From positions 250,501 through 314,500 of the forward strand of contig NZ_WGLM01000004.1 in NCBI RefSeq assembly GCF_016125575.1: 64,000 nt of DNA. The letters are read 5' to 3'. Below the pieces are notes generated by a model, which ran no database searches, was not told the DNA's origin, and saw only the letters and a program-made list of their open reading frames with translations. Shown here one piece after another: positions 1 through 64,000 of the stretch. Source of the stretch: Limimaricola sp. GTDB lineage: Bacteria > Pseudomonadota > Alphaproteobacteria > Rhodobacterales > Rhodobacteraceae. Both the position numbers and the translations under genes were made by a program. Numbering within the stretch: position 1 is the stretch's first letter; every line of letters begins with the position of its first letter.

Positions 1-801
1 GTGCGACGGGATCGACAGCTCGCGCACGACAAGCCGCGGCTCGCCAAATGTCCGGCCCTCTGGCCGTTGGATGTCCTTGAGGCTGCCGCCGATCATCTTT
101 TCCGCCATCGAACGCGAAGTTTCGACCTTGGGATCGCAGGTATCGACCAGCTTGCCACCACGCAGGATCGTCGCCGTATCGCAGAGCGCCTTTATCTCGT
201 GCAGCTTGTGCGAGATGTAGAGGATCGAGCAGCCTTCGCTGGCCAGTTGCCGCAGCACCACGAATAGCTGTTCCACCTCCTGCGGCGTCAGCACCGAGGT
301 CGGCTCGTCCATGATCAGCAGATCGGGGTTCAAGAGCAGCGCGCGCACGATCTCGATCCGCTGGCGCTCGCCCACCGACAAGGTCGAGACGATGCGCTGC
401 GGTTCCAGCTTCAGCCCGTATTGCGCCATCACCTCGTGAATGCGCGCCTCAAGCTCGCGTCCGGGGATCGACGAATCCATGCCCAGTGCGATGTTCTCCA
501 GCACCGTCATCGCCTCGAACAGCGAGAAGTGCTGAAACACCATGCCGATGCCCATCTTCCGTGCGGCCTTGGGATGCGGGACGACCGTGGGCTTGCCGTT
601 CCACAGGATCTCGCCCGCATTGGGCTGCATGATGCCGTAGATCATCTTGACCAGCGTCGACTTGCCCGCGCCGTTTTCTCCCAGCAGCGCATGGATCTCG
701 CCGGGCAGGACGGAGAAGCTGATATTGTCGTTGGCCAGTACGCCCGGAAAACGCTTGGTGATGCCCTTCAGTTCAAGACGGGGCGTAGAACGGGTGTCCA
801 T
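1..801 (-). CDS. ABC transporter ATP-binding protein, BmpA/nucleoside-uptake type (partial, 3' end outside window)
   Basis: This is the ATPase of an ABC importer; the first 267 codons are present and the gene runs off the left edge. The ATG is at 801 (MDTRSTPRLELKGITKRF). Visible motifs are Walker A GENGAGKST near residue 43, signature LSVGERQRIEI near 148 and Walker B LLIMDEP near 168. Proteins of the sugar/nucleoside CUT2 and YufO classes normally carry two ATPase domains in about 500 residues, so the second domain is expected beyond the edge. It diverges from a purine/pyrimidine-type deaminase, and a CodA-like deaminase lies nearby, which suggests nucleobase or nucleoside uptake. That substrate is inferred; the ATPase family is certain. 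Confidence 0.85.
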   Translation of the reverse strand, partial: MDTRSTPRLELKGITKRFPGVLANDNISFSVLPGEIHALLGENGAGKSTLVKMIYGIMQPNAGEILWNGKPTVVPHPKAARKMGIGMVFQHFSLFEAMTVLENIALGMDSSIPGRELEARIHEVMAQYGLKLEPQRIVSTLSVGERQRIEIVRALLLNPDLLIMDEPTSVLTPQEVEQLFVVLRQLASEGCSILYISHKLHEIKALCDTATILRGGKLVDTCDPKVETSRSMAEKMIGGSLKDIQRPEGRTFGEPRLVVRELSIPSH

Positions 802-1089
802 CGGCAGTCCTCGGTGCACCGCGTCAGGCGGCCATCGCCAGAGTGATGCACAGCCATCGGGCATATGCAAATGCTGGTTGCGGTTGAAGGACTTTCAGGA
901 TTTGCCGATGCATAGCTTTGCAGCAGATACCCCAAAACCGGCCAATCGGTTGGGCGGAATGGGTTTTATTGGACGCGTCGAGAGGAGAAGCGCCGTCTGG
1001 TTGGGCCAAATGCCCTGCCTATCGACTTGCCACGGAATGGGTGCGACGGCAAGCATCCACGAAACAACACATGCAGGGGACAATTGACC
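802..1089. other. Divergent intergenic region between the ABC ATPase and the nucleoside deaminase
   Basis: No convincing gene is seen in these 288 bases; the short open frames crossing it look like shadows. It should hold promoters for both flanking genes, but I found no clear -35/-10 pair. Two small features stand out: a 10-base direct repeat CGGAATGGGT at 955-964 and 1033-1042, and an inverted repeat CTTGCC/GGCAAG around 1026-1053 enclosing the second copy. Either could be a regulator site. Confidence 0.4.
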
Positions 1090-1572
1090 ATGACCGACGA
1101 CAGCCTTGATCACGTGGCGCTGCTGCGCCTTGCCATCGCCGAAAGCGCCAAGGCCAAGGCCGAGGGCAACCACCCTTTCGCCTGCATCCTCGTCGGTCCC
1201 GATGGAAAGGTGCTGATGACCCAGCACAACGCCTACATGCCCGATCATGACATGACCGGCCATGCCGAGCGTGTGCTGATGACCCGCGCCTCGACAACGC
1301 TGCCAATGGCCCTGTTGAAGGAATGCACGATCTATACCAGTGCCGAACCCTGCGCGATGTGTTCCGGCGCGATCTACTGGACCGGGCTGAAGCGGGTGGT
1401 CTACGGCCTGTCGGAAAAGGACCTCAAGAAGATCACCGGCGATCACCCCGAAAACCCCACGCTGGACCTCCCCTGCCGCGTGGTGTTCGACGCCGGCCAG
1501 CGCGCGGTCGAGGTGATCGGCCCGATGCTGGAGGCAGAGGCCACTGAGGTGCACGAGGGCGCGTGGGAATAG
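1090..1572 (+). CDS. Nucleoside/nucleobase deaminase (guanine deaminase-like, CDA fold)
   Basis: This is a zinc-dependent hydrolytic deaminase of 160 residues. The zinc-site signatures HAE (in TGHAERVL) and PCAMC (in SAEPCAMCSGAIYW) are both present, as in B. subtilis GuaD and TadA-like enzymes. I place the start at ATG 1090, which has AGGGGAC upstream, rather than at an upstream in-frame codon at 1027. It diverges from a BmpA-type ABC ATPase, consistent with nucleobase salvage. The substrate (guanine, cytosine or another amino-purine) cannot be decided from sequence alone; its length and lack of tRNA-binding features argue against tRNA deaminase TadA. Confidence 0.85.
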   Translation: MTDDSLDHVALLRLAIAESAKAKAEGNHPFACILVGPDGKVLMTQHNAYMPDHDMTGHAERVLMTRASTTLPMALLKECTIYTSAEPCAMCSGAIYWTGLKRVVYGLSEKDLKKITGDHPENPTLDLPCRVVFDAGQRAVEVIGPMLEAEATEVHEGAWE

Positions 1573-1654
1573 GCCGTCGAGGCAGGGCTGGCCCTAGGCC
1601 GCACCCTTTCATGGTTGCGCAAAGGCTTTGCGGCCCGCTGCGCCGGCTATCTTT

Positions 1655-2071
1655 TCAGTCGGGTCGCCCCGGTTCGTCCCTGTTGTTGCTGAAGAGGGCA
1701 ATCTTGTTGCCCTGCGGATCACGCAGATAGCCCACGTAGAAGTGCGGGCCGTAGGCCGCGCGAAACCCCGGCGCGCCTTCGTTCTGCCCGCCGGAGGCAA
1801 GGGCTGCGGCATGAAGCGCACGCACCTGAACCTGTGACGGCACCTTGAAAGCAACCATCGTGCCGTTACCGGCCGATGCGGCCCGCCCATCGAAGGGCGG
1901 CTTGACGTAGAGGTCGACCTGCTCGTGCGGGAGGTCGGCGGTGACAGGGATGGCGTAGCTCAGCCCCTCGGCGGAGATGTCCAGCACGTAGCCGAGGCTC
2001 GGCAAGAACGCCGAATAGAACCGCTCGGCACGCGGAAGATCATCTGCACCGACTGTGACGTAACTGATCAC
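1655..2071 (-). CDS. VOC (glyoxalase/bleomycin-resistance) family protein
   Basis: This is a 138-residue protein with the vicinal-oxygen-chelate fold. The N-terminus MISYVTVGADDLPRAERFYSAFL is typical, and YLRDPQGNKIALF closes the second beta-alpha module. The start is GTG 2071, with AGGAG about 10 nt upstream. Such proteins bind a metal and act as lyases, isomerases, dioxygenases or binding proteins; nothing here identifies the substrate. Its 3' end converges on the deaminase gene with an 82-nt gap. Confidence 0.8.
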   Translation of the reverse strand: MISYVTVGADDLPRAERFYSAFLPSLGYVLDISAEGLSYAIPVTADLPHEQVDLYVKPPFDGRAASAGNGTMVAFKVPSQVQVRALHAAALASGGQNEGAPGFRAAYGPHFYVGYLRDPQGNKIALFSNNRDEPGRPD

Positions 2072-2207
2072 GGTATTCTTTCTCCTGAACCGCCCAAATC
2101 CCCGCAGACCCTACGAAGCGTTTCCATCATGGCGCAATGCAGTCAGCGGACCGGACCGAGACTGTTATGGTCGCCGTCGGCAACTCCTTGCCCCGCGCGC
2201 CCTTGGT

Positions 2208-3497
2208 TCATCCCGGCGGCAGGTAGTCTGCACCCGGGTCAATGGCGGCCGGACGGCCAGGAAGATCGAGCATCCCGATGCGGGGTGCAGTGCGGGCAAT
2301 GACCTTGCCGCGCCGGATAACGGCCAGCCGCGTGGGCTTCAGCCGCAGCGCCTCGACCGGGTCGGCGGCTTGCAGAACCACCATGTCGGCGTTGCAGCCT
2401 TTCTCCAGCCCATAGCCCTGCAAGCCCATCGCGCGGGCGGAATTGACTGTCAGCGCGTCGAAGATGCGCTTCTTGTCCTCGATCCCGGCCATTTGCGCCA
2501 CGTGAATGGCCATGTGCCCGACCTCCAGCATGTCGCCCGAGCCCATCGAATACCACGGGTCCATCACGCAATCATGGCCGAATGCCACGTTCAGCCCCGC
2601 CGCCATCAACTCGCGCACGCGGGTCATGCCGCGCCGCTTGGGGTAGGTGTCGTGCCGGCCCTGCAGCATAATGTTGATCAGCGGGTTGGGGATGACATGC
2701 ATCTGCGCATCGGCCATCAGCGGGATCAGCTTGGAGACGTAGTAGTTGTCCATCGAATGCATCGAGGTCAGGTGAGACCCGGCCACCCGGCCCTGAAGCC
2801 CGAAACGCACCGCCTGCGCCGCCAGCGTTTCCACATGACGGCTCATCGGGTCGTCGGTTTCATCGCAATGCATGTCCACGGGTAGGCCGCGATCCGCCGC
2901 GATCCGGCAGAGCGCCGCGACCGACGCCGCACCATCCTCCATCGTGCGTTCGAAGTGCGGGATGCCGCCGACGATGTCCACGCCCATGTCCAGCGCGCGG
3001 TTCAGGTTTTCCACCGCACCCGGCGACCGGTAATAGCCGTCCTGCGGGAAGGCGACGAGTTGCAGGTCGAGGTAGGGCGCGACCCGCTCGCGCACTTCCA
3101 GCAGCGCCTCGGCGGTGACAAGGCGCGCATCGGTCGTGTCGACATGGCTGCGCACCGCCAGCAGGCCCTGCGACACGGCAAGGTCGCAATAGCGCAGCGC
3201 CCGCTCGACCAGCGCCTCGCGCGTCAGGGCCGGGCGCAACTCGCCCCAGAGCGCGATGCCTTCCAAGAGGGTGCCCGACACGTTCATCCGCGGCAGGCCC
3301 AGCGAGAGGGTGGCATCCATGTGGAAATGCGGATCGACGAACGGGGGCGTCACCAGCCGCCCTGTGGCGTCGATCACATCGCCCGCCTCGGCGGAGATTC
3401 CGGCCTCGACCGCGGCGATGTGGTCACCGCTGACGGCAATGTCGATGCCGCGGCGTCCGTCGGGCAGGTTGGCACTCTTCACGATCAGGTCGAACAT
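2208..3497 (-). CDS. codA: Cytosine deaminase-like amidohydrolase
   Basis: This is a 429-residue metal-dependent amidohydrolase of the CodA (cytosine/isoguanine deaminase) branch. The metal ligands lie in DPHFHMD near residue 55, HCDETDD near 210, SHLTSMH near 242 and GHDCVMDPW near 310, the same spacing as E. coli CodA. It would hydrolyse an exocyclic amine on a pyrimidine or related heterocycle in the cytoplasm. The neighbouring deaminase and nucleoside-type ABC ATPase support a salvage role. The gene symbol is by similarity; other CodA-branch members act on creatinine-like or triazine substrates, so specificity is open. Confidence 0.75.
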   Translation of the reverse strand: MFDLIVKSANLPDGRRGIDIAVSGDHIAAVEAGISAEAGDVIDATGRLVTPPFVDPHFHMDATLSLGLPRMNVSGTLLEGIALWGELRPALTREALVERALRYCDLAVSQGLLAVRSHVDTTDARLVTAEALLEVRERVAPYLDLQLVAFPQDGYYRSPGAVENLNRALDMGVDIVGGIPHFERTMEDGAASVAALCRIAADRGLPVDMHCDETDDPMSRHVETLAAQAVRFGLQGRVAGSHLTSMHSMDNYYVSKLIPLMADAQMHVIPNPLINIMLQGRHDTYPKRRGMTRVRELMAAGLNVAFGHDCVMDPWYSMGSGDMLEVGHMAIHVAQMAGIEDKKRIFDALTVNSARAMGLQGYGLEKGCNADMVVLQAADPVEALRLKPTRLAVIRRGKVIARTAPRIGMLDLPGRPAAIDPGADYLPPG

Positions 3498-3519
3498 GGC
3501 TGTCCCGCGGGCAAGGAAA

Positions 3520-3547
3520 GGGGCCGGCGCATCGCGGCGCCGGCCCC
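3520..3547 (-). terminator. Intrinsic terminator after the secA-linked envelope gene
   Basis: A perfect 11-bp GC-rich stem (3520-3530 with 3537-3547, 6-nt loop) is followed on the minus strand by a T-rich tract (TTTCCTTG). It lies between the stop at 3590 and the codA-like start at 3497. Confidence 0.6.
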
Positions 3548-3589
3548 AACCTTCATGCTCTTCCGCGCGCGGTCAAGCGGCGGCAGGCG

Positions 3590-4669
3590 TCACTTCGCGG
3601 CAACCGCGATGTCCGAGAACATCTGCGGGATTTCGAGGAAGCTGACCGTGCCATCACAATCGGGCAGCGACAGCGTAAGATCATGCGCCTGCATCGGCTC
3701 GCCGGGGACCAGTTGCATGCTCTGGGCATCAATCTGTGTGCCACAGCTTTGCGCGTTGACCTCGGCCTCGGCGGCAAGGCGGATGTTGCCGGCGGTTCCG
3801 GTTCCCGCGGCGGGGAAGGTATAGACCTCGGCCATCAACGGGTTAGGCCCACCGGGCGCGCCGAGATGGACAAGAAAGCCACCTTCGCCCGCAACGGCGA
3901 CACCCGAGTCACGCGGTGCCTGCACCCAGACATGGCCTTCGTCCTTGAAGCCCGCGCCGAATTCGTACGCATTCAGCGTCAGTGCCGCCGGGCCGGACCA
4001 TTGCAGTACGGCACGGTCGAACTTGGTCAACTCGGGAACCTCGACCGTTGCCGTGGCGGAATCGCCGTTCTCGAAGGCCGCCATGAAGACCGCTGTCGTG
4101 GCCAGCGCAGGCACCGTCACGGTAGCCTTGCCATCGGCGTCGGTCAGCAGCGAAAAGATCATGCCTTGGTGATGGAACGTCACCTGGGCGTCGGGATCGC
4201 AGGGCGCAGCAAGGCTCAAGGATACCAGCGCCGCCTCACCCACCGTTGCGTTCAACGTCGGGCTGCAATCTGCTGTCGCAACCACCGGGCTTTGCGTTCC
4301 GCCGGGGACCGGCGGCGTATCATTGGCCAGTGCCATCAGAACCGGTGCAGCCGGCGCTTCGGCGGCAGGAACCGGCGCGGCCGTGGCGGGGCTGGCCGGT
4401 ACGAAAGCGGCCTGTGTCGGTGCGGGCAACGGGGCCGGCAACGGCGGCATGCTGACGCTGGCCATCACGGGCAGCGAAGGTTGCGCAGCCTGTTGCGGCA
4501 CCACTGGTGCCGGCGTTGCAGTTGCCACCTGTGGAGCAGGTGCCTGTACCGGGGGGTTGTTGAGAAACCGCGAGGCCAGCGCATCGCCGTTTTGCATGGC
4601 GAAACCGATGCCCAACGCGACAGCGAATGTGCCAACGGCCGCGGCGATCTTTCTGACGTTCACCTGCAT
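3590..4669 (-). CDS. SecA-linked secreted/anchored protein of unknown function (annotated as 'translocase' in relatives)
   Basis: This is a 359-residue protein directly downstream of secA. It starts at ATG 4669 (AAGGA 8 nt upstream); a GTG one codon earlier is also possible. The N-terminus MQVNVRKIAAAVGTFAVALGI is a signal or membrane anchor. Residues about 40-125 are a Pro/Ala-rich linker. A folded C-terminal part contains cysteines in ADCSPT, APCDPD, AQSCGT and LPDCDG, which could form disulfides in the periplasm. I know similar proteins next to secA in roseobacters under the name translocase, but see no translocase motif. Function is unknown; an envelope role linked to export is inferred only from position. 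Confidence 0.75.
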   Translation of the reverse strand: MQVNVRKIAAAVGTFAVALGIGFAMQNGDALASRFLNNPPVQAPAPQVATATPAPVVPQQAAQPSLPVMASVSMPPLPAPLPAPTQAAFVPASPATAAPVPAAEAPAAPVLMALANDTPPVPGGTQSPVVATADCSPTLNATVGEAALVSLSLAAPCDPDAQVTFHHQGMIFSLLTDADGKATVTVPALATTAVFMAAFENGDSATATVEVPELTKFDRAVLQWSGPAALTLNAYEFGAGFKDEGHVWVQAPRDSGVAVAGEGGFLVHLGAPGGPNPLMAEVYTFPAAGTGTAGNIRLAAEAEVNAQSCGTQIDAQSMQLVPGEPMQAHDLTLSLPDCDGTVSFLEIPQMFSDIAVAAK

Positions 4670-4763
4670 CACCTGATTCCTTCTCTAGTCGAGATCAGGA
4701 AACAGACTGTCCCCTGAGGGTGTCCGGAGAGGGACCGCACAAGGGTAGTTTCGGGGCTGAATT

Positions 4764-4788
4764 GCGGCGGTTGTCTGGCAACCGCCGC
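4764..4788 (-). terminator. Hairpin downstream of secA
   Basis: A perfect 10-bp stem (4764-4773 with 4779-4788, 5-nt loop) lies just after the secA stop. There is no strong T-run in either direction, so it may be a weak terminator or an mRNA-stabilising hairpin between secA and the next gene. Confidence 0.45.
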
Positions 4789-4797
4789 GTGTGTGCC

Positions 4798-7530
4798 TCA
4801 GGCCAGACGCCCGTGGCAATGCTTGAATTTCGATCCCGAACCGCAGGGGCAGGGATCGTTCCGGCCCGGATCGCCCCATGTCGAGGGGTCGGATTCCACG
4901 AATCCCTCGCGCGCGGCACCGGCCACGGGCCCTGCGGCTGCGCCCACCGTGACGGGTTCGGGCTGTTGGGCAGCAGCGGCCTGTTGTTGCTGCTGCATCA
5001 GGCGCTGCTGGTCCATGATCTGTTGCAGCATCGCACGCTGCTCTTCCTCGGTCATAGGACGGATCTGCGACAGTTTCTGCGTCACTTCCTCGCGCAGCGA
5101 GTCGAGCAGGCTTTCAAAAAGCTGGAAGCTCTCGGTCTTGTATTCGTTAAGCGGGTCGCGCTGGGCATAGCCACGGAACCCGATGACCGAACGCAGGTGT
5201 TCAAGCGTCAGCAGATGTTCGCGCCATTTGGCATCGATGGATTGCAGCAACACCTGTTTTTCGATGCTGCGCATCGTCTCGTCACCAAAGGCTGCGGCCT
5301 TTTCGGCCATCATCTTGTCGGCAGCCTCGTTCAACCGTTCACGGATCTCGTCGTGATCCACGCCTTCTTCGGCAGCCCAATCGACCACCGGCACGTCGAT
5401 GCCCAGCTTGGCCTGTGCCGCTGCCTGCAGACCTTCGGTATCCCATTGGTCGGCATAGCTGCGCGGCGGCATGAAATCGTCGACCAGATCATCCACGACC
5501 TGATGGCGCATGTCGGCGACGATCTCGGACAGGTCCTGCGCCTCCATGATCTCGCGGCGCTGGCTGAAGATGACCTTGCGCTGGTCATTCATCACGTCGT
5601 CGAATTTCAGCAGCTGCTTGCGGATGTCGAAGTTGCGTCCTTCGACCTTGGCCTGCGCGCGCTCCAGCGACTTGTTGACCCAGGGGTGAACGATCGCTTC
5701 GCCATCCTTCATGCCCAGCGACGACAGCACCTTGTCCAGCCGTTCCGAGCCGAAGATGCGCATCAGGTCATCTTCCAGCGACAGGAAGAAGGCCGAACGG
5801 CCCGGGTCACCCTGACGGCCCGACCGGCCGCGCAGCTGGTTGTCGATCCGGCGGCTTTCGTGCCGTTCGGTCGCCAGCACGAAGAGGCCGCCCGCGGCCT
5901 TCACCTTTTCCTTCTCGTCGGCGTGTTCGGCTTCGATCCGGGCGCGCACCTCGTCGGGGTGAACGGTTGGATCGGCCTTGATCGCGTCCAGCACTTTCAG
6001 CTCGACGTTACCACCAAGCTGAATGTCAGTGCCACGGCCGGCCATGTTGGTCGCGATGGTGACCGCGCCCAGCTTGCCCGCATCGGCCACGATCTGCGCC
6101 TCTTTCTCGTGCTGGCGGGCATTGAGCACGTTGTGCGGAATACCTTCCTTGGTCAGCAGATTCGACAGAAACTCGGACTTCTCGATCGACGTGGTGCCGA
6201 CAAGAATCGGCTGGCCCTTGGCATGAGCGGTTTCGATTTCCTTGACGATGCCATCGTATTTCTCCCGCGCGGTGCGGTAGACGGCATCATTCTCGTCGAT
6301 CCGGGCAATCGGCTTGTTGGTGGGCACTTCGACCACGCCAAGGCCATAGATCTCCATGAATTCCTCGGCCTCGGTCAGCGCGGTGCCGGTCATCCCGGCC
6401 AGCTTTTCGTAAAGGCGGAAGTAGTTCTGGAAGGTCACCGAGGCGAGCGTGACGTTCTCGGGTTGGATCGTCGCGCCTTCCTTGGCCTCGATGGCCTGGT
6501 GCAGGCCATCGGACAGGCGCCGGCCATGCATCATCCGGCCGGTGAATTCGTCGATCAGCACGACCTCTTGGTCGCGGACGATATAGTCCTTGTCCTTGGT
6601 GAACAGCTTGTGCGCGCGCAGGGCCTGGTTGATGTGGTGGACGATCGTGGTGCTTTCGGGATCGTACATCGTCTGCCCTTCAGGCAGGATCCCGGCCTCG
6701 CTCAGCCGCTTTTCAAGGAATTCGTTGCCTTCCTCGGTATAGGTGACGTTGCGGGTCTTCTCGTCGAGCTCGTAATGCTCGGCTGTCAGTTCCGGGATCA
6801 TCTTGTCGACGGTGCGATAAAGCTCGGACCGGTCCTGCGAGGGGCCCGAAATGATCAGCGGCGTGCGCGCCTCGTCGACAAGGATCGAGTCCACCTCGTC
6901 CACGATCGCGAAATTGTGTCCGCGCTGGAACATCTGGTCCAGTTCGGCCTTCATGTTGTCGCGCAGGTAGTCAAAGCCCAGTTCGTTATTGGTGGCGTAG
7001 GTGATGTCGGCGGCATAGGCCGCTTTCTTCTCGCTCTCGGGCTGCTGGGGATAGACGACACCGGTGGTCAGGCCGAGTGCGCCATAGACCTTTCCCATCC
7101 AGTCCGCGTCACGCCGCGCAAGATAGTCATTCACCGTGACGACATGTACGCCCTTGCCGGACAATGCATTGAGGTAGGCCGGGAAGGTGGCGACCAGCGT
7201 CTTGCCCTCACCCGTCTTCATCTCGGCGATATTGCCCTGGTGCAGGAAGATGCCGCCCATAAGCTGCACGTCGAAGGCCCGCAGGCCCAGCGCGCGGCGC
7301 GCCGCCTCGCGGCAATTGGCAAAAGCCTCTGGCAGCAGCGCATCAAGGGTTTCGCCATTGGCGATACGCTCCTTGAACTCGGCCGTCTTGGCCTTCAGCT
7401 CATCATCGGTGAGCGGTTTGAAACTGTCCTCAAGCGCGTTGATCTTCTCGATCAGCGGGCGGGTAGCCTTCACCTTGCGGTCAGTGGGGGTGCCAAAGAC
7501 CTTCTTGGCGAGCGTTCCGATACCAAGCAT
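4798..7530 (-). CDS. secA: Protein translocase subunit SecA
   Basis: This is the cytoplasmic/membrane-peripheral ATPase that drives preproteins through SecYEG. I start it at ATG 7530 ([13 protein letters not shown], with GGAGAGAAC just upstream), giving 910 residues, the usual family length; an in-frame codon at 7569 would add 13 untypical residues. Visible are Walker A MKTGEGKT, the DEAD-type [14 protein letters not shown], the NBD2 motif [10 protein letters not shown] with [10 protein letters not shown], and the C-terminal zinc motif [16 protein letters not shown] that binds SecB and lipids. secB also lies in this window (61315-61800). A 948-codon open frame on the opposite strand is a composition shadow. 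Confidence 0.98.
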
Positions 7531-7588
7531 GTTCTCTCCGCGCGCGCTCAGAAGGCGCCTGTCTGACATCTATGTGTGAGGAGGTTGC

Positions 7589-7617
7589 TTGTAGGCTGCC
7601 GGCCGTGGGCCTAAACA
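7589..7617 (+). promoter_or_regulatory. Possible promoter for the parvulin-argJ-mutT genes
   Basis: TTGTAG at 7589-7594 and TAAACA at 7612-7617 are separated by 17 nt, in the divergent region between secA and the parvulin gene. It would give a leader of about 110 nt. The match is modest. Confidence 0.35.
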
Positions 7618-7730
7618 GAGGCCGCGATCGCCCCCAAGTCTGGCCCCCTCGGAGCCTGAACGGGATGTAAGGGGCGCATTACCGAGTGTCAACGCCGCCT
7701 GCCTGCGCGGTCAAATCAAGGGAAGAACGA

Positions 7731-8576
7731 ATGCTGAAACTTGCAACATGGGCCGCCGCGGCCACCTTGGCGCTGTCGTTGGGCACCGTCGCACGCGCAG
7801 ACGACCCGACCTCTGACACCGTGGTCGCTACGGTCAATGGCAAGGACATCACTCTAGGCGAGATGATCGTCACCCGCGCACAGCTTCCGCAGCAGTACCA
7901 GTCGCTGCCCGATGACGTACTGTTCAAGGGTGTGCTGGAGCAGTTGATCCAGCAGGAACTGCTGGCCGAGCAGCTGCCGGCCGAGCCCAAGCGGGTCGCG
8001 ATCACGCTGGAAGCGCAGAAACGGTCGCTGATGGCGGGCGAGGTCATTACCCAACTGACCGCCGGAGTTCCGACCGAGGAGCAGATCAAGGCCGAGTATG
8101 ATGCCCGCGTTGCGGCGATGCAGCCCGAAACCGAATATCACGCCGCCCATATCCTCGTGAAAACCGAGGAAGAGGCCAAGCAGGTGAAGGCCGATCTCGA
8201 AAGCGGCACCGATTTCGCCGACGAAGCGAAGGCCAAGTCCACCGGCCCCAGCGGCCCCAACGGCGGCGACCTTGGCTGGTTCAGCAAGGGCATGATGGTG
8301 CCCGATTTCGAAAATGCCGTAATGGCTATGCAGGTCGGACAGGTGTCGGACCCGGTGCAGACTCAATTCGGCTGGCACATCATCAAGCTGATCGAGACCC
8401 GGCAAAAGGCCGTTCCGACACTGGCCGACATGCATGACCAGATCGCGTCCGATCTGCAGAAGAAAGCCGTGACCGACAAAGTTGGCGAACTGACCCAAGC
8501 CGCCACGATCACCCGTCCGGCCGACGGTGCCTTCGATCCGGCGATCCTCAAGAACCTCGATCTGCTGAAGGACTGA
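7731..8576 (+). CDS. Periplasmic peptidyl-prolyl cis-trans isomerase, parvulin (PpiC/SurA) type
   Basis: This is a 281-residue exported foldase. The start at ATG 7731 follows AAGGGAAGAACG and opens a signal peptide of about 23 residues ending ARA before DDPTSDT. An N-terminal SurA-like helical part (residues about 30-130, with VNGKDITLGEM) precedes a parvulin domain from YHAAHILVKTEEEA to FGWHIIKLIETR, with GGDLGWFSKGMMVPDFE in between. Family members help fold outer-membrane and periplasmic proteins. It diverges from secA and lies 6 nt upstream of argJ, so the group combines export, folding and arginine synthesis; a shared transcript with argJ is likely. Confidence 0.9.
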   Translation: MLKLATWAAAATLALSLGTVARADDPTSDTVVATVNGKDITLGEMIVTRAQLPQQYQSLPDDVLFKGVLEQLIQQELLAEQLPAEPKRVAITLEAQKRSLMAGEVITQLTAGVPTEEQIKAEYDARVAAMQPETEYHAAHILVKTEEEAKQVKADLESGTDFADEAKAKSTGPSGPNGGDLGWFSKGMMVPDFENAVMAMQVGQVSDPVQTQFGWHIIKLIETRQKAVPTLADMHDQIASDLQKKAVTDKVGELTQAATITRPADGAFDPAILKNLDLLKD

Positions 8577-8582
8577 TTCGTC

Positions 8583-9797
8583 ATGGCCGTATCACCCCTT
8601 GCCCCCGCCGCGTTTCCAGCGTTACCCGTCATCGACGGTGTGCGTTTCGCCGCGGTGGCGGCAGGGGTGCGCTACAAGAACCGGACCGACGTGATGCTGG
8701 CAGAGGTTGCCGCCGGTAGCACCGTGGCGGGTGTTTTCACCCGTTCGGCCACACGTTCGGCCCCGGTTCTGGACTGTCAGGAAAAGAACGGCGGCGCGTC
8801 GGACGGGCGCGCCGCCTTCCTTGTCAATTCAGGCAATTCCAACGCCTTCACCGGCAAGGCCGGCATGACCTCCGTCGCGGCCATTACCGATGGCGTGGCC
8901 CGGGTTCTGGGCATCGCGCCTGCGCGTGTCTTTACGTCTTCTACCGGTGTCATCGGCGAGCCGTTGCCGCATGAGCGTATCGTCACGGCGCTTGAAAGCC
9001 TGCGTGACACGCTGTCTGACGACGGGATCGAAGCCGCTGCGCGCGCGATCATGACCACCGATACCTTTCCCAAGGGCGCTGCCGCCGAAATCACGGTGAA
9101 TGGCAAGACGGTGAAAATCGCCGGGATCGCCAAGGGATCCGGCATGATCGCGCCGGATATGGCGACAATGCTGGTCTATATCTTCACCGATGCGCAGATC
9201 GGGCATACGCCGCTGCAATCGTTGCTGAGCAGGCTGACCGACCGCACGTTCAACTGCATCACCGTCGACAGCGACACCTCAACCTCGGACACGCTGCTGA
9301 TGGCGGCGACGGGCGCCTCGGGCGTGGACGTGAGCGACAACGCCGATTTCGCCGCCGCGCTGGAGAAGGTCATGCTGGACCTCGCGCTGCAGGTGGTCCG
9401 CGATGGGGAGGGCGCGACGAAGTTCGTCACCATCCACGTCACTGGTGCTGCCAACGACGCCGACGCGCGCAAGGTGGCAATGGCCACCGCTAATTCGCCG
9501 CTCGTCAAGACCGCCATCGCGGGCGAAGACGCCAACTGGGGCCGGGTGGTGATGGCAGTCGGCAAATCGGGCGCCGAAGCCGACCGCGACCGCCTGTCGA
9601 TCCGCTTCGGCAACATCACGGTGGCCCGGGAGGGCTGGCGTGCGCCGGACTATTCCGAAGAGGCCGCCTCGGCCTACATGAAACAACAAGAGTTGGAGAT
9701 CGGGATCGACCTTGGCATCGGAACCGGGACCAGCACAGTCTGGACCTGCGATCTGACGCACGGCTACATCGACATCAATGCCGACTATCGTTCCTGA
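8583..9797 (+). CDS. argJ: Bifunctional glutamate N-acetyltransferase/amino-acid acetyltransferase ArgJ
   Basis: This 404-residue enzyme of arginine synthesis transfers acetyl from N-acetylornithine to glutamate and can also use acetyl-CoA. It is made as a precursor that cuts itself before a threonine into alpha and beta chains. The self-cleavage site is visible as IAPDMATMLVY, with Thr near residue 195 as the expected N-terminus of the beta chain; KGSGMIAPDMATML and GEDANWGRV are family signatures. The TGA is followed at once by the ATG of mutT, so translational coupling is likely. argG of the same pathway is at 38380. Confidence 0.97.
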   Translation: MAVSPLAPAAFPALPVIDGVRFAAVAAGVRYKNRTDVMLAEVAAGSTVAGVFTRSATRSAPVLDCQEKNGGASDGRAAFLVNSGNSNAFTGKAGMTSVAAITDGVARVLGIAPARVFTSSTGVIGEPLPHERIVTALESLRDTLSDDGIEAAARAIMTTDTFPKGAAAEITVNGKTVKIAGIAKGSGMIAPDMATMLVYIFTDAQIGHTPLQSLLSRLTDRTFNCITVDSDTSTSDTLLMAATGASGVDVSDNADFAAALEKVMLDLALQVVRDGEGATKFVTIHVTGAANDADARKVAMATANSPLVKTAIAGEDANWGRVVMAVGKSGAEADRDRLSIRFGNITVAREGWRAPDYSEEAASAYMKQQELEIGIDLGIGTGTSTVWTCDLTHGYIDINADYRS

Positions 9798-10196
9798 ATG
9801 AAGATCGTCCTCGTTTCCGCCGTCGCGCTGATCGACGTCGACAATCGCGTCCTGCTGGCCCAACGCCCCGAAGGCAAGTCAATGGCCGGCCTGTGGGAGT
9901 TTCCGGGGGGCAAGGTGGAAGAGGGCGAAACGCCCGAGGCCGCGCTGATCCGCGAACTGCACGAGGAGCTGGGCATCGGCACATGGTCGTCCTGCCTCGC
10001 GCCCCTGGCCTTTGCCAGCCACGGCTACCCCGATTTCCACTTGCTGATGCCGCTGTTCGTCTGCCGGCGCTGGGAGGGCACGCCACACGGGCATGAGGGG
10101 CAGACGTTGAAATGGGTTCGGCCCCAGGCGCTGCGCGATTATCCCATGCCCCCTGCCGACCTGCCGCTGATCCCGATTCTGCGCGACTGGCTGTAA
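9798..10196 (+). CDS. mutT: (d)NTP pyrophosphohydrolase MutT (8-oxo-dGTP diphosphatase type)
   Basis: This is a 132-residue NUDIX protein. The full NUDIX box is visible near residues 36-58 (G-x5-E-x7-REL-x-EE-x-G, read as GKVEEGE then RELHEELG). The fold, length and the start MKIVLVSAVALIDVDNRVLLAQRPEGKSMAGLWEFPGG match MutT, which removes oxidised guanine nucleotides from the pool. Its start follows the argJ stop directly, a pairing I recognise from other Rhodobacterales. A terminator hairpin follows at 10213-10250. Confidence 0.92.
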   Translation: MKIVLVSAVALIDVDNRVLLAQRPEGKSMAGLWEFPGGKVEEGETPEAALIRELHEELGIGTWSSCLAPLAFASHGYPDFHLLMPLFVCRRWEGTPHGHEGQTLKWVRPQALRDYPMPPADLPLIPILRDWL

Positions 10197-10212
10197 CTGG
10201 CGTGTCTTTCAG

Positions 10213-10250
10213 ACAAGAAAAAGGGCAGCCAATGGCTGCCCTTTCTTGTT
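10213..10250. terminator. Bidirectional intrinsic terminator between mutT and infB
   Basis: AAGGGCAGCC, a 3-nt loop and GGCTGCCCTT form the core stem, extended by ACAAG/CTTGT with a small bulge. Flanking A- and T-rich tracts allow it to work for both the mutT transcript and the converging rimP-nusA-infB transcript. Confidence 0.8.
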
Positions 10251-10273
10251 CTTAGCTGCGAGGATCGTGTCGA

Positions 10274-12757
10274 TCAAAGCGAGCGGACGACCTCTTCACG
10301 CTCGAAAATCTCGATCACATCGCCGGGGCGAATGTCTTCGTAGTTCTCGAACGCCATGCCGCATTCCTGACCAGACTGGACTTCGGGCACTTCATCCTTG
10401 AAGCGCTTGAGCGTCTTGAGCGTGCCTTCGTGCACGACGACGTCGTCGCGCAGCAGACGCACACCGGCCGACCGGCGGGCGACGCCCTCGGTCACAAGGC
10501 AACCCGCAACCTTGCCCACGTTGGAGACTTTGAAGACCTCCTTGATGGTGGCATAGCCGATGAACTTTTCCTTGATCGCATTGGACAGCAGGCCGCTCGC
10601 GGCCTTCTTCACGTCATCGACAAGATCGTAGATCACCGAGTAGTAGCGAATCTCGACGCCCTTCTGGTTCGCGGTATTGCGCGCGCTGGCATTGGCCCGG
10701 ACGTTGAAGCCGAAGACCGGCGCACCCGACGCCTCTGCCAGGCCGATATCGGTTTCGGTGATGGCGCCGACGCCCGAGTGCAGGACGCGCACGCGCACCT
10801 CCTCGTTGCCGATCTTCTCCATCGCCTGCACGATCGCCTCGGCGGAACCTTGCACGTCGGCCTTCACCACGATCGGCAATTCGGCGACGTTCTTGTCTTC
10901 CTTGGCCCGCGCCATCAACTGTTCCAACGTCGTGGCGGCGCCCAGCGCGGCGCGTTTGTCCTTTGCGACGTTCTCGCGATAGGTCGCGATTTCGCGCGCC
11001 TGTGCTTCGGTCTCGACGACGTTGAGCACGTCACCCGCTTCGGGCGTGCCGTTCAGACCCAATACCTCAACAGGCACCGAAGGGCCGGCTTCGGTCACGC
11101 GCTCGCCCTTGTCGTCGATCAGCGCACGGACCTTGCCCCACTGTTCGCCCACGACAAAGATGTCGCCCTGCCGCAGCGTACCGTTCTGTACCAGAACCGT
11201 CGCGACGGGGCCGCGACCCACGTCCAGCTTGGCCTCGATCACGGCACCCTGCGCCGCGCGCTTGGGGTTGGCCTTCAGTTCGAGGATCTCGGCCTGCAGC
11301 GCGATCGATTCGAGCAGGTTGTCGAGCCCCTTGCCAGTCAGCGCCGACACCTCGACGTCCTGCACGTCGCCCGACATCTTCTCGACCACGACCGACTGGT
11401 TCAGCAGGCTGGTGCGCACCTTGTCGGGGTTCGCGGTGGGCTTGTCGATCTTGTTGATTGCCACGATCATCGGCACACCGGCCGCCTTGGCATGGTTGAT
11501 GGCCTCGATCGTCTGCGGCATGACCGCGTCATCCGCGGCAACGACCAGCACGACGATGTCGGTCACCTGCGCCCCGCGGGCCCGCATGCTGGTAAAGGCA
11601 GCGTGGCCGGGCGTATCGAGGAAGGTCAGGACGGCCCCGGTATCGGTGGTCACCTGGTAGGCGCCGATATGCTGGGTGATGCCGCCGGCCTCGCCCGAAA
11701 CAACGTTGGCATGGCGGATCGCATCGAGAAGCGAGGTTTTGCCGTGGTCGACGTGACCCATGATGGTCACGATCGGCGGCCGCGATTTCAGGTCCTCGGG
11801 CTTGTCGTCGACGGTGTCGATGACATCCTCGACGTCGGCATCGGAAACCCGCACCACCTTGTGGCCGAACTCCTCGACGATCAGTTCCGCCGTATCGGCA
11901 TCGATCGTCTGGTTCTGCGTGGCCATGATGCCGTCTTTCATCAGCGCCTTGACGACATCCGCCACCCGCTCGGCCATCCGGTTGGCCAGTTCGCCAACGG
12001 TGATCGCCTCGGGCACTTGCACATCGCGCACGACCTTTTCACGCTCGGCGCTACCGCCCATGGCCTTCTGGCGGGCACGATCCTGCTTGCGCTTCATCGC
12101 GGCGAGCGAACGCTGCCGGCCGCCCTCGCCACCGGCGAGCGCGTCGTTCAGGGTCAGCTTGCCAGCGCGGCGACCTTCGTCCTCGCGGCCGGGCTTGGCC
12201 TTTGTCACCTTTTCGCCGCGCATGTCGCGCTCGCGGTCGGGCTTGCGCGGGGCAGAGGCAGGGCGCGGACCGCCGCGGTCATCCTCGGCACCGACCGGCG
12301 TCGGCGCGGTGGCAGCGCGGCGCGCGGCCTCCTCGGCCTTCATCCGCTTGCGCTCTTCTTCCTCGGCCTTGGCGCGCAGAGCTTCCTCGCGCTCACGCTC
12401 CTCGCGCTCCTTGGCCTCGATCTCGGCCCGGCGGCGTTCACGGTCTTCGGCGCGCTCGCGCTCTTCGGCCTCGCGCTTGGCGGCCTCTTCGGCCTCGCGG
12501 GCCTTGGCCAGCGCCAGCGCCTTCATCCGGCGTTCAAGCTCGGAATCGGAAATCCCGGCTGGACGCTTGGAGGGGTCGCCTGCGACAGGGGCTCCGGACA
12601 CGGTCGGCTTGGAAACGCCCGGCTTGGGCACCACCACGCGCTTGCGCTTGGTTTCCACAAGCACGTTCTTGGTGCGGCCATGGCTGAAGCTTTGCTTGAC
12701 GCTCCCCGGGCGGGCTCCGCCAAGACCCAGGGGCTTCTTGCCGTCGTTATCACTCAT
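10274..12757 (-). CDS. infB: Translation initiation factor IF-2
   Basis: This is an 827-residue GTPase that brings fMet-tRNA to the 30S subunit. The N-terminal third has a highly charged Glu/Arg-rich coiled-coil (about residues 80-160). The G domain has G1 [10 protein letters not shown]3 DTPGH and G4 NKID, followed by domains II-IV ending in [12 protein letters not shown]. It is the last gene of rimP-nusA-ylxR-infB, overlaps the ylxR stop by 4 nt (ATGA) and ends at the bidirectional terminator. An 855-codon open frame on the other strand is a GC-rich shadow. Confidence 0.98.
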
Positions 12758-13389
12758 CTGGCTACTTCATCCTTCCCGGCGGCTGTCTTGTTGCCGTCCG
12801 TTTCGCGCAAGCCGCGCAGCTTTGCGGCATCCTCTACAACACGGTCGCCCAAACCGCCAGACGCCACCGCGCCGTGGATCACAGTTTGGCGTCCGAACGC
12901 CAAGCCAAGCTCGGCGCTGGTCAGGCAGCCGAAGTACCGGGCCCCCTCGGGCGTCCATAGCTTCGTCTTGCCCCGTTCGGACCCGTCGCTGGCCTGAAGC
13001 AGGACGCGGACACGCGCGCTGCCGGCCAGCCAGCCCTTTACCTTCTCGAACCCGCAGACCGCATCACCGGCCTTGCGGGCAAGCGCGACAAGGTCAACGA
13101 CCCGCCGTGCCAACTGACGCTCGACCTCGTCGACCAGCCCATCGGGCACGGTGACGGGCCTTTTCGCCGCGCGGGCAAACTGCCCCTTGCGCGCCTGTTC
13201 AAGGACCGCCCGATCGGCGGTCACCCAAATGCCACGGCCGGGCAATTTGCCCAGAATGTCAGGCACGATTGCATCGTCAGGCCCCACGACGAAGCGGATC
13301 AGCCCGGCCTTGGGCTGAACCTCGCCGGTGACGATGCACCGCCGTTCCGCGCCGTCCGCGCTCTCGCCGTGATGCCCGCCGCGCGTCAT
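12754..13389 (-). CDS. ylxR: YlxR/DUF448 RNA-binding protein with L7Ae-like C-terminal domain
   Basis: This 211-residue protein has an N-terminal YlxR domain ([23 protein letters not shown], then [18 protein letters not shown]). It also has a C-terminal domain with the character of ribosomal L7Ae-type RNA-binding proteins ([19 protein letters not shown]). The fusion and its place between nusA and infB are standard in Alphaproteobacteria. YlxR proteins bind RNA and have been linked to RNase P and to transcription control; the role here is inferred. It starts 23 nt after nusA and overlaps infB by 4 nt. Confidence 0.9.
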
Positions 13390-13412
13390 GCCGTTATCCC
13401 GAAGGTCCGCGA

Positions 13413-15173
13413 TCAGACCTCCGCCTCCTCGTCTTCTTCCGTCTCGGTCTCGCCCATCAACTCGGCCGGATCGACCCAGCCAAGCATCACCCGGGCGGTC
13501 ATGACCATGTTCTGCGCCTCTTCAAGGCTGACATCGAATTTCTCCAGCACGCCATCGTCCTTGACGCGTTCGCCATTGACGGTGGTCCAGCCGCCGGCCA
13601 GTTCCCAGTCGGCGCAGGTGGCGAAATCTTCCAGCGTCTTGACGCCGTCCAGTGCGAGCGCCTCGATCATCTGGGGCGTCAGGCCCTCGAAATTGACCAG
13701 ACTGTCCTCGACGCCCAGTTCGCGGGCATGGTCGAGGGCCTTCTTGTTCTGCGCCTCGAGATAGTCGCGTGCCCGCGCCTGAAGCTCTGCAGCGGTGCCT
13801 TCGTCGACACCGTCGATCACCAGAAGCTCGTCAAGCTCCACATAGGCCACTTCCTCGAGGCTGGTAAAGCCCTCGGCAACCAGAAGCTGGGCAAAGAACT
13901 CGTCAAGATCAAGTGTATCCATGAAGAGTTTCGAGCGACTCTCGAACTCCGCCTGACGACGCTTGCTTTCCTCTTCCTCGGTCAGGATGTCGATATTCAG
14001 ACCGGTCAACTGGCTGGCAAGGCGCACGTTCTGGCCGCGACGGCCGATGGCGAGGCTCAGCTGCTCTTCCGGCACCACAACCTCCACGCGCTCTGCCTCT
14101 TCGTCGAAGACGACCTTGCTGACTTCGGCGGGCTGCAGCGCGTTGACGAGGAACGTCGGCACGTCCTGATTCCACGGGATGATGTCGATCTTCTCGCCCT
14201 GCAATTCGTTCACCACGGCCTGCACACGGCTACCGCGCATGCCGACACAGGCACCGACCGGGTCGATCGAGTTGTCGTAGCTGACCACGGCGATCTTGGC
14301 GCGGCTGCCCGGATCGCGGGCGACGGCCTTGATCTCGATGATGCCGTCGTAGATTTCGGGCACTTCCATCTTGAACAGGGCGGCCATGAACTCGGGCGCG
14401 GTCCGGCTGAGGAAGATCTGCGGGCCGCGCGGTTCGCGCCGCACTTCCTTGATGTAGCAACGGATGCGGTCGTTGGGCCGGTAGGCCTCGCGCCCGATCT
14501 TCTCGTTGCGGCGCAGGATCGCCTCGCCGGCGCCCACGTCAACGATGACGTTGCCGTATTCCTCGCGCTTGACGGTGGCATTGATGATGGTGCCGGCGCG
14601 GTCCTTGAATTCCTCGTACTGGCGGTCACGCTCGGCCTCGCGAACCTTCTGCAGGATCACCTGCTTGGCCGATTGCGCAGCAATACGGCCCAGTTCAACT
14701 GGCGGAACCTCGTCTACGATCTCGTCACCAAGTTCCGGTTCGGCGGCCTGGTCGATACCGGTCATGCCTTTGGCATCGGCCTCGGTCGGGGCGCGCAGCA
14801 GGAAGTGGCGCAACTGGCGCGTTCCGGTGACCTTGCCCTCTTCATCGCGCACGGGCGAAGTGGCGGCAACCACGGTCACCCGGGGGCGCGCATGCCCCAC
14901 CATCTCGGCCGCCTGCGCGGCGGTCATTTCAGCGTGGTAATTCTCCAGAACGTCCTCATCGACGACACTGCGCACACGGGTAAAGGTGGCCTTGCCGGTC
15001 TTGCGGTCGATCTTGACCCGGATGTCCATTTCGGCCCCGTAGCGGCTCTTGGCGGCACGGGCGAGGCTTTCCTCCATCGCCTCGACGACAAGGCCCGGAT
15101 CGATCATCTTCTCGCGGGCAACCGCCTCGGCGGTCTGCAGCAGCTCGAGCTGGTTGGCGGACGTAATGGCCAT
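13413..15173 (-). CDS. nusA: Transcription termination/antitermination factor NusA
   Basis: This is a 586-residue RNA polymerase-binding factor. The order is the N-terminal RNAP-binding domain (to about residue 130), an S1 domain ([20 protein letters not shown]), two KH domains (including [24 protein letters not shown] and [17 protein letters not shown]), and C-terminal acidic helix-hairpin repeats ending in a Glu-rich tail. The start ATG overlaps the rimP stop (TGATG). NusA modulates pausing and Rho-dependent and intrinsic termination, which is notable because the operon leader carries a terminator. Confidence 0.98.
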
Positions 15174-15784
15174 CAGTGTTTCTCCTCATCGCGCGGGGCG
15201 CTGTTGTCGTCATCGTCTTCATCACCGTCAAGGACGGTCTGCACTTCATCAAACTGGGTTTCGTCGATCTGGCCGGCATCCTTGCGGCCCCGCAGGACAT
15301 CGCGGATCAGATCATCGGTCAGTACCAGCTTGGCATCGCTGAGCCAGTCGAATTTCAGCCCGATCGTGCCCTGGTCGATCTCGATCAGCACTTCGTCGTC
15401 ATCGGTGCCGGCAAGGACGCCCTTGAACCGGCGCTGACCGTCGATCAGGTCCAGCGTCTCGATCCGGGCGACATATCCTTCCCAGCGGTCGAAATCCTTC
15501 AGCCGGGTCAATGGCCGGTCGATGCCCGGGCTGGAGACCTCGAGCGTGTAGGCATCAAGGATGGGATCCTCGACATCCAGAACCGCCGAGATCGCGGTAG
15601 AGATCATAGCGCAGTCGTCCACCTCGATACTGCCGTCGGGTCTCTGCGCCATGATCTGCAACGTGGTATCACGCCCGCTCATCAGCCGGACGCGCACCAC
15701 CTCGAACCCAAGGTCCTCGACCACGGGGGTGATGATTTCGGCGATGCGGCGGTCGATGGCCGCTTTGGCGACAAGATCGTTCAT
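15173..15784 (-). CDS. rimP: Ribosome maturation factor RimP
   Basis: This 203-residue protein is needed for 30S subunit maturation. The N-terminal domain contains [13 protein letters not shown] and the typical [11 protein letters not shown] lies near residue 90, followed by the Sm-like C-terminal domain and an acidic tail (DGDEDDDDN). I take ATG 15784 ([13 protein letters not shown]) as the start; longer in-frame readings run through the leader terminator and are not credible. It is the first gene of the nusA-infB operon. A clear Shine-Dalgarno is lacking next to the ATG; GAAGAAG lies about 15 nt upstream. Confidence 0.95.
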
Positions 15785-15811
15785 CGGAGGTTTGCGGTCT
15801 TCTTCAAGCAC

Positions 15812-15835
15812 AAAAAAACGGGCGCGCGGCCCGTT
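15812..15835 (-). terminator. Leader terminator (candidate attenuator) of the rimP-nusA-ylxR-infB operon
   Basis: On the minus strand a perfect AACGGGC/GCCCGTT stem with a 5-nt loop is followed directly by a run of seven Ts. It lies between the operon promoter (15890-15918) and the rimP ATG at 15784, so it must be read through for the operon to be expressed. A second hairpin, GCCTTGG/CCAAGGC, precedes it in the leader (15850-15872). Confidence 0.75.
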
Positions 15836-15889
15836 GATATTTCCCGGTGGAGCCTTGGGGGTGGAGGCCAAGGCGCCGCTGTTGAAGGG

Positions 15890-15918
15890 GATATAGGGGG
15901 ATTGCCGGAGGAGTGCAA
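15890..15918 (-). promoter_or_regulatory. Promoter of rimP-nusA-ylxR-infB
   Basis: TTGCAC (15918-15913) and TATATC (15895-15890) are separated by exactly 17 nt on the minus strand. Transcription should start near 15883, giving a leader of about 100 nt that contains two hairpins. Confidence 0.7.
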
Positions 15919-15947
15919 GGCTTGTCTGCCAGCCCCTCGAAAAGGCG

Positions 15948-15973
15948 AACGCCCCGCAAATCTGCGGGGCGTT
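15948..15973 (-). terminator. Intrinsic terminator of the peptide-type ABC operon
   Basis: A perfect 11-bp stem AACGCCCCGCA/TGCGGGGCGTT with a 4-nt loop lies 28 nt past the stop of the substrate-binding protein gene. The minus-strand sequence after it contains TTTT. Confidence 0.75.
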
Positions 15974-16001
15974 GCACATCTTTTCCATAGGCGGTTGTGG
16001 C

Positions 16002-17543
16002 TTACGCCATCCACCAACGTTCGGCCATGCGGGCGTTGTCCATCTGCCAGAGGCCGCCAACCTTGGCCGGTGTCGCGATCTTCTTGTTGATGGCCTGCAC
16101 CGTGTTGGCGAACATCGGAATGATGACGCCGCCGCGGTCGCGCAGGATCTGCTGCATCTCGTAGTACTGCGCGCGGCGCGTATCGCTGTCGAGTTCGGCG
16201 CGCGCCTTGACCAGCAGTTCCTGGAAGCGGGCATCGTCCCACTGGCTGTCGTTCCACGGCACGCCGGCCTCGTAGGCCGTCGAGAACATCCAGTCCTCGG
16301 TCGCGCGGCCAGAGAAGTAGCTTTCGCAGAACGGCTTCTTCAGCCAGACGTTGGACCAGTAGCCATCGGCCGGTTCCTGCACCACGTTGATGTTGATGCC
16401 GGCCTTGGCCGCCGAAGACTGGTAAAGCAGCGCCGCGTCGACACCACCGGTAAAGGCCGCGTCCGAGGCCGACAGGTCGATGTTGAGGCTGTCCATCCCG
16501 GCCTGTTTGAGGTGGTATTTCGCCTTGTCCGGATCGAATTCCAGCGGATCGAGATCGGCGTCGAAATACTGGTTCGCCGGGCCGATGGGCGTGTCGTAGG
16601 CGACGGTGCCGTGGCCTTGCAGGATCTTGGCCACCATTTCCTTCCGGTCGATGCCCCATTTCAGGGCCTGACGCACGTTGACGTCGTCGAAGGGCGCCAC
16701 CTTGGTCAGCATCGGGAAGTAGTAGTGGGTGTTGCCGGGGATGTCCTGAATCTCCAGCATCGGGTTGGCCTTCAGCAACGCCTCGGTCTTGAAGTCGATG
16801 CGGTTGATCGCGTCGACCTGACCGGTCATCAGCGCGTTCATCCGCGCCGTGGTGTCGTTGATCGCGATATACTCGATCTCGTCGAAATAGCCCGCGCTGT
16901 CGCCCTTGTAGTGGTTCTCGACCCGCTTGCCGACGAACCGCACGCCGGGGTCGAATGACGCAACCTGATAAAGGCCGGTACCGATGCCCTTGGCGATGGC
17001 CTCGTCGATCTGGCCGGCCGGGTACATCAGGATGTGGTAATCCGACAGCAGGTAGGGGAAGTCGGCATTGCCGGCCTTCAGCGTCAGCTGGACCTGGCTG
17101 TCCGACAATTTCTTCATCTCGGTGACGGCGGCGATGATCGGCTGCGCGGCCGATTTGGCGCCTTCCGCGACATGCATCTGCAGCGATTCCAGAACGTCAT
17201 CGGCGCCGAAGGGCTTGCCGTTGTGGAAGGTCACGCCCTGCCGCAGGTTGAAGGTCCATGTCTTGGCGTCGGGGGTGGCTTCCCAGCTTTCGGCCAGTTC
17301 GCCCTTCAGCGTGCCGTCGGCGGACACTTCGGTAAGGCAGTCGAACACCGCGCCCATCGCGCAAGCGATCATAAACAGGTCGGAATGGGTCCGGCCGTCC
17401 CAGCTGTCCGAGGTGTTGGCGCCGTTCATGCCGGCGGTCAGCTTGCCACCGCGCGTCTGCGCCCGAAGCGGCAGGCCGGTCAGCCCCAGCACACCGGCGG
17501 CAACGCCGGTCTTGAGCAGTCCACGTCTGCTGATCTGTGCCAT
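16002..17543 (-). CDS. Peptide/opine-type ABC transporter substrate-binding protein (SBP family 5), Tat-exported
   Basis: This 513-residue periplasmic binding protein of the DppA/OppA family begins at ATG 17543, which has GGGAGACTC upstream. The twin-arginine signal [19 protein letters not shown] is clear, so it is probably exported folded by Tat. Family marks include [29 protein letters not shown] near residues 80-110. It is the last gene of a permease-permease-ATPase-SBP group, an unusual order since the SBP usually comes first. Substrates in this family range from peptides to opines and nickel; the ligand here is unknown. Confidence 0.9.
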
Positions 17544-17617
17544 GTCTTGAGTCTCCCTGATTGTTAACGGGCCCTTTGCGGCCCCTTTGTTACACCCGGT
17601 TCCCCGGAAGGTTTGCA

Positions 17618-19264
17618 TCACATCTTGTCCACCGCTGCGTCACCGATGTTATCGACACCGCGTTGTGCAAGCAATTGATCCAGCCAGTCCGGGTCCATCT
17701 GCGGGACCGAGGACAGCAGGAGGTCGGTATAGGCGTGGTGCGGCGGCGCGAACATTTCGTTCTTCTCGCCCTGCTCCACCACGCGGCCATCCTTCATCAC
17801 CACAACCTCGTCGGCGATGGCCTTCACCGTGGCCAGATCGTGAGTGATGAACATGTAGGACAGGCCAAGGTCGTCCTGCAACCGCGCGAGCAACCGAAGG
17901 ATGCCTTCGGCGACAAGCTGGTCGAGGGCCGAAGTCACCTCGTCACAGATGATGAACTTCGGCTCGGCGGCCAGCGCGCGGGCGATGCCGATCCGCTGTT
18001 TCTGTCCGCCCGAAAGCTCTGACGGAAGACGGTCGCGATAGATCTTCGGGTCAAGCTCGATCTGGTCAAGCAATTCGTCCAGCCGTTTTCGCAGCGCAGA
18101 CCCCGAGAGGCCGCCATAGAACTGCAATGGCCGCGCGATGATCTGGCCGATGGTGACACGCGGATTCAGTGCGGTATCGGCCATCTGGTAGATCATTTGC
18201 GCCTGTCGCAACTGGTCCTTGCTACGCTTGCGATAATTGGCAGGCAGCGGCACGCCATCAAAAAGGATCTCGCCTTCGATCGGGGGAAGAAGGCCGGTAA
18301 TGCAGCGCGCCGTCGTCGACTTGCCAGAGCCGCTTTCGCCGACAACCGCCACAGTGCGCCCGGCGTGAATGTCAAAGCTGACGTCATGCAACACGGCGAC
18401 CTTGCCATAAGATGCCGTGACCCCGCGCACTGACACGACGGGTTGCGCCCCCGTCGCGACGGCCGGTTTCATCGGGCGTTCGAAACTGCGCACCGCCCAG
18501 AGCGACCGGGTATAGTCCTGCTGGGGACTGCTCAGCATCGTGCGCGTGTCGGCCTCTTCCACCTCGTCGCCCTTGAGGAGCACCTTGATGCGGTCGGCCA
18601 TCTGCGCCACCACGGCGAGGTCATGCGTGATGTAGATCGCGGCGGTGTCGAACTGGGCGACGATATCGCGAATCGCGGCCAGCACCTCGATCTGTGTGGT
18701 CACGTCCAGCGCCGTCGTCGGTTCGTCGAAGATGATCAGATCAGGCCGACAGGACATTGCCATCGCGGTCATTGCCCGCTGCAACTGTCCGCCGGACACC
18801 TGGTGCGGGTAACGAAAGCCGATCTGCTCGGGGTTGGGCAGTCGCAGGCGGCGGTAAAGCTCGATCCCGTCCTGGATGCTTTCGGCGCGGCCCATGACAT
18901 GGTGCTGCACCGGCGCCTCGACATGCTGCTCGATGATCTTGTGGGCGGGATTGAAACTGGCTGCCGCGGATTGCGCGACATAGGCAATGCGCTTGCCCAG
19001 CAGGCCGCGCTTGGTCGCCGCCGAGGCGTTCAGCAGGTCGATCCCGTCGAAATCGACCGATCCGCCCGAGATGCGCACGCCGTCGCGGCAAAATCCCATC
19101 GCGGCAAGGCCCAGCGTGGATTTGCCCGCGCCGCTTTCCCCGATCAGGCCCAGCACCTCGCCCTTGTCGAGCGTCAGGTCCACGCCCTTGATGATCGGGG
19201 TCCAGGTCTCGTCGCTGCGGCCCTCGATATAAAGATCTTTGATCGTGAGAAGACGCTCGCCCAT
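17618..19264 (-). CDS. Dipeptide-type ABC transporter ATP-binding protein, two ATPase domains fused (DppD-DppF)
   Basis: This 548-residue protein carries two complete nucleotide-binding domains. Domain 1 has Walker [10 protein letters not shown] and [12 protein letters not shown] with [13 protein letters not shown]. Domain 2 starts near residue 265 with GESGSGKST, then [16 protein letters not shown] and [12 protein letters not shown]. In E. coli these are two proteins. The start ATG 19264 ([15 protein letters not shown]) is chosen because upstream in-frame residues do not fit the family. The binding-protein gene follows after 74 nt. Confidence 0.92.
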
Positions 19265-19361
19265 CAGACCCCCATCAGTCTTGCCAGCCGCGCGCCAAGG
19301 GGCGGGACGGCCCAAGACCGCCGGCGAACGTCCTTGGTAAGAAAATATGTGCGACCCGCGC

Positions 19362-20531
19362 TCATTCCTTCAGCCCCGACGAGCGGTGCAGCATCCAGTC
19401 CACCACGAAGTTGACGGCCACCGTTAACAGCGCGATGGCACTTGCCGCCAGAAGCGGTGCGCTGGCCACCTGCGGAGCGACGGCCGCGAAATTGATGAAC
19501 TGGGCCAGATCATGCACCATTGTGCCCCAGTCGGCCAATGGCGGCTGAATGCCGACACCAAGGAAGGACAGCGACGCAATGGTCAGGAACACAAAGCAGA
19601 AGCGCAGCCCGAATTCCGCCAACAGCGGCGCGGTAGCGTTGGGCAGGATCTCGCGGAAGATCAGATAGCCCAACCCCTCGCCCCGCAACTTGGCGGCCTC
19701 GATATAATCCATCACGACGATGTTCTGGCCCACCGCGCGGGCCAGACGGAACACCCGCGTGCTGTCGATCAGCGCGATGATCAAGACCATGTAGACGGTC
19801 AGCAGCCACTTTTCGCCCCCCGCCCAGACCGATGCGATGGTCATCAAAAGCAGTGCGAAGATCAGCGAGGGGATGGCCATCAGCACATCCACCAGCCGGC
19901 CCAGCAACTGGTCCAGCCAACCGCCCAGCGTCGCGGCAAGAAAGCCCAGCGAGCCGCCGACGGTGAAGGCGATCAGCGTGGTGGCAAAGGCGATGCCGAC
20001 AGTGTTCTGCGCGCCGTAGATCAGCCGCGACAGGATATCGCGCCCGATCTGGTCGGTCCCCAGCGGGAACAGCGGGTTGCCGCCCAGCGCCGGATCACCC
20101 CCCGGCACGATATTGGCCTGGGTAAAGATTTCCTGCTGGGCGTGGGGAGCGATCCATGCCGCGAAGATCGCCGTGATGGCGTAGATCAGGATGATCATGA
20201 TGCCGAAGGCCGCCGTCAGCGGCATGGCGCGGAACAGCTTTCTGGTGCGCGCGGTGCCAATATGGCGGCCCGCCAGTCGGAACAGCCACGCCGCCACCGC
20301 GAAGCCGACAAAACCCATCACCGCCCAACGGAAGAACACCGCCTTCGGCAACGTCCACAGCCAGACACCCGCCGCCAGCGCGAAAACCCCGAAGACATAG
20401 CCGTAGGCAACGCCGAAGGGCATGTCGCGGAAGAAGGGGCGGTTCCCGGCTGCCCGTCCGGCCGCCCGGAACAGCCAGCCGATAACGCCGATGGCGACGA
20501 ACGTCCCGATGATCCATACGGCTGCGATCAT
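19362..20531 (-). CDS. ABC transporter permease, DppC type, with a duplicated N-terminal membrane segment
   Basis: This 389-residue inner-membrane permease has a normal DppC/OppC core from about residue 98, with the N-terminal OppC-like RAMPLTAAFG, GTDQIGRDILSRLIYGAQ and EAAKLRGEGLGYLIFREILPNATAPL (the EAA loop that contacts the ATPase). Before it are about 95 extra residues with further membrane spans. Residues 18-62 (WLFRAAGRAAGN..FFRDMP..VAYGY) resemble residues 80-129 (WLFRLAGRHIGT..LFRAMP..AAFGI), so the extension looks like a copy of the TM1 region. The start ATG overlaps the upstream permease stop by 4 nt. Confidence 0.9.
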   Translation of the reverse strand: MIAAVWIIGTFVAIGVIGWLFRAAGRAAGNRPFFRDMPFGVAYGYVFGVFALAAGVWLWTLPKAVFFRWAVMGFVGFAVAAWLFRLAGRHIGTARTRKLFRAMPLTAAFGIMIILIYAITAIFAAWIAPHAQQEIFTQANIVPGGDPALGGNPLFPLGTDQIGRDILSRLIYGAQNTVGIAFATTLIAFTVGGSLGFLAATLGGWLDQLLGRLVDVLMAIPSLIFALLLMTIASVWAGGEKWLLTVYMVLIIALIDSTRVFRLARAVGQNIVVMDYIEAAKLRGEGLGYLIFREILPNATAPLLAEFGLRFCFVFLTIASLSFLGVGIQPPLADWGTMVHDLAQFINFAAVAPQVASAPLLAASAIALLTVAVNFVVDWMLHRSSGLKE

Positions 20532-21520
20532 TTCGGGTGCCTCAGGCGCGGGTTGGACAGGATCGACAGGATGTCGGCCAGAAGGTTCAGCAGGATATAG
20601 GCCCCCGCAAAGATCAGGCAGCAGGCCTGCACGACGGGAATGTCGCGGATTTTCACGCTATCGACGAAAAGCTGGCCAATGCCGGGATAGACAAACACCA
20701 CCTCGACCACGACGACACCTGTGATCAGGTAGGCGAGGTTCAGCGCGATCACGTTGATGATCGGGGCCAGCGCATTGGGCAGGGCGTGGCGCACGATTAC
20801 CCGCAGCGGTGAGACGCCCTTAAGCCGCGCCATCTCGATATAGGGGCTGGCCAGAAGGTTGATGATTGCTGCGCGCGTCATCCGCATCATGTGGGCGGTG
20901 ACCACCAGCGTCAGCGTCAGCGCGGGCAGCAACGTCTTGTCCAGCCGGTCGGTAAAGCTCATCCCGTCGTAGATGTTCGACAGCGACGGCAGGATCGGGT
21001 TCAGCACGGCCAAGAACAGGATCAGGATATAGGCAAGAAAGAATTCGGGCGACGAGATCGAGGTCAGCGTCAGGATGTTGGCGGCCCGGTCGAAAACCGA
21101 ATTGCGGTAAAGTGCCGCCAGCAGCCCCAGTGTGACCGAGATCGGCACCGCGATGGCCGCCGTCACGCCGGCAAGGAACATCGTGTTGGCGAAACGCGGG
21201 GCAATCTGTTCGGCCACCGTCTTGGCGCCCGAGGTGGTGCCGGTGAAGCTGGCAAAGTTCGCCTGTGCAAAGGACGTACCCAGATCACCATGGATCGCGC
21301 CGCCCAGCCACGCGAGGTAACGGACAACCGGCGGCTGATCGAGGCCCAGACCTGTACGGATCGCCGCCACCGCTTCAGGCGTGGCACCCTGACCCAGAAT
21401 CGCTTGCGCGAAATCGCCGGGTAGCAGGTTTACCGCCGTGAAGATGACGATCGAGACGATGAACAGCGTCAGAAGGCCAAGGGCCAGCCGCTGCAAGATG
21501 ATGCGCAGGACCGAATTCAC
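20528..21520 (-). CDS. ABC transporter permease, DppB type
   Basis: This is a 330-residue inner-membrane permease and the first gene of the importer operon. LRIILQRLALGLLTLFIVSIVIFTAVNLLPGD is the standard DppB start, and EMARLKGVSPLRVIVRHALPNALAPIINVIALNLAYLITGVVVVE holds the ATPase-contact loop and last helices. I take GTG 21520 (GAGAGG upstream) as the start; a TTG at 21556 would add 12 residues. The next permease overlaps by 4 nt. Confidence 0.9.
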   Translation of the reverse strand: MNSVLRIILQRLALGLLTLFIVSIVIFTAVNLLPGDFAQAILGQGATPEAVAAIRTGLGLDQPPVVRYLAWLGGAIHGDLGTSFAQANFASFTGTTSGAKTVAEQIAPRFANTMFLAGVTAAIAVPISVTLGLLAALYRNSVFDRAANILTLTSISSPEFFLAYILILFLAVLNPILPSLSNIYDGMSFTDRLDKTLLPALTLTLVVTAHMMRMTRAAIINLLASPYIEMARLKGVSPLRVIVRHALPNALAPIINVIALNLAYLITGVVVVEVVFVYPGIGQLFVDSVKIRDIPVVQACCLIFAGAYILLNLLADILSILSNPRLRHPK

Positions 21521-21584
21521 CTTGGCCGCACCTCTCCCCGTTTTATTGACTCGCAAGTTAACGAACGGGAAGAACCTGTAAACC

Positions 21585-22574
21585 CTATTTTCCCAATCCT
21601 TCCGGATGGGCGCCGATTAGGTCCATCGTGCGCACCAGTTCGGCGGTGATGCCGGGCTCGGACAAGGCATGGCCAGCACGGCCGATCAGGTTGAGCCGCG
21701 CGCGCGGCCAGGCTGACGCCAAGGCATCGGCCGAGGCGGGCGGGCAAATCATGTCATAGCGGCCCTGCACGATAGTGCCGGGGATATGCGCGATGCGCGC
21801 CATGTTGCGCAGGATTTGCTGGTCCGGGCTGAGAAAGCCCATGTTCTGGAAATAGTGATTTTCAAGCCGGGCAAAGGCACGGGCGTAATCCGCAGGGCTT
21901 TCGCCGGTTACGCCGTCATTCTCGATGGAGGCCAGCGCGTTTTCCCATGACGTCCAGGCCCGGGCGAATCGCGTTTCCTGAATCAGGTCGCCCGAGAACA
22001 GGCGCCGATGATAGGCACCAATCAGATCGTGGCGTTCGTCCTCGGGGATGATATCGGCGAAGCGGCGCCAAAGGTCGGGCCAGAACCGTGCGGCACCGCC
22101 GCCGTAAAACCAGTCCAGTTCGCCCTGCGTCATCAGGAACACGCCGCGCAGCACCAACGCCAGCACCGCCGGAGGATGAGCCTGCGCATAGATCAGTGCC
22201 AGCGTCGCACCCCAACTGCCACCGAAGACGATCCAGCGGTCAATGCCCATCCGCACGCGAATGGCTTCGATATCCTGCACCAGATGCCATGTCGTGTTGG
22301 CCTCGATGCTGGCATGGGGACGTGAGCGCCCGCAGCCACGCTGATCGAACAGGATGATGCGGTAGATCGCCGGATCGAAGTAGCGGCGCATCGCCGGGCT
22401 GCAGCCGCCGCCGGGCCCGCCGTGCAACACCACAACCGGCAAGCCGTCTGGCCTTCCGCATTGTTCGACATAGATGCGATGCCCGTCACCCACGTCCAGC
22501 ATGCGCTGGTCAAACGGGTCGATCGGAGGGTAGAGGTGCGCCGATGCGCGCTTTTGCACAGAGACCTTGTCCAT
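21585..22574 (-). CDS. pip: Proline iminopeptidase
   Basis: This 329-residue alpha/beta-hydrolase removes N-terminal proline from peptides in the cytoplasm. It shows HGGPGGGCSP (oxyanion hole), DQRGCGRSRPHAS and the nucleophile elbow GGSWGATLAL, with the late HALSEPG histidine region. ATG 22574 (MDKVSVQKRASAHLYP) is the start; a much longer in-frame reading crosses ubiG and is not real. A TATATA box lies only 8 nt before the ATG, so the mRNA may be nearly leaderless, although I see no good -35. It follows the peptide-type ABC importer in direction of view, which fits peptide use. Confidence 0.93.
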   Translation of the reverse strand: MDKVSVQKRASAHLYPPIDPFDQRMLDVGDGHRIYVEQCGRPDGLPVVVLHGGPGGGCSPAMRRYFDPAIYRIILFDQRGCGRSRPHASIEANTTWHLVQDIEAIRVRMGIDRWIVFGGSWGATLALIYAQAHPPAVLALVLRGVFLMTQGELDWFYGGGAARFWPDLWRRFADIIPEDERHDLIGAYHRRLFSGDLIQETRFARAWTSWENALASIENDGVTGESPADYARAFARLENHYFQNMGFLSPDQQILRNMARIAHIPGTIVQGRYDMICPPASADALASAWPRARLNLIGRAGHALSEPGITAELVRTMDLIGAHPEGLGK

Positions 22575-22634
22575 GACGGACCTATATAACGTCGCATCGA
22601 CCGAGACCATGATCTGCCGCAAAAGGGGGACCGC

Positions 22635-23378
22635 ATGACCGCCAACACCACGATCGACCCTGCCGAGATCGCCAAGTTCGAGGCGATGGCGGCCGAATGG
22701 TGGGACCTTGAGGGCAAGTTCAAGCCGCTCCACATGCTCAATCCCTGCCGGCTGGACTACATCACCGGCCAGATCGCGGGCGAGTTCGGGCGGGACTTGT
22801 CCGCCGAGAAGCCGTTCGACGGGCTGCGCCTGCTGGATATCGGCTGTGGCGGCGGCCTGCTGTGCGAACCCATGGCCCGGCTGGGGGCAACGGTGGTGGG
22901 CGCCGACGCCGCACCGCGCAACATTCCGGTAGCCCAGCTTCACGCCGAACAATCGGGGCTTGAGATCGACTATCGCGTGACGACGGCCGAGGACATGGCC
23001 GCCAAGGGCGAGAAATTCGACGTGGTCCTGAACATGGAAGTGGTCGAGCACGTGTCCGACCCGCTGGCCTACCTGACCGCCTGTCATGACCTGCTGAACA
23101 CCGGCGGGCTGCACATCTGCTCGACCATCAACCGCAACCCGAAAAGCTATGTCATGGCCATCTTCGGCGCCGAGGTGGTGATGCGCTGGCTGCCAAAGGG
23201 CACCCATGACTGGGCCAAGTTCATCACGCCGGACGAGCTTTATGATCTGCTGCGCCGCGCGGGGCTGGACCCGGTCGACCGTAAGGGGATGCAGTTCAAT
23301 CCGCTGGGCTGGAACTGGCGCCTCTCTTCGCGCGATCTGTCGGTGAACTACGTCACCGCCAGTATCCGGCGCGACTAG
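22635..23378 (+). CDS. ubiG: Ubiquinone biosynthesis O-methyltransferase UbiG
   Basis: This 247-residue SAM-dependent enzyme methylates the two hydroxyls of the ubiquinone ring. Motif I is clear as [26 protein letters not shown] (near residues 71-96), and [32 protein letters not shown] is the UbiG N-terminus. AGGGGGACCGC precedes the ATG. It is divergent from pip with a 60-nt gap and meets marR tail to tail with 3 nt between stop codons. Confidence 0.96.
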
Positions 23379-23381
23379 GCC

Positions 23382-23822
23382 CTAATCCTCGCTCAGCCGT
23401 TGGCGCAGCTCGCGCAACAACGGCAGAGTGCTGCGCACCTTCTCGGCCCCGACCTTGGCCACGACGTCGGCGATCAGCGGGGTGATGGCGGCCAGCCCGG
23501 CATCGCGCGCGGCCAGCCCTGCAGGGCTGATCGACACCATCTTGCGCCGGGCGTCTTCCCAGTCGGGGCGAACGTGGATCCATCCCGCCCATTCCAGCTT
23601 GCCCAAGGTGTTGGTCATGGCGCCGCGTGTCAGGTGAAACGCCTTGGCCAGCTGCGCGGGCGAACGTTCGCCGCCGACATGCGCCAGCAGGTTCAGCACC
23701 GCGAAATGCGACAACTCCATGCCTTTGGGCAGCACTCGCGCCACGTTGCTGCGCGCCAGCTGCTCGACCATGAGGATCTCGCTGAAAAGTGTCACTGCAA
23801 GGCTGTTGCCAGGATCGTTCAT
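23382..23822 (-). CDS. MarR-family transcriptional regulator
   Basis: This is a 146-residue winged-helix regulator. The recognition part is PAQLAKAFHLTRGAMTNTLGKLEWAGWIHV (residues about 55-85), followed by the wing DWEDARRKMVSISPAG. MarR dimers usually repress nearby genes and respond to small ligands. It is the last gene of a tight group (comF, grxC, nitrilase, marR), overlapping the nitrilase gene by 4 nt, so self-control of this operon is possible. Confidence 0.9.
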   Translation of the reverse strand: MNDPGNSLAVTLFSEILMVEQLARSNVARVLPKGMELSHFAVLNLLAHVGGERSPAQLAKAFHLTRGAMTNTLGKLEWAGWIHVRPDWEDARRKMVSISPAGLAARDAGLAAITPLIADVVAKVGAEKVRSTLPLLRELRQRLSED

Positions 23823-24652
23823 CTGGGTCCTTCGAAGGGGCGGTCATGCTGAAGGGCGGGAATGCGCGCCCTTGCTTCTGCCACCTTGGCACGGTCCAGA
23901 TCAACGTAAACGATGCCGGGTGCTGTTCCCGCATCGGCCAGAACTTCGCCCCAGGGCGCCACGGCCATGGCGTGCCCATACGTCGTGCGCTGGCGGCCAT
24001 GTGCGCTGGGGTGGGTGCCTGTTTGCGCCGCGGCAAGAACGTAGCACCCCGTCTCGATCGCGCGGGCGCGCAGCAGCGGTTCCCAATGCGCGGCACCGGT
24101 CACCGGCGTAAAGGCAGACGGGATCAGCAGCACCTCGGCCCCGGCATGGGCCAGCGCGCGGTAGAGATAGGCAAAGCGCAGGTCGTAACAGACGCTGAGG
24201 CCGATCCGGGCAAAGGGCGTATCGGCCACGACGGCCCGCGCACCGGGCCGGAAGGCCGCCGATTCGCGGAACGTCTCGGTGGCGCTGACCTGCACGTCGA
24301 ACATGTGGATCTTGTCGTAGCGCGCGACGATGCCGCCATCGGGCCCGATCAGGAAAGACCGGTTGGCGAACCGCCCATCCGGATCGCCGGACTTGAGCGC
24401 GAGCGAACCGATCGACAGCCACAGGCCCAGCTCGCGCGCGCTCGCGCGCAGACTCGCCAGCGTCGAATCGTCCTCCTCGGTCAGCAGGACATCAGCCTGA
24501 AGCGCACGGTCCAACGAAACGAAATTCGTCACTTCGGGCGTCAGGACAAAACCGGCGCCGGCCGCCTTCGCTTCGGCCAGCATCTCGCGCACCATGGCAA
24601 GGTTCGCTGCCGGCTCCTCGCCCGACGTGATCTGAAGCAGGGCGGCCCTCAC
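23819..24652 (-). CDS. Carbon-nitrogen hydrolase (nitrilase superfamily, Nit1/Nit2-like)
   Basis: This 277-residue enzyme has the nitrilase Glu-Lys-Cys triad: Glu in LTPEVTNFVS (near 43), Lys in RYDKIHMFDV (near 112) and Cys in IGLSVCYDLRFAYLYRALA (near 150). Close relatives (Nit1/Nit2) repair deaminated glutathione or hydrolyse omega-amides, and the 4-nt overlap with glutaredoxin on one side fits a thiol-metabolite repair role (inferred). The start is GTG 24652, overlapping the grxC stop as GTGA; a longer reading from 24709 would lie inside grxC. Confidence 0.88.
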   Translation of the reverse strand: MRAALLQITSGEEPAANLAMVREMLAEAKAAGAGFVLTPEVTNFVSLDRALQADVLLTEEDDSTLASLRASARELGLWLSIGSLALKSGDPDGRFANRSFLIGPDGGIVARYDKIHMFDVQVSATETFRESAAFRPGARAVVADTPFARIGLSVCYDLRFAYLYRALAHAGAEVLLIPSAFTPVTGAAHWEPLLRARAIETGCYVLAAAQTGTHPSAHGRQRTTYGHAMAVAPWGEVLADAGTAPGIVYVDLDRAKVAEARARIPALQHDRPFEGPR

Positions 24653-24906
24653 GCCGACAAAAGCGCGTCCAGCCGGCCCGCATCCTCCAGCGCATAGATG
24701 TCGTCGCAACCGCCGACATGCGTGCCGTTGATGAAGATCTGCGGCACGGTGCGGCGGCCACCCGCGCGCTGCACCATTTCAGGACGGCGGTCGGGGTTGG
24801 CAGCAACGTTGACCTCGTCAAAGCTGGCACCTTTGGCGTTCAGCAGGCGCTTGGCGGCGTGACAATAGCCGCAAGTAGGGGTGGTATAGATCTCGATCCG
24901 GGCCAT
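24649..24906 (-). CDS. grxC: Glutaredoxin 3
   Basis: This 85-residue thiol-disulfide oxidoreductase uses glutathione to reduce protein and mixed disulfides. The active site is CGYC at residues 12-15, with the cis-proline TVPQIFINGTHVGGCDD typical of GrxC. AAGGAGAGCCGCG precedes the ATG. It sits 30 nt after comF and overlaps the nitrilase start by 4 nt. Confidence 0.95.
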   Translation of the reverse strand: MARIEIYTTPTCGYCHAAKRLLNAKGASFDEVNVAANPDRRPEMVQRAGGRRTVPQIFINGTHVGGCDDIYALEDAGRLDALLSA

Positions 24907-24936
24907 CGCGGCTCTCCTTGGGTAACAAAACCCAAT

Positions 24937-25659
24937 CTAGGTATCTTTGCACACGCGGGCCAGTGTCAGAACGCATACCTCCGTTGCACCTGCCGCCTGT
25001 GCCGCTTCAGCCGCGGCGGCAAGCGTCGCGCCCGATGTCATCACGTCATCGATCAGCAACACCGGGCGGCCCGCTGCCTGTACGCCCCGCTTGGGATGTG
25101 GGTAGATCGCGGCATCGAGCATGGCAAAACGTGCATCGCGCCCCAGCCCCTCCAGCAGATGGGTGCGTCGGCTTCTGACCAGCAGATCGGGCATCACCTC
25201 CATCCGGGTTACCCCGCCCACAACCCGCGCCAGAAGGGCGGCCTGATTGAATCGGCGGCGCAACAGCCTTGTCCAATGCAGGGGCACCGGCACCACCAAC
25301 ATGTCATCGCGCAGAAGCGGCCCGGACGCCTGCGCCATCCATCGGCCTGCGGCCTGCGCAAGGTCGGTCCGGTCGCCATGCTTGAGCGCAAGAACCAGCC
25401 GCCGTGCCGTGCCCTCGTAGCGTAGGGCCGCCCGGCCGTGCGCCCATGGCCGGGGCGTGGCAAGGCAATCGTCGCAATGCACCGCCAGGCCGTCGTCGTG
25501 GCCCGGCAAGGGCGCGCCACAGCAGTCGCAAACCAGCCCGCTGATAAAGGGCGTTTCGCGCCAACAGGCACCGCAAAGGCCGAAATCCTCTGTCGTCAGC
25601 GCAGCACACCCGACGCATTGCGGCGGATAGAGCGCGCGGACCACCGTTTGCATTCGCAT
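24937..25659 (-). CDS. comF: ComF-family phosphoribosyltransferase-like protein
   Basis: This 240-residue protein has N-terminal zinc-binding cysteines (CVGCAA, CGACW, CDCCGAP, CDDC) and a C-terminal type I phosphoribosyltransferase domain with the PRPP motif VLLIDDVMTSGAT near residue 205. ComF proteins are linked to DNA uptake (Haemophilus Com101/ GntX class), but the biochemical reaction is unknown. The start is only 22 nt from that of a divergent methyltransferase-like gene, so both promoters must reach into coding sequence. Confidence 0.88.
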   Translation of the reverse strand: MRMQTVVRALYPPQCVGCAALTTEDFGLCGACWRETPFISGLVCDCCGAPLPGHDDGLAVHCDDCLATPRPWAHGRAALRYEGTARRLVLALKHGDRTDLAQAAGRWMAQASGPLLRDDMLVVPVPLHWTRLLRRRFNQAALLARVVGGVTRMEVMPDLLVRSRRTHLLEGLGRDARFAMLDAAIYPHPKRGVQAAGRPVLLIDDVMTSGATLAAAAEAAQAAGATEVCVLTLARVCKDT

Positions 25660-25675
25660 CTTTTCCCCCTAGAAG
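25648..25675 (+). promoter_or_regulatory. Promoter of the methyltransferase-like gene (leaderless mRNA expected)
   Basis: TTGCAT (25648-25653) and TAGAAG (25670-25675) are 16 nt apart. Transcription would start about 7 nt on, at or next to the ATG at 25682. The -35 box lies inside the first codons of the divergent comF gene. Confidence 0.5.
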
Positions 25676-25681
25676 CGGGCC

Positions 25682-26512
25682 ATGACCCAGCCACCGCGCC
25701 TTGCCGATCCGTCGGCCCTTGCCCGCAACCGTGCCCGCGCCGCCCGCGCGCCCGCGCTGGTGCTGCAAGAGGCCGTGGCCGATGAAGTTCAGGAAAGACT
25801 GCACGAGGTTAACAGATCCTTTACGGCACCTGCGGTCGTGACCCCATGGCCCGATCTGTGGGCCGGGCGCCTTGCGGGCGCGCGCTGCGTTCAAGACACC
25901 GAGGTTCTTGATCTGCAACCGGGGGCGCATGACCTGGTGCTGCACATGCTGGCGCTGCATTGGGCGGCCGATCCGGTGGGACAGCTGGTGCAGGCGCGTC
26001 ACGCGCTGCGGCCCGACGGCCTGATGATCGCCACGCTTTTCGGTGGCCAGACGCTGGCCGAGTTGCGGGCCTGCCTTGCCGAGGCAGAGGCGCGGGTAAC
26101 CGGCGGCCTGTCGCCCCGCGTCGCCCCGATGGCCGAGGTACGCGATGCCGGCGCGCTGCTGCAACGGGCCGGTTTCGCCCTGCCGGTGGCCGATTCAACC
26201 CGCTATCGCCTCAGCTATCCTGATGCCTTGGCCCTGATGCACGACCTGCGTGCGATGGGCGAGGGCAACGCGCTGGACGGGCGCTTGCGCCACCCCACGC
26301 GCCGCGCCGTGCTGCTGGCGGCGGCAGAACTTTACGCCGACCGTTTCGCCGAAGCCGACGGGCGGATCATCGCGACCTTCGACGTTATCACCCTGACCGG
26401 CTGGGCACCCGCACCCGACCAACCGCAGCCGCTACGCCCCGGATCAGCCGCGCAGCGGCTGGCCGATGCCTTGGGCGCGGTCGAACATCCCTTGCCTCGC
26501 AACGGCGAATGA
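25682..26512 (+). CDS. Methyltransferase-fold protein of the BioC/NDUFAF5-like group, cofactor motif degenerate
   Basis: This 276-residue protein matches the class I methyltransferase family that includes NDUFAF5, a complex I assembly hydroxylase/methyltransferase-like factor. DLVLHMLALHWAADPVGQLVQARHALRPDGLMIATLFGGQTLAELR near residues 85-125 is well conserved. However, motif I, the glycine-rich SAM loop expected near residues 45-60, is missing: the sequence there reads APAVVTPWPDLWAGRLAG. I recall the same loss in other Rhodobacterales homologues. It may bind another ligand or act as a scaffold. It is divergent from comF and upstream of hemH. Confidence 0.75.
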   Translation: MTQPPRLADPSALARNRARAARAPALVLQEAVADEVQERLHEVNRSFTAPAVVTPWPDLWAGRLAGARCVQDTEVLDLQPGAHDLVLHMLALHWAADPVGQLVQARHALRPDGLMIATLFGGQTLAELRACLAEAEARVTGGLSPRVAPMAEVRDAGALLQRAGFALPVADSTRYRLSYPDALALMHDLRAMGEGNALDGRLRHPTRRAVLLAAAELYADRFAEADGRIIATFDVITLTGWAPAPDQPQPLRPGSAAQRLADALGAVEHPLPRNGE

Positions 26513-26576
26513 CCCCGCAATTGACCCGGGCACATTTCCGTTTATCTGACCCGTCGACGCCCAAAGGAATAGGCAG

Positions 26577-27659
26577 ATGACCATGTTCGACGCCAAGACC
26601 GATCCGGCCATGCCACGCACCGCCTCGCGCCCCGATCATGCTCCGGCTGATCACCCGGCGGTGAAGCCTGCGAAAATCGGCATTCTTCTGGCCAACCTCG
26701 GCACACCGGACGCGACCGATTACTGGTCGATGCGCCGCTACCTGGGCGAATTCCTGTCGGACCGGCGTGTCGTCGATTACTCGCCCTGGCTTTGGCAGCC
26801 GCTGCTGCAACTTGTCATCCTGTCGAAACGGCCGTTCTCATCCGGCGCAAACTATCGGTCCATCTGGAATACCGAGAAGGATGAAAGCCCGCTGATGACG
26901 ATCACCAAGGACCAGACCGCTGCCATCAAGGTGCAGATGGAGGCGCAGTACGGCGACAAGGTGATGGTCGATTTCTGCATGCGTTACGGCAACCCTTCGA
27001 CCAAGGCGAAGGTGCGCGAGATGGTCGAGGCGGGGTGCACCCGCATCCTGTTCTTCCCGCTTTATCCGCACTACGCCGGCGCCACGTCGGCCACCGCGAA
27101 CGACCAGTTCTTTCGCGCGCTGATGGAAGAAAAGTGGCAGCCCGTCGCACGCGTCGTGCCGCCCTATTTCGAGGATCCATCCTATATCGACGCGCTGGCG
27201 CAGTCGATCGAACGGACCTACGCCGCGGCCGAGGAAAAGCCGCAGATGCTGGTCTGTTCCTATCACGGCGTGCCGGAACGCTACCTGCGCGAGGGCGACC
27301 CCTACCACTGCCAGTGCCAGAAGACGACGCGTCTTCTGCGCGAGCGGCTGGGCTGGGACAAGACGCAGATCACCACGACGTTCCAGTCGCGTTTCGGCCC
27401 CGAGGAATGGCTGAAACCCTACACCGTGGAAGAAGTCGCGCGGCTAGCCGAGAAGGGGATCACCAACATCGCCGTCTGCGCGCCCGCATTTTCTGCCGAC
27501 TGCATCGAGACGCTGGAAGAGATCAACGAGGAAATCCGCGAAAGCTTTGAGCACGCGGGGGGCAAGACCTTTACCTATATCCCCTGCCTCAACGATGACG
27601 CCGCGCATATCGACGCGCTTTGCGGCGTGATCGATACCAACCTCGCCGGCTGGATCTGA
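26577..27659 (+). CDS. hemH: Ferrochelatase
   Basis: This 360-residue enzyme inserts ferrous iron into protoporphyrin IX, the last step of heme synthesis. The body begins at KIGILLANLGTPDA near residue 32. The catalytic histidine is in LVCSYHGVPERYL near 222, and CAPAFSADCIETLEEI contains the conserved glutamates. AAAGGA precedes the ATG by 12 nt. The first 30 residues are a variable extension. Other heme genes in the window are hemW and hemJ. Confidence 0.96.
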   Translation: MTMFDAKTDPAMPRTASRPDHAPADHPAVKPAKIGILLANLGTPDATDYWSMRRYLGEFLSDRRVVDYSPWLWQPLLQLVILSKRPFSSGANYRSIWNTEKDESPLMTITKDQTAAIKVQMEAQYGDKVMVDFCMRYGNPSTKAKVREMVEAGCTRILFFPLYPHYAGATSATANDQFFRALMEEKWQPVARVVPPYFEDPSYIDALAQSIERTYAAAEEKPQMLVCSYHGVPERYLREGDPYHCQCQKTTRLLRERLGWDKTQITTTFQSRFGPEEWLKPYTVEEVARLAEKGITNIAVCAPAFSADCIETLEEINEEIRESFEHAGGKTFTYIPCLNDDAAHIDALCGVIDTNLAGWI

Positions 27660-27677
27660 CGCGCCCGGAAAAGGAAA

Positions 27678-27701
27678 GGGGCGGAGGTTTCCCTCCGCCC
27701 C
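27678..27701. terminator. Hairpin terminator between hemH and a small membrane-protein gene
   Basis: A perfect 10-bp stem (27678-27687 with 27692-27701) has a 4-nt loop. The minus-strand side is followed by TTTCCTTTTCC, so it suits the small gene best but may also serve hemH. Confidence 0.65.
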
Positions 27702-27733
27702 GTCACTGTCCGTCGTTTATTCTTGTCGAACGA

Positions 27734-27940
27734 TCAGTTCGCGGTCGACGACTTGTTCGACGCAAGCACGAGCAGCGCGATCAGGATCAGCGGGATGATG
27801 ATGGCGGCCGACGAGGACGAAGCCTTGGTCTCCTGCACGATCGGGGTCGGGGCCATTTCCATCACGGGGGCAGCCATGCCACCGGCGAAAGCGGACGACG
27901 CAGCACCGGCGAAAGCGGTGGCGAGAGCGATTTTCTTCAT
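27734..27940 (-). CDS. Small secreted/single-span membrane protein of unknown function
   Basis: This 68-residue protein has a signal peptide (MKKIALATAFAGAASSAFA, cut before GGMAAPV), a short Pro/Thr- and Ser-rich stretch, one C-terminal hydrophobic helix (AAIIIPLILIALLVLA) and a tail SNKSSTAN. GGAGAACTGAAC precedes the ATG, and a promoter and a terminator flank it, so it is a real stand-alone gene. I recall similar small proteins in Rhodobacterales, but no function. A bitopic inner-membrane protein with its N-terminus outside is the likely topology. Confidence 0.75.
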   Translation of the reverse strand: MKKIALATAFAGAASSAFAGGMAAPVMEMAPTPIVQETKASSSSAAIIIPLILIALLVLASNKSSTAN

Positions 27941-28016
27941 GTTCAGTTCTCCGTTTTACCTGCCGCCTTTTTGGTGAGGATGGCCGCAGGCTGCTGATGA
28001 CACCTCATGGATGCCC

Positions 28017-28045
28017 CTCTAACCTCAAAATCCGAAATCATGCAA
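28017..28045 (-). promoter_or_regulatory. Promoter of the small membrane-protein gene
   Basis: On the minus strand TTGCAT (28045-28040) and TTAGAG (28022-28017) are separated by 17 nt. The leader would be about 70 nt. Confidence 0.5.
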
Positions 28046-28087
28046 AGGTTTGATGGGCCTCCTTGCAATGTTGCCGCGACGATGTCG

Positions 28088-28696
28088 TCAAATTAGCAAC
28101 ACCTGCGTACCAACCGAGGCAAGCCCGAAAAGTTCGGTGATATGCTCATTGTAGAGGCCGATGCAGCCGTTCGAAGACCGGCGTCCGATCTTGCGCGTGT
28201 CCTGTGTGCCGTGAATGCGGTAATATTGCCATCCGAGGTACAGCGCGAGCGGGCCCAGCGGGTTTGTCGGATCGCCGCCGGGGATGAAGGCGGGCCATTC
28301 GGGATTGCGCTCTCGCATCGACGGGGTCGGACGCCAGGGCGGGGCGACAACCTTTTCCACGACCTCTGTCCGGCCCTTGCGCGTCAGGTCATCGGTCAGC
28401 GGCACGCTGGTCGGGTAAAGCTTGTAGATCGAGGCATCCTCGTTCCAGAAATGCAGCGCGCGGGACTGGATGTCACACAGGATCGCCCCCTTGCGCAGGC
28501 TGCTGAAGTAGGGCTGCCAGTCAAGCGCCCGGAAACTCGAGATATTGTGGCGGATCGTCTGCGAAATGTCGCTCTCGATCTCGGTCGAGTTTCCGGTCGA
28601 GCTGCCGGTCTGCGCAAAGGCGGCCTGACCCGCAACAGCAGCGGCACCGGCGACGAAAAGGCGGCGGCTGACCCCGCCGGCATGGCTTTTTGTCAT
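28088..28696 (-). CDS. L,D-transpeptidase (YkuD family), Tat-type signal
   Basis: This 202-residue periplasmic protein probably forms 3-3 crosslinks in peptidoglycan or attaches proteins to it. The N-terminus GVSRRLFVAGAAAVAGQAAFA is a twin-arginine-like signal. The YkuD active site is HGTQDTRKIGRRSSNGCIGLYN near residues 165-186, with the catalytic Cys in SNGC where many relatives have HGC. It is one of two L,D-transpeptidase genes around a CAP-domain lipoprotein. Confidence 0.88.
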   Translation of the reverse strand: MTKSHAGGVSRRLFVAGAAAVAGQAAFAQTGSSTGNSTEIESDISQTIRHNISSFRALDWQPYFSSLRKGAILCDIQSRALHFWNEDASIYKLYPTSVPLTDDLTRKGRTEVVEKVVAPPWRPTPSMRERNPEWPAFIPGGDPTNPLGPLALYLGWQYYRIHGTQDTRKIGRRSSNGCIGLYNEHITELFGLASVGTQVLLI

Positions 28697-28824
28697 TGGA
28701 TCAATCTCCGTTCTGCCCGTGAATGCCCGTTCTTTTGGTCTGGTTTACGAAGATCATCGCAGGCCTGCAAATCAAACCTTGTCCTTCTCGGCGATGTGCC
28801 GCCCAGACGGGCCGCGCGACAGGT

Positions 28825-28853
28825 TTGAATTGGCAGGAACGACCGGCTAGAAA
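28825..28853 (+). promoter_or_regulatory. Promoter of the CAP-domain lipoprotein gene
   Basis: TTGAAT (28825-28830) and TAGAAA (28848-28853) are separated by 17 nt; the start would be near 28860, 20 nt before the ATG. Confidence 0.5.
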
Positions 28854-28880
28854 CGACCAAAAGCTGAGGCAGGTGATTTC

Positions 28881-29402
28881 ATGGACAGACGAGTGGTTAT
28901 TGCGGGGCTGGCCCTCTTGCCGCTGGCGGCCTGCGGCGCGCCCCCTGCGCCGCCGATGGGCACCGACGGCAAGCCACTGCCAAAGCTCTACCGCATCGAT
29001 CCCGCGCAAGATGGCGCGATCTCCTACCGCGTGCTGGATGGCATCAACGCCTTGCGGCAGGCCCGCGGTTTGCAACCGATGAGCTTCAGCGCCGAGCTGA
29101 ACGCTGCTGCTGCGACCCACTCGCGCGACATGTCGGTACAGAACCGACCGTGGCACTTTGGGTCGGACGGATCGTCGCCGCTCGATCGGGCCAAGCGCGT
29201 GGGCTATACGGGCAAGTTCCTGGGCGAGGATATATCCGAGACCTATGAGACCGAAACCGAAACGCTTGCCGCGTGGATGGAGCAGGCCGACACCCGTGAT
29301 GTCATCCTTGACCCGCGCGCGACGCAGCTTGGCTTTGCCTGGTTCCAGGAGGCCAGCGGCAAGATCTGGTGGACGCTGGTGACGGGGACGGGCGGCGCCT
29401 GA
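28881..29402 (+). CDS. CAP (SCP/PR-1)-domain lipoprotein
   Basis: This 173-residue protein has a lipoprotein signal with lipobox LAAC (Cys18). A CAP domain follows, marked by LNAAAATHSRDMSVQNRPWHFGSDGSSPLDRAKRVGYTGKFLGEDI, where the two histidines and the Glu correspond to the CAP cavity residues. Bacterial CAP proteins are secreted and poorly understood; sporulation, adhesion and lipid binding have been reported for various members. It lies between two L,D-transpeptidase genes, which suggests a cell-wall function. Confidence 0.85.
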   Translation: MDRRVVIAGLALLPLAACGAPPAPPMGTDGKPLPKLYRIDPAQDGAISYRVLDGINALRQARGLQPMSFSAELNAAAATHSRDMSVQNRPWHFGSDGSSPLDRAKRVGYTGKFLGEDISETYETETETLAAWMEQADTRDVILDPRATQLGFAWFQEASGKIWWTLVTGTGGA

Positions 29403-29406
29403 GCGC

Positions 29407-29895
29407 CTAGGGATCGATAAAGATCGGCGTTCCGTCACGCACCATGCTGTAGATTTCCTCAATCTGGCTGTTGGTGACGGCGATGCAACCATAGGTCCAG
29501 TCGCCCGTGCCCAGTTTGCCGTCCGGGGTGCCGTGGATAAAGATGTCGCCGCCCGGTGGTTTGCCCAGCGCGCGGGCGCGGGCCACGTCGGCGGAATTCG
29601 GATAAGAGATTCCCAGCGACAGGTGATAGGCACTGTTGGGGTTATGCGTCCAGATCCGGTAGGCGCCCTCGGGCGTGCGTCCGTCTAGTTCCACCCGTTT
29701 GGGGCCTTCAGGCGCGAAACCCAGCGCGATGGGATAGCTGCGCAGAACGTCGTTGCCATTCAGCAGGTACAGCTTTCGCGCAGCTTTGTGCACCACGATG
29801 CTGGTGACAGCAGGCCCGGTATAGGGGCCCGTAGGCTGTCTTGAACAGCCTGCCAGCCCAAGCGCCAGCACGATTGCCAGTAAAACCCGTGTCAC
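29407..29895 (-). CDS. L,D-transpeptidase lipoprotein (YkuD family)
   Basis: This 162-residue lipoprotein has lipobox LAGC (Cys17) followed by a YkuD domain: IVVHKAARKLYLLNGNDVLRSYPIALG at the start, and the active-site IFIHGTPDGKLGTGDWTYGCIAVTN near residues 120-145 with the catalytic Cys in YGC. It starts at GTG 29895 with AGGA 6 nt upstream. It meets the CAP-domain gene tail to tail with 4 nt between. As a lipid-anchored enzyme it would act on peptidoglycan from the outer or inner membrane. Confidence 0.9.
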   Translation of the reverse strand: MTRVLLAIVLALGLAGCSRQPTGPYTGPAVTSIVVHKAARKLYLLNGNDVLRSYPIALGFAPEGPKRVELDGRTPEGAYRIWTHNPNSAYHLSLGISYPNSADVARARALGKPPGGDIFIHGTPDGKLGTGDWTYGCIAVTNSQIEEIYSMVRDGTPIFIDP

Positions 29896-29985
29896 GTTCC
29901 GTCCTGCCCGCTCCGGCCTGTCGCCGCTTTTGACGCACTTTAGCCGATCGGGCCCTATCGCGCCAGAAGATGTCGCTTCCCGCTG

Positions 29986-31182
29986 TCACGGGCGGATGAA
30001 ATCCGCCACCACTTCGACATGTGCTGACCATCGGAACTGGTCGACCACCCGGATCCAGTCAAGACGGAACCCTGCCGCGACCAGCCGCGCGGCGTCGCGT
30101 CCGAACGTGACCGGGTTGCAGGAAACCATCGCAACACGGGCGACCCGGCTTGCAGCAATCCGGTCCACCTGCGCCTCGGCCCCGGCGCGGGGCGGATCAA
30201 GGACCACGGAATCGAACCTGTCCAACTCGTCGGGTTCCAACGGGCGTCGGAACAGGTCGCGCGTCTCGGTCGTCACCCGCTTCAATCCCGGCGTTTCGCG
30301 CCACCCCCTGTCGAGCGCAGCCAGCATATCGGCCTGCGATTCGACCGCGTGCACCTCTGACCGGCCAGCCAGCGGCAGGGCGAAGGTGCCGCACCCGGCA
30401 AAAAGGTCGGCCACCCGCGCCGCGCCATCGGTGATCCGCAGCACCGCGTCGCGCAGCGCCGCCTCGCCCTCGGCCGTGGCCTGCAGGAAGGCGCCCGGCG
30501 GCGGAACGACCTGCGCCACGCCAAGGCGATGCGCGGGCGGTGCGCGCATCGCCAGCGGCTCGTCATTCCAGATAAGCCGGGCAAGGCGGTGCTTTTCGGC
30601 AAGAGCGGGAAGGGCCTGCCGCAATTGCGGTGTAAGCTCGCGGTCAATGCCGATCATCACGTCCAGCCCGCCCAAGCTTTCGGTGACGGTCAGCGCCACC
30701 TCGCCCTTGCGCGAGGCGACCAGCGCGGTGATCTCCTCCAGCGCGGGCAGCCCGGACATCAGAGCGGGGGTCAGCAGCAGGCAATCGGGCACCGCCACCA
30801 CCTGGTCCGACGCCCGGCCGTGAAACCCTACGATCACACCCTTTTTCGTGCGCCGGCCCGCCAGTTTTGCCCGTCGACGGGACCGCGGCGGCGAAGTATC
30901 GATCGCTTCGATCGGCGCATCCAGCCCATGGGCATGCAACGCGCGCGTCACGATCCCCACCTTCCAGTCGGCCACGAAGGCATCGGTGGCATGTTGCATC
31001 GCGCAGCCACCGCAAGATTTGTAATGGCGGCAAGGCGGCGCGACCCGGGTTGGCGACGGCTGCAGGATGCGCGCGGCGCCATCTGGCCCAATCTCCACCT
31101 CTTCGCCCGGCAGGACGCGTGGGACCAGTTGGCCATCCTCCGCCCGGCCAAGGCCCAGATGTGTCAGTCCCGTGATCCGCAT
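29986..31182 (-). CDS. Class I SAM-dependent RNA 5-methyluridine methyltransferase (RlmD/TrmA family)
   Basis: This 398-residue protein has an N-terminal region with Fe-S ligands (C in VAPPCRHYKSCGGCAMQH near residues 50-60 and C in VPDCLLL). A methyltransferase domain follows, with ADLFAGCGTFALPLA near 262 and the catalytic-cysteine motif MVSCNPVTFGRD near 350, ending in HVEVVADFIRP. RlmD methylates U1939 of 23S rRNA; TrmA acts on tRNA U54. The Fe-S motif favours the rRNA enzymes, but the exact target is not certain. Confidence 0.88.
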   Translation of the reverse strand: MRITGLTHLGLGRAEDGQLVPRVLPGEEVEIGPDGAARILQPSPTRVAPPCRHYKSCGGCAMQHATDAFVADWKVGIVTRALHAHGLDAPIEAIDTSPPRSRRRAKLAGRRTKKGVIVGFHGRASDQVVAVPDCLLLTPALMSGLPALEEITALVASRKGEVALTVTESLGGLDVMIGIDRELTPQLRQALPALAEKHRLARLIWNDEPLAMRAPPAHRLGVAQVVPPPGAFLQATAEGEAALRDAVLRITDGAARVADLFAGCGTFALPLAGRSEVHAVESQADMLAALDRGWRETPGLKRVTTETRDLFRRPLEPDELDRFDSVVLDPPRAGAEAQVDRIAASRVARVAMVSCNPVTFGRDAARLVAAGFRLDWIRVVDQFRWSAHVEVVADFIRP

Positions 31183-31185
31183 CGG

Positions 31186-33015
31186 TTACTCGGCAACCGC
31201 CGGGATGTTCATGAACCCGCCCGACTGCAGACCCCAATAACGCGCATACAGCCCGCCGCGCGAAAGCAGGTCGGAATGGTTGCCCTGTTCAACGATGCGG
31301 CCCTGATCAAGCACGATGATCCGGTCCATGCTGGAAATCGTCGACAGCCGGTGCGCGATGGCCAGCACCGTCTTGCCTTCCATCGCCACTTCCAGCGCAG
31401 CCTGGATCGATGCCTCAACCTCGCTGTCCAGCGCGCTGGTCGCTTCGTCGAGGATCAGGATCGGCGCGTCCTTCAGCATGGCACGAGCCAGCGCGATGCG
31501 TTGGCGCTGGCCACCCGACAGCTTCACGCCACGCTCGCCAAGATGCGCGGCATAGCCATTGCGCCCCTTGTGATCGCGCAGTTCAAGGATGAATTCATGT
31601 GCCTCGGCCTTGCGTGCGGCCTCGAACACCTCTTCGTCTGTCGCATCAGGTCGGCCGTAGCGGATATTGTCCATGGCCGAACGATTGAACATGGCCGTTT
31701 CCTGCGTGACCATGCCGATCTGGCGTCGCAGGCTTTCCTGCGTCACTTCGCGCACGTCCTGCCCACCAACCAGAACCGCGCCTTCTTCGGCATCATAGAG
31801 CCTGAGAAGCAGCGCCACGAGCGTGGATTTCCCCGCACCCGATGCGCCGACAAGGCCAACCTTCTCGCCCGCGTGAATGGTCAGGTCGACGTCGCGGATA
31901 CCGCCGCTTTCACGGCCATAGGTGAAGGTGACGTGATCGTAGCGGATCTCGCGCGCGGGGCGGATATCCACTGCGCCGGGACGGTCGGCCAGCTGGTAGG
32001 GCGGGGTGAGGGTGTGGATGGCATCCTCGACCTCGCCCACGTTGGAATACATCGTCATCAGCGTGAAGCTGACCCAGCCGGTCATTTGCGCCAGCCGCAA
32101 CGAGATCTGGCCGCTGGCGGCGATGTCGCCGGCGGTCGCCTGCCCGCGGGACCAGAACCACAACGTCGCGCCCACCAGCAGGACCGGCAGGATGCCCGCC
32201 AACGCCATCAGCCAGAACCGGAACCCGGCCGAGGCCCAGCCAAACGAAAGTGAATCGTCGCGGAAGCGGGACATCGCACGGATCGCTGCCTTGTCCTCAT
32301 GCTCGGCATGGGCAAACAGCTTGACCGTCTTGATGTTGGTGATCGTGTCCACGACCTGGCCAGTCACCACCGCGCGGCTCGCCGCACGGTCTTTCGAGGT
32401 TGCGCGGATCGTCGGCATGTAGACCCTGATAAGGGTCATGTAGGCCAGAACCCAGAACGCCAGAACCAATGCCGACCAGCCGTCGATCGTGGCCAACAGC
32501 CCTACCGAGGCGACAAGCGAGGCAAGCGCGAAGAACACCGTCTGGATCATATCGACCGACAGATCAGTGATCGCGCGCGCAGCCTGCATCTGCTTCTGCG
32601 CGATACGCCCGGCAAAGTCGTTGTCGAAGAACGTCACCGCCTGACCCAGCGTGTAGCGGTGCAGCCGCGACAGCACGAGGTTGAACACGCTTGGCGCGAT
32701 GATGACCGATTGCATCAGTCCCGACAGGCCCAGAATGGCCGGACGAAAGAGGATGAAGAATCCGACCACCGCCAGCAACAGCGCCATGTTGGCGGAAAAG
32801 AACTGATCCGGCGGGGCGCCCAGCGCGGCGTCGATCACCCGGCCGAGAATCAACGCGGCCAACACCTCCGACACGCCGGCCAGCGTCGAGACCAGCCCAC
32901 CTGCCAGCGTCACCCCAAAGCTGCCGCGTAGCGACCAGCGCAGGAACGGAAAGAAGCTGCGCGGCGGTGCGCCTTCGGCTGGCGATAGCGGGTCGATCAG
33001 GTTGTCGATCTTCAT
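31186..33015 (-). CDS. ABC exporter half-transporter (membrane domain fused to ATPase), second of a pair
   Basis: This 609-residue protein has six predicted membrane helices (residues about 25-330) and an ATPase domain with Walker A GASGAGKST, Q-loop TQETAMFNRS, signature LSGGQRQRIALARAM and Walker B ILILDEATSALD. It overlaps the similar upstream gene by 4 nt, so the two probably form a heterodimer. Both ATP sites look intact. Substrate (lipid, drug or peptide) is unknown. The RNA methyltransferase gene follows after 3 nt. Confidence 0.92.
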   Translation of the reverse strand: MKIDNLIDPLSPAEGAPPRSFFPFLRWSLRGSFGVTLAGGLVSTLAGVSEVLAALILGRVIDAALGAPPDQFFSANMALLLAVVGFFILFRPAILGLSGLMQSVIIAPSVFNLVLSRLHRYTLGQAVTFFDNDFAGRIAQKQMQAARAITDLSVDMIQTVFFALASLVASVGLLATIDGWSALVLAFWVLAYMTLIRVYMPTIRATSKDRAASRAVVTGQVVDTITNIKTVKLFAHAEHEDKAAIRAMSRFRDDSLSFGWASAGFRFWLMALAGILPVLLVGATLWFWSRGQATAGDIAASGQISLRLAQMTGWVSFTLMTMYSNVGEVEDAIHTLTPPYQLADRPGAVDIRPAREIRYDHVTFTYGRESGGIRDVDLTIHAGEKVGLVGASGAGKSTLVALLLRLYDAEEGAVLVGGQDVREVTQESLRRQIGMVTQETAMFNRSAMDNIRYGRPDATDEEVFEAARKAEAHEFILELRDHKGRNGYAAHLGERGVKLSGGQRQRIALARAMLKDAPILILDEATSALDSEVEASIQAALEVAMEGKTVLAIAHRLSTISSMDRIIVLDQGRIVEQGNHSDLLSRGGLYARYWGLQSGGFMNIPAVAE

Positions 33016-34865
33016 TCCGCAGCCTCCACGGCATCGTCTTCGTGCAGGAAGCCGCCGGATTGCCGCTCCCAGAACCGGGCATATAGGCCGCCTTTCGCCA
33101 GAAGCACGTCATGCGGCCCGTCTTCGACGATGCGGCCCTGATCCATCACCACGATCCGGTCCATCCGGGCGATGGTCGACAGGCGGTGGGCGATAGCGAT
33201 CACTGTCTTGCCCTCCATCATGCCGTAAAGCGTTGTCTGGATCGCCGCCTCGACCTCGCTGTCCAGCGCGCTTGTCGCCTCGTCGAGGAGCAGGATCGGC
33301 GCGTCCTTGAGGATGACCCGCGCCAGTGAAATCCGTTGCCGCTGTCCGCCGGACAGCTTCACGCCACGCTCGCCCACCTGCGCATCATAGCCGCGGTTGC
33401 CGTGATTGTCCTCGAGCCCGAGGATGAAATCATGCGCTTCGGCCTTCCTGGCGGCGGCGATCATCTCGTCCTCGGTCGCCTCGGGGCGGCCATAAAGGAT
33501 GTTGTCGCGAACCGAACGATGCAGCAGCGCGCTGTCCTGCTGGACCATGCCGATCGACCGGCGCAGGCTGTCCTGCGTCACCGTGGCAATGTCCTGACCG
33601 TCGATCAGGATCTGACCACCCTCGGCATCGTAAAACCGCAGAATAAGCTTTACCAGTGTCGATTTTCCGGCGCCAGAACGGCCCACAAGTCCCACCTTTT
33701 CGCCAGGCGCAATGGTCAGGTCGATCGCCTGTAGCCCGCCGCCGGACTTGCCGTAATGATGTGTCAGCCCCCGCATCTCGATGGCGCCGGGGCCCCGCTG
33801 CAGGTCAGGCGCACCCGGCGCGTCCAGCAGGGTGATGGGCTGCGCGATGGTCTGCATCCCCTCGGCCACAACGCCGAGGTTGCGGAAGAAGTTCGACACC
33901 GCCCACATGATCCAGCCTGACATGGCGTTCAGCCGCAGCGTCAGCGCGGTGGCCGTCGCAACAACGCCGACAGTGGCCAGATCATCGAACCACAGCCAGA
34001 TCGCCCAGCCGACGACACCGACGATCAGCACGCCGTTGAGAAAGACCAGTGCCGTATCCATCAGCGTGAACAGTCGCATCTCCTTGAAGAAGGTGACGCG
34101 GGCATTCTCGATCACTTCCTTGCCATAGGCGACCTCGCGGTCATGATGGGCGAACATCTTGACCGCGTGAATGTTGGTGTAACTATCGACGACACGACCC
34201 GTCACGGCGCTGCGCGCATTCGATGCCGCCTCGGACGCTGGGCCGATCCTCAACACGGTCCAGCGCATCAGAAACGCGTAGGGCACGATCCAGAGGGCCA
34301 TCGGCACCAGAAGGCGTAGATCGGCATCGGCCAGCAACACTGCGGCACCGACGATGTAGGCCAGCGCGAAGGTGATCGCGTCGAACAGCTGGAACACCAC
34401 CTCACCCGCGGCGGGTGGTGCCTGCATGATGCGGTTGGCGATGCGCCCGGCAAAGTCGTTCTCGAACCAGCCGACGGACTGGCGCAAGACGTGCCGGTGA
34501 GCCCGCCACCGCAGGATGGTGCCGAAGTTGGGCACGATGGTATTGTTCAAAAGCGCAACCTGCACCGCTTGCAGGACCGGCCGCAGGACAAGGATGAAGA
34601 TCGCCACGCCGACCAGTTCCCACAGGTAACCGCCCTGCACCTGTGCAGGCGTCTGGTGGCTGAGGATGTCGACGACGCGGCCCATGTAGGAGATCAGCCA
34701 GATCTCCACCGCCGCCACGATGACCGACATGATCCCGGTGACCCAGAACACCTTGTGAAACGGCTGCGCGAATTCGCGCAGGAACGGCAGCAGCCGCCGC
34801 GGTGGCGCGTCGTTCTCGACATAGGGGCCGTAGGGATCAACGAGCGTTTCGAAAAACTTGAACAT
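33012..34865 (-). CDS. ABC exporter half-transporter, first of a pair
   Basis: This 617-residue protein, starting at ATG 34865 with GGAG 6 nt upstream, has a six-helix membrane domain and an ATPase domain with GRSGAGKST, VQQDSALLHRS, LSGGQRQRISLARVI and ILLLDEATSALD. An earlier in-frame codon at 34928 would run through the 22-bp palindrome and is less likely. Coupled by ATGA to the next half-transporter. Sequence is close to its partner, suggesting an old tandem duplication. Confidence 0.92.
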   Translation of the reverse strand: MFKFFETLVDPYGPYVENDAPPRRLLPFLREFAQPFHKVFWVTGIMSVIVAAVEIWLISYMGRVVDILSHQTPAQVQGGYLWELVGVAIFILVLRPVLQAVQVALLNNTIVPNFGTILRWRAHRHVLRQSVGWFENDFAGRIANRIMQAPPAAGEVVFQLFDAITFALAYIVGAAVLLADADLRLLVPMALWIVPYAFLMRWTVLRIGPASEAASNARSAVTGRVVDSYTNIHAVKMFAHHDREVAYGKEVIENARVTFFKEMRLFTLMDTALVFLNGVLIVGVVGWAIWLWFDDLATVGVVATATALTLRLNAMSGWIMWAVSNFFRNLGVVAEGMQTIAQPITLLDAPGAPDLQRGPGAIEMRGLTHHYGKSGGGLQAIDLTIAPGEKVGLVGRSGAGKSTLVKLILRFYDAEGGQILIDGQDIATVTQDSLRRSIGMVQQDSALLHRSVRDNILYGRPEATEDEMIAAARKAEAHDFILGLEDNHGNRGYDAQVGERGVKLSGGQRQRISLARVILKDAPILLLDEATSALDSEVEAAIQTTLYGMMEGKTVIAIAHRLSTIARMDRIVVMDQGRIVEDGPHDVLLAKGGLYARFWERQSGGFLHEDDAVEAAE

Positions 34866-34901
34866 GGGGTGCTCCGAAAGGGGCAATTGGCAATATGGAT
34901 T

Positions 34902-34923
34902 GGCGGTTTCCAGGGAAACCGCC
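34902..34923. repeat. 22-bp perfect palindrome upstream of the ABC exporter pair
   Basis: GGCGGTTTCC and its exact complement GGAAACCGCC are separated by 2 nt. It ends 37 nt before the exporter ATG, where a promoter or leader is expected. It could be an operator for a dimeric regulator or an RNA hairpin. Confidence 0.6.
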
Positions 34924-35028
34924 CGCAACGGGACCGGTTCGCCTAGTATCGCGGCGCAGTCATCCCGAGCTTCATATTGCAGACCTCCATGACAGGCAGA
35001 CCGGATTTAGCCCAATCCCGGCCAGTTG

Positions 35029-36198
35029 TCATCCGCGATTTGCCGCCAGTGAAACAAGCTCGTCCCGGCCGAGGGCAAAGCCCGAGGCGATCCACCGCGC
35101 CTCGGCCTCGCGCAGCGCCACGCCCAGTTCGGGGCCGGACAGGCCCGGCATCAGGTCGGCGGCGCGCAACGGAAAGACCTGCAACGCCCCGTCAACGGCC
35201 ATTTGCAAGTCGTCCCGATCCGCCTCACGCCCGCCAAGCGCTGCGCGCAAGACTAGAACGTCTTGCGCCATGGTGGCGCCCAAGCGATAGCCCAGTTCCC
35301 CCGGCCCCGTCTCATCCTGCATCGAGGTGCGCAATTGTTGCAGGCGCGCCGCCTCGGCCCGGCTGAGGCGCAGGGCGCGCTCCGGCTCTTGCCCGCCCAG
35401 TGCGGCGAGGCGACGAATCGGGTCGGGCGATAGACCCGCCACGCCTTCGACATGGATCAGAACCGTCAGCAGGCCCGCGCCTGCCCCCGGAACCAGCGCG
35501 GTCAAGACGCCCGCCGCCGTCATTGCCGCCACGGCCGGCGCCGGGTCGGGTGCCGCGAGCAACTTCATCATTTCCTGCCCGCAGCGTTCGGCCGAGACCT
35601 TGGCCAACCCGTCATGAAGGGCCGCACAGGCCGCCAGACCGTCGGGATCAAGCCCGCCCGCGGGGTCGCCGTACCACGCGTGAAAGCGGAAGAAGCGCAG
35701 GATGCGAAGGTAGTCTTCGCGGATGCGGTCCTCGGGATGGTCGATGAAACGGACATGCCCCGCGCGCAGGTCAGGCAGGCCGCCGATCGGGTCAGACAGC
35801 GTGCCGTCCGGCGCGGCATATAGCGCGTTCATCGTGAAATCGCGCCGGTGCGCATCTTCGGAAATAGAGTCTGCAAAGGCTACAACCGCCCGCCGGCCAT
35901 CTGTCTCTATGTCGCGCCGAAAGGTCGTGACTTCATACGGCTGATGCCCCGCGATCACCGTGACAGTGCCGTGGTCGATGCCCGTGGGCACCACGCGCAG
36001 GCCTGCCGCCTCGGCCAACGCGCTGACGCGGTCGGGCCGCGCATCGGTCGCAATATCGATATCCGAAACGGGCACGCCCAGCAGTGCGTTACGCACACAT
36101 CCGCCGACAAACCATGCCTGTTGCCCACCGCCCGAAAGCGCTGCCATCACCGCGCGAGCGCCGTCGCTGGTCAGCCAGGGGGCGTCGATCCGGGTCAT
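35029..36198 (-). CDS. cca: CCA-adding tRNA nucleotidyltransferase / poly(A) polymerase family
   Basis: This 389-residue class II nucleotidyltransferase adds or repairs the CCA end of tRNAs. The head contains AWFVGGCVRNALLGVPVSDIDIATDARP (residues about 28-55, metal-binding DID), then YEVTTFRRDIETDGR and RRDFTMNALYAA, with EDRIREDYLRILRFFRF in the neck. I start at ATG 36198 (MTRIDAPWL), which overlaps the NUDIX gene stop by 4 nt; the longer reading from 36303 lies inside that gene. CCA-adding versus poly(A) activity is not separable by eye. Confidence 0.92.
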   Translation of the reverse strand: MTRIDAPWLTSDGARAVMAALSGGGQQAWFVGGCVRNALLGVPVSDIDIATDARPDRVSALAEAAGLRVVPTGIDHGTVTVIAGHQPYEVTTFRRDIETDGRRAVVAFADSISEDAHRRDFTMNALYAAPDGTLSDPIGGLPDLRAGHVRFIDHPEDRIREDYLRILRFFRFHAWYGDPAGGLDPDGLAACAALHDGLAKVSAERCGQEMMKLLAAPDPAPAVAAMTAAGVLTALVPGAGAGLLTVLIHVEGVAGLSPDPIRRLAALGGQEPERALRLSRAEAARLQQLRTSMQDETGPGELGYRLGATMAQDVLVLRAALGGREADRDDLQMAVDGALQVFPLRAADLMPGLSGPELGVALREAEARWIASGFALGRDELVSLAANRG

Positions 36199-36785
36199 CC
36201 CTGCATCCTTTCGGCCAACGCGCGCAGCATGCGCGCCGTCGCACCCCAGATGTAATACGGGCCCCAAGGCACGGTGAAGTAATAGCGGCGCCGGCCCTGC
36301 CATGTCCGCGCCTGCACGCTGAACCGCGCAGGATCAGTCAGATGGGTCAGCGGCACCTCGAACACCTCGTCGACCTCGCCCGCCTCGGCCCGTACGACAA
36401 AGTCCTCACGCACCAGTCCGACAACGGGCGTCACGGCAAAGCCGGTGACCGTTTCATGCCCCGGAAGGTTTCCCATGACCTCCACCAGCGCGGGAGGTAG
36501 GCCGATCTCTTCCTCCGCCTCGCGCAAGGCAGCAGCGGTAGCGTCGGCATCGGTCGGATCCTGCTGACCGCCCGGAAAGGCGATCTGGCCCGGATGATGC
36601 TTCAGCCGGGCCGATCGTTTGGTCAGGATCACTTTTCCCGTGACGGTCACTGGCACCAGAACCGCGGCGGGCCGCAGAACTCGGCCTTCGGGCAGGGCGA
36701 TATCGGGATTCAGGTCGAAATCCGACGAGGCGTCGCCCGGCCGCCCGAGCGCGACAGACAATGCCATGCGCAAGTCACGCGTCAC
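36195..36785 (-). CDS. NUDIX hydrolase, coenzyme A pyrophosphatase type
   Basis: This protein of about 196 residues shows the UPF0035/CoA-specific element LKHHPGQIAFPGGQQDPTD followed by the NUDIX box AALREAEEEIGLP. These enzymes split CoA or other nucleotides linked to a moiety X. I choose GTG 36785 (MTRDLRMALSVALG), which overlaps the hslO end by 11 nt; ATG 36767 is also possible. It is the middle of the hslO-NUDIX-cca operon. Confidence 0.85.
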   Translation of the reverse strand: MTRDLRMALSVALGRPGDASSDFDLNPDIALPEGRVLRPAAVLVPVTVTGKVILTKRSARLKHHPGQIAFPGGQQDPTDADATAAALREAEEEIGLPPALVEVMGNLPGHETVTGFAVTPVVGLVREDFVVRAEAGEVDEVFEVPLTHLTDPARFSVQARTWQGRRRYYFTVPWGPYYIWGATARMLRALAERMQG

Positions 36786-37773
36786 TGTCACCGTCCGTAG
36801 TGGCCTCGAAACCCAGCGTCTCGGGCGCAAATTCGTAATGCGCGCCGCAGAACTGGCAATCTGCCGTCACGATCCCTTCGGGCGTGGTCATGTGACCGAT
36901 GTCCTTGGCCGAGTAGATCGACAGCGTCTGCCGCACTTTTTCCTCGGAACAGGAACAGCCGAAGACCACCGGCTGCGGATCGAAGACGCGCGGACCTTCC
37001 TCGTGAAACAGCCGGACCAGCAGGTCTGTCGGCTGCACAGACGGGCCGATCAATTCCAGCGCCTCGACGGTATCAAGCAGGATGTTCGCGCGGTTCCAGT
37101 TGTCTCCGTCCTCGCCATCAAGGATATCGGCCGCGGCCAGAAGACCGCCTTCACCCGAGCCGCCGCCGGTGGCAAAGGGTGACGCCTTCGGCATGTGCTG
37201 CAACATCACGCCGCCGGCGCGCCAATGCTCTCCCTGCCCCGGCACGCGCGAGCGGCCAGAGGTCAGCTGGAATCGCGTCGGTAGCTGTTCGGATTGCGAG
37301 AAATACGTCTCTGCACAGGCCGAAAGCGAACCACCGGCGATGGGCGTGATGCCCTGGTAAGGCACCGTGCCCTCGCCCTGGTCGATCAGGATCGCGAAAT
37401 AGCCCTTGCCGATCTGGCCGAACGGATCGGCGGCCGGATCAAGCCGCTCTGCGTCGAAACTGGCCCAGGCCCGGATGCGCGCCGGTGTGCCCTCTTCCGT
37501 TGGCCCGTAGTAATCGGTCGCGATCAGCCGCGCGGGGCCGTCGCCCCGGACCTGCAACGAAAGCTTCCAGCGCAGCTTGATCGTCTGGCCGATCAGCGCG
37601 GTCAGCAGCGCCATTTCCGCCACGAGCGACTCGATCGGCGCGGGATAGGCGTGCTGGGTCAGCACGCGGTCCAGCACGCCGTCAAGGCGGGCGACGCGGC
37701 CGCGAATGTCCGAACGGTCAAGCTGGAACGGCAGGACGGTGTCGTCCCAGGCTATACGGGCGCCAAGGGTCAT
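36775..37773 (-). CDS. hslO: Redox-regulated chaperone Hsp33
   Basis: This 332-residue cytoplasmic holdase is activated by oxidation. The redox zinc site is visible as CSCSEEK and CQFC near residues 276-310. ATG 37773 (MTLGARIAWDDTVLPFQ) has AAGGAAAGCTC upstream; longer in-frame starts are less likely. It is the first gene of an operon with a NUDIX gene and cca, with a promoter at 37812-37839. Confidence 0.93.
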   Translation of the reverse strand: MTLGARIAWDDTVLPFQLDRSDIRGRVARLDGVLDRVLTQHAYPAPIESLVAEMALLTALIGQTIKLRWKLSLQVRGDGPARLIATDYYGPTEEGTPARIRAWASFDAERLDPAADPFGQIGKGYFAILIDQGEGTVPYQGITPIAGGSLSACAETYFSQSEQLPTRFQLTSGRSRVPGQGEHWRAGGVMLQHMPKASPFATGGGSGEGGLLAAADILDGEDGDNWNRANILLDTVEALELIGPSVQPTDLLVRLFHEEGPRVFDPQPVVFGCSCSEEKVRQTLSIYSAKDIGHMTTPEGIVTADCQFCGAHYEFAPETLGFEATTDGDSDA

Positions 37774-37811
37774 GAGCTTTCCTTGCGATGTGGGATTTGG
37801 CATATCCGGTC

Positions 37812-37839
37812 CATATAGGCGGGGCAAGGCGCGGACCAA
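37812..37839 (-). promoter_or_regulatory. Promoter of hslO-NUDIX-cca
   Basis: On the minus strand TTGGTC (37839-37834) and TATATG (37817-37812) are separated by 16 nt. It overlaps the region just before the divergent NUDIX gene at 37850. Confidence 0.5.
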
Positions 37840-37849
37840 GAGGCACGAC

Positions 37850-38305
37850 ATGACCAGACGTTTCGGCGAACCGGTCCAGACCGACCGGCGCTATATCCGC
37901 AGGCCGGGCGTTTATGCGATCCTGCCGCGTCAGGGGCAGCTTCTGCTAACCTTCCAGGCAGAGCCGCGGCCCGAGGTGCAATTGCCCGGCGGCGGCATCG
38001 ATCCGGGCGAATCGCCGCTGCAGGCATTGCACCGCGAGGTGTACGAGGAAACCGGCTGGCGCATCGGTAGGGCACAGCGGCTGGGGGCCTATCGCCGCTA
38101 CACCTACATGCCGGAATACGATCTCTGGGCCGAGAAGATCTGCCACATCTACGTCGCCCTTCCCGTGCGCTCACTGGGCGCGCCGACCGAACCCGGCCAT
38201 CTCGCGCTGTGGATGCCCACCGCGATGGCGCTGGAAGAATTGGCCAACAGTGGCGAGGTGGCGTTTCTGGACAACTGGCTGCGGCGAGGCGGCTCTGGCG
38301 CCTGA
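37850..38305 (+). CDS. NUDIX hydrolase
   Basis: This 151-residue NUDIX protein has the box [24 protein letters not shown] (near residues 48-70). [24 protein letters not shown] precedes it, as in a group of short NUDIX proteins common in roseobacters. The substrate is unknown. It diverges from hslO (76-nt gap) and lies 74 nt before argG, which has its own promoter. Confidence 0.85.
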
Positions 38306-38320
38306 CACCCCTGCGCCAAC

Positions 38321-38349
38321 TTGCCCCGCCCCCGGAAAACCGCTATCGG
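38321..38349 (+). promoter_or_regulatory. Promoter of argG
   Basis: TTGCCC (38321-38326) and TATCGG (38344-38349) are separated by 17 nt, 30 nt before the argG ATG. Confidence 0.5.
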
Positions 38350-38379
38350 CTGCGACCGACTGTCCTGACGGAGGCCGCC

Positions 38380-39606
38380 ATGTCCGCGCCCAAGAAAGTT
38401 GTCCTTGCCTATTCTGGTGGTCTCGACACCTCGATCATCCTGAAATGGCTGCAGACCGAATACGGGTGCGAGGTGGTGACCTTTACCGCCGACCTGGGCC
38501 AGGGCGAAGAGTTGGAGCCCGCGCGGCAAAAGGCGATCCTTCTGGGGATCAAGCCCGAGAACATCCACATCGAGGACGTACGCGAGGAATTCGTGCGCGA
38601 CTTCGTCTTCCCGATGTTCCGCGCCAACGCGCTGTACGAGGGTCTGTACCTGCTCGGGACCTCCATCGCGCGGCCGCTGATTTCCAAACGCTTGGTCGAG
38701 ATTGCCGCCGAATGCGGCGCCGATGCCGTGGCGCATGGTGCCACCGGCAAGGGCAATGACCAGGTCCGTTTCGAGCTGTCGGCCTATGCGCTGAACCCCG
38801 ACATCAAGGTGATCGCGCCGTGGCGGCTGTGGGACCTGACCAGCCGCACGCGCCTTCTGGCCTTTGCCGAGGCGAACCAGATTCCCATCGCCAAGGACAA
38901 GCGTGGCGAAGCGCCGTTCAGCGTGGATGCGAACCTGCTGCACACCTCGTCCGAGGGCAAGGTTCTGGAAGATCCGGGGCAGGAAGCGCCGGAATACGTT
39001 TACCAGCGCACCGTCGACCCCGAGAAAGCGCCCGATACGCCCGAAATGGTCGAGATCGGGTTCGAGCGGGGCGATGCAGTCTCTATCAACGGCGAAACGC
39101 TGTCGCCCGCCGCGATCCTGACGCGCCTGAACGAGCTGGGCGGCAAGCATGGGGTGGGCCGGCTGGACCTGGTGGAAAACCGGTTCGTCGGCATGAAATC
39201 GCGCGGGATCTATGAAACCCCCGGCGGCACGATCCTGCTGGAGGCGCATCGCGGGATCGAGCAGATCACGCTCGACAGCGGGTCGGGGCACCTGAAGGAT
39301 TCGATCATGCCGCGCTATGCCGAGCTGATCTACAATGGCTTCTGGTTCAGCCCCGAGCGCGAAGCGTTGCAGGCGCTGATCGACAAGACGCAAGAACATG
39401 TGACGGGCACCGTGCGGGTAAAGCTTTACAAGGGGTCGGCCCGGACGGTGGCCCGCTGGTCGGACCGGTCGCTTTATTCCGAGGCGCATGTGACCTTCGA
39501 GGAAGATGCCGGCGCCTACGACCAGAAGGACGCGCAGGGCTTCATCAAGCTCAACGCGCTGCGGCTGAAACTGATCGCGACGCGCGCCCGGCGGCTAAAG
39601 GGCTAA
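38380..39606 (+). CDS. argG: Argininosuccinate synthase
   Basis: This 408-residue enzyme joins citrulline and aspartate with [23 protein letters not shown] (residues 5-24) holds the ATP pyrophosphatase loop [22 protein letters not shown] (near 125) and the later [19 protein letters not shown]-type segment are typical. The start ATG 38380 is preceded by GGAGGCC. A double hairpin follows the stop. Confidence 0.97.
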
Positions 39607-39660
39607 GGGGGCGCTGCCCCCGCGCCTGCGGCGCTCCCCCGGAGTATTTCAAGCCAGAAG
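39607..39660. repeat. REP-like double hairpin after argG
   Basis: Two adjacent hairpins are present: GGGGGC-GCT-GCCCCC (39607-39621) and GCGCC-TGC-GGCGC (39622-39634). They are followed by TCCCCCGGAGTATTTC and a purine-rich GAAGAAGAT tail. I recognise this arrangement as a recurrent intergenic element in Rhodobacterales genomes. It may also act as the argG terminator or as an mRNA end protector. Confidence 0.6.
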
Positions 39661-39664
39661 AAGA

Positions 39665-40369
39665 TCAGGGCGTCAGGCGGCGCTGGTGCAGCGCGCTGTA
39701 GAACGGTATCGCCGCATCGGCGAGGGCCGCTTCGTCACCCGCAAGTTCGGGTAGCGGCCCCTCCGGGCCGGCGAACCCGGTGCTGCGGTGGACGGCGCCA
39801 TACCAGTGCGACGCCCAGACACCATCCTCGGGGCGGCCACCGGCGGGCCAGTGCAGCATCGCCGAATCCCACGGCAGGTCGATTTCAACGCACAGGCGGC
39901 GCAACATGGTTTCCGGATCAGCCCGGATATCGGCGCTGTCGATGACAAGCCCGCCAAGCATATCGAAAATGCGCGCCTGCTGGGCAAACCCTATATCCTC
40001 CAGCGTCATTGCATCACGCTTCGCGCCGTAGCTGGTGATCACGCGGGCGGGGTGACGAATGAGATGGATATTCACGCAGTCCTTCGCCCAGTCGAGCGGC
40101 AAACCGGCGACCATATGGTGCGCCATGTGTTTCATGTAGAGGTGCGGCTTGCCTCCCGGGATCGGGCCAAGACAGGCCTGTGCGACCTTGTCAGGGTCGT
40201 TTTCCTGGGTGGCGAGGATGGCCTCTCGCATCGGGTGGTCGGCCCCGGATGCGGCAAGAAAGGCAGCGTAGAATGGCTCGTCCATGACCGCGAAATCTGG
40301 GCGGGCGCCAAAGGCGTACATCATCGTGGTCGACAGGTTTCGCGGCCCCGACCACATCGCAATGCGCAT
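39665..40369 (-). CDS. Sulfotransferase-like protein linked to a class IV aminotransferase
   Basis: This 234-residue protein begins MRIAMWSGPRNLSTTMMYAFGARPDFAVMDEPFY, where SGPRNLSTTMM resembles the 5'-phosphosulfate loop of sulfotransferases, and IRHPARVITSYGAK resembles the 3'-phosphate motif. Whether it transfers sulfate is not shown. The ATG 40369 overlaps the aminotransferase stop as TGATG; a GTG three codons earlier is also open. Strict coupling to the aminotransferase suggests a shared substrate. Confidence 0.75.
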   Translation of the reverse strand: MRIAMWSGPRNLSTTMMYAFGARPDFAVMDEPFYAAFLAASGADHPMREAILATQENDPDKVAQACLGPIPGGKPHLYMKHMAHHMVAGLPLDWAKDCVNIHLIRHPARVITSYGAKRDAMTLEDIGFAQQARIFDMLGGLVIDSADIRADPETMLRRLCVEIDLPWDSAMLHWPAGGRPEDGVWASHWYGAVHRSTGFAGPEGPLPELAGDEAALADAAIPFYSALHQRRLTP

Positions 40370-41277
40370 CAGGCACACTCCCGTGCGATCAGGTCCTTGT
40401 AGAGCGCGCGCAAGCGCGTCGTGATCGGGCCCAGTTGCCCGGTGCCGATCTGTCGGCCGTCAATGCTGCCAACCGGCGTTTGCGCGCCGAAGGTGCCGGT
40501 CAAGAACGCCTCGTCCGCACCGTAGGTATCGACCAGGCTGAAGTTCCGCTCGAAAACCGGGATGTCATTGGCCCGGCAGAGGTCAATCACCTTCTGCCGG
40601 GTGATGCCGTTCATGCAGTAATCGCCGGTACTGGTCCAAACCTGGCCCTTGCGCACGATGAAGAAGTTGCACGCATTGGTGGTGTTCACGAAACCATGCA
40701 CATCAAGCATCAGCGCCTCGTCCGCGCCGGCCTTTTCAGCGGCGATGCAGGCGAGGATGCAGTTCAGCTTGGAATGGCTGTTAAGTTTCGGGTCCTGCGT
40801 CATCGGCAGGCCGCGCAGGTGCGGCACGGTGGCCAGGCGCACGGGCCGGGGAATTGCGGGCTGCGAGTGTTCGATGATGATGACGATCGTCGGTCCGGAA
40901 CGGCTGAGCGAGGGGTGCTGGAACGGGTGTACCTTGACGCCGCGGGTGACCATCAGCCGGGCATGGGCGTCTGTCGTCATGCCATTGGCGTTTTGCGTGT
41001 CTATCAAGGCGGAAATGACGCCCTGCCGATCCATCCCGATATCAAGGTCAATGGCCTTGGCCGCCTCGAACAAACGGTCCATGTGCTCGTCGAGAAAGGC
41101 CCAGCGGCCGTTGTAAAGGCGCAACCCCTCCCACACCCCGTCGCCCAGCATGAACCCGCTGTCATAGACGCTGACGCGCGCCTCTGCCTTGGGCACGATG
41201 CGCCCATCGACATAGATCAGGATCTGCTCGTTCCGGGCGTCCTCTTCGGCCTGGTGTGTGGTGACGTGATCGGTCAT
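40369..41277 (-). CDS. Class IV aminotransferase (branched-chain or D-amino-acid type)
   Basis: This 302-residue PLP enzyme has YVDGRIVPKAEARVSVYDSGFMLGDGVWEGLRLYNGR (class IV N-terminus). DPKLNSHSKLNCILA holds the probable PLP lysine (one of those at 164-170), and GITRQKVIDLC is the cofactor-phosphate loop. AAGGAGACCCCAAA precedes the ATG. It resembles IlvE and D-amino-acid aminotransferases but the LNSHSKLN sequence is unlike classic IlvE, so substrate is open. It is coupled to a sulfotransferase-like gene. Confidence 0.85.
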   Translation of the reverse strand: MTDHVTTHQAEEDARNEQILIYVDGRIVPKAEARVSVYDSGFMLGDGVWEGLRLYNGRWAFLDEHMDRLFEAAKAIDLDIGMDRQGVISALIDTQNANGMTTDAHARLMVTRGVKVHPFQHPSLSRSGPTIVIIIEHSQPAIPRPVRLATVPHLRGLPMTQDPKLNSHSKLNCILACIAAEKAGADEALMLDVHGFVNTTNACNFFIVRKGQVWTSTGDYCMNGITRQKVIDLCRANDIPVFERNFSLVDTYGADEAFLTGTFGAQTPVGSIDGRQIGTGQLGPITTRLRALYKDLIARECA

Positions 41278-41298
41278 TTTGGGGTCTCCTTGCCGGGC

Positions 41299-41327
41299 AC
41301 GCTAGGGCGGCACCGGAAATGTTCCAA
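41299..41327 (-). promoter_or_regulatory. Promoter of the aminotransferase/sulfotransferase-like pair
   Basis: On the minus strand TTGGAA (41327-41322) and TAGCGT (41304-41299) are separated by 17 nt, about 20 nt before the ATG. Confidence 0.45.
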
Positions 41328-41409
41328 GAGATAAAGAGCGCGTGACCTGACGCGATTGCGCGTTGCGCGGGACAAATCAACGGCCGAGGATGCCTTCACG
41401 GAGGTTGCC

Positions 41410-41595
41410 ATGCGTATCCAGTTTCATGCTCTGAAACTCGCCATCGTCGCCTTGGCCATTTTGGCCAGCGCTGTCTTCGGTCCGCATCACGAGGCGGCCC
41501 GCACGGGTGGACCCGCAGCATTCGCGCAGAGGGCCGGCGCCGGGGCGGCCGCAGTTCAACACCATCGGTTTTCGGCCTTGCCGGACCTGATCTAG
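41410..41595 (+). CDS. Possible small secreted protein of unknown function
   Basis: This 61-codon frame starts at ATG 41410, 6 nt after a strong GGAGG. It encodes MRIQFHALKLAIVALAILASAVF, a good signal-peptide or membrane-helix sequence, followed by a short Ala/Gly/His-rich part. It ends 2 nt before the maeB stop on the other strand. I recognise no homologue. The ribosome-binding site and hydrophobic start argue for a gene; the short length and GC-rich setting argue for caution. Confidence 0.45.
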   Translation: MRIQFHALKLAIVALAILASAVFGPHHEAARTGGPAAFAQRAGAGAAAVQHHRFSALPDLI

Positions 41596-41597
41596 GT

Positions 41598-43865
41598 CTA
41601 GCGCCCGACGCCCTGAACCTGGCTGGCCGCCATGATTGCCATGTTCAGGATGTCGTTCACCGACGCGCCGCGCGAACAGATCTGGATGGGCTTTTCCACA
41701 CCAGTCAGGATCGGCCCGATCACCGTTGCGCCGGCCATCTCTTGTAGCAGCTTGACCGAGATCGAGGCGGAATGGCGCGCCGGCACGACCAGCACGTTGG
41801 CCGGGCCGGTCAGGCGCGAGAACGGGTAAAGCTCCATCGCCTTGAGGTTCAGCGCGACATCGGCGGTCATCTCGCCCTCGTATTCGAAATCCACCCCGCG
41901 TGCGTCCAGCACCCGTGGCGCCTGGTGCATCTTGGTGGCCCGTTCCGAGACCGGGTAGCCGAAGGTGGAGAAGGACAGGAACGCCACCCGCGGCGTCAGC
42001 CCAAGGTGACGCGCAACCTCGGCCCCCCGTTCGGCGATATCGGCCAGATCCTCTTCCTCGGGCCATTCGTGCACCAGCGTATCGCCAATCAGCACGATCC
42101 GGCCCTTGTTCAGCACCGCCGTCACGCCCACGGCGCCATTTTGGGCCTGCGCATCAAACACGTAGTTGATCTGTTCCAGCACGTTGGCGGCCTTGCGGGT
42201 GACGCCGGTGACCATCCCGTCGCAATGGCCATGCTGCAGCAGCAGAGCGGCGAAGACGTGACGGTCGCGCGCCGCTAGGCGGTGGATGTCAGCCTTGTCA
42301 AAACCCTTGCGCTGCAGGCGCGCGTAAAGGAAATCCTTCAGCAGATCGAGGTCGGGGGTGTTGGCCGCATTGACGACCTCGACCTCGGAAACCGCGTCGG
42401 CCAGACCCTCGGCGGTCAGACGTTCGGCCACGTCGACGGGGCGGCCCACGACCAGCGCCTTGCCAAGGCCCGACCGTTGGTAAAGCACCGCGGCGCGCAG
42501 CACGCGCGGATCGTTGCCTTCGGCAAAGACGATGCGCGCCTGCGCCTTGCGCGCGCGGGCATGCAGGCCGCGCAGCACCGCCGCCGTCGGGTCCATCCGC
42601 GATTTCAGTGACAGTTCATAGGCCTCCATGTCGACGATCGGGCGCCGGGCGACACCTGTCTCCATGCCCGCCTGCGCGACCGCGGGCGGCACCCGGAATA
42701 TCAGGCGCGGATCGAAGGGCGTTGGAATGATATAGTCTCTGCCAAAGCTCAACTTGGTGCCGTAGGCCATCGCCACTTCGTCCGGCACCTCCTCGCGCGC
42801 CAGCGCTGCCAGAGCCTGGGCGCAGGCGATCTTCATCTCGTCATTGATCGCCCGTGCGTGGATATCGAGCGCACCGCGAAAGAGGTAGGGAAAGCCCAGC
42901 ACGTTGTTGACCTGGTTGGGATAGTCGCTGCGCCCCGTGGCCACGATGGCATCGGACCGCACCGCGCGGGCCTCTTCGGGGGTAATCTCGGGATCGGGGT
43001 TGGCCATGGCGAAGATGACCGGATCGGGCGCCATGCTGGTGACCATTTCGGGTGTGACGGCGCCTTTGGCACTGACGCCAAGAAAAACATCGGCCCCCGC
43101 CATCGCGTCGGACAGCGTGCGCAACGTGGTGTTGGCCGCATGGGCCGATTTCCACTGGTTCATGCCCTCGGTGCGGCCCTGGTATATGACGCCCTTGGTG
43201 TCACACATGATGCAGTTGTCGTGACGCGCGCCCATCCGCTTGAGCAATTCCAGACATGCAATGCCGGCGGCACCAGCGCCGTTCAGCACAATGCGCACAT
43301 CCTCGATCTTCTTGCCGGTCAGGTGCAGCGCGTTGATCAGGCCGGCAGCGCAGATCACCGCAGTGCCGTGCTGGTCGTCATGGAAGACGGGGATGTCCAT
43401 CTCTTCCTTGAGGCGCTGTTCGATGATGAAGCATTCCGGCGCCTTGATATCTTCGAGGTTGATGCCTCCAAAGCTGGGACCCAGCAGGCGCACCGCTGCA
43501 CAGAACGCGTCAGGGTCTTCGGTATCAAGTTCGAGGTCGATCGAATTGACATCTGCGAAGCGTTTGAAGAGCACGGCCTTGCCCTCCATCACCGGCTTGG
43601 AAGCAAGCGCGCCGAGGTTTCCCAGTCCGAGAACCGCCGTGCCGTTCGAGATGACAGCGACAAGGTTGCCCTTGTTGGTGTAATCGTAAGCGGTTTCAGG
43701 GCTTTGCGCGATTTCCTCGCAGGGAATGGCGACGCCGGGGGAATAGGCAAGGCTGAGGTCGCGCTGGGTGGTCATCGGCACTGTCGCCGCCACCTCCCAC
43801 TTGCCCGGCGCGGGGTGCATGTGGAATGTCAGCGCGTCGGCGCGGGTGATCGGGGCCTTGGCCAT
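41598..43865 (-). CDS. maeB: NADP-type malic enzyme with C-terminal phosphotransacetylase-like domain
   Basis: This 755-residue protein decarboxylates malate to pyruvate, feeding acetyl-CoA and NADPH supply. The malic enzyme part (about 1-430) has LSLAYSPGVAIPCEEIA, VFHDDQHGTAVI and the dinucleotide loop VLNGAGAAGIACLELL. The C-terminal part (about 440-755) resembles phosphate acetyltransferase (HGHCDGMVTGVTRKAANVLE) and is thought to be regulatory in MaeB proteins. ATG 43865 follows GGGAGGACATCCA; a much longer in-frame reading would run into mutS and is rejected. Confidence 0.95.
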   Translation of the reverse strand: MAKAPITRADALTFHMHPAPGKWEVAATVPMTTQRDLSLAYSPGVAIPCEEIAQSPETAYDYTNKGNLVAVISNGTAVLGLGNLGALASKPVMEGKAVLFKRFADVNSIDLELDTEDPDAFCAAVRLLGPSFGGINLEDIKAPECFIIEQRLKEEMDIPVFHDDQHGTAVICAAGLINALHLTGKKIEDVRIVLNGAGAAGIACLELLKRMGARHDNCIMCDTKGVIYQGRTEGMNQWKSAHAANTTLRTLSDAMAGADVFLGVSAKGAVTPEMVTSMAPDPVIFAMANPDPEITPEEARAVRSDAIVATGRSDYPNQVNNVLGFPYLFRGALDIHARAINDEMKIACAQALAALAREEVPDEVAMAYGTKLSFGRDYIIPTPFDPRLIFRVPPAVAQAGMETGVARRPIVDMEAYELSLKSRMDPTAAVLRGLHARARKAQARIVFAEGNDPRVLRAAVLYQRSGLGKALVVGRPVDVAERLTAEGLADAVSEVEVVNAANTPDLDLLKDFLYARLQRKGFDKADIHRLAARDRHVFAALLLQHGHCDGMVTGVTRKAANVLEQINYVFDAQAQNGAVGVTAVLNKGRIVLIGDTLVHEWPEEEDLADIAERGAEVARHLGLTPRVAFLSFSTFGYPVSERATKMHQAPRVLDARGVDFEYEGEMTADVALNLKAMELYPFSRLTGPANVLVVPARHSASISVKLLQEMAGATVIGPILTGVEKPIQICSRGASVNDILNMAIMAASQVQGVGR

Positions 43866-43937
43866 TGGATGTCCTCCCAGACTTCCCTCTCGACATAGCC
43901 TTTTGCGATGCGCCGCCGCAACGTGGACGTTTTGCGC

Positions 43938-43966
43938 TTTGCCCCGCCGGGCGGCGCGGCTAGGGT
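43938..43966 (+). promoter_or_regulatory. Possible promoter of mutS
   Basis: TTTGCC (43938-43943) and TAGGGT (43961-43966) are separated by 17 nt, 25 nt before the mutS ATG. The spacer is very GC-rich. Confidence 0.4.
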
Positions 43967-43991
43967 CCGCCATACCAATCCGGGGAGAGGG

Positions 43992-46634
43992 ATGAGCGGG
44001 AACGCGGGCACAGTGACGCCGATGATGGCGCATTATCTGGAGTTGAAGGACAGCTGTCACGATGCGCTGCTGTTCTACCGGATGGGCGATTTCTACGAGA
44101 TGTTCTTTGACGACGCGGTCGCGGCCAGCGCGGCGCTGGATATCGCGCTGACCAAGCGCGGCCAGCATCTTGGGCAGGATATCCCCATGTGCGGCGTCCC
44201 GGTTCACGCCGCCGAAAGCTATTTGCAGACACTGATCAAAGCCGGGTTCCGCGTGGCCGTCTGCGAGCAGATGGAAGACCCCGCAGAGGCACGCAAGCGC
44301 GGCGCGAAGGCGGTGGTCAGGCGCGACATCGTCCGGCTGGTCACGCCGGGCACCTTGACCGAGGAAGGGCTGCTGGAGGCCCGGCGGCACAATTTTCTGG
44401 CGGCCTATGCAACGGTGCGCGAGGACAGCGCGCTGGCCTGGGTCGACATCTCGACCGGCGCGATGGGGGTAACGCCCTGTCCACTTGTCCGCCTTGGGCC
44501 AGAGCTGGCCCGGCTGGCCCCACGCGAAGTTCTGGTGGCAGAGCCGGACGAGGCGCAATTGCGGCCGATCGTGGATGACACGGGCGCGGCCCTCACGGCG
44601 CGGCCCGTGCATGCGTTCGACAGCACCGGGGGCGAGCGGCGAGTTCTGGAGGCGTATGGCGTAGCGACACTGGACGGGTTCGGGCGTTTCGACCGGGCCG
44701 AGGTGGGGGCGCTGGCTGCGCTTGTCGATTACCTGGAGTTGACGCAGCGCGGCAAGCTGCCCGCGTTGCAGCCGCCGGTCCGTGAACTGGCCGCCAGTGT
44801 CATGCAGATCGACGCCGCGACGCGCAAGTCGCTGGAACTGACGCAGGGAACGGGCGGCGGGCGTGCCGGGTCGCTGCTGGCAACGATCGACCGCACGGTA
44901 ACGGCAGCAGGCGCGCGCCTGCTGGAACGGCATGTCGCCGCGCCACTGACCAGCCCCGCCGCCATCCTGGATCGGCAGGCGGCAACCGCCTTTCTGGTGG
45001 AGGATGGGACGCTGGGCATGCGGCTGCGCGACGCGCTGCGCGGCGTGCATGACATCGACCGGGCGATCGCGCGCCTTTCGCTTGACCGGGGCGGCCCACG
45101 AGACCTGGCCGCGCTGCGCGACACGCTGGCCGCGATCATTCCAGTCCGCGAGGCGCTGGGCGCCGCCGATGTGCCCGCCCTGCTGGCAGCGGCGGCAAGA
45201 GACCTGTCCGGTCTGGACGATCTTGGCGAGACGCTGGACCGGATGCTGGTGGCAGATCCGCCGCTGATGGCGCGCGATGGCGGCTCCGTTGCCGGCGGCG
45301 TTAATACCGACCTCGACGAGGCGCGAAAACTGCGCGACGACGGACGTTCCGTCATCGCGGCGATGCAGGCGGAATACGCCGAGATGACTGGCATCGCGTC
45401 ATTGAAGATCAAGCATAACAACGTGTTGGGCTATCACATCGAGACGACGGCGGTGCATGCCGAAAAGATGCTGTCGGCCCCGCTGAACGAGATGTTCAAG
45501 CATCGGCAGACCACCGCGAACCAGGTGCGGTTCACCACGCCCGCGCTGAACGAAACCGAAAGCCGTATCCTGAATGCAGGTGGACGCGCGATTGCCATCG
45601 AGACGGAGATCTTCGCCGATCTGCGGCGCACCGTGCTGGAGCGCACGACGGAACTGTTCACGCTGGCCCGCGCCATTGCTGCCATCGACGTGGCGCAAGG
45701 ACTGGCCGACCTTGCACGGGCCGACGGCTGGGGCCGGCCCATGATCGATGACAGCCGCGCCTTTGCCGTCACTGGCGGACGCCATCCGGTTGTCGCCGAG
45801 GCGCTGCGCCGGTCTGGCGGCAGTTTCGTCGCCAATGATTGCAGCCTGAGTGACGCGCCGATCTGGCTGCTGACCGGCCCGAACATGGCGGGCAAATCCA
45901 CGTTTCTGCGGCAGAACGCGCTGATCGCGATTTTGGCCCAGATCGGCAGCTTCGTCCCGGCAGAAAGCGCCCATGTAGGCGTGGTCAGTCAGGTGTTCAG
46001 CCGCGTCGGCGCCTCTGACGACCTGAGCCGGGGGCGTTCGACCTTCATGGTAGAGATGGTCGAGACGGCGGCGATCCTGAACCAGGCCGACGACCGGGCG
46101 CTGGTGATCCTGGACGAGATCGGGCGCGGCACCTCGACCTATGACGGGCTGTCGATTGCATGGGCCACGCTGGAATACCTGCATGACGTGAACCGCTGTC
46201 GCGCGATATTTGCCACGCATTATCATGAACTGACCGCGCTTTCGGCCCGGCTGGACGGGGTAGAGAACGCCACGATGGCAGTGCGCGAATGGCAGGGCGA
46301 CGTGGTGTTCCTGCACGCCGTCAAACAGGGAACGGCCGACCGCAGTTACGGTGTCCATGTGGCCCGCCTGGCCGGGTTGCCTGCCCCGGTAGTGGCGCGG
46401 GCGCGAACCGTTCTGGACATGCTAGAACGGGGCGAGCGCGAGGGGGGCAGCGCCAAGCAGAAGCTGATTGACGATTTGCCGCTGTTCTCGCGCGCGGCGG
46501 CAACGGCCGTGCCCGAGGCGGCAACCGCGCCATCCGAGGTGGAGGCGCGGCTGCGTCAGGTGTTGCCTGATACGCTAAGTCCGCGCGAGGCACTGGACCT
46601 TGTTTACGAGCTGAGAGCGCTGGTGAAGGACTAG
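43992..46634 (+). CDS. mutS: DNA mismatch repair protein MutS
   Basis: This 880-residue ATPase recognises mismatches. The N-terminal mismatch-binding domain has ALLFYRMGDFYEMFF (Phe-x-Glu motif, GDFYEMFF) near residue 30. The ATPase domain has GPNMAGKSTFLRQNA near 632, STFMVEMVETAAILNQ and LVILDEIGRGTSTYDGLSIAWA. ATG 43992 follows GGGGAGAGGG; the in-frame stretch from 43908 is untypical. Its TAG shares a CTAG with the stop of grpE on the other strand. Confidence 0.97.
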   Translation: MSGNAGTVTPMMAHYLELKDSCHDALLFYRMGDFYEMFFDDAVAASAALDIALTKRGQHLGQDIPMCGVPVHAAESYLQTLIKAGFRVAVCEQMEDPAEARKRGAKAVVRRDIVRLVTPGTLTEEGLLEARRHNFLAAYATVREDSALAWVDISTGAMGVTPCPLVRLGPELARLAPREVLVAEPDEAQLRPIVDDTGAALTARPVHAFDSTGGERRVLEAYGVATLDGFGRFDRAEVGALAALVDYLELTQRGKLPALQPPVRELAASVMQIDAATRKSLELTQGTGGGRAGSLLATIDRTVTAAGARLLERHVAAPLTSPAAILDRQAATAFLVEDGTLGMRLRDALRGVHDIDRAIARLSLDRGGPRDLAALRDTLAAIIPVREALGAADVPALLAAAARDLSGLDDLGETLDRMLVADPPLMARDGGSVAGGVNTDLDEARKLRDDGRSVIAAMQAEYAEMTGIASLKIKHNNVLGYHIETTAVHAEKMLSAPLNEMFKHRQTTANQVRFTTPALNETESRILNAGGRAIAIETEIFADLRRTVLERTTELFTLARAIAAIDVAQGLADLARADGWGRPMIDDSRAFAVTGGRHPVVAEALRRSGGSFVANDCSLSDAPIWLLTGPNMAGKSTFLRQNALIAILAQIGSFVPAESAHVGVVSQVFSRVGASDDLSRGRSTFMVEMVETAAILNQADDRALVILDEIGRGTSTYDGLSIAWATLEYLHDVNRCRAIFATHYHELTALSARLDGVENATMAVREWQGDVVFLHAVKQGTADRSYGVHVARLAGLPAPVVARARTVLDMLERGEREGGSAKQKLIDDLPLFSRAAATAVPEAATAPSEVEARLRQVLPDTLSPREALDLVYELRALVKD

Positions 46635-47188
46635 CTTGCAGGTGTCGAGGACACGCCGACCTGTGCGGGCCGCAGCAGGCGATCGTGCAGCAGGAAGCCT
46701 TCGGTCATCACCTGGATGATATCGCCGGCGCGGGTGCCGGGCACCGGCGCTTCGAACATGGCCTGGTGCGCTTGCGGGTCGAACCGGTCACCGACCTGCG
46801 GCGCGATCTGTTCGATTCCGTGCTTGCGGAACACGTTCAGAAGCTCTCGCATGGTCAGTTCCACGCCTTCCAGCAGCGGGCCGGCTACCGCCTTCTGATC
46901 TTCGGTCACGCTTTGCAGCGCGCGAGAGAGGGCGTCGTAAACCGGCAGCAGATCGCGCGCGAGCTTGGATCCGCCGTAGTTCTCGGCCTCGCGCCGATCA
47001 CGCTCGGCGCGTTTGCGGGTGTTCTCTGCGTCGGCCAGTGCACGCATGAACCTGTCACGAAAATCATCGCGCTCGGCGCGCAGGGCGGCGACCTCTGCCT
47101 CATTTGCCGCGGCAAGTTCTTCGTCGTTCGGCGGCGCCTCGGCGGCCATTTCGTCAAGGGTCTGCGGTTCGTTGTTGTTTTGCGCCAT
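46631..47188 (-). CDS. grpE: Nucleotide exchange factor GrpE
   Basis: This 185-residue co-chaperone releases ADP from DnaK. The long N-terminal coiled-coil runs to about residue 80 (AEVAALRAERDDFRDRFMRALADAENTRKRAERD), then LLPVYDALSRAL and the beta-domain signature GVELTMRELLNVFRKHGIEQIAP with the PVPGTRAGDIIQVMTEGFLLHDRLLRPAQV end. It lies 12 nt after hrcA. dnaK and dnaJ are not in this window. Confidence 0.96.
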   Translation of the reverse strand: MAQNNNEPQTLDEMAAEAPPNDEELAAANEAEVAALRAERDDFRDRFMRALADAENTRKRAERDRREAENYGGSKLARDLLPVYDALSRALQSVTEDQKAVAGPLLEGVELTMRELLNVFRKHGIEQIAPQVGDRFDPQAHQAMFEAPVPGTRAGDIIQVMTEGFLLHDRLLRPAQVGVSSTPAS

Positions 47189-47200
47189 TCGTGTCTTCCT

Positions 47201-48268
47201 TCAGCTCCTGTCGGAGATCAGTTTGCCGACCAGTTGCGCGGTATAGTCGACGATCGGAACAATGCGGCCATAATTCAGCCGTGTCGGTCCGATGACGCCC
47301 ACCGCGCCAATGATCTTGCGGTCGGCGTTCATATAAGGAGAAACGACGAGACTGGAACCCGAAAGCGAAAAAAGCTTGTTCTCGGAGCCGATAAAAATGC
47401 GCACACCCTCGCCCGCTTCAGCCAGTTCCAGGAACTGGGCGATGTCACGCTTGCGCTCGAGGTCGTCGAAAAGGGTGCGAATGCGGTCAAGATCGGCAGC
47501 CCCGTCCTGATCGGTCAGAAGATTGCCGCGGCCGCGTACGATCAGCCGTTCGGTCGGCTGGCCTTTGTCGGCCCAGATGGCAATACCGCTTTCGACCATC
47601 TCGCGCGCGAGGCCGTCAATTTCCTGCCGGCGCGCTTGCACTTCGCGCGCCATAACGGATGCCAGATCGGACAGGCTGCGTCCTTCGGCCAGCGAGTTGA
47701 CGAAATTGGCGGCCTCGCGCATGGACGAAGGCGTTTGCCCCGGCGGCGGCGTGAAAACCCGGTTTTCGACGTGGCCATCGGCGAAAACGAGAACCACCAG
47801 CGCCCGGTCAGGCGCGAGCGAGACGAACTCGATATGCTTGACGGGCGCCTCGTGTTTGGGTGTCAGCACAAGCGACGCACCATGCGTGACGCCGGATAGC
47901 GCCGAGCCGACCTTGTCGAGCAGGCTTGCCACATCGCCAGCGGGTTCGCCCATGGTGCGGTCGATCTTGTCGCGGTCTTCACCCGAAAGATCACTGACTT
48001 CGAGCAGGCCATCGACGAAAAGCCGCAGGCCGGTCTGTGTGGGAATGCGCCCGGCACTGACATGCGGACTACCGAGCAGGCCCATGTATTCCAGATCTTG
48101 CATGACATTGCGGATCGTCGCGGCGCTAAGCTGTTCGGACATCGACCGCGTCAAGGTGCGCGAACCGACCGGCGCACCGGTTTCGAGGTAGCCTTCAACG
48201 ACGCGGCGAAACACCTCGCGCGACCGCGCGTTCATTTCTTCCATCAGTGTCGACGACGGTTTTGGCAT
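47201..48268 (-). CDS. hrcA: Heat-inducible transcription repressor HrcA
   Basis: This 355-residue repressor binds CIRCE elements (at groESL in many bacteria). The winged-helix part includes SREVFRRVVEGYLETGAPVGSRTL and SAATIRNVMQDLEYMGLLGSPHVSAGRIPTQTGLRLFVD. I prefer ATG 48268, because the ATG at 48280 directly abuts GAGGA, leaving no spacing; 48280 remains possible. I saw no CIRCE near it; a sigma-70-type promoter is at 48297-48325. It forms a unit with grpE. Confidence 0.95.
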   Translation of the reverse strand: MPKPSSTLMEEMNARSREVFRRVVEGYLETGAPVGSRTLTRSMSEQLSAATIRNVMQDLEYMGLLGSPHVSAGRIPTQTGLRLFVDGLLEVSDLSGEDRDKIDRTMGEPAGDVASLLDKVGSALSGVTHGASLVLTPKHEAPVKHIEFVSLAPDRALVVLVFADGHVENRVFTPPPGQTPSSMREAANFVNSLAEGRSLSDLASVMAREVQARRQEIDGLAREMVESGIAIWADKGQPTERLIVRGRGNLLTDQDGAADLDRIRTLFDDLERKRDIAQFLELAEAGEGVRIFIGSENKLFSLSGSSLVVSPYMNADRKIIGAVGVIGPTRLNYGRIVPIVDYTAQLVGKLISDRS

Positions 48269-48296
48269 TGCCTTGACCATTCCTCATGGGCCCCCG

Positions 48297-48325
48297 ACTT
48301 AAGACCCGGACGCCGGCCGCGTCAA
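48297..48325 (-). promoter_or_regulatory. Promoter of hrcA-grpE
   Basis: On the minus strand TTGACG (48325-48320) and TTAAGT (48302-48297) are separated by 17 nt, giving a very short leader. Confidence 0.55.
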
Positions 48326-48387
48326 TCAGGGTTGGATTATGGCCGGGGGCGGCGTATGTGGCCCGCATCAGCCACAGGAGTGAAGAC

Positions 48388-49095
48388 ATGCGGCCTTCGG
48401 GACGGAATTTGGATCAGATGCGCGAGATTTCAATCGAGACGGGCGTGTCGCGTCATGCCGAGGGATCTTGCCTGATTCGCTGCGGCCACACCCATGTGCT
48501 GTGCACCGCGACGGTGGACGAACGAGTGCCGCCGTTCCTGAAGAACTCGGGCCAGGGCTGGGTGACGGCGGAATACGGGATGCTGCCTCGCGCAACAAAT
48601 ACCCGGATGCGTCGTGAGGCAAAAGAAGGCCAATCCGGCCGAACGCAGGAGATTCAGCGTCTGATCGGGAGATCGCTGCGCGCGGGCGTGGACCGTGTGG
48701 CGCTGGGCGAACGGCAGATCGTTGTCGACTGTGACGTGATCCAGGCCGATGGCGGCACGCGTTGCGCATCGATCACGGGTGGTTGGGTGGCGCTGAAACT
48801 GGCAGTCTTGAAGTTGCAGAAGGCCGGCCTGATCACCAGTGATCCGCTGACCGCACCGGTGGGCGCGGTCAGTTGCGGGCTTTACGCTGGCCAACCAGTA
48901 CTGGATCTGGATTATCCGGAAGATTCCGAGGCGGATGTCGACGGCAATTTCGTGATGGCAGGGGCACGACTGGTCGAGGTGCAGATGTCGGCAGAAGGGG
49001 CCACCTTCAGCCGGGACGAGATGGACACGCTTCTGAGCCTCGCCGAAAAGGGCGTTGCCGAACTGCGCGCGGCCCAACTGGCGGCGATCGGATGA
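48388..49095 (+). CDS. rph: Ribonuclease PH
   Basis: This 235-residue phosphorolytic exoribonuclease trims tRNA 3' ends. [30 protein letters not shown] is the family N-terminus, with [14 protein letters not shown] and [32 protein letters not shown] following. ATG 48388 has CAGGAG upstream. It overlaps rdgB by 4 nt and is divergent from hrcA, the usual alphaproteobacterial order hrcA-rph-rdgB-hemW. Confidence 0.96.
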
Positions 49096-49703
49096 CGCGG
49101 CGGTTTTCCGGTGGCGATCTTGTCGTCGCGACGCATAACCATGGCAAGCTGGAAGAGATCGCGGCGCTGCTGGCGCCATTCGACGTGCGCGTATCCTCGA
49201 ACGCCGATCATGGACTGCCGGAGCCGGACGAGACCGAGACGACATTTGTTGGTAATGCGCGGATCAAGGCCCATGCGGCGGCGCGTGCGACCGGCCTGCC
49301 CGCGCTGGCCGACGACAGCGGTATCGCAGTAGCGGCCCTGAACGACGCGCCGGGCGTTTATACGGCCGATTGGGCCGAAGGGCCGAATGGGCGCGATTTC
49401 GAGATGGCGATGCGCCGGGTCTGGGAAGAACTAGAGACTAAAAAGGCAAAAGAGCCGCGTCTGGCGCGGTTTTGTTGCGCTTTGGTGCTGGCCTGGCCCG
49501 ACGGGCATGACGAGGTCTTTGAAGGGATCGCACCGGGGCGGATCGTCTGGCCGATGCGAGGGACGCAAGGGCATGGATACGATCCGATTTTCCAGCCTGA
49601 TGGCTTTGATGTGACATTCGGCGAGATGGACAGGTGGGATAAGAACCGGATCAGCCATCGTGCCCGGGCGTTTTCCAAGCTGGTCGAGGGCTGCTTTGGG
49701 TGA
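49092..49703 (+). CDS. rdgB: XTP/dITP diphosphatase (Ham1/RdgB)
   Basis: This 203-residue house-cleaning pyrophosphatase hydrolyses deaminated purine nucleotides. It shows [17 protein letters not shown] (the NTP-binding THNxGK), [40 protein letters not shown] and [12 protein letters not shown]. The ATG overlaps the rph stop (ATGA), and its 3' end overlaps the hemW start. Confidence 0.96.
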
Positions 49704-50853
49704 GAACCTGCCCGAGGGGGGCTTTGGCCTCTACCTGCATTGGCCATTCTGTCAGGCAAAGTGCCCCTATTGCGATTTCAACTCCCATGTGGCCGCCAAC
49801 ATTGATCAAGCGCGGTGGCTAAGGGCCTATGAGGCGGAAATTGACCGGATTGCCGCTGAAACCGGGCCCCGATTGCTGCGATCGATCTTTTTCGGGGGCG
49901 GCACGCCAAGCCTGATGGCCCCTGAAACGGTGGCGGCGATCCTGGACAGGGTTCGGCTGAGATGGCCGATGGCCAATGACATCGAGATCACGCTGGAGGC
50001 CAATCCGACATCGGTCGAGGCGGGCAAATTTCGTGCATTTCAGGCGGCCGGCGTGAATCGGTTGTCGATGGGCGTGCAGGCGTTGAACGACATGGACCTG
50101 AGAGCGCTGGGCCGTATGCATAGCGCCGAAGAGGCCGTTCAAGCATTTGATATTGCAAGGGAAATATTTGATCGTGTGAGTTTCGACCTGATCTATGCGC
50201 GTCAGGGCCAAAGCGCTGCAGATTGGCGACGGGAGTTGCAGCAGGCGTTAGAAATGGCGGTGGATCACCTTTCGCTTTACCAGCTTACGATCGAGCCTGA
50301 GACGGTGTTCGGGCGGCGCCACGCCGCGGGCAAGCTGCCGAACCTGCCAGACGAAGATGCGGCGATTGATATGTGGGAAGTTACGCAGGAAATCTGCGAT
50401 GCTGCGGGCCTGAGAAGCTACGAGGTTTCGAACCACGCGCGGCAGGGGGCCGAAAGCCAGCATAACCTGATTTATTGGCGCTGCGGCGACTATGCCGGGA
50501 TCGGGCCCGGGGCGCACGGGCGGCTGACAAGCAGCGCGGGACGTGCAGCGACCGAGGCATTGCGCGCGCCCGGCGCGTGGTTGGAGGCGGTCGAAACCCA
50601 GGGCAGCGGCGAAGTGCCCCGCGAGACGCTGTCACGCGACGACCAACTGTCTGAATTCCTGTTGATGGGGCTGCGGCTGCGAGAGGGCGTTTCGCTGGAC
50701 CGCCTCACGCGGTTGGGTGGCGCGCGACTGAACAGGCCAATTTCCGAATTGGAAGCGGAAGGTTGGCTATCGCAGACGGAGGGCCGGCTGGCAGTGACAG
50801 TTACGGGGCGGCCGGTGCTGGAGGCGATCCTGAGGCGCCTTCTGACGGATTAG
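49696..50853 (+). CDS. hemW: Heme chaperone HemW (radical SAM)
   Basis: This radical SAM protein is related to the coproporphyrinogen III dehydrogenase HemN. The cluster motif CQAKCPYCDF (C-x3-C-x2-C) lies near residue 20, with FFGGGTPSLM and SMGVQALND following. HemW proteins bind and deliver heme rather than make it. The start is ambiguous: TTG 49696 has GAGGG at good distance and overlaps rdgB by 8 nt, giving 385 residues; GTG 49660 would overlap by 44 nt. The stop shares 4 nt with the parB stop on the other strand. Confidence 0.92.
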   Translation: MGENLPEGGFGLYLHWPFCQAKCPYCDFNSHVAANIDQARWLRAYEAEIDRIAAETGPRLLRSIFFGGGTPSLMAPETVAAILDRVRLRWPMANDIEITLEANPTSVEAGKFRAFQAAGVNRLSMGVQALNDMDLRALGRMHSAEEAVQAFDIAREIFDRVSFDLIYARQGQSAADWRRELQQALEMAVDHLSLYQLTIEPETVFGRRHAAGKLPNLPDEDAAIDMWEVTQEICDAAGLRSYEVSNHARQGAESQHNLIYWRCGDYAGIGPGAHGRLTSSAGRAATEALRAPGAWLEAVETQGSGEVPRETLSRDDQLSEFLLMGLRLREGVSLDRLTRLGGARLNRPISELEAEGWLSQTEGRLAVTVTGRPVLEAILRRLLTD

Positions 50854-51746
50854 CCGCCGGCAAGCAACCGCAGCAAGTCATCCAACTGGCTGAGATTACT
50901 GTAAGAAATCATCAGTTTTCCGGATTCCTGCCCGCTGGGATGATCGATGCGCACCGGCATCTTCAATTGCGCCGAGAGCTCTTGTTCGATCGCTACCGTA
51001 TCAGCATCGCGCGTCGGGCCCGGGCGGCTGCGTGCCTTGACTGACCCATCGGACGGTGTCTTGCGCGTCAGCGCCTCGGCGGCGCGAACCGAAAGGCCGC
51101 CGGCGATGATCTTGCGGGCCAGCGTCTCGGCATCTTCGCGCCCCACGAGCGTTCGCGCATGGCCGGCATCAAGTTTGCCAGCGGTAACATAGGCCTGAAC
51201 GCTTGGCGGGAGGGTCAGAAGACGGAGAAGGTTCGCGATGTGGCTGCGGCTTTTACCAAGAGCCTGCGACAGTGCGTCTTGCGTGTGGCCGAAGCGGTCC
51301 ATCAGCTGTCTGTATCCGGCAGCCTCATCAATGGCGTTCAGATCAGCCCGCTGGACGTTCTCGATGATCGCAATTTCCAGCATTTCGGAATCTGTCAGGT
51401 CCCGAACGAGAACCGGAACGCTGTGCAGCTTGGCATTCTGCGCCGCGCGCCACCGCCGTTCCCCAGCGACAAGCTGATATGTGCCGGGCTGATCAGGATT
51501 GGGGCGGACGATCAGCGGCTGGATGATGCCTTTTTCGCGAATGCTTGCCGACAGATCTTCGAGCGCGGTCGGATCAAAACTGCGCCTAGGCTGATCCGGA
51601 TTGGGCTGAATGCGGTCTATGGGCACCTGGATGTCGGGGCGTACGGTGCGCGCACCTTCTCCATCCCTTTGCGTAGGGTTGACGTCTGCCATCAAGGCGG
51701 ACAGGCCGCGCCCAAGGCCACGATTACGAACGGGTTTTTCAGCCAT
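50850..51746 (-). CDS. parB: Chromosome partitioning protein ParB
   Basis: This 298-residue parS-binding CTPase clamp begins MAEKPVRNRGLGRGLSALMAD, the ParA-contact segment. The nucleotide motif GERRWRAA and IIENVQRADL are present, followed by the helix-turn-helix (QDALSQALGKSRSHIANLLRLL) and a C-terminal dimer domain. The ATG at 51746 overlaps the parA stop by 8 nt. Two perfect parS sites lie 1.4 and 3.3 kb upstream. Confidence 0.97.
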   Translation of the reverse strand: MAEKPVRNRGLGRGLSALMADVNPTQRDGEGARTVRPDIQVPIDRIQPNPDQPRRSFDPTALEDLSASIREKGIIQPLIVRPNPDQPGTYQLVAGERRWRAAQNAKLHSVPVLVRDLTDSEMLEIAIIENVQRADLNAIDEAAGYRQLMDRFGHTQDALSQALGKSRSHIANLLRLLTLPPSVQAYVTAGKLDAGHARTLVGREDAETLARKIIAGGLSVRAAEALTRKTPSDGSVKARSRPGPTRDADTVAIEQELSAQLKMPVRIDHPSGQESGKLMISYSNLSQLDDLLRLLAGG

Positions 51747-52566
51747 GGGCAACACCTTCCTTCCGGTTGGTCGATTCGCGCGCGATCAGTTCGGCGGCCA
51801 GATCACGGTAGGCAGCGCTGCCTTTTGATGCGCTGTCATAGTCCAGAACAGAAACAGAGAAGGATGGCGCCTCGCTAAGCCGAACGTTTCGCGGGATCAC
51901 CGTCTTGAACACGAGGTCGCCCAGATTGGTTCGCGCATCATCCTCAACCTGCTGGGACAGGTTGTTGCGCCCGTCATACATCGTTAGCGCGATCCCCTCG
52001 ATCCGCAGATCGGGGTTTGCGTTCTGGCGCACCTCGCGCAGCGTCAGCATCAACTGGGAAAGCCCTTCAAGCGCATAGAACTCGCTTTGAAGCGGGACCA
52101 GAACGGAGTGCGCCGCGACCATGGCGTTGACTGTGAGGATGTTGAGGGATGGCGGGCAGTCGATCAGGATATAGTCGAAATCGAAAACTTCCATCGCGGG
52201 TTGGCGCAGAGCGTCATGCAACAGGTAGCTGCGTTTTTCGTTGGCGATCAGTTCGATATCGGCGGAACTGAGATCGGTCGTGGCCGGCACGATCTTCAGG
52301 TTTGTCACGGAGGTATCGCGAATCACCTCGTCCAGCGCAGAATCTCCGAGGATCAGGTCATAGGTGGTCAGGGCGCGGTCGTTCCGGCCGATGCCAAGCC
52401 CGGTCGAGGCATTGCCCTGTGGGTCAATATCCACCAGCAGCACGCGGCGGCCGCTCTCCGCCAAGGCGGCGCCAAGATTGATCGCCGTGGTTGTCTTGCC
52501 GACACCGCCTTTCTGGTTGGCGATGGCGATGATCCTTGGGGACTTGGTGCGAAGAAGGTCAGCCAC
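51739..52566 (-). CDS. parA: Chromosome partitioning ATPase ParA
   Basis: This 275-residue Walker-type ATPase moves ParB-parS complexes. It has the deviant Walker A KGGVGKTTTAINL near residue 18, VLLVDIDPQGNAS and DYILIDCPPSLNILTVNA. The start is GTG 52566, overlapping the rsmG end by 8 nt, so rsmG-parA-parB are translationally coupled. Confidence 0.97.
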   Translation of the reverse strand: MADLLRTKSPRIIAIANQKGGVGKTTTAINLGAALAESGRRVLLVDIDPQGNASTGLGIGRNDRALTTYDLILGDSALDEVIRDTSVTNLKIVPATTDLSSADIELIANEKRSYLLHDALRQPAMEVFDFDYILIDCPPSLNILTVNAMVAAHSVLVPLQSEFYALEGLSQLMLTLREVRQNANPDLRIEGIALTMYDGRNNLSQQVEDDARTNLGDLVFKTVIPRNVRLSEAPSFSVSVLDYDSASKGSAAYRDLAAELIARESTNRKEGVAHG

Positions 52567-53179
52567 GGGTCAACCCTGTCAGGCGCAGAATGCGGGAATC
52601 TGCTTCTGTCATACTCGGGTATTCTTCCAACCGGAACCGCCAGTTTGCCTCGGCCGCCGCAATTTCCTGGGCGGCTGCCCGACCCTTGGGGAAAAGCGCC
52701 ACACCGCGGGGGGAAAGGTGCCGTTCCGCATGCACAAGAAGTTGGGTCAGCGGGCTGAGGGCGCGGGCGGTCAACAGATCTGCGTTCATAGGCGCCACCG
52801 CCTCGATCCGTTCGGCAAACACGGTTGCGTCAAGTGCAAGCTCACGTATTGCGGTACGCAGGAAGACCGATTTTCTCTGGTCACTTTCGACCAGCGTGAC
52901 ATGGACATCTTGCGCATGCTCTTTCGCAAGGATGGCCAGAACGATGCCTGGCAGCCCCGCACCGCTTCCAATATCAGCCCAGCGCGCGCCCTCATTCGGA
53001 CGTAGGGCGAAAAGCTGTGCGGAATCCACGATATGCCGCTGCCACAGGTCCTGCAGGGTGGCGGGCGAAACCAAGTTGATCTGGCGCGTCCATTTGCGGA
53101 TTAGCGCCTCATAGGCATACAGCCGGTCAAGTGTTTCACGTGAAACATCAATGCCACCGACTTGGGACGGCAGGGTCAT
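52559..53179 (-). CDS. rsmG: 16S rRNA 7-methylguanosine methyltransferase RsmG (GidB)
   Basis: This 206-residue enzyme methylates G527 of 16S r[20 protein letters not shown] is motif I, and [12 protein letters not shown] and [12 protein letters not shown] follow. A perfect parS site lies in codons that encode VSRETL near residues 12-17. It overlaps mnmG and parA at its ends. Confidence 0.95.
53132..53147. other. parS site inside rsmG
   Basis: Perfect TGTTTCACGTGAAACA palindrome, the ParB-binding site. It encodes part of VSRETL near the rsmG start. Confidence 0.95.
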
Positions 53180-55053
53180 CCCGCCCGTGCCCGGTCCAGC
53201 CGGCGGATATTGGCGACGATCAGCATCAGTGCGGCAGGCGTCATGCCTTCTATCGCACTTGCCTCTGCCACGGTCCGCGGCCGCAGGCGCGCAAGTTTCT
53301 GCTTCAGCTCATGCGACAACCCATCGATCGCGTCGATATCCAGCTCGGCCGGCAGAACGGTTTGTTCATCCCGGCGCAGCGCTGCGATATCCTTGTCCTG
53401 ACGGGCGATGTAATAGGCATAAAGCGCATCACGTTTGACCTGTTTCTTCAGGGCCGCGGGGTCCGCCGCGAATTCCGGGGTAAGCTGACCAAGCTGATCG
53501 AAATCGAAATCGGCCAGGGCCAGCGCCTCGAGCGCCGTCCGCGCGGCGCCATCGGGCGATAGATTGGCGCCGGTGCCAGCAATCTCGCGCGCTGAAAGCG
53601 TCACGCCGCCAAGACGTGCGGACAGATCCGCCAAGGCATCACGTTTGCTTTCGAAGGCCAGCCAACGCATCTCTGAAACACAACCAACGGCGCGCCCAAA
53701 CTCTGTCAACCGCTGGTCGGCGTTGTCCGCACGTAGCGACAGCCGGAACTCTGCCCGTGATGTGAACATGCGGTAAGGCTCTGTCACCCCTCGCGAAATC
53801 AGGTCGTCGATCATCACCCCAATATAGGATGTCGTGCGACTGAACCGCACATCCTCGTCATGCTTGGCCATTCTGGCTGCATTAATACCCGCGACGAGGC
53901 CTTGTGCCGCAGCTTCTTCATAACCGGTCGTTCCATTGATCTGCCCCGCAAGGAAAAGGCCGGGCACTGCCTCAAGCTCCAGCGTGGGGCGAAGCGCTCG
54001 TGGATCGACATAGTCGTATTCAATGGCGTAGCCCGGCTGCAGGATCTCGGCCCGTTCCAGCCCGCGGATCGAATGGACATAGTCGACCTGTACGTCCTCG
54101 GGCAAGGATGTCGAAATGCCGTTCGGATAAACGACGCCCGATTCGATGCCTTCCGGTTCAAGGAATATCTGGTGCGAGGCTTTCTCGGCAAATCGGACGA
54201 CTTTGTCCTCGATGGACGGGCAGTATCTCGGGCCAACGCCCTCGATATGACCGCCGTACATCGCCGAGCGCCCCAGATTGGCCCGGATGATATCGTGCGT
54301 TTTCTCGTTCGTCTCGGTGATCCCGCAAGCAACCTGAGGCGAGCTCAAGCGGGTTGTCAGAAATGAGAAAAACGTCGGGTCGTCATCGCCCGGCTGCGTA
54401 CCGACGACATCCCAGTCAATGCTCTGGCGCGCCAGGCGCGGTGGCGTGCCGGTTTTCAGGCGCCCCAATGGCAGCCCGAAACTGTCCAGTCGCTCGGCCA
54501 TCCTGACAGAGGGCTGATCGCCCATCCTGCCCCCCGGCCGCGACTTGTCGCCGATATGAATGACTCCGCGCAGAAATGTTCCCGTCGTCAGAACAACGGC
54601 CCTTGATGTCAGCACCGTGCCCTCGGCCATCATCACGCCGACGACACGCGGCCCGTCCATGACAAGATCAACGGCCTCACCCTCAATCACCGTCAGCCCG
54701 GGCATAGCCGCCATTTCCGCCTGCATCGCAGCACTATACAGCGCTCTGTCCGCCTGCGCGCGCGGCCCCTGCACCGCCGGCCCCTTCTTTCGGTTAAGAA
54801 GGCGAAATTGAATGCCGGCACAGTCGGCCACGCGCCCCATCACACCATCCAGCGCGTCGATCTCACGCACAAGGTGTCCCTTCCCCAAGCCGCCAATCGC
54901 CGGATTGCACGACATCACGCCAATTCCTGCCCGCTTCAATGTGACCAGCCCAGTGCGCGCGCCCATCCGGGCCGCGGCATGCGCGGCCTCGGCGCCGGCA
55001 TGGCCACCACCGATCACGATCACATCAAAGGCATCATGTTTCACGTGAAACAC
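53176..55053 (-). CDS. mnmG: tRNA uridine 5-carboxymethylaminomethyl modification enzyme MnmG (GidA)
   Basis: This protein of about 625 residues is a FAD enzyme that works with MnmE on wobble U34. [24 protein letters not shown] is the FAD-binding start; [25 protein letters not shown] and [22 protein letters not shown] are family marks. The first codon is GTG 55053, but GAGGA abuts it; GTG 55044 (codon 4) has GAGGA at 9 nt and may be the true start. The first codons (MFHVKH) are read from a parS site. It lies 3 nt after mnmE. Confidence 0.95.
55037..55052. other. parS site at the start of mnmG
   Basis: Perfect TGTTTCACGTGAAACA palindrome overlapping the first codons (FHVKH) of mnmG, about 3.2 kb from the candidate origin. 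Confidence 0.95.
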
Positions 55054-55056
55054 TCC

Positions 55057-56334
55057 TCACTTGCCGATGCAGAAGCTGGCAAAAATCTCATCCAGAACCT
55101 GCTCCACATCTACGCGCCCAATCAACGAGTCAACAGCCCTGATTGCGCCACGAATCTCTTCAGCAGCCAGATCAGCAGCATCCGGCCGCCGGACAAGCTC
55201 CAACGCCGCGCGAAGTCGAACAATCGCCCGCTCCAGCGCGTCGCGATGCCGCTCCCGCATCGCCACACCCATCACGGCAACCCTTCCGCGCAACGTGGCT
55301 GACACCTGTGCGACCAGCGCGTCAACACCTTCACCCGTCAAACCCGACACGCCGGGGCCCTCGCCCAGATGAAGATCGGCCTTGGCCCGCAGCACAATGT
55401 CCTCCTCCTGCGGTGCAAAGGCCGGCCCGTCGCCCGGAGGGGTCAGGAAGATCCGCAGGTCTGCCGCTTCGGCACGCGCCCGGCCACGGGCAATCCCGAT
55501 CCCCTCGACCACATCCTCCGCTTCCCGCATTCCGGCCGTGTCCAGCATCGTAACCGGCAGGCCATCAAGGTCTAGCCGCACCTCGATGACATCCCGCGTC
55601 GTGCCCGCGAATTCCGAGGTAATTGCTGCATCCCTACCTGCTAACCTATTGAGAAGAGACGATTTTCCAACATTTGGTGGCCCTACGATCGCCACCTCGA
55701 ACCCGCTGCGCAGCCTTTCTGCAACCGCCACACCGGTTGCTTCAGCCTGAATTTCGTCCATCAGTCCGACAATCAGCTCCGTCACCTCCGGCGCCACGTC
55801 GACCGGAACATCTTCATCCGCAAAATCGATCGTCGCCTCGATCAGCGCCGCGGCTCGGATCAACCGCTTGCGCCAGTCTTCGGCGCGTGCACCCAAGGCA
55901 CCGGAGAAAACCCGCAACGCCATCCGACGCTGCGCTTCGGTCTCTGCATCAACCAGGGCCGCCAGCCCCTCTACCTGCGCCAGGTCCAGCCGCCCGTTTT
56001 CCATGGCGCGACGGGTAAACTCGCCCGCCTCTGCTTGGCGGAATCCCTCGATGCGCCCCAGTTCCTTCAAGATTGCGGCAACCACGGCACTGCTGCCGTG
56101 CAGGTGCAACTCCACCACATCTTCGCCGGTAAAACTGTGCCCCCTGTCGAACCGCAGAACAAGCGCCTCGTCCAGGACCTCTCCCGAAGCGCCGTGTAGC
56201 CGCCGCAGCCCACGCGCGGCCGGAACGCCGCGCATCATTTCCTGCAGCCCGGTCAACGCACGCGGTCCGGAAATCCGGATTACAGCAAGCCCGGCCCGGC
56301 CCGGTGCCGTCGCAACTGCAAAGATCGTATCCAT
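55057..56334 (-). CDS. mnmE: tRNA modification GTPase MnmE (TrmE)
   Basis: This 425-residue GTPase partners with MnmG in U34 modification. It starts [24 protein letters not shown] (folate-type N-domain), has G1 [21 protein letters not shown], the GTTRDVIE loop and [13 protein letters not shown], and ends in FASFCIGK with the conserved Cys. Start 29 nt after rho, so it is probably co-transcribed. Confidence 0.97.
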
Positions 56335-56362
56335 GCCCCGGCCTCCACGGCCACGCAGGCCG

Positions 56363-57637
56363 TCAGGTGTTCATTGAATCGAAGAAATCGGAATTCGTCT
56401 TTGTCTGCTTCAGCTTCGAAATCAGGAACTCGATCGCGTCCGTCGTCCCCATCGGGTTCAGGATCCGCCGCAGCACAAAGGTTTTCTGCAGGTCCACCTT
56501 GTCGACCAGCAGGTCTTCCTTCCGGGTACCGGACTTCAGAATGTCCATCGCCGGGAACACGCGCTTGTCGGCAACCTTGCGGTCCAGCACGATCTCGCTG
56601 TTACCAGTGCCCTTGAATTCTTCGAAGATCACCTCGTCCATCCGGCTGCCGGTATCGATCAGCGCCGTGGCGATGATCGTCAGGCTACCGCCTTCCTCGA
56701 TGTTCCGCGCCGCACCAAAGAACCGTTTCGGCCGCTGCAACGCGTTGGCATCCACACCGCCGGTCAGCACCTTGCCCGAGGACGGAACGACGGTGTTGAA
56801 GGCACGGCCCAGGCGCGTGATCGAATCCAGCAGGATCACCACGTCACGCTTGTGCTCGACCAGCCGCTTCGCCTTCTCGATCACCATCTCCGCCACCGCC
56901 ACGTGGCGCGAGGCCGGCTCGTCAAAGGTCGAGGACACAACCTCGCCCTTGACCGAGCGTTGCATGTCCGTCACCTCCTCCGGCCGCTCGTCGATCAGCA
57001 GCACGATCAGGTAACATTCAGGGTGATTGGTCGCGATCGAATGCGCGATGTTCTGCAGCAGCACCGTTTTACCGGTGCGCGGCGGCGCCACGATCAATCC
57101 GCGCTGGCCCTTGCCGATCGGCGCGACCAGATCGATGATCCGGGCTGACCGGTCCTTGATCGTCGGATCGTCCTCGATCTCCATCTTCAGACGTTCATCG
57201 GGGTAAAGCGGCGTCAGGTTGTCGAAGGCCACCTTGTGCCGGGCGCGGTCCGGATCCTCGAAATTGATCCGCTCCACGCTCATCAGCGCGAAATAGCGTT
57301 CGTTCTCGTTGGGCTCCTGAATGACACCTTCCACCGTATCGCCCGTGCGCAACGAGAATTGGCGGATCATCTCGGGGCTGACATAAATATCATCCGGACC
57401 GGGCAGGTAGTTGGCCTCGGGCGAACGCAGGAAGCCAAAACCATCCTGCAGCACTTCCAGCACACCATCGCCGCCGCTGACCCATTCCTCGTCAGCCCGC
57501 TCCTTGAGGATGGCGAACATCATGTCGCCCTTCCGCATGGTCGAGGCGTTCTCGATCTCCAGCTCCTCGGCCATGGCAAGCAGGTCCTTCGGGCTCTTGG
57601 CCTTCAGGTCGGCAAGGTTCAAACGGTGTTCTGTCAT
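56363..57637 (-). CDS. rho: Transcription termination factor Rho
   Basis: This 424-residue hexameric RNA helicase has the N-terminal Rho domain ([30 protein letters not shown]), the cold-shock-like RNA-binding part ([16 protein letters not shown]) and the ATPase domain with [33 protein letters not shown] is also clear. Several convergent gene pairs here lack intrinsic terminators and would depend on Rho or on read-through. Confidence 0.98.
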
Positions 57638-57713
57638 GATGTTCCAAACGGCCCCGCTGGGCGCGCAATCCTGTCATAGCTGGAGAATGTCGTTCCGGAC
57701 GGAAGACGACCGT

Positions 57714-57742
57714 CACCTAAGGGCAAGACGTGTCCAAGTCAA
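57714..57742 (-). promoter_or_regulatory. Promoter of the rho-mnmE-mnmG-rsmG-parA-parB transcript
   Basis: On the minus strand TTGACT (57742-57737) and TAGGTG (57719-57714) are separated by 17 nt. The leader to rho would be about 70 nt. Confidence 0.45.
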
Positions 57743-57749
57743 CTGAAGC

Positions 57750-58211
57750 CTAGAACGGCTTCACGATCACCGAAACGACGATCACGATCAGCAGCAACGT
57801 CGGAACCTCGTTCATCATCCGGTACTTTCGGCCGGTCCGTGTGTTTGTCCCGGCGACAAACTCCTTGCGTCGCGCGCCAAGCCACATGTGGAACCACGTC
57901 ATGCCAAGGACAGACGCCGCCTTGGCCCAGGGCCAGGCCGATGTCCAGTCCACCACGCCCGGTGTCAGAACTAGGATCAGGCCAAAAATCCAGGCCGCTA
58001 TCATTGCAGGGTTCATGATCGCTTTCAGCAGCAGCCGCTCCTGGTGCTGGAACAGCAGGTCCATGTCGCTTCCCCGCGTCACGCCCGCCTTCTGCAAACC
58101 TTCCACGTGATAGACATAAAGCCGTGGCAGGTAGAACAATCCCGCCATCCACGCGATGACCGAGATCACATGCGCCGCCTTGATCCAAAGATAAATGCTG
58201 ACCAGAGACAT
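57750..58211 (-). CDS. hemJ: Protoporphyrinogen IX oxidase HemJ
   Basis: This 153-residue membrane protein (four predicted helices) belongs to the HemJ family that oxidises protoporphyrinogen IX. IYLWIKAAHVISVIAWMAGLFYLPRLYVYH, near residues 5-35, holds conserved histidines; KAIMNPAMIAAWIFGLIL and WFHMWLGARRKEF follow. ATG 58211 has AAGGGAACCC upstream. It lies between rho and the candidate origin and is read away from it. hemE, often next to the alphaproteobacterial origin, is not here. Confidence 0.92.
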   Translation of the reverse strand: MSLVSIYLWIKAAHVISVIAWMAGLFYLPRLYVYHVEGLQKAGVTRGSDMDLLFQHQERLLLKAIMNPAMIAAWIFGLILVLTPGVVDWTSAWPWAKAASVLGMTWFHMWLGARRKEFVAGTNTRTGRKYRMMNEVPTLLLIVIVVSVIVKPF

Positions 58212-58284
58212 GGGTTCCCTTCCCTGCTTCCTTGCCCCTTTCAATACAATTAAGAAGATAAAGGAAATGATGATTTTGTTGTGT

Positions 58285-58293
58285 CGTGGATAA
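58285..58293 (-). other. DnaA box-like sequence
   Basis: CGTGGATAA on the plus strand, i.e. TTATCCACG on the minus strand, 8 of 9 bases of the TTATCCACA consensus; it borders the AT-rich block. Confidence 0.5.
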
Positions 58294-58354
58294 CCTCAAC
58301 CCAGAGAGTCCCCCACAGGGTTTTCCCCAGCCTGAGACCAGCGGGAACGAATCG

Positions 58355-58383
58355 GTGACATTCAAACCGGCAATTTTTATGAA
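58355..58383 (+). promoter_or_regulatory. Possible promoter inside the candidate origin
   Basis: GTGACA (58355-58360) and TATGAA (58378-58383) are separated by 17 nt, directed toward maf. It could drive maf-aroE-coaE-dnaQ or an origin-activating transcript. Confidence 0.35.
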
Positions 58384-58605
58384 TGAAATCAGACAGCTAG
58401 GCAAAGAATTTCAGAGGCCCTACGCACTATGCCCACTTGACAGGCGCAGAGTGCCCGCGCGATCCACACCCTTGATTTGTCCTTTTCCCTTGGGGATAGC
58501 CGCCCCCGCGATGCACCGGTCCCGGCTCCTTCTTGCACCCCGGTTCGCGATGTCACTGTTGTTCACCGTTCTCTCCCTAAACTGCCCCGTCACCTGACCA
58601 CTGGT

Positions 58606-58614
58606 TTGTCCACA
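58606..58614 (+). other. DnaA box-like sequence overlapping the maf start
   Basis: TTGTCCACA, 8 of 9 bases of the consensus; its last base is the first base of the maf ATG. Confidence 0.4.
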
Positions 58615-59213
58615 TGCCCGATCCGCTCATCCTCGCTTCCGGCTCCACGATCCGGGCCCGGCTTCTGCGCGATGCCGGCGTCGCGTTCGATGTCCGCCCC
58701 GTCGCCGTTGATGAAGAGGCGATGCGCGCCGCCCTTACCCAGGAACGCGCGACGCCACGCGACATCGCCGATGCATTGGCCGAGATGAAGGCACTTCGCG
58801 CTGCTGGTCGCGCGCCCGGTTCCCTCGTCCTTGGATGCGACCAGATCCTCGCAATAGGGACCGAGGTTTTTGGAAAGGCCGCCGACCGTGACGAAGCCCA
58901 CGCGCAGTTGATGCGCCTGCAGGGCCGCACGCATCAACTCTTGTCGGCCGCGGTTCTTGTCGAGAATGGTCGCCCGGTTTGGCGGAAGGTGGGCGTCGCC
59001 CGTTTGACCATGCACGCCCTTATAGCCGCGGAAATCGATGCTTACCTTGACCGCGCCTGGCCCGAGGTTGCGCCTTGCGTTGGCTGTTATCAGGTCGAAG
59101 CGCTTGGCGTGCGGCTCTTTGCCCACATCGACGGAGACTATTTCTCGATTCTCGGTCTCCCGCTTGTCGACCTCTTGTCATATCTGCGCCTGCGCGGTTC
59201 ATTGCCTGCATGA
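58614..59213 (+). CDS. maf: Maf-family nucleotide pyrophosphatase
   Basis: This 199-residue protein hydrolyses non-canonical or modified nucleoside triphosphates. LILASGSTIRARLLRDAGV is the Maf loop, LVLGCDQILAI the catalytic Asp region (a Q where dTTP/UTP pyrophosphatases often have T), and VGCYQVEALGVRLF the C-terminal motif. This pattern points to the YceF branch that acts on m7GTP, which is inferred. First gene right of the candidate origin; its stop overlaps aroE by 4 nt. Confidence 0.9.
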   Translation: MPDPLILASGSTIRARLLRDAGVAFDVRPVAVDEEAMRAALTQERATPRDIADALAEMKALRAAGRAPGSLVLGCDQILAIGTEVFGKAADRDEAHAQLMRLQGRTHQLLSAAVLVENGRPVWRKVGVARLTMHALIAAEIDAYLDRAWPEVAPCVGCYQVEALGVRLFAHIDGDYFSILGLPLVDLLSYLRLRGSLPA

Positions 59214-60043
59214 GCGAAACCATCATTCCCATCGCCGGTGTCATCGGCTCGCCGATCGGGCATTCGCGCTCGCCGAAGCTGCACCGGCACTGGCTCAAGG
59301 TCTATGGGCTCGCAGGCGAATACATCCCCCTGCATGTCGAGCCCGATGATCTGGCACAGGTGATTCACGCCTTGCCAAAGATGGGGTTTGTCGGGGTCAA
59401 CATCACCATTCCTCACAAGATTGCCGTGCTCAATCTCGCCGATCTTGTGACCGACCGGGCGACGCTGATCGGCGCGGCCAACACCCTGATCTTCCGAAAA
59501 GACGGCAAGATCCACGCCGACAACACCGATGGCTACGGCTTCATCGCCAACCTGCGGCAGGAGGCACCCGACTGGGATCCGGCGGCAGGCCCGGCGGCCG
59601 TGCTGGGGGCTGGCGGTGCCGCGCGGGCTGTTATCGCCTCGCTTCTTGAATCCGGGGTGCCCGAGATCCTTTTGGCCAACCGCACCCGCCCAAAGGCCGA
59701 CGCGCTGCGCGCCGAATTCGGCACCCGCCTGCGGGTGGTCGACTGGGTGCAGGCCGGCAATATGCTCGAAGAAGCCACGACCGTGGTGAACACCACCTCT
59801 CTCGGCATGGTGGGCGGGGCCGAGTTCCGCGTGCCGCTCGATGGCCTGCGCCCCGGCACCGTTGTGACCGATCTCGTCTACAATCCCCTGCGCACCCACT
59901 TCCTGGCGGAGGCCGAGGCGGCGGGATGCGTCACCGTTGATGGTCTGGGTATGTTGCTACATCAGGCCGTACCGGCATTTGAACGCTGGTTTGGTATCCG
60001 TCCCGAGGTAACGCCTGAACTGCGCGCCGCGGCCCTTGCATGA
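59210..60043 (+). CDS. aroE: Shikimate dehydrogenase
   Basis: This 277-residue NADP enzyme reduces 3-dehydroshikimate. The substrate motif [27 protein letters not shown] with the catalytic Lys, NTDGYGF and the dinucleotide loop [16 protein letters not shown] are visible. The ATG 59210 overlaps the maf stop (ATGA); the longer in-frame reading from 59075 lies in maf. Its end overlaps coaE by 4 nt. Confidence 0.97.
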
Positions 60044-60633
60044 CTTACAAGCTCGGCTTGACCGGTTCGATCGGGATGGGCAAAACGACGACCGCGCAGA
60101 TGTTGCGCGATCATGGCGTGCCCGTCTGGGATGCCGATGCCGCCGTTGCCCGGCTTTACGCGCCCGGCGGCGCCGCGGTGGGTCCGCTGGGCGCGACCTT
60201 CCCCCAAGCCATCGAACAGGGTGCCGTCTCGCGTGACCGGCTGAAACGGATCGTGGCCGCAGATCCTTCCGCCCTGTCGCGGATCGAAGCCATCGTTCAC
60301 CCCCTCGTTTCCAAGGATCGCGCCGCATTCCTCGCTTCCACCACGGCCAAGATCGTCGTCTTCGACATCCCGCTTCTGTTTGAGACCGGCGCCGACAAAT
60401 GGCTCGATTCCGTTCTTGTCGTCACTGCCCCCGCCGAGGTGCAGCGCGCCCGCGTCCTTGCCCGCCCCGGTATGACCGAGGACCAATTCGAGATGCTGCT
60501 GGCTCGCCAGATGCCCGATGCGCAAAAGCGCGCCCGCGCCGATCACATCATTGAAACCACCACCCTCGACAGTGCCGCCGCGGCGGTCCAGACTCTTCTG
60601 GACCGGATCAGGGCGGATTTGAAACATGCGTGA
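60040..60633 (+). CDS. coaE: Dephospho-CoA kinase
   Basis: This 197-residue kinase makes coenzyme A from dephospho-CoA. The P-loop is [17 protein letters not shown] at residues 6-22, with [12 protein letters not shown] and [13 protein letters not shown] following. Coupled by 4-nt overlap to aroE and 8-nt overlap to dnaQ. Confidence 0.96.
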
Positions 60634-61318
60634 AATCGTACTCGATACCGAAACCACCGGGTTCGAGCCTGACGAAGGCGACCGCATCGTCGAGATTGGC
60701 GCTGTCGAGCTTGTGGGTCACGTGCCCACCGGCCGGACTTATCACCAATACATCAATCCGCAGCGCGCCATGCCGCAGGCCGCTTTCGAAGTGCACGGGC
60801 TGGGCGACGATTTTCTGCGCGACAAGCCGCTCTTTTCGGCCGTTGCGGGCGAATTTCTGGAATTCATCGGCGATGCGCCACTGGTGATCCACAATGCCGC
60901 CTTCGACATGAAGTTCATCAATGCCGAACTGCGCTGGATCGGTCATTCGCCGCTGCCTGCGTCCCGGGCGATCGACACATTGGCCATTGCCCGGCGCAAA
61001 TTTCCGGGCTCGCCGGGCTCGCTTGATGCGCTTTGCCGGCGCTTCGGCATCGACAATTCGTCGCGCACGCTGCACGGCGCGCTTCTCGACAGCCAGATCC
61101 TGGCCGAGGTCTATCTTGAACTGATCGGCGGCCGTCAGCCCGATTTTGGCCTTGCCCCGTCCGAGGCCGCGCAGCCCGGCGACACGCCCTCCGAAGCATG
61201 GCGTCCGCGTCCCCGGCCACGTCCCCTGCGGTCGCGGCTGACCCCCGAAGAGGCCGCCGCGCACGACGCCTTCCTGTCAAAACTGGGCGACGCCCCGCTC
61301 TGGTCGAAGGCTGACTAG
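60626..61318 (+). CDS. dnaQ: DNA polymerase III epsilon subunit (proofreading exonuclease)
   Basis: This 230-residue 3'-5' exonuclease has Exo [14 protein letters not shown], Exo [18 protein letters not shown] and Exo [20 protein letters not shown], followed by a Pro/Arg-rich linker and a short C-terminal tail for polymerase binding. It is the last gene of maf-aroE-coaE-dnaQ. Its TAG shares a CTAG with the secB stop on the other strand. Confidence 0.96.
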
Positions 61319-61800
61319 TTGGCTTTCGCTTTCTGCTCTTCCATCACCTGCGAGACCTTGGCGCGGTAGATCGAGACATAGTCGATCGTTTCAAGGTTCA
61401 GCGGCGGGAAGCCGCCATCGCGCGTCACGTCGCTGACGATCCGCCGGATGAACGGGAACGACACGCGCGCGCATTCGATCAGAAGGAAGGGCAGCATCTG
61501 TTCATCGGGCACGCCCTCGACGATGAAGACCCCGGCATAGTCCAGCTCGAGAATGAACAGCGGATCACCCGATCCCTTGTTCTTCGAAGTCACGTTCAGC
61601 TTGGTGATCACCTCGAACTGGTTGTCGGCCCCGCGCTTGCGCGCATCGGTGGCCACCTGCACGGTCACTTCCGGCTGAACCTCGCCGGTCACGCCCTTCT
61701 GCGCGAGGATGTTTTCAAACGAGAGGTCGCGGATGTACTGGGCCATCGCGCGGTTCGTGATCTGCTTCTGCTCGGGCGTCGGGGGGGTTGTCTCGGTCAT
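61315..61800 (-). CDS. secB: Protein-export chaperone SecB
   Basis: This 161-residue chaperone keeps preproteins unfolded and hands them to SecA. IRDLSFENILAQKG, LELDYAGVFIVEGVPDEQMLPFLLIECARVSFPFIRRIVSDVTRDGGFPPLNLETIDY is the core. The zinc-tail of SecA (4798-7530) is its partner. A promoter overlaps the end of fxsA. Confidence 0.97.
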   Translation of the reverse strand: MTETTPPTPEQKQITNRAMAQYIRDLSFENILAQKGVTGEVQPEVTVQVATDARKRGADNQFEVITKLNVTSKNKGSGDPLFILELDYAGVFIVEGVPDEQMLPFLLIECARVSFPFIRRIVSDVTRDGGFPPLNLETIDYVSIYRAKVSQVMEEQKAKAN

Positions 61801-61833
61801 GATCGCTGGCTCCGGCTGTATGATCTGGCGCGG

Positions 61834-61862
61834 TTCCTAGCAGGCGCCGCCCGACTGCTCAA
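61834..61862 (-). promoter_or_regulatory. Promoter of secB
   Basis: On the minus strand TTGAGC (61862-61857) and TAGGAA (61839-61834) are separated by 17 nt. The -35 box overlaps the fxsA stop codon. Confidence 0.5.
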
Positions 61863-62353
61863 TGCCTGGTCCACCCCGACGGTGGCTGGCCGGGTCGCCG
61901 CGGGGCCGTCACCTCTTCGTAATCACCCTCGATGACGTTGTCATCGGCGGCCCGGCCCGGCCCATTTGATGATCTGGCTTCGAACCCCTGAGACGTGAAG
62001 GTGCTGACCTTCACATTTTGACGCAGCCAACTGAACAGCGCTTTCCGCAATCCCGGCACCAGCAGGCAGAATCCCAGCGTATCGGTGAAAAACCCCGGCG
62101 TCAGCAGTAGCGCCCCGGCCAGCAGGATCATCGCCCCCTCGGCCAGCGGCGCAGCCGGGTCGTTGAGACTGCGCAGGCTGCCTTGCAATTCCGCGAGCGC
62201 ACGTGCGCCCTGTTGCCGCACCAGAAACGATCCCAGCACCGCCGTACCCAGTACGATGGCCAGCGTCGGCCAAAGTCCGATCGCGCCACCCACAACGATG
62301 AAAAGGGCGATTTCGATCAGCGGAATCGCAAGGAAAATGGTGAAAAGCCACAT
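61859..62353 (-). CDS. fxsA: FxsA-family membrane protein
   Basis: This 164-residue inner-membrane protein has three to four hydrophobic helices: WLFTIFLAIPLIEIALFIVVG, LWPTLAIVLGTAVLGSFLV and GAMILLAGALLLTPGFFTDTLGFCLLVPG. A polar C-terminal tail follows. E. coli FxsA affects phage T7 exclusion by plasmid F; its normal role is unknown. ATG 62353 follows AAAGGAC. It sits between secB and the Tim44-like gene, a conserved alphaproteobacterial arrangement. Confidence 0.9.
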   Translation of the reverse strand: MWLFTIFLAIPLIEIALFIVVGGAIGLWPTLAIVLGTAVLGSFLVRQQGARALAELQGSLRSLNDPAAPLAEGAMILLAGALLLTPGFFTDTLGFCLLVPGLRKALFSWLRQNVKVSTFTSQGFEARSSNGPGRAADDNVIEGDYEEVTAPRRPGQPPSGWTRH

Positions 62354-62401
62354 GGGGCATGTCCTTTCGACGGCTTTCGGCGCGGATCGGCCACGGTGGA
62401 C

Positions 62402-62429
62402 TTGACCCACCCGTTCCCATACATAAGTG
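62402..62429 (+). promoter_or_regulatory. Promoter of the Tim44-like gene
   Basis: TTGACC (62402-62407) and TAAGTG (62424-62429) are separated by 16 nt, about 45 nt before the ATG. Confidence 0.45.
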
Positions 62430-62475
62430 CGGCATCACCGGATCGCCATAATTGAACCAACTCTGAGAGGACAAG

Positions 62476-63138
62476 ATGAATTCGCCCATCCTGCAGCTGC
62501 TGGTTCTGGCCGGGATCGCGGTGTTTCTCATCCTGCGCCTGCGCAGTGTTCTTGGGACAAGGGAAGGTTTCGAAAAACCGCCCGTGTCGCTGCCCGCCGA
62601 AAGTGCGCCGCGCCGTCGCCCCGGTCTTGAGGTGATCGAGGGCGGCCCCGATCGTGACATCACAGATCATGTCCCCGCCGATGGCGACGCCGCCAAGGCC
62701 TTGACCGCGATGAAGCGGATCGACCCGTCCTTCAGCCTGGGCGAGTTTCTTCAAGGCGCGCGCGGCGCCTACGAGATGATCCTGATGGCCTTTCAGAAGG
62801 GTGATCTTTCGCCGGTCCGCGCGTTCATCTCCGATGATGTGGATCAGGCGTTTGAAGCGGTCATCGCCGACCGCGCCCAGAAGGGCCTGACGATCACCGC
62901 CACGTTCGTAGGCATCAGCGATATCGGCGTCCAGTCGGCCGAGTTTGACCGCGCGACCAACGAGGGCGAGATCAGCGTGCGGTTCACTGGCGAAATGACC
63001 TACGTCGTCAAGGACGCCGACGGCCGCGTCGTCGAGGGCAACGCAAATGACATCCGTCGGCAAAAGGATGTCTGGACCTTTGCCCGCACGATGGGCACCA
63101 ACGATCCGAACTGGAAACTTGTCGCTACCGGGGAGTGA
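62476..63138 (+). CDS. timA: Tim44-like domain protein (TimA)
   Basis: This 220-residue protein has an N-terminal membrane anchor (ILQLLVLAGIAVFLILRLRSVLG), a charged linker, and a Tim44-like domain from about residue 75 (MKRIDPSFSLGEFLQGARGAYEMILMAFQKGDLSPVRAFISDDV). Bacterial TimA is the likely ancestor of mitochondrial Tim44 and is anchored on the inner membrane; its bacterial job is not settled. Divergent from fxsA and upstream of mltA. Confidence 0.9.
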   Translation: MNSPILQLLVLAGIAVFLILRLRSVLGTREGFEKPPVSLPAESAPRRRPGLEVIEGGPDRDITDHVPADGDAAKALTAMKRIDPSFSLGEFLQGARGAYEMILMAFQKGDLSPVRAFISDDVDQAFEAVIADRAQKGLTITATFVGISDIGVQSAEFDRATNEGEISVRFTGEMTYVVKDADGRVVEGNANDIRRQKDVWTFARTMGTNDPNWKLVATGE

Positions 63139-63171
63139 CCCCCCACACGTGTCATTCGCGGGGAACGTCCC

Positions 63172-64000
63172 TTGTCCGACAGCGCTGCAACCCCGCTTCG
63201 CTTTGCTGATCTGCCGGGCTGGCCTGACGAGGACCACGCCGCGGCCCTTGCCGTGTTTTCGCGCAGCAGCGCCACCCTGCAAGACCTGCCACGCCCGCAG
63301 GGACATGCACGCGCGTGGTTCGAAAGCCACTTTACCCCCATGCTGTCCAACGTTGGCGGCACGCCGCTATTCACCGGCTATTTCGAACCCATCCTTGATG
63401 CTGCCCTGACCCCGGACGATCGTTTCCGCTGGCCGCTTTATCGACTGCCGGCGGATATCGCCGAAAATCCGCCCGGCCCCACGCGCGCGCAGATTGATCG
63501 GCTGGGCGCACTTGCCGGAAAGGGGTTGGAACTTTGCTGGCTGGACGATCCGGTTGCCGCCTTCTTTCTGCACGTGCAGGGCTCGGGCCGGCTTCGGCTG
63601 CCGGATGGGTCAACTTTCCGGGTGGGCTTTGCCGGCAAGACCGGGCACTCCTACCGTTCGCTCGGTGCCGAACTGGTTGCGCGTGGCGCTCTTGCCCCAG
63701 GGCAAGTAACGGCGGATACGATCGCCGACTGGGCGCGGCGCCATCCGGACGCGGCGCGCGACGCGATGGAGGCTAATGCCAGCTACGTCTTCTTCCGGCA
63801 ACTTGACGGCTTGGGTGAAGAGGACGGGCCGCTCGGCGCGCTGGGCGTGCCGCTGACGCCGGACCGCTCCGTTGCCGTTGATCCCGCCCATGTGCCCTTG
63901 GGCGCGCCGGTCTGGATCGAGGTGCCGGGCTATGCGCCGCGCGGTCGCCTGATGGTTGCACAGGATATCGGCGGCGCGATCAAGGGCGCGCAGCGGGCTG
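63172..64000 (+). CDS. mltA: Membrane-bound lytic murein transglycosylase A (partial, 3' end outside window)
   Basis: The first 276 codons are present. Family marks are FTGYFEPILDA near residue 63, AFFLHVQGSGRLRLPDG near 128, GKTGHSYRSLG and PLTPDRSVAVDPAHVPLGAPVWIEV with VAQDIGGAIKGAQR at the edge; the catalytic Asp region is at or past the boundary. MltA cleaves glycan strands to 1,6-anhydro ends. I see no ATG; TTG 63172 with GGGGAAC upstream is the best start. No signal peptide or lipobox is visible from this start, so the true start may differ. Confidence 0.85.
   Translation, partial: MSDSAATPLRFADLPGWPDEDHAAALAVFSRSSATLQDLPRPQGHARAWFESHFTPMLSNVGGTPLFTGYFEPILDAALTPDDRFRWPLYRLPADIAENPPGPTRAQIDRLGALAGKGLELCWLDDPVAAFFLHVQGSGRLRLPDGSTFRVGFAGKTGHSYRSLGAELVARGALAPGQVTADTIADWARRHPDAARDAMEANASYVFFRQLDGLGEEDGPLGALGVPLTPDRSVAVDPAHVPLGAPVWIEVPGYAPRGRLMVAQDIGGAIKGAQRA

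Follow-up and report, generated by a model that had tools for sequence, protein, structure and literature searches.

A conserved leader of the rimP-nusA-ylxR-infB operon in Rhodobacteraceae combining a rimP-leader terminator with a covarying 5' domain and a candidate antiterminator

Organization of the rimP leader

In the window, i.e., the whole 64,000-nucleotide stretch of Limimaricola sp. DNA analyzed here, the leader of the rimP-nusA-ylxR-infB operon was located on the minus strand, and the gene upstream of it was assigned by Pfam as an ABC solute-binding protein. The features of the locus are as follows (the basis of each is given in parentheses).

15948..15973, minus strand: 10-bp hairpin of the upstream ABC operon, before the promoter and outside the leader (window sequence)
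15913..15918, minus strand: -35 element TTGCAC (window sequence; element and 17-bp spacer in 105/108 related leaders)
15890..15895, minus strand: -10 element TATATC (window sequence; TATATG or TATATC in 89/105 related leaders)
Around A15883/A15882, minus strand: predicted transcription start (promoter position)
15876..15884, minus strand: conserved 5' strand CAACAGCGG (AGCGG conservation; nascent fold)
15852..15874, minus strand: hairpin 1, GCCTTGG (15874-15868) / CCAAGGC (15858-15852), with the 9-nt loop CCTCCACCC (fold; covariation)
15844..15852, minus strand: conserved linker CTCCACCGG (near-invariant columns; consensus fold)
15817..15835, minus strand: terminator hairpin, AACGGGC (15835-15829), loop CGCGC, GCCCGTT (15823-15817) (sequence; fold; conservation)
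15812..15818, minus strand: seven Ts (window sequence)
15173..15784, minus strand: rimP, first gene of the operon, ATG at 15784 (Pfam PF02576, PF17384)
13413..15173, minus strand: nusA (Pfam PF08529, PF13184)
12754..13389, minus strand: ylxR (Pfam PF04296)
10274..12757, minus strand: infB (Pfam PF11987, PF04760, IF-2)

The TTGCAC-17-TATATC promoter, the 7-bp hairpin and the 7-bp stem with seven Ts, all described in an earlier note made from the letters of this DNA, were re-found on the minus strand, as was the upstream ABC operon's own hairpin ahead of the promoter. After the latter hairpin there is only a weak run of Ts, CGCCTTTT.

Taken from the window sequence alone, these features are not beyond chance. 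A scan covering 12 kb yielded 8 terminator-like sites, whereas 9.3 were expected from shuffles, and thus no excess; the fold of the leader was unremarkable (z = -0.95), and the rimP promoter was absent from the output of a promoter scan, the rules of which are stricter. Despite the unremarkable single-sequence scan and fold, a chance origin was ruled out by the conservation and covariation described below.

Conservation of the leader across Rhodobacteraceae

A comparison across relatives, asked for in the earlier note, found both the stem and the leader conserved. The leader was present at 110/110 fetched Rhodobacteraceae rimP loci, which are close relatives by selection, and in a wider test on 149 Rhodobacteraceae genomes, one per genus, a covariance model built from 55 leaders matched it in 139 (127/132 among the good genomes). 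In the Limimaricola genome, the model detected a single strong copy (E 4e-26) with the next match at 1e-3, and the leader adjoined rimP wherever the context was read. Secondary matches of the model, in the Limimaricola genome as in others, turned out to be ordinary terminators, such as one after a tRNA gene, and a multicopy element or small RNA family was thus rejected. Across 142 genomes of the class, just one further strong match was obtained, in a second genome that also belongs to Rhodobacteraceae, and the best match outside the family (genome G286, E 6.5e-6) likewise lay before rimP. This rimP leader, from another alphaproteobacterial family (1501-1581 of its locus, minus strand), carries ACAGCGG, a hairpin and GGGCCGCTGGCCC, and the 5' domain may therefore predate Rhodobacteraceae. 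In the leader of Rubellimicrobium mesophilum, the hairpins are kept and the T run is interrupted (TCGTTTC), possibly a sign that termination has been lost.

The promoter was conserved together with the leader: a TTG-17-TA promoter at a constant distance to the leader was found in 105 of 108 related leaders, the spacer being always 17 bp. Since both promoter (105/108) and leader (139/149 family genomes) are kept across relatives, the leader is considered real rather than a product of chance. In many relatives (L031-L110), the conservation of the -35 region extends past the hexamer as CTTGCAGACTC, from which the window has diverged (TTGCACTCC, 15913-15918); this extension may serve as the site of a regulator or as part of an extended promoter. 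The gap between terminator and rimP is 27 nt in the window and 12-66 nt in the relatives. A leader-peptide attenuator coupled to translation was rejected, as the window leader has no ATG and an ATG occurs anywhere in just 54 of 205 leaders.

Structure of hairpin 1 and the terminator

In a plain MAFFT alignment, which was not fitted to structure, two-sided changes were observed in 7 of the 9 pairs of hairpin 1, amounting to 83 such cells compared with 35 in shuffles. The model alignment of 100 leaders, which leans in favour of the structure because it was fitted to it and overlaps the training species, gave 126 cells changed on both sides compared with 39 in shuffles, 95% being paired. In the same 100 leaders, the inner pairs of the terminator, its GGGC/GCCC core, were nearly invariant, and the outer pairs of the terminator covaried. 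The consensus fold further indicated that the CCG of the linker could pair with the CGG of the 5' strand. Shortened linkers (GCTACCGA) were noted in L012, L016, L022, L028, L029, L270 and L272; in most of this subgroup, the terminator loop is of a CCTG type that complements ACAG rather than GCGG, suggestive of a shifted pairing register.

Comparison among genomes established that the element is real, how it is structured and that it is tied to rimP. Its 5' domain of approximately 45 nt, consisting of CAACAGCGG, hairpin 1 and CNCCACCGG, appears to be specific to Rhodobacteraceae and looks new.

Relationship to the rimP-leader class and other known leaders

The "rimP-leader" with its GGGc...gCCC terminator, specific to the rimP gene, was the most widespread attenuator found by Naville and Gautheret (2010, PMC2965389), who also proposed feedback by NusA, as NusA represses the operon. 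Like the general form, the present leader lies before rimP of a rimP-nusA-infB operon and carries the GGGc...gCCC stem with a U stretch (ACGGGC/GCCCGT, seven Ts), and its distance of 27 nt from terminator to gene falls within the 4-130 nt of the class. In the general rimP-leader, Naville and Gautheret (2010, PMC2965389) detected neither a visible antiterminator nor any larger conserved element; the Rhodobacteraceae form has in addition a 5' domain that is conserved and covaries, together with a candidate antiterminator. Most of the rimP upstream regions read in other alphaproteobacteria, partly by eye, carry terminators of the GTGGGCC...GGCCCAC type. Given these terminators and the report of Naville and Gautheret (2010), the terminator type and the idea of NusA feedback were already known, and it is the Rhodobacteraceae-specific 5' domain that looks new. 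No published report of this domain was found in the open-access literature, although the lists of Naville and Gautheret may include Rhodobacterales terminators.

No Rfam family matched the window leader at gathering. The gammaproteobacterial rimP family RF01770 likewise ends in a GGGC...GCCC hairpin with a U run, and has an antiterminator with a tandem terminator; its gathering score is 47 bits, of which the window reached 17.7, and in this match the terminator of the upstream operon, outside the rimP leader, served as the first hairpin. SorX of Rhodobacter (RF02784; 13.7 bits, gathering score 46.6) resembles the leader in its two-hairpin outline with a C-rich linker, and in outline only. The weak Rfam matches to RsmY, SorX, ar9, isrK and rimP were accordingly dismissed as similarities of outline or terminator. 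The terminators t1/t2 of the E. coli metY-nusA-infB leader also precede rimP in an operon whose expression is controlled by NusA; the E. coli operon, however, has the tRNA metY and several promoters in front, neither of which is seen ahead of rimP here.

Candidate antiterminator

The 5' CAGCGG is complementary to the CC of the terminator together with its loop (CCGC, often CCGCUG). In the window, GCGG (15879-15876) can pair with CCGC (15829-15826), giving 4 bp only, and a 6-bp pairing is possible in 29 of the 205 distinct leaders. Of 218 leaders, 205 had AGCGG inside their first 13 nt, and loops starting with CCG[CU] occurred in 196 of the 205 distinct family leaders (approximately 95%) compared with 0/32 from other alphaproteobacteria. 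In leader L271 (genome G142), CAGAGG is matched by CCTCTG (CCUCUG in the RNA), a clean compensatory change. A pattern search for single-base changes of CAGCGG in 395 genomes identified one true 5' deviant, the compensated G142, and no uncompensated change at the base altered in CAGAGG within the terminator shape searched; the other variant matches were unrelated terminators or apical-loop positions. Just one clean compensatory change was obtained because the 5' strand is nearly invariant. For the few deviants, an association was obtained (p = 0.002) by a statistic that ignores kinship.

When the nascent RNA lacking the 3' arm was folded, 197 of 205 leaders paired their 5' end with the left arm, as against 54-60% in three controls, a control rate that is high because the sequences are G+C-rich. 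For the window, the fold reached -23.0 kcal/mol before the 3' arm and -25.2 kcal/mol with the terminator, and the terminator was the more stable end state in every case. On the basis of the loop conservation, the compensatory G142, the nascent folds and the window energies, a mutually exclusive antiterminator/terminator pair is favoured, and the conserved hairpin at the front of the leader looks able to switch off the stop signal. Alternatively, pairing with the linker CCG, or a protein, could be the reason why the 5' CGG is kept.

Proposed mechanism and alternative explanations

The attenuation put forward in the earlier note is well supported, in that the promoter, the 5' domain and the terminator have been conserved as a set before rimP across the family, and there is a conserved potential antiterminator; that reading had missed the pairing between CAGCGG and the terminator, as well as the family-specific nature of hairpin 1. 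The leader is probably a transcription attenuator of the rimP-leader class with an antiterminator switch and, as its most likely input, feedback by NusA. We infer the following course of events, which covers termination in vivo, the antiterminator and the trigger. Transcripts would start approximately 100 nt before rimP, and hairpin 1 would fold first. Once the left arm and loop of the terminator have been made, the 5' CAGCGG would pair with CCGC(UG) and keep the terminator open; otherwise, the GGGC/GCCC hairpin would form, and most transcripts would end as an RNA of approximately 72 nt. Read-through into rimP-nusA-ylxR-infB would then be set by a factor sitting on the 5' domain or promoting the terminator hairpin. 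This factor would most likely be NusA, acting as negative feedback: NusA has been reported to control its own operon in E. coli, and that E. coli work and the class-wide stem signature make it the favoured candidate, RimP or another factor being possible.

Some of the evidence would also suit a simple rimP-leader, namely a weak terminator tuned without any RNA switch by a protein, such as NusA, that reads the GGGC/GCCC stem, with the 5' domain serving as a protein-binding site or protecting the RNA end. The GGGC/GCCC core is kept beyond the needs of pairing and recurs before rimP in other alphaproteobacteria and many bacteria, and for the class no antiterminator was seen and NusA was favoured (Naville and Gautheret, 2010, PMC2965389). 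This explanation nevertheless leaves unaccounted for both the CCGC loop, which is kept only where the 5' CAGCGG exists, and the compensatory CAGAGG/CCTCTG leader, and we regard it as possible but rather doubtful. That the element is a back-up terminator of the upstream operon is scarcely credible: it does sit between two operons of the same direction, the first of which ends in a hairpin with a poor T run, but it lies downstream of a conserved promoter and is kept though the upstream gene varies. Because the identity of that gene changes from genome to genome (an ABC solute-binding C-terminus was recognized in 30/80), the leader hairpin is not the terminator of the upstream operon, as the earlier note had argued.

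UpsM of Rhodobacter is an RNA derived from a 5'-UTR that acts in trans, and several traits of the present leader would fit a terminated RNA of approximately 72 nt acting likewise as an abundant small RNA: its promoter is strong and conserved, its 5' end is constant, and its two hairpins are accompanied by a terminal U run and by single strands rich in C (CCUCCACC, CUCCACCGG). Such a role seems unlikely, since many leaders have lost or exchanged the apical loop, some of them carrying GAA-type loops, and there is therefore no conserved seed; moreover, the leader is always linked to rimP, the small RNA matches in Rfam were below threshold (13.7 against 46.6 bits for SorX), and the search of the open-access literature returned no report. 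It is also very improbable that the leader is a target of cold-shock/chaperone antiterminators. The nusA operon of E. coli is cold-induced, and antitermination by Csp proteins was proposed there, but the same paper argues against the Csp model in E. coli.

Implications for Rhodobacteraceae

The rimP-leader is the most widespread predicted attenuator reported. By virtue of its candidate antiterminator and its well-defined 5' domain, which covaries, the Rhodobacteraceae leader makes the question of the trigger testable on a 72-nt RNA, and it supplies a family model absent from Rfam. We tentatively envisage that in Rhodobacteraceae the rimP-leader terminator has become a true RNA switch, in which the invariant 5' end acts as the antiterminator strand and the covarying 5' hairpin is recognized by NusA, by RimP or by a further product of the operon. 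If this holds true, binding of an operon product that releases or traps the 5' strand would constitute a direct feedback on the transcription machinery.
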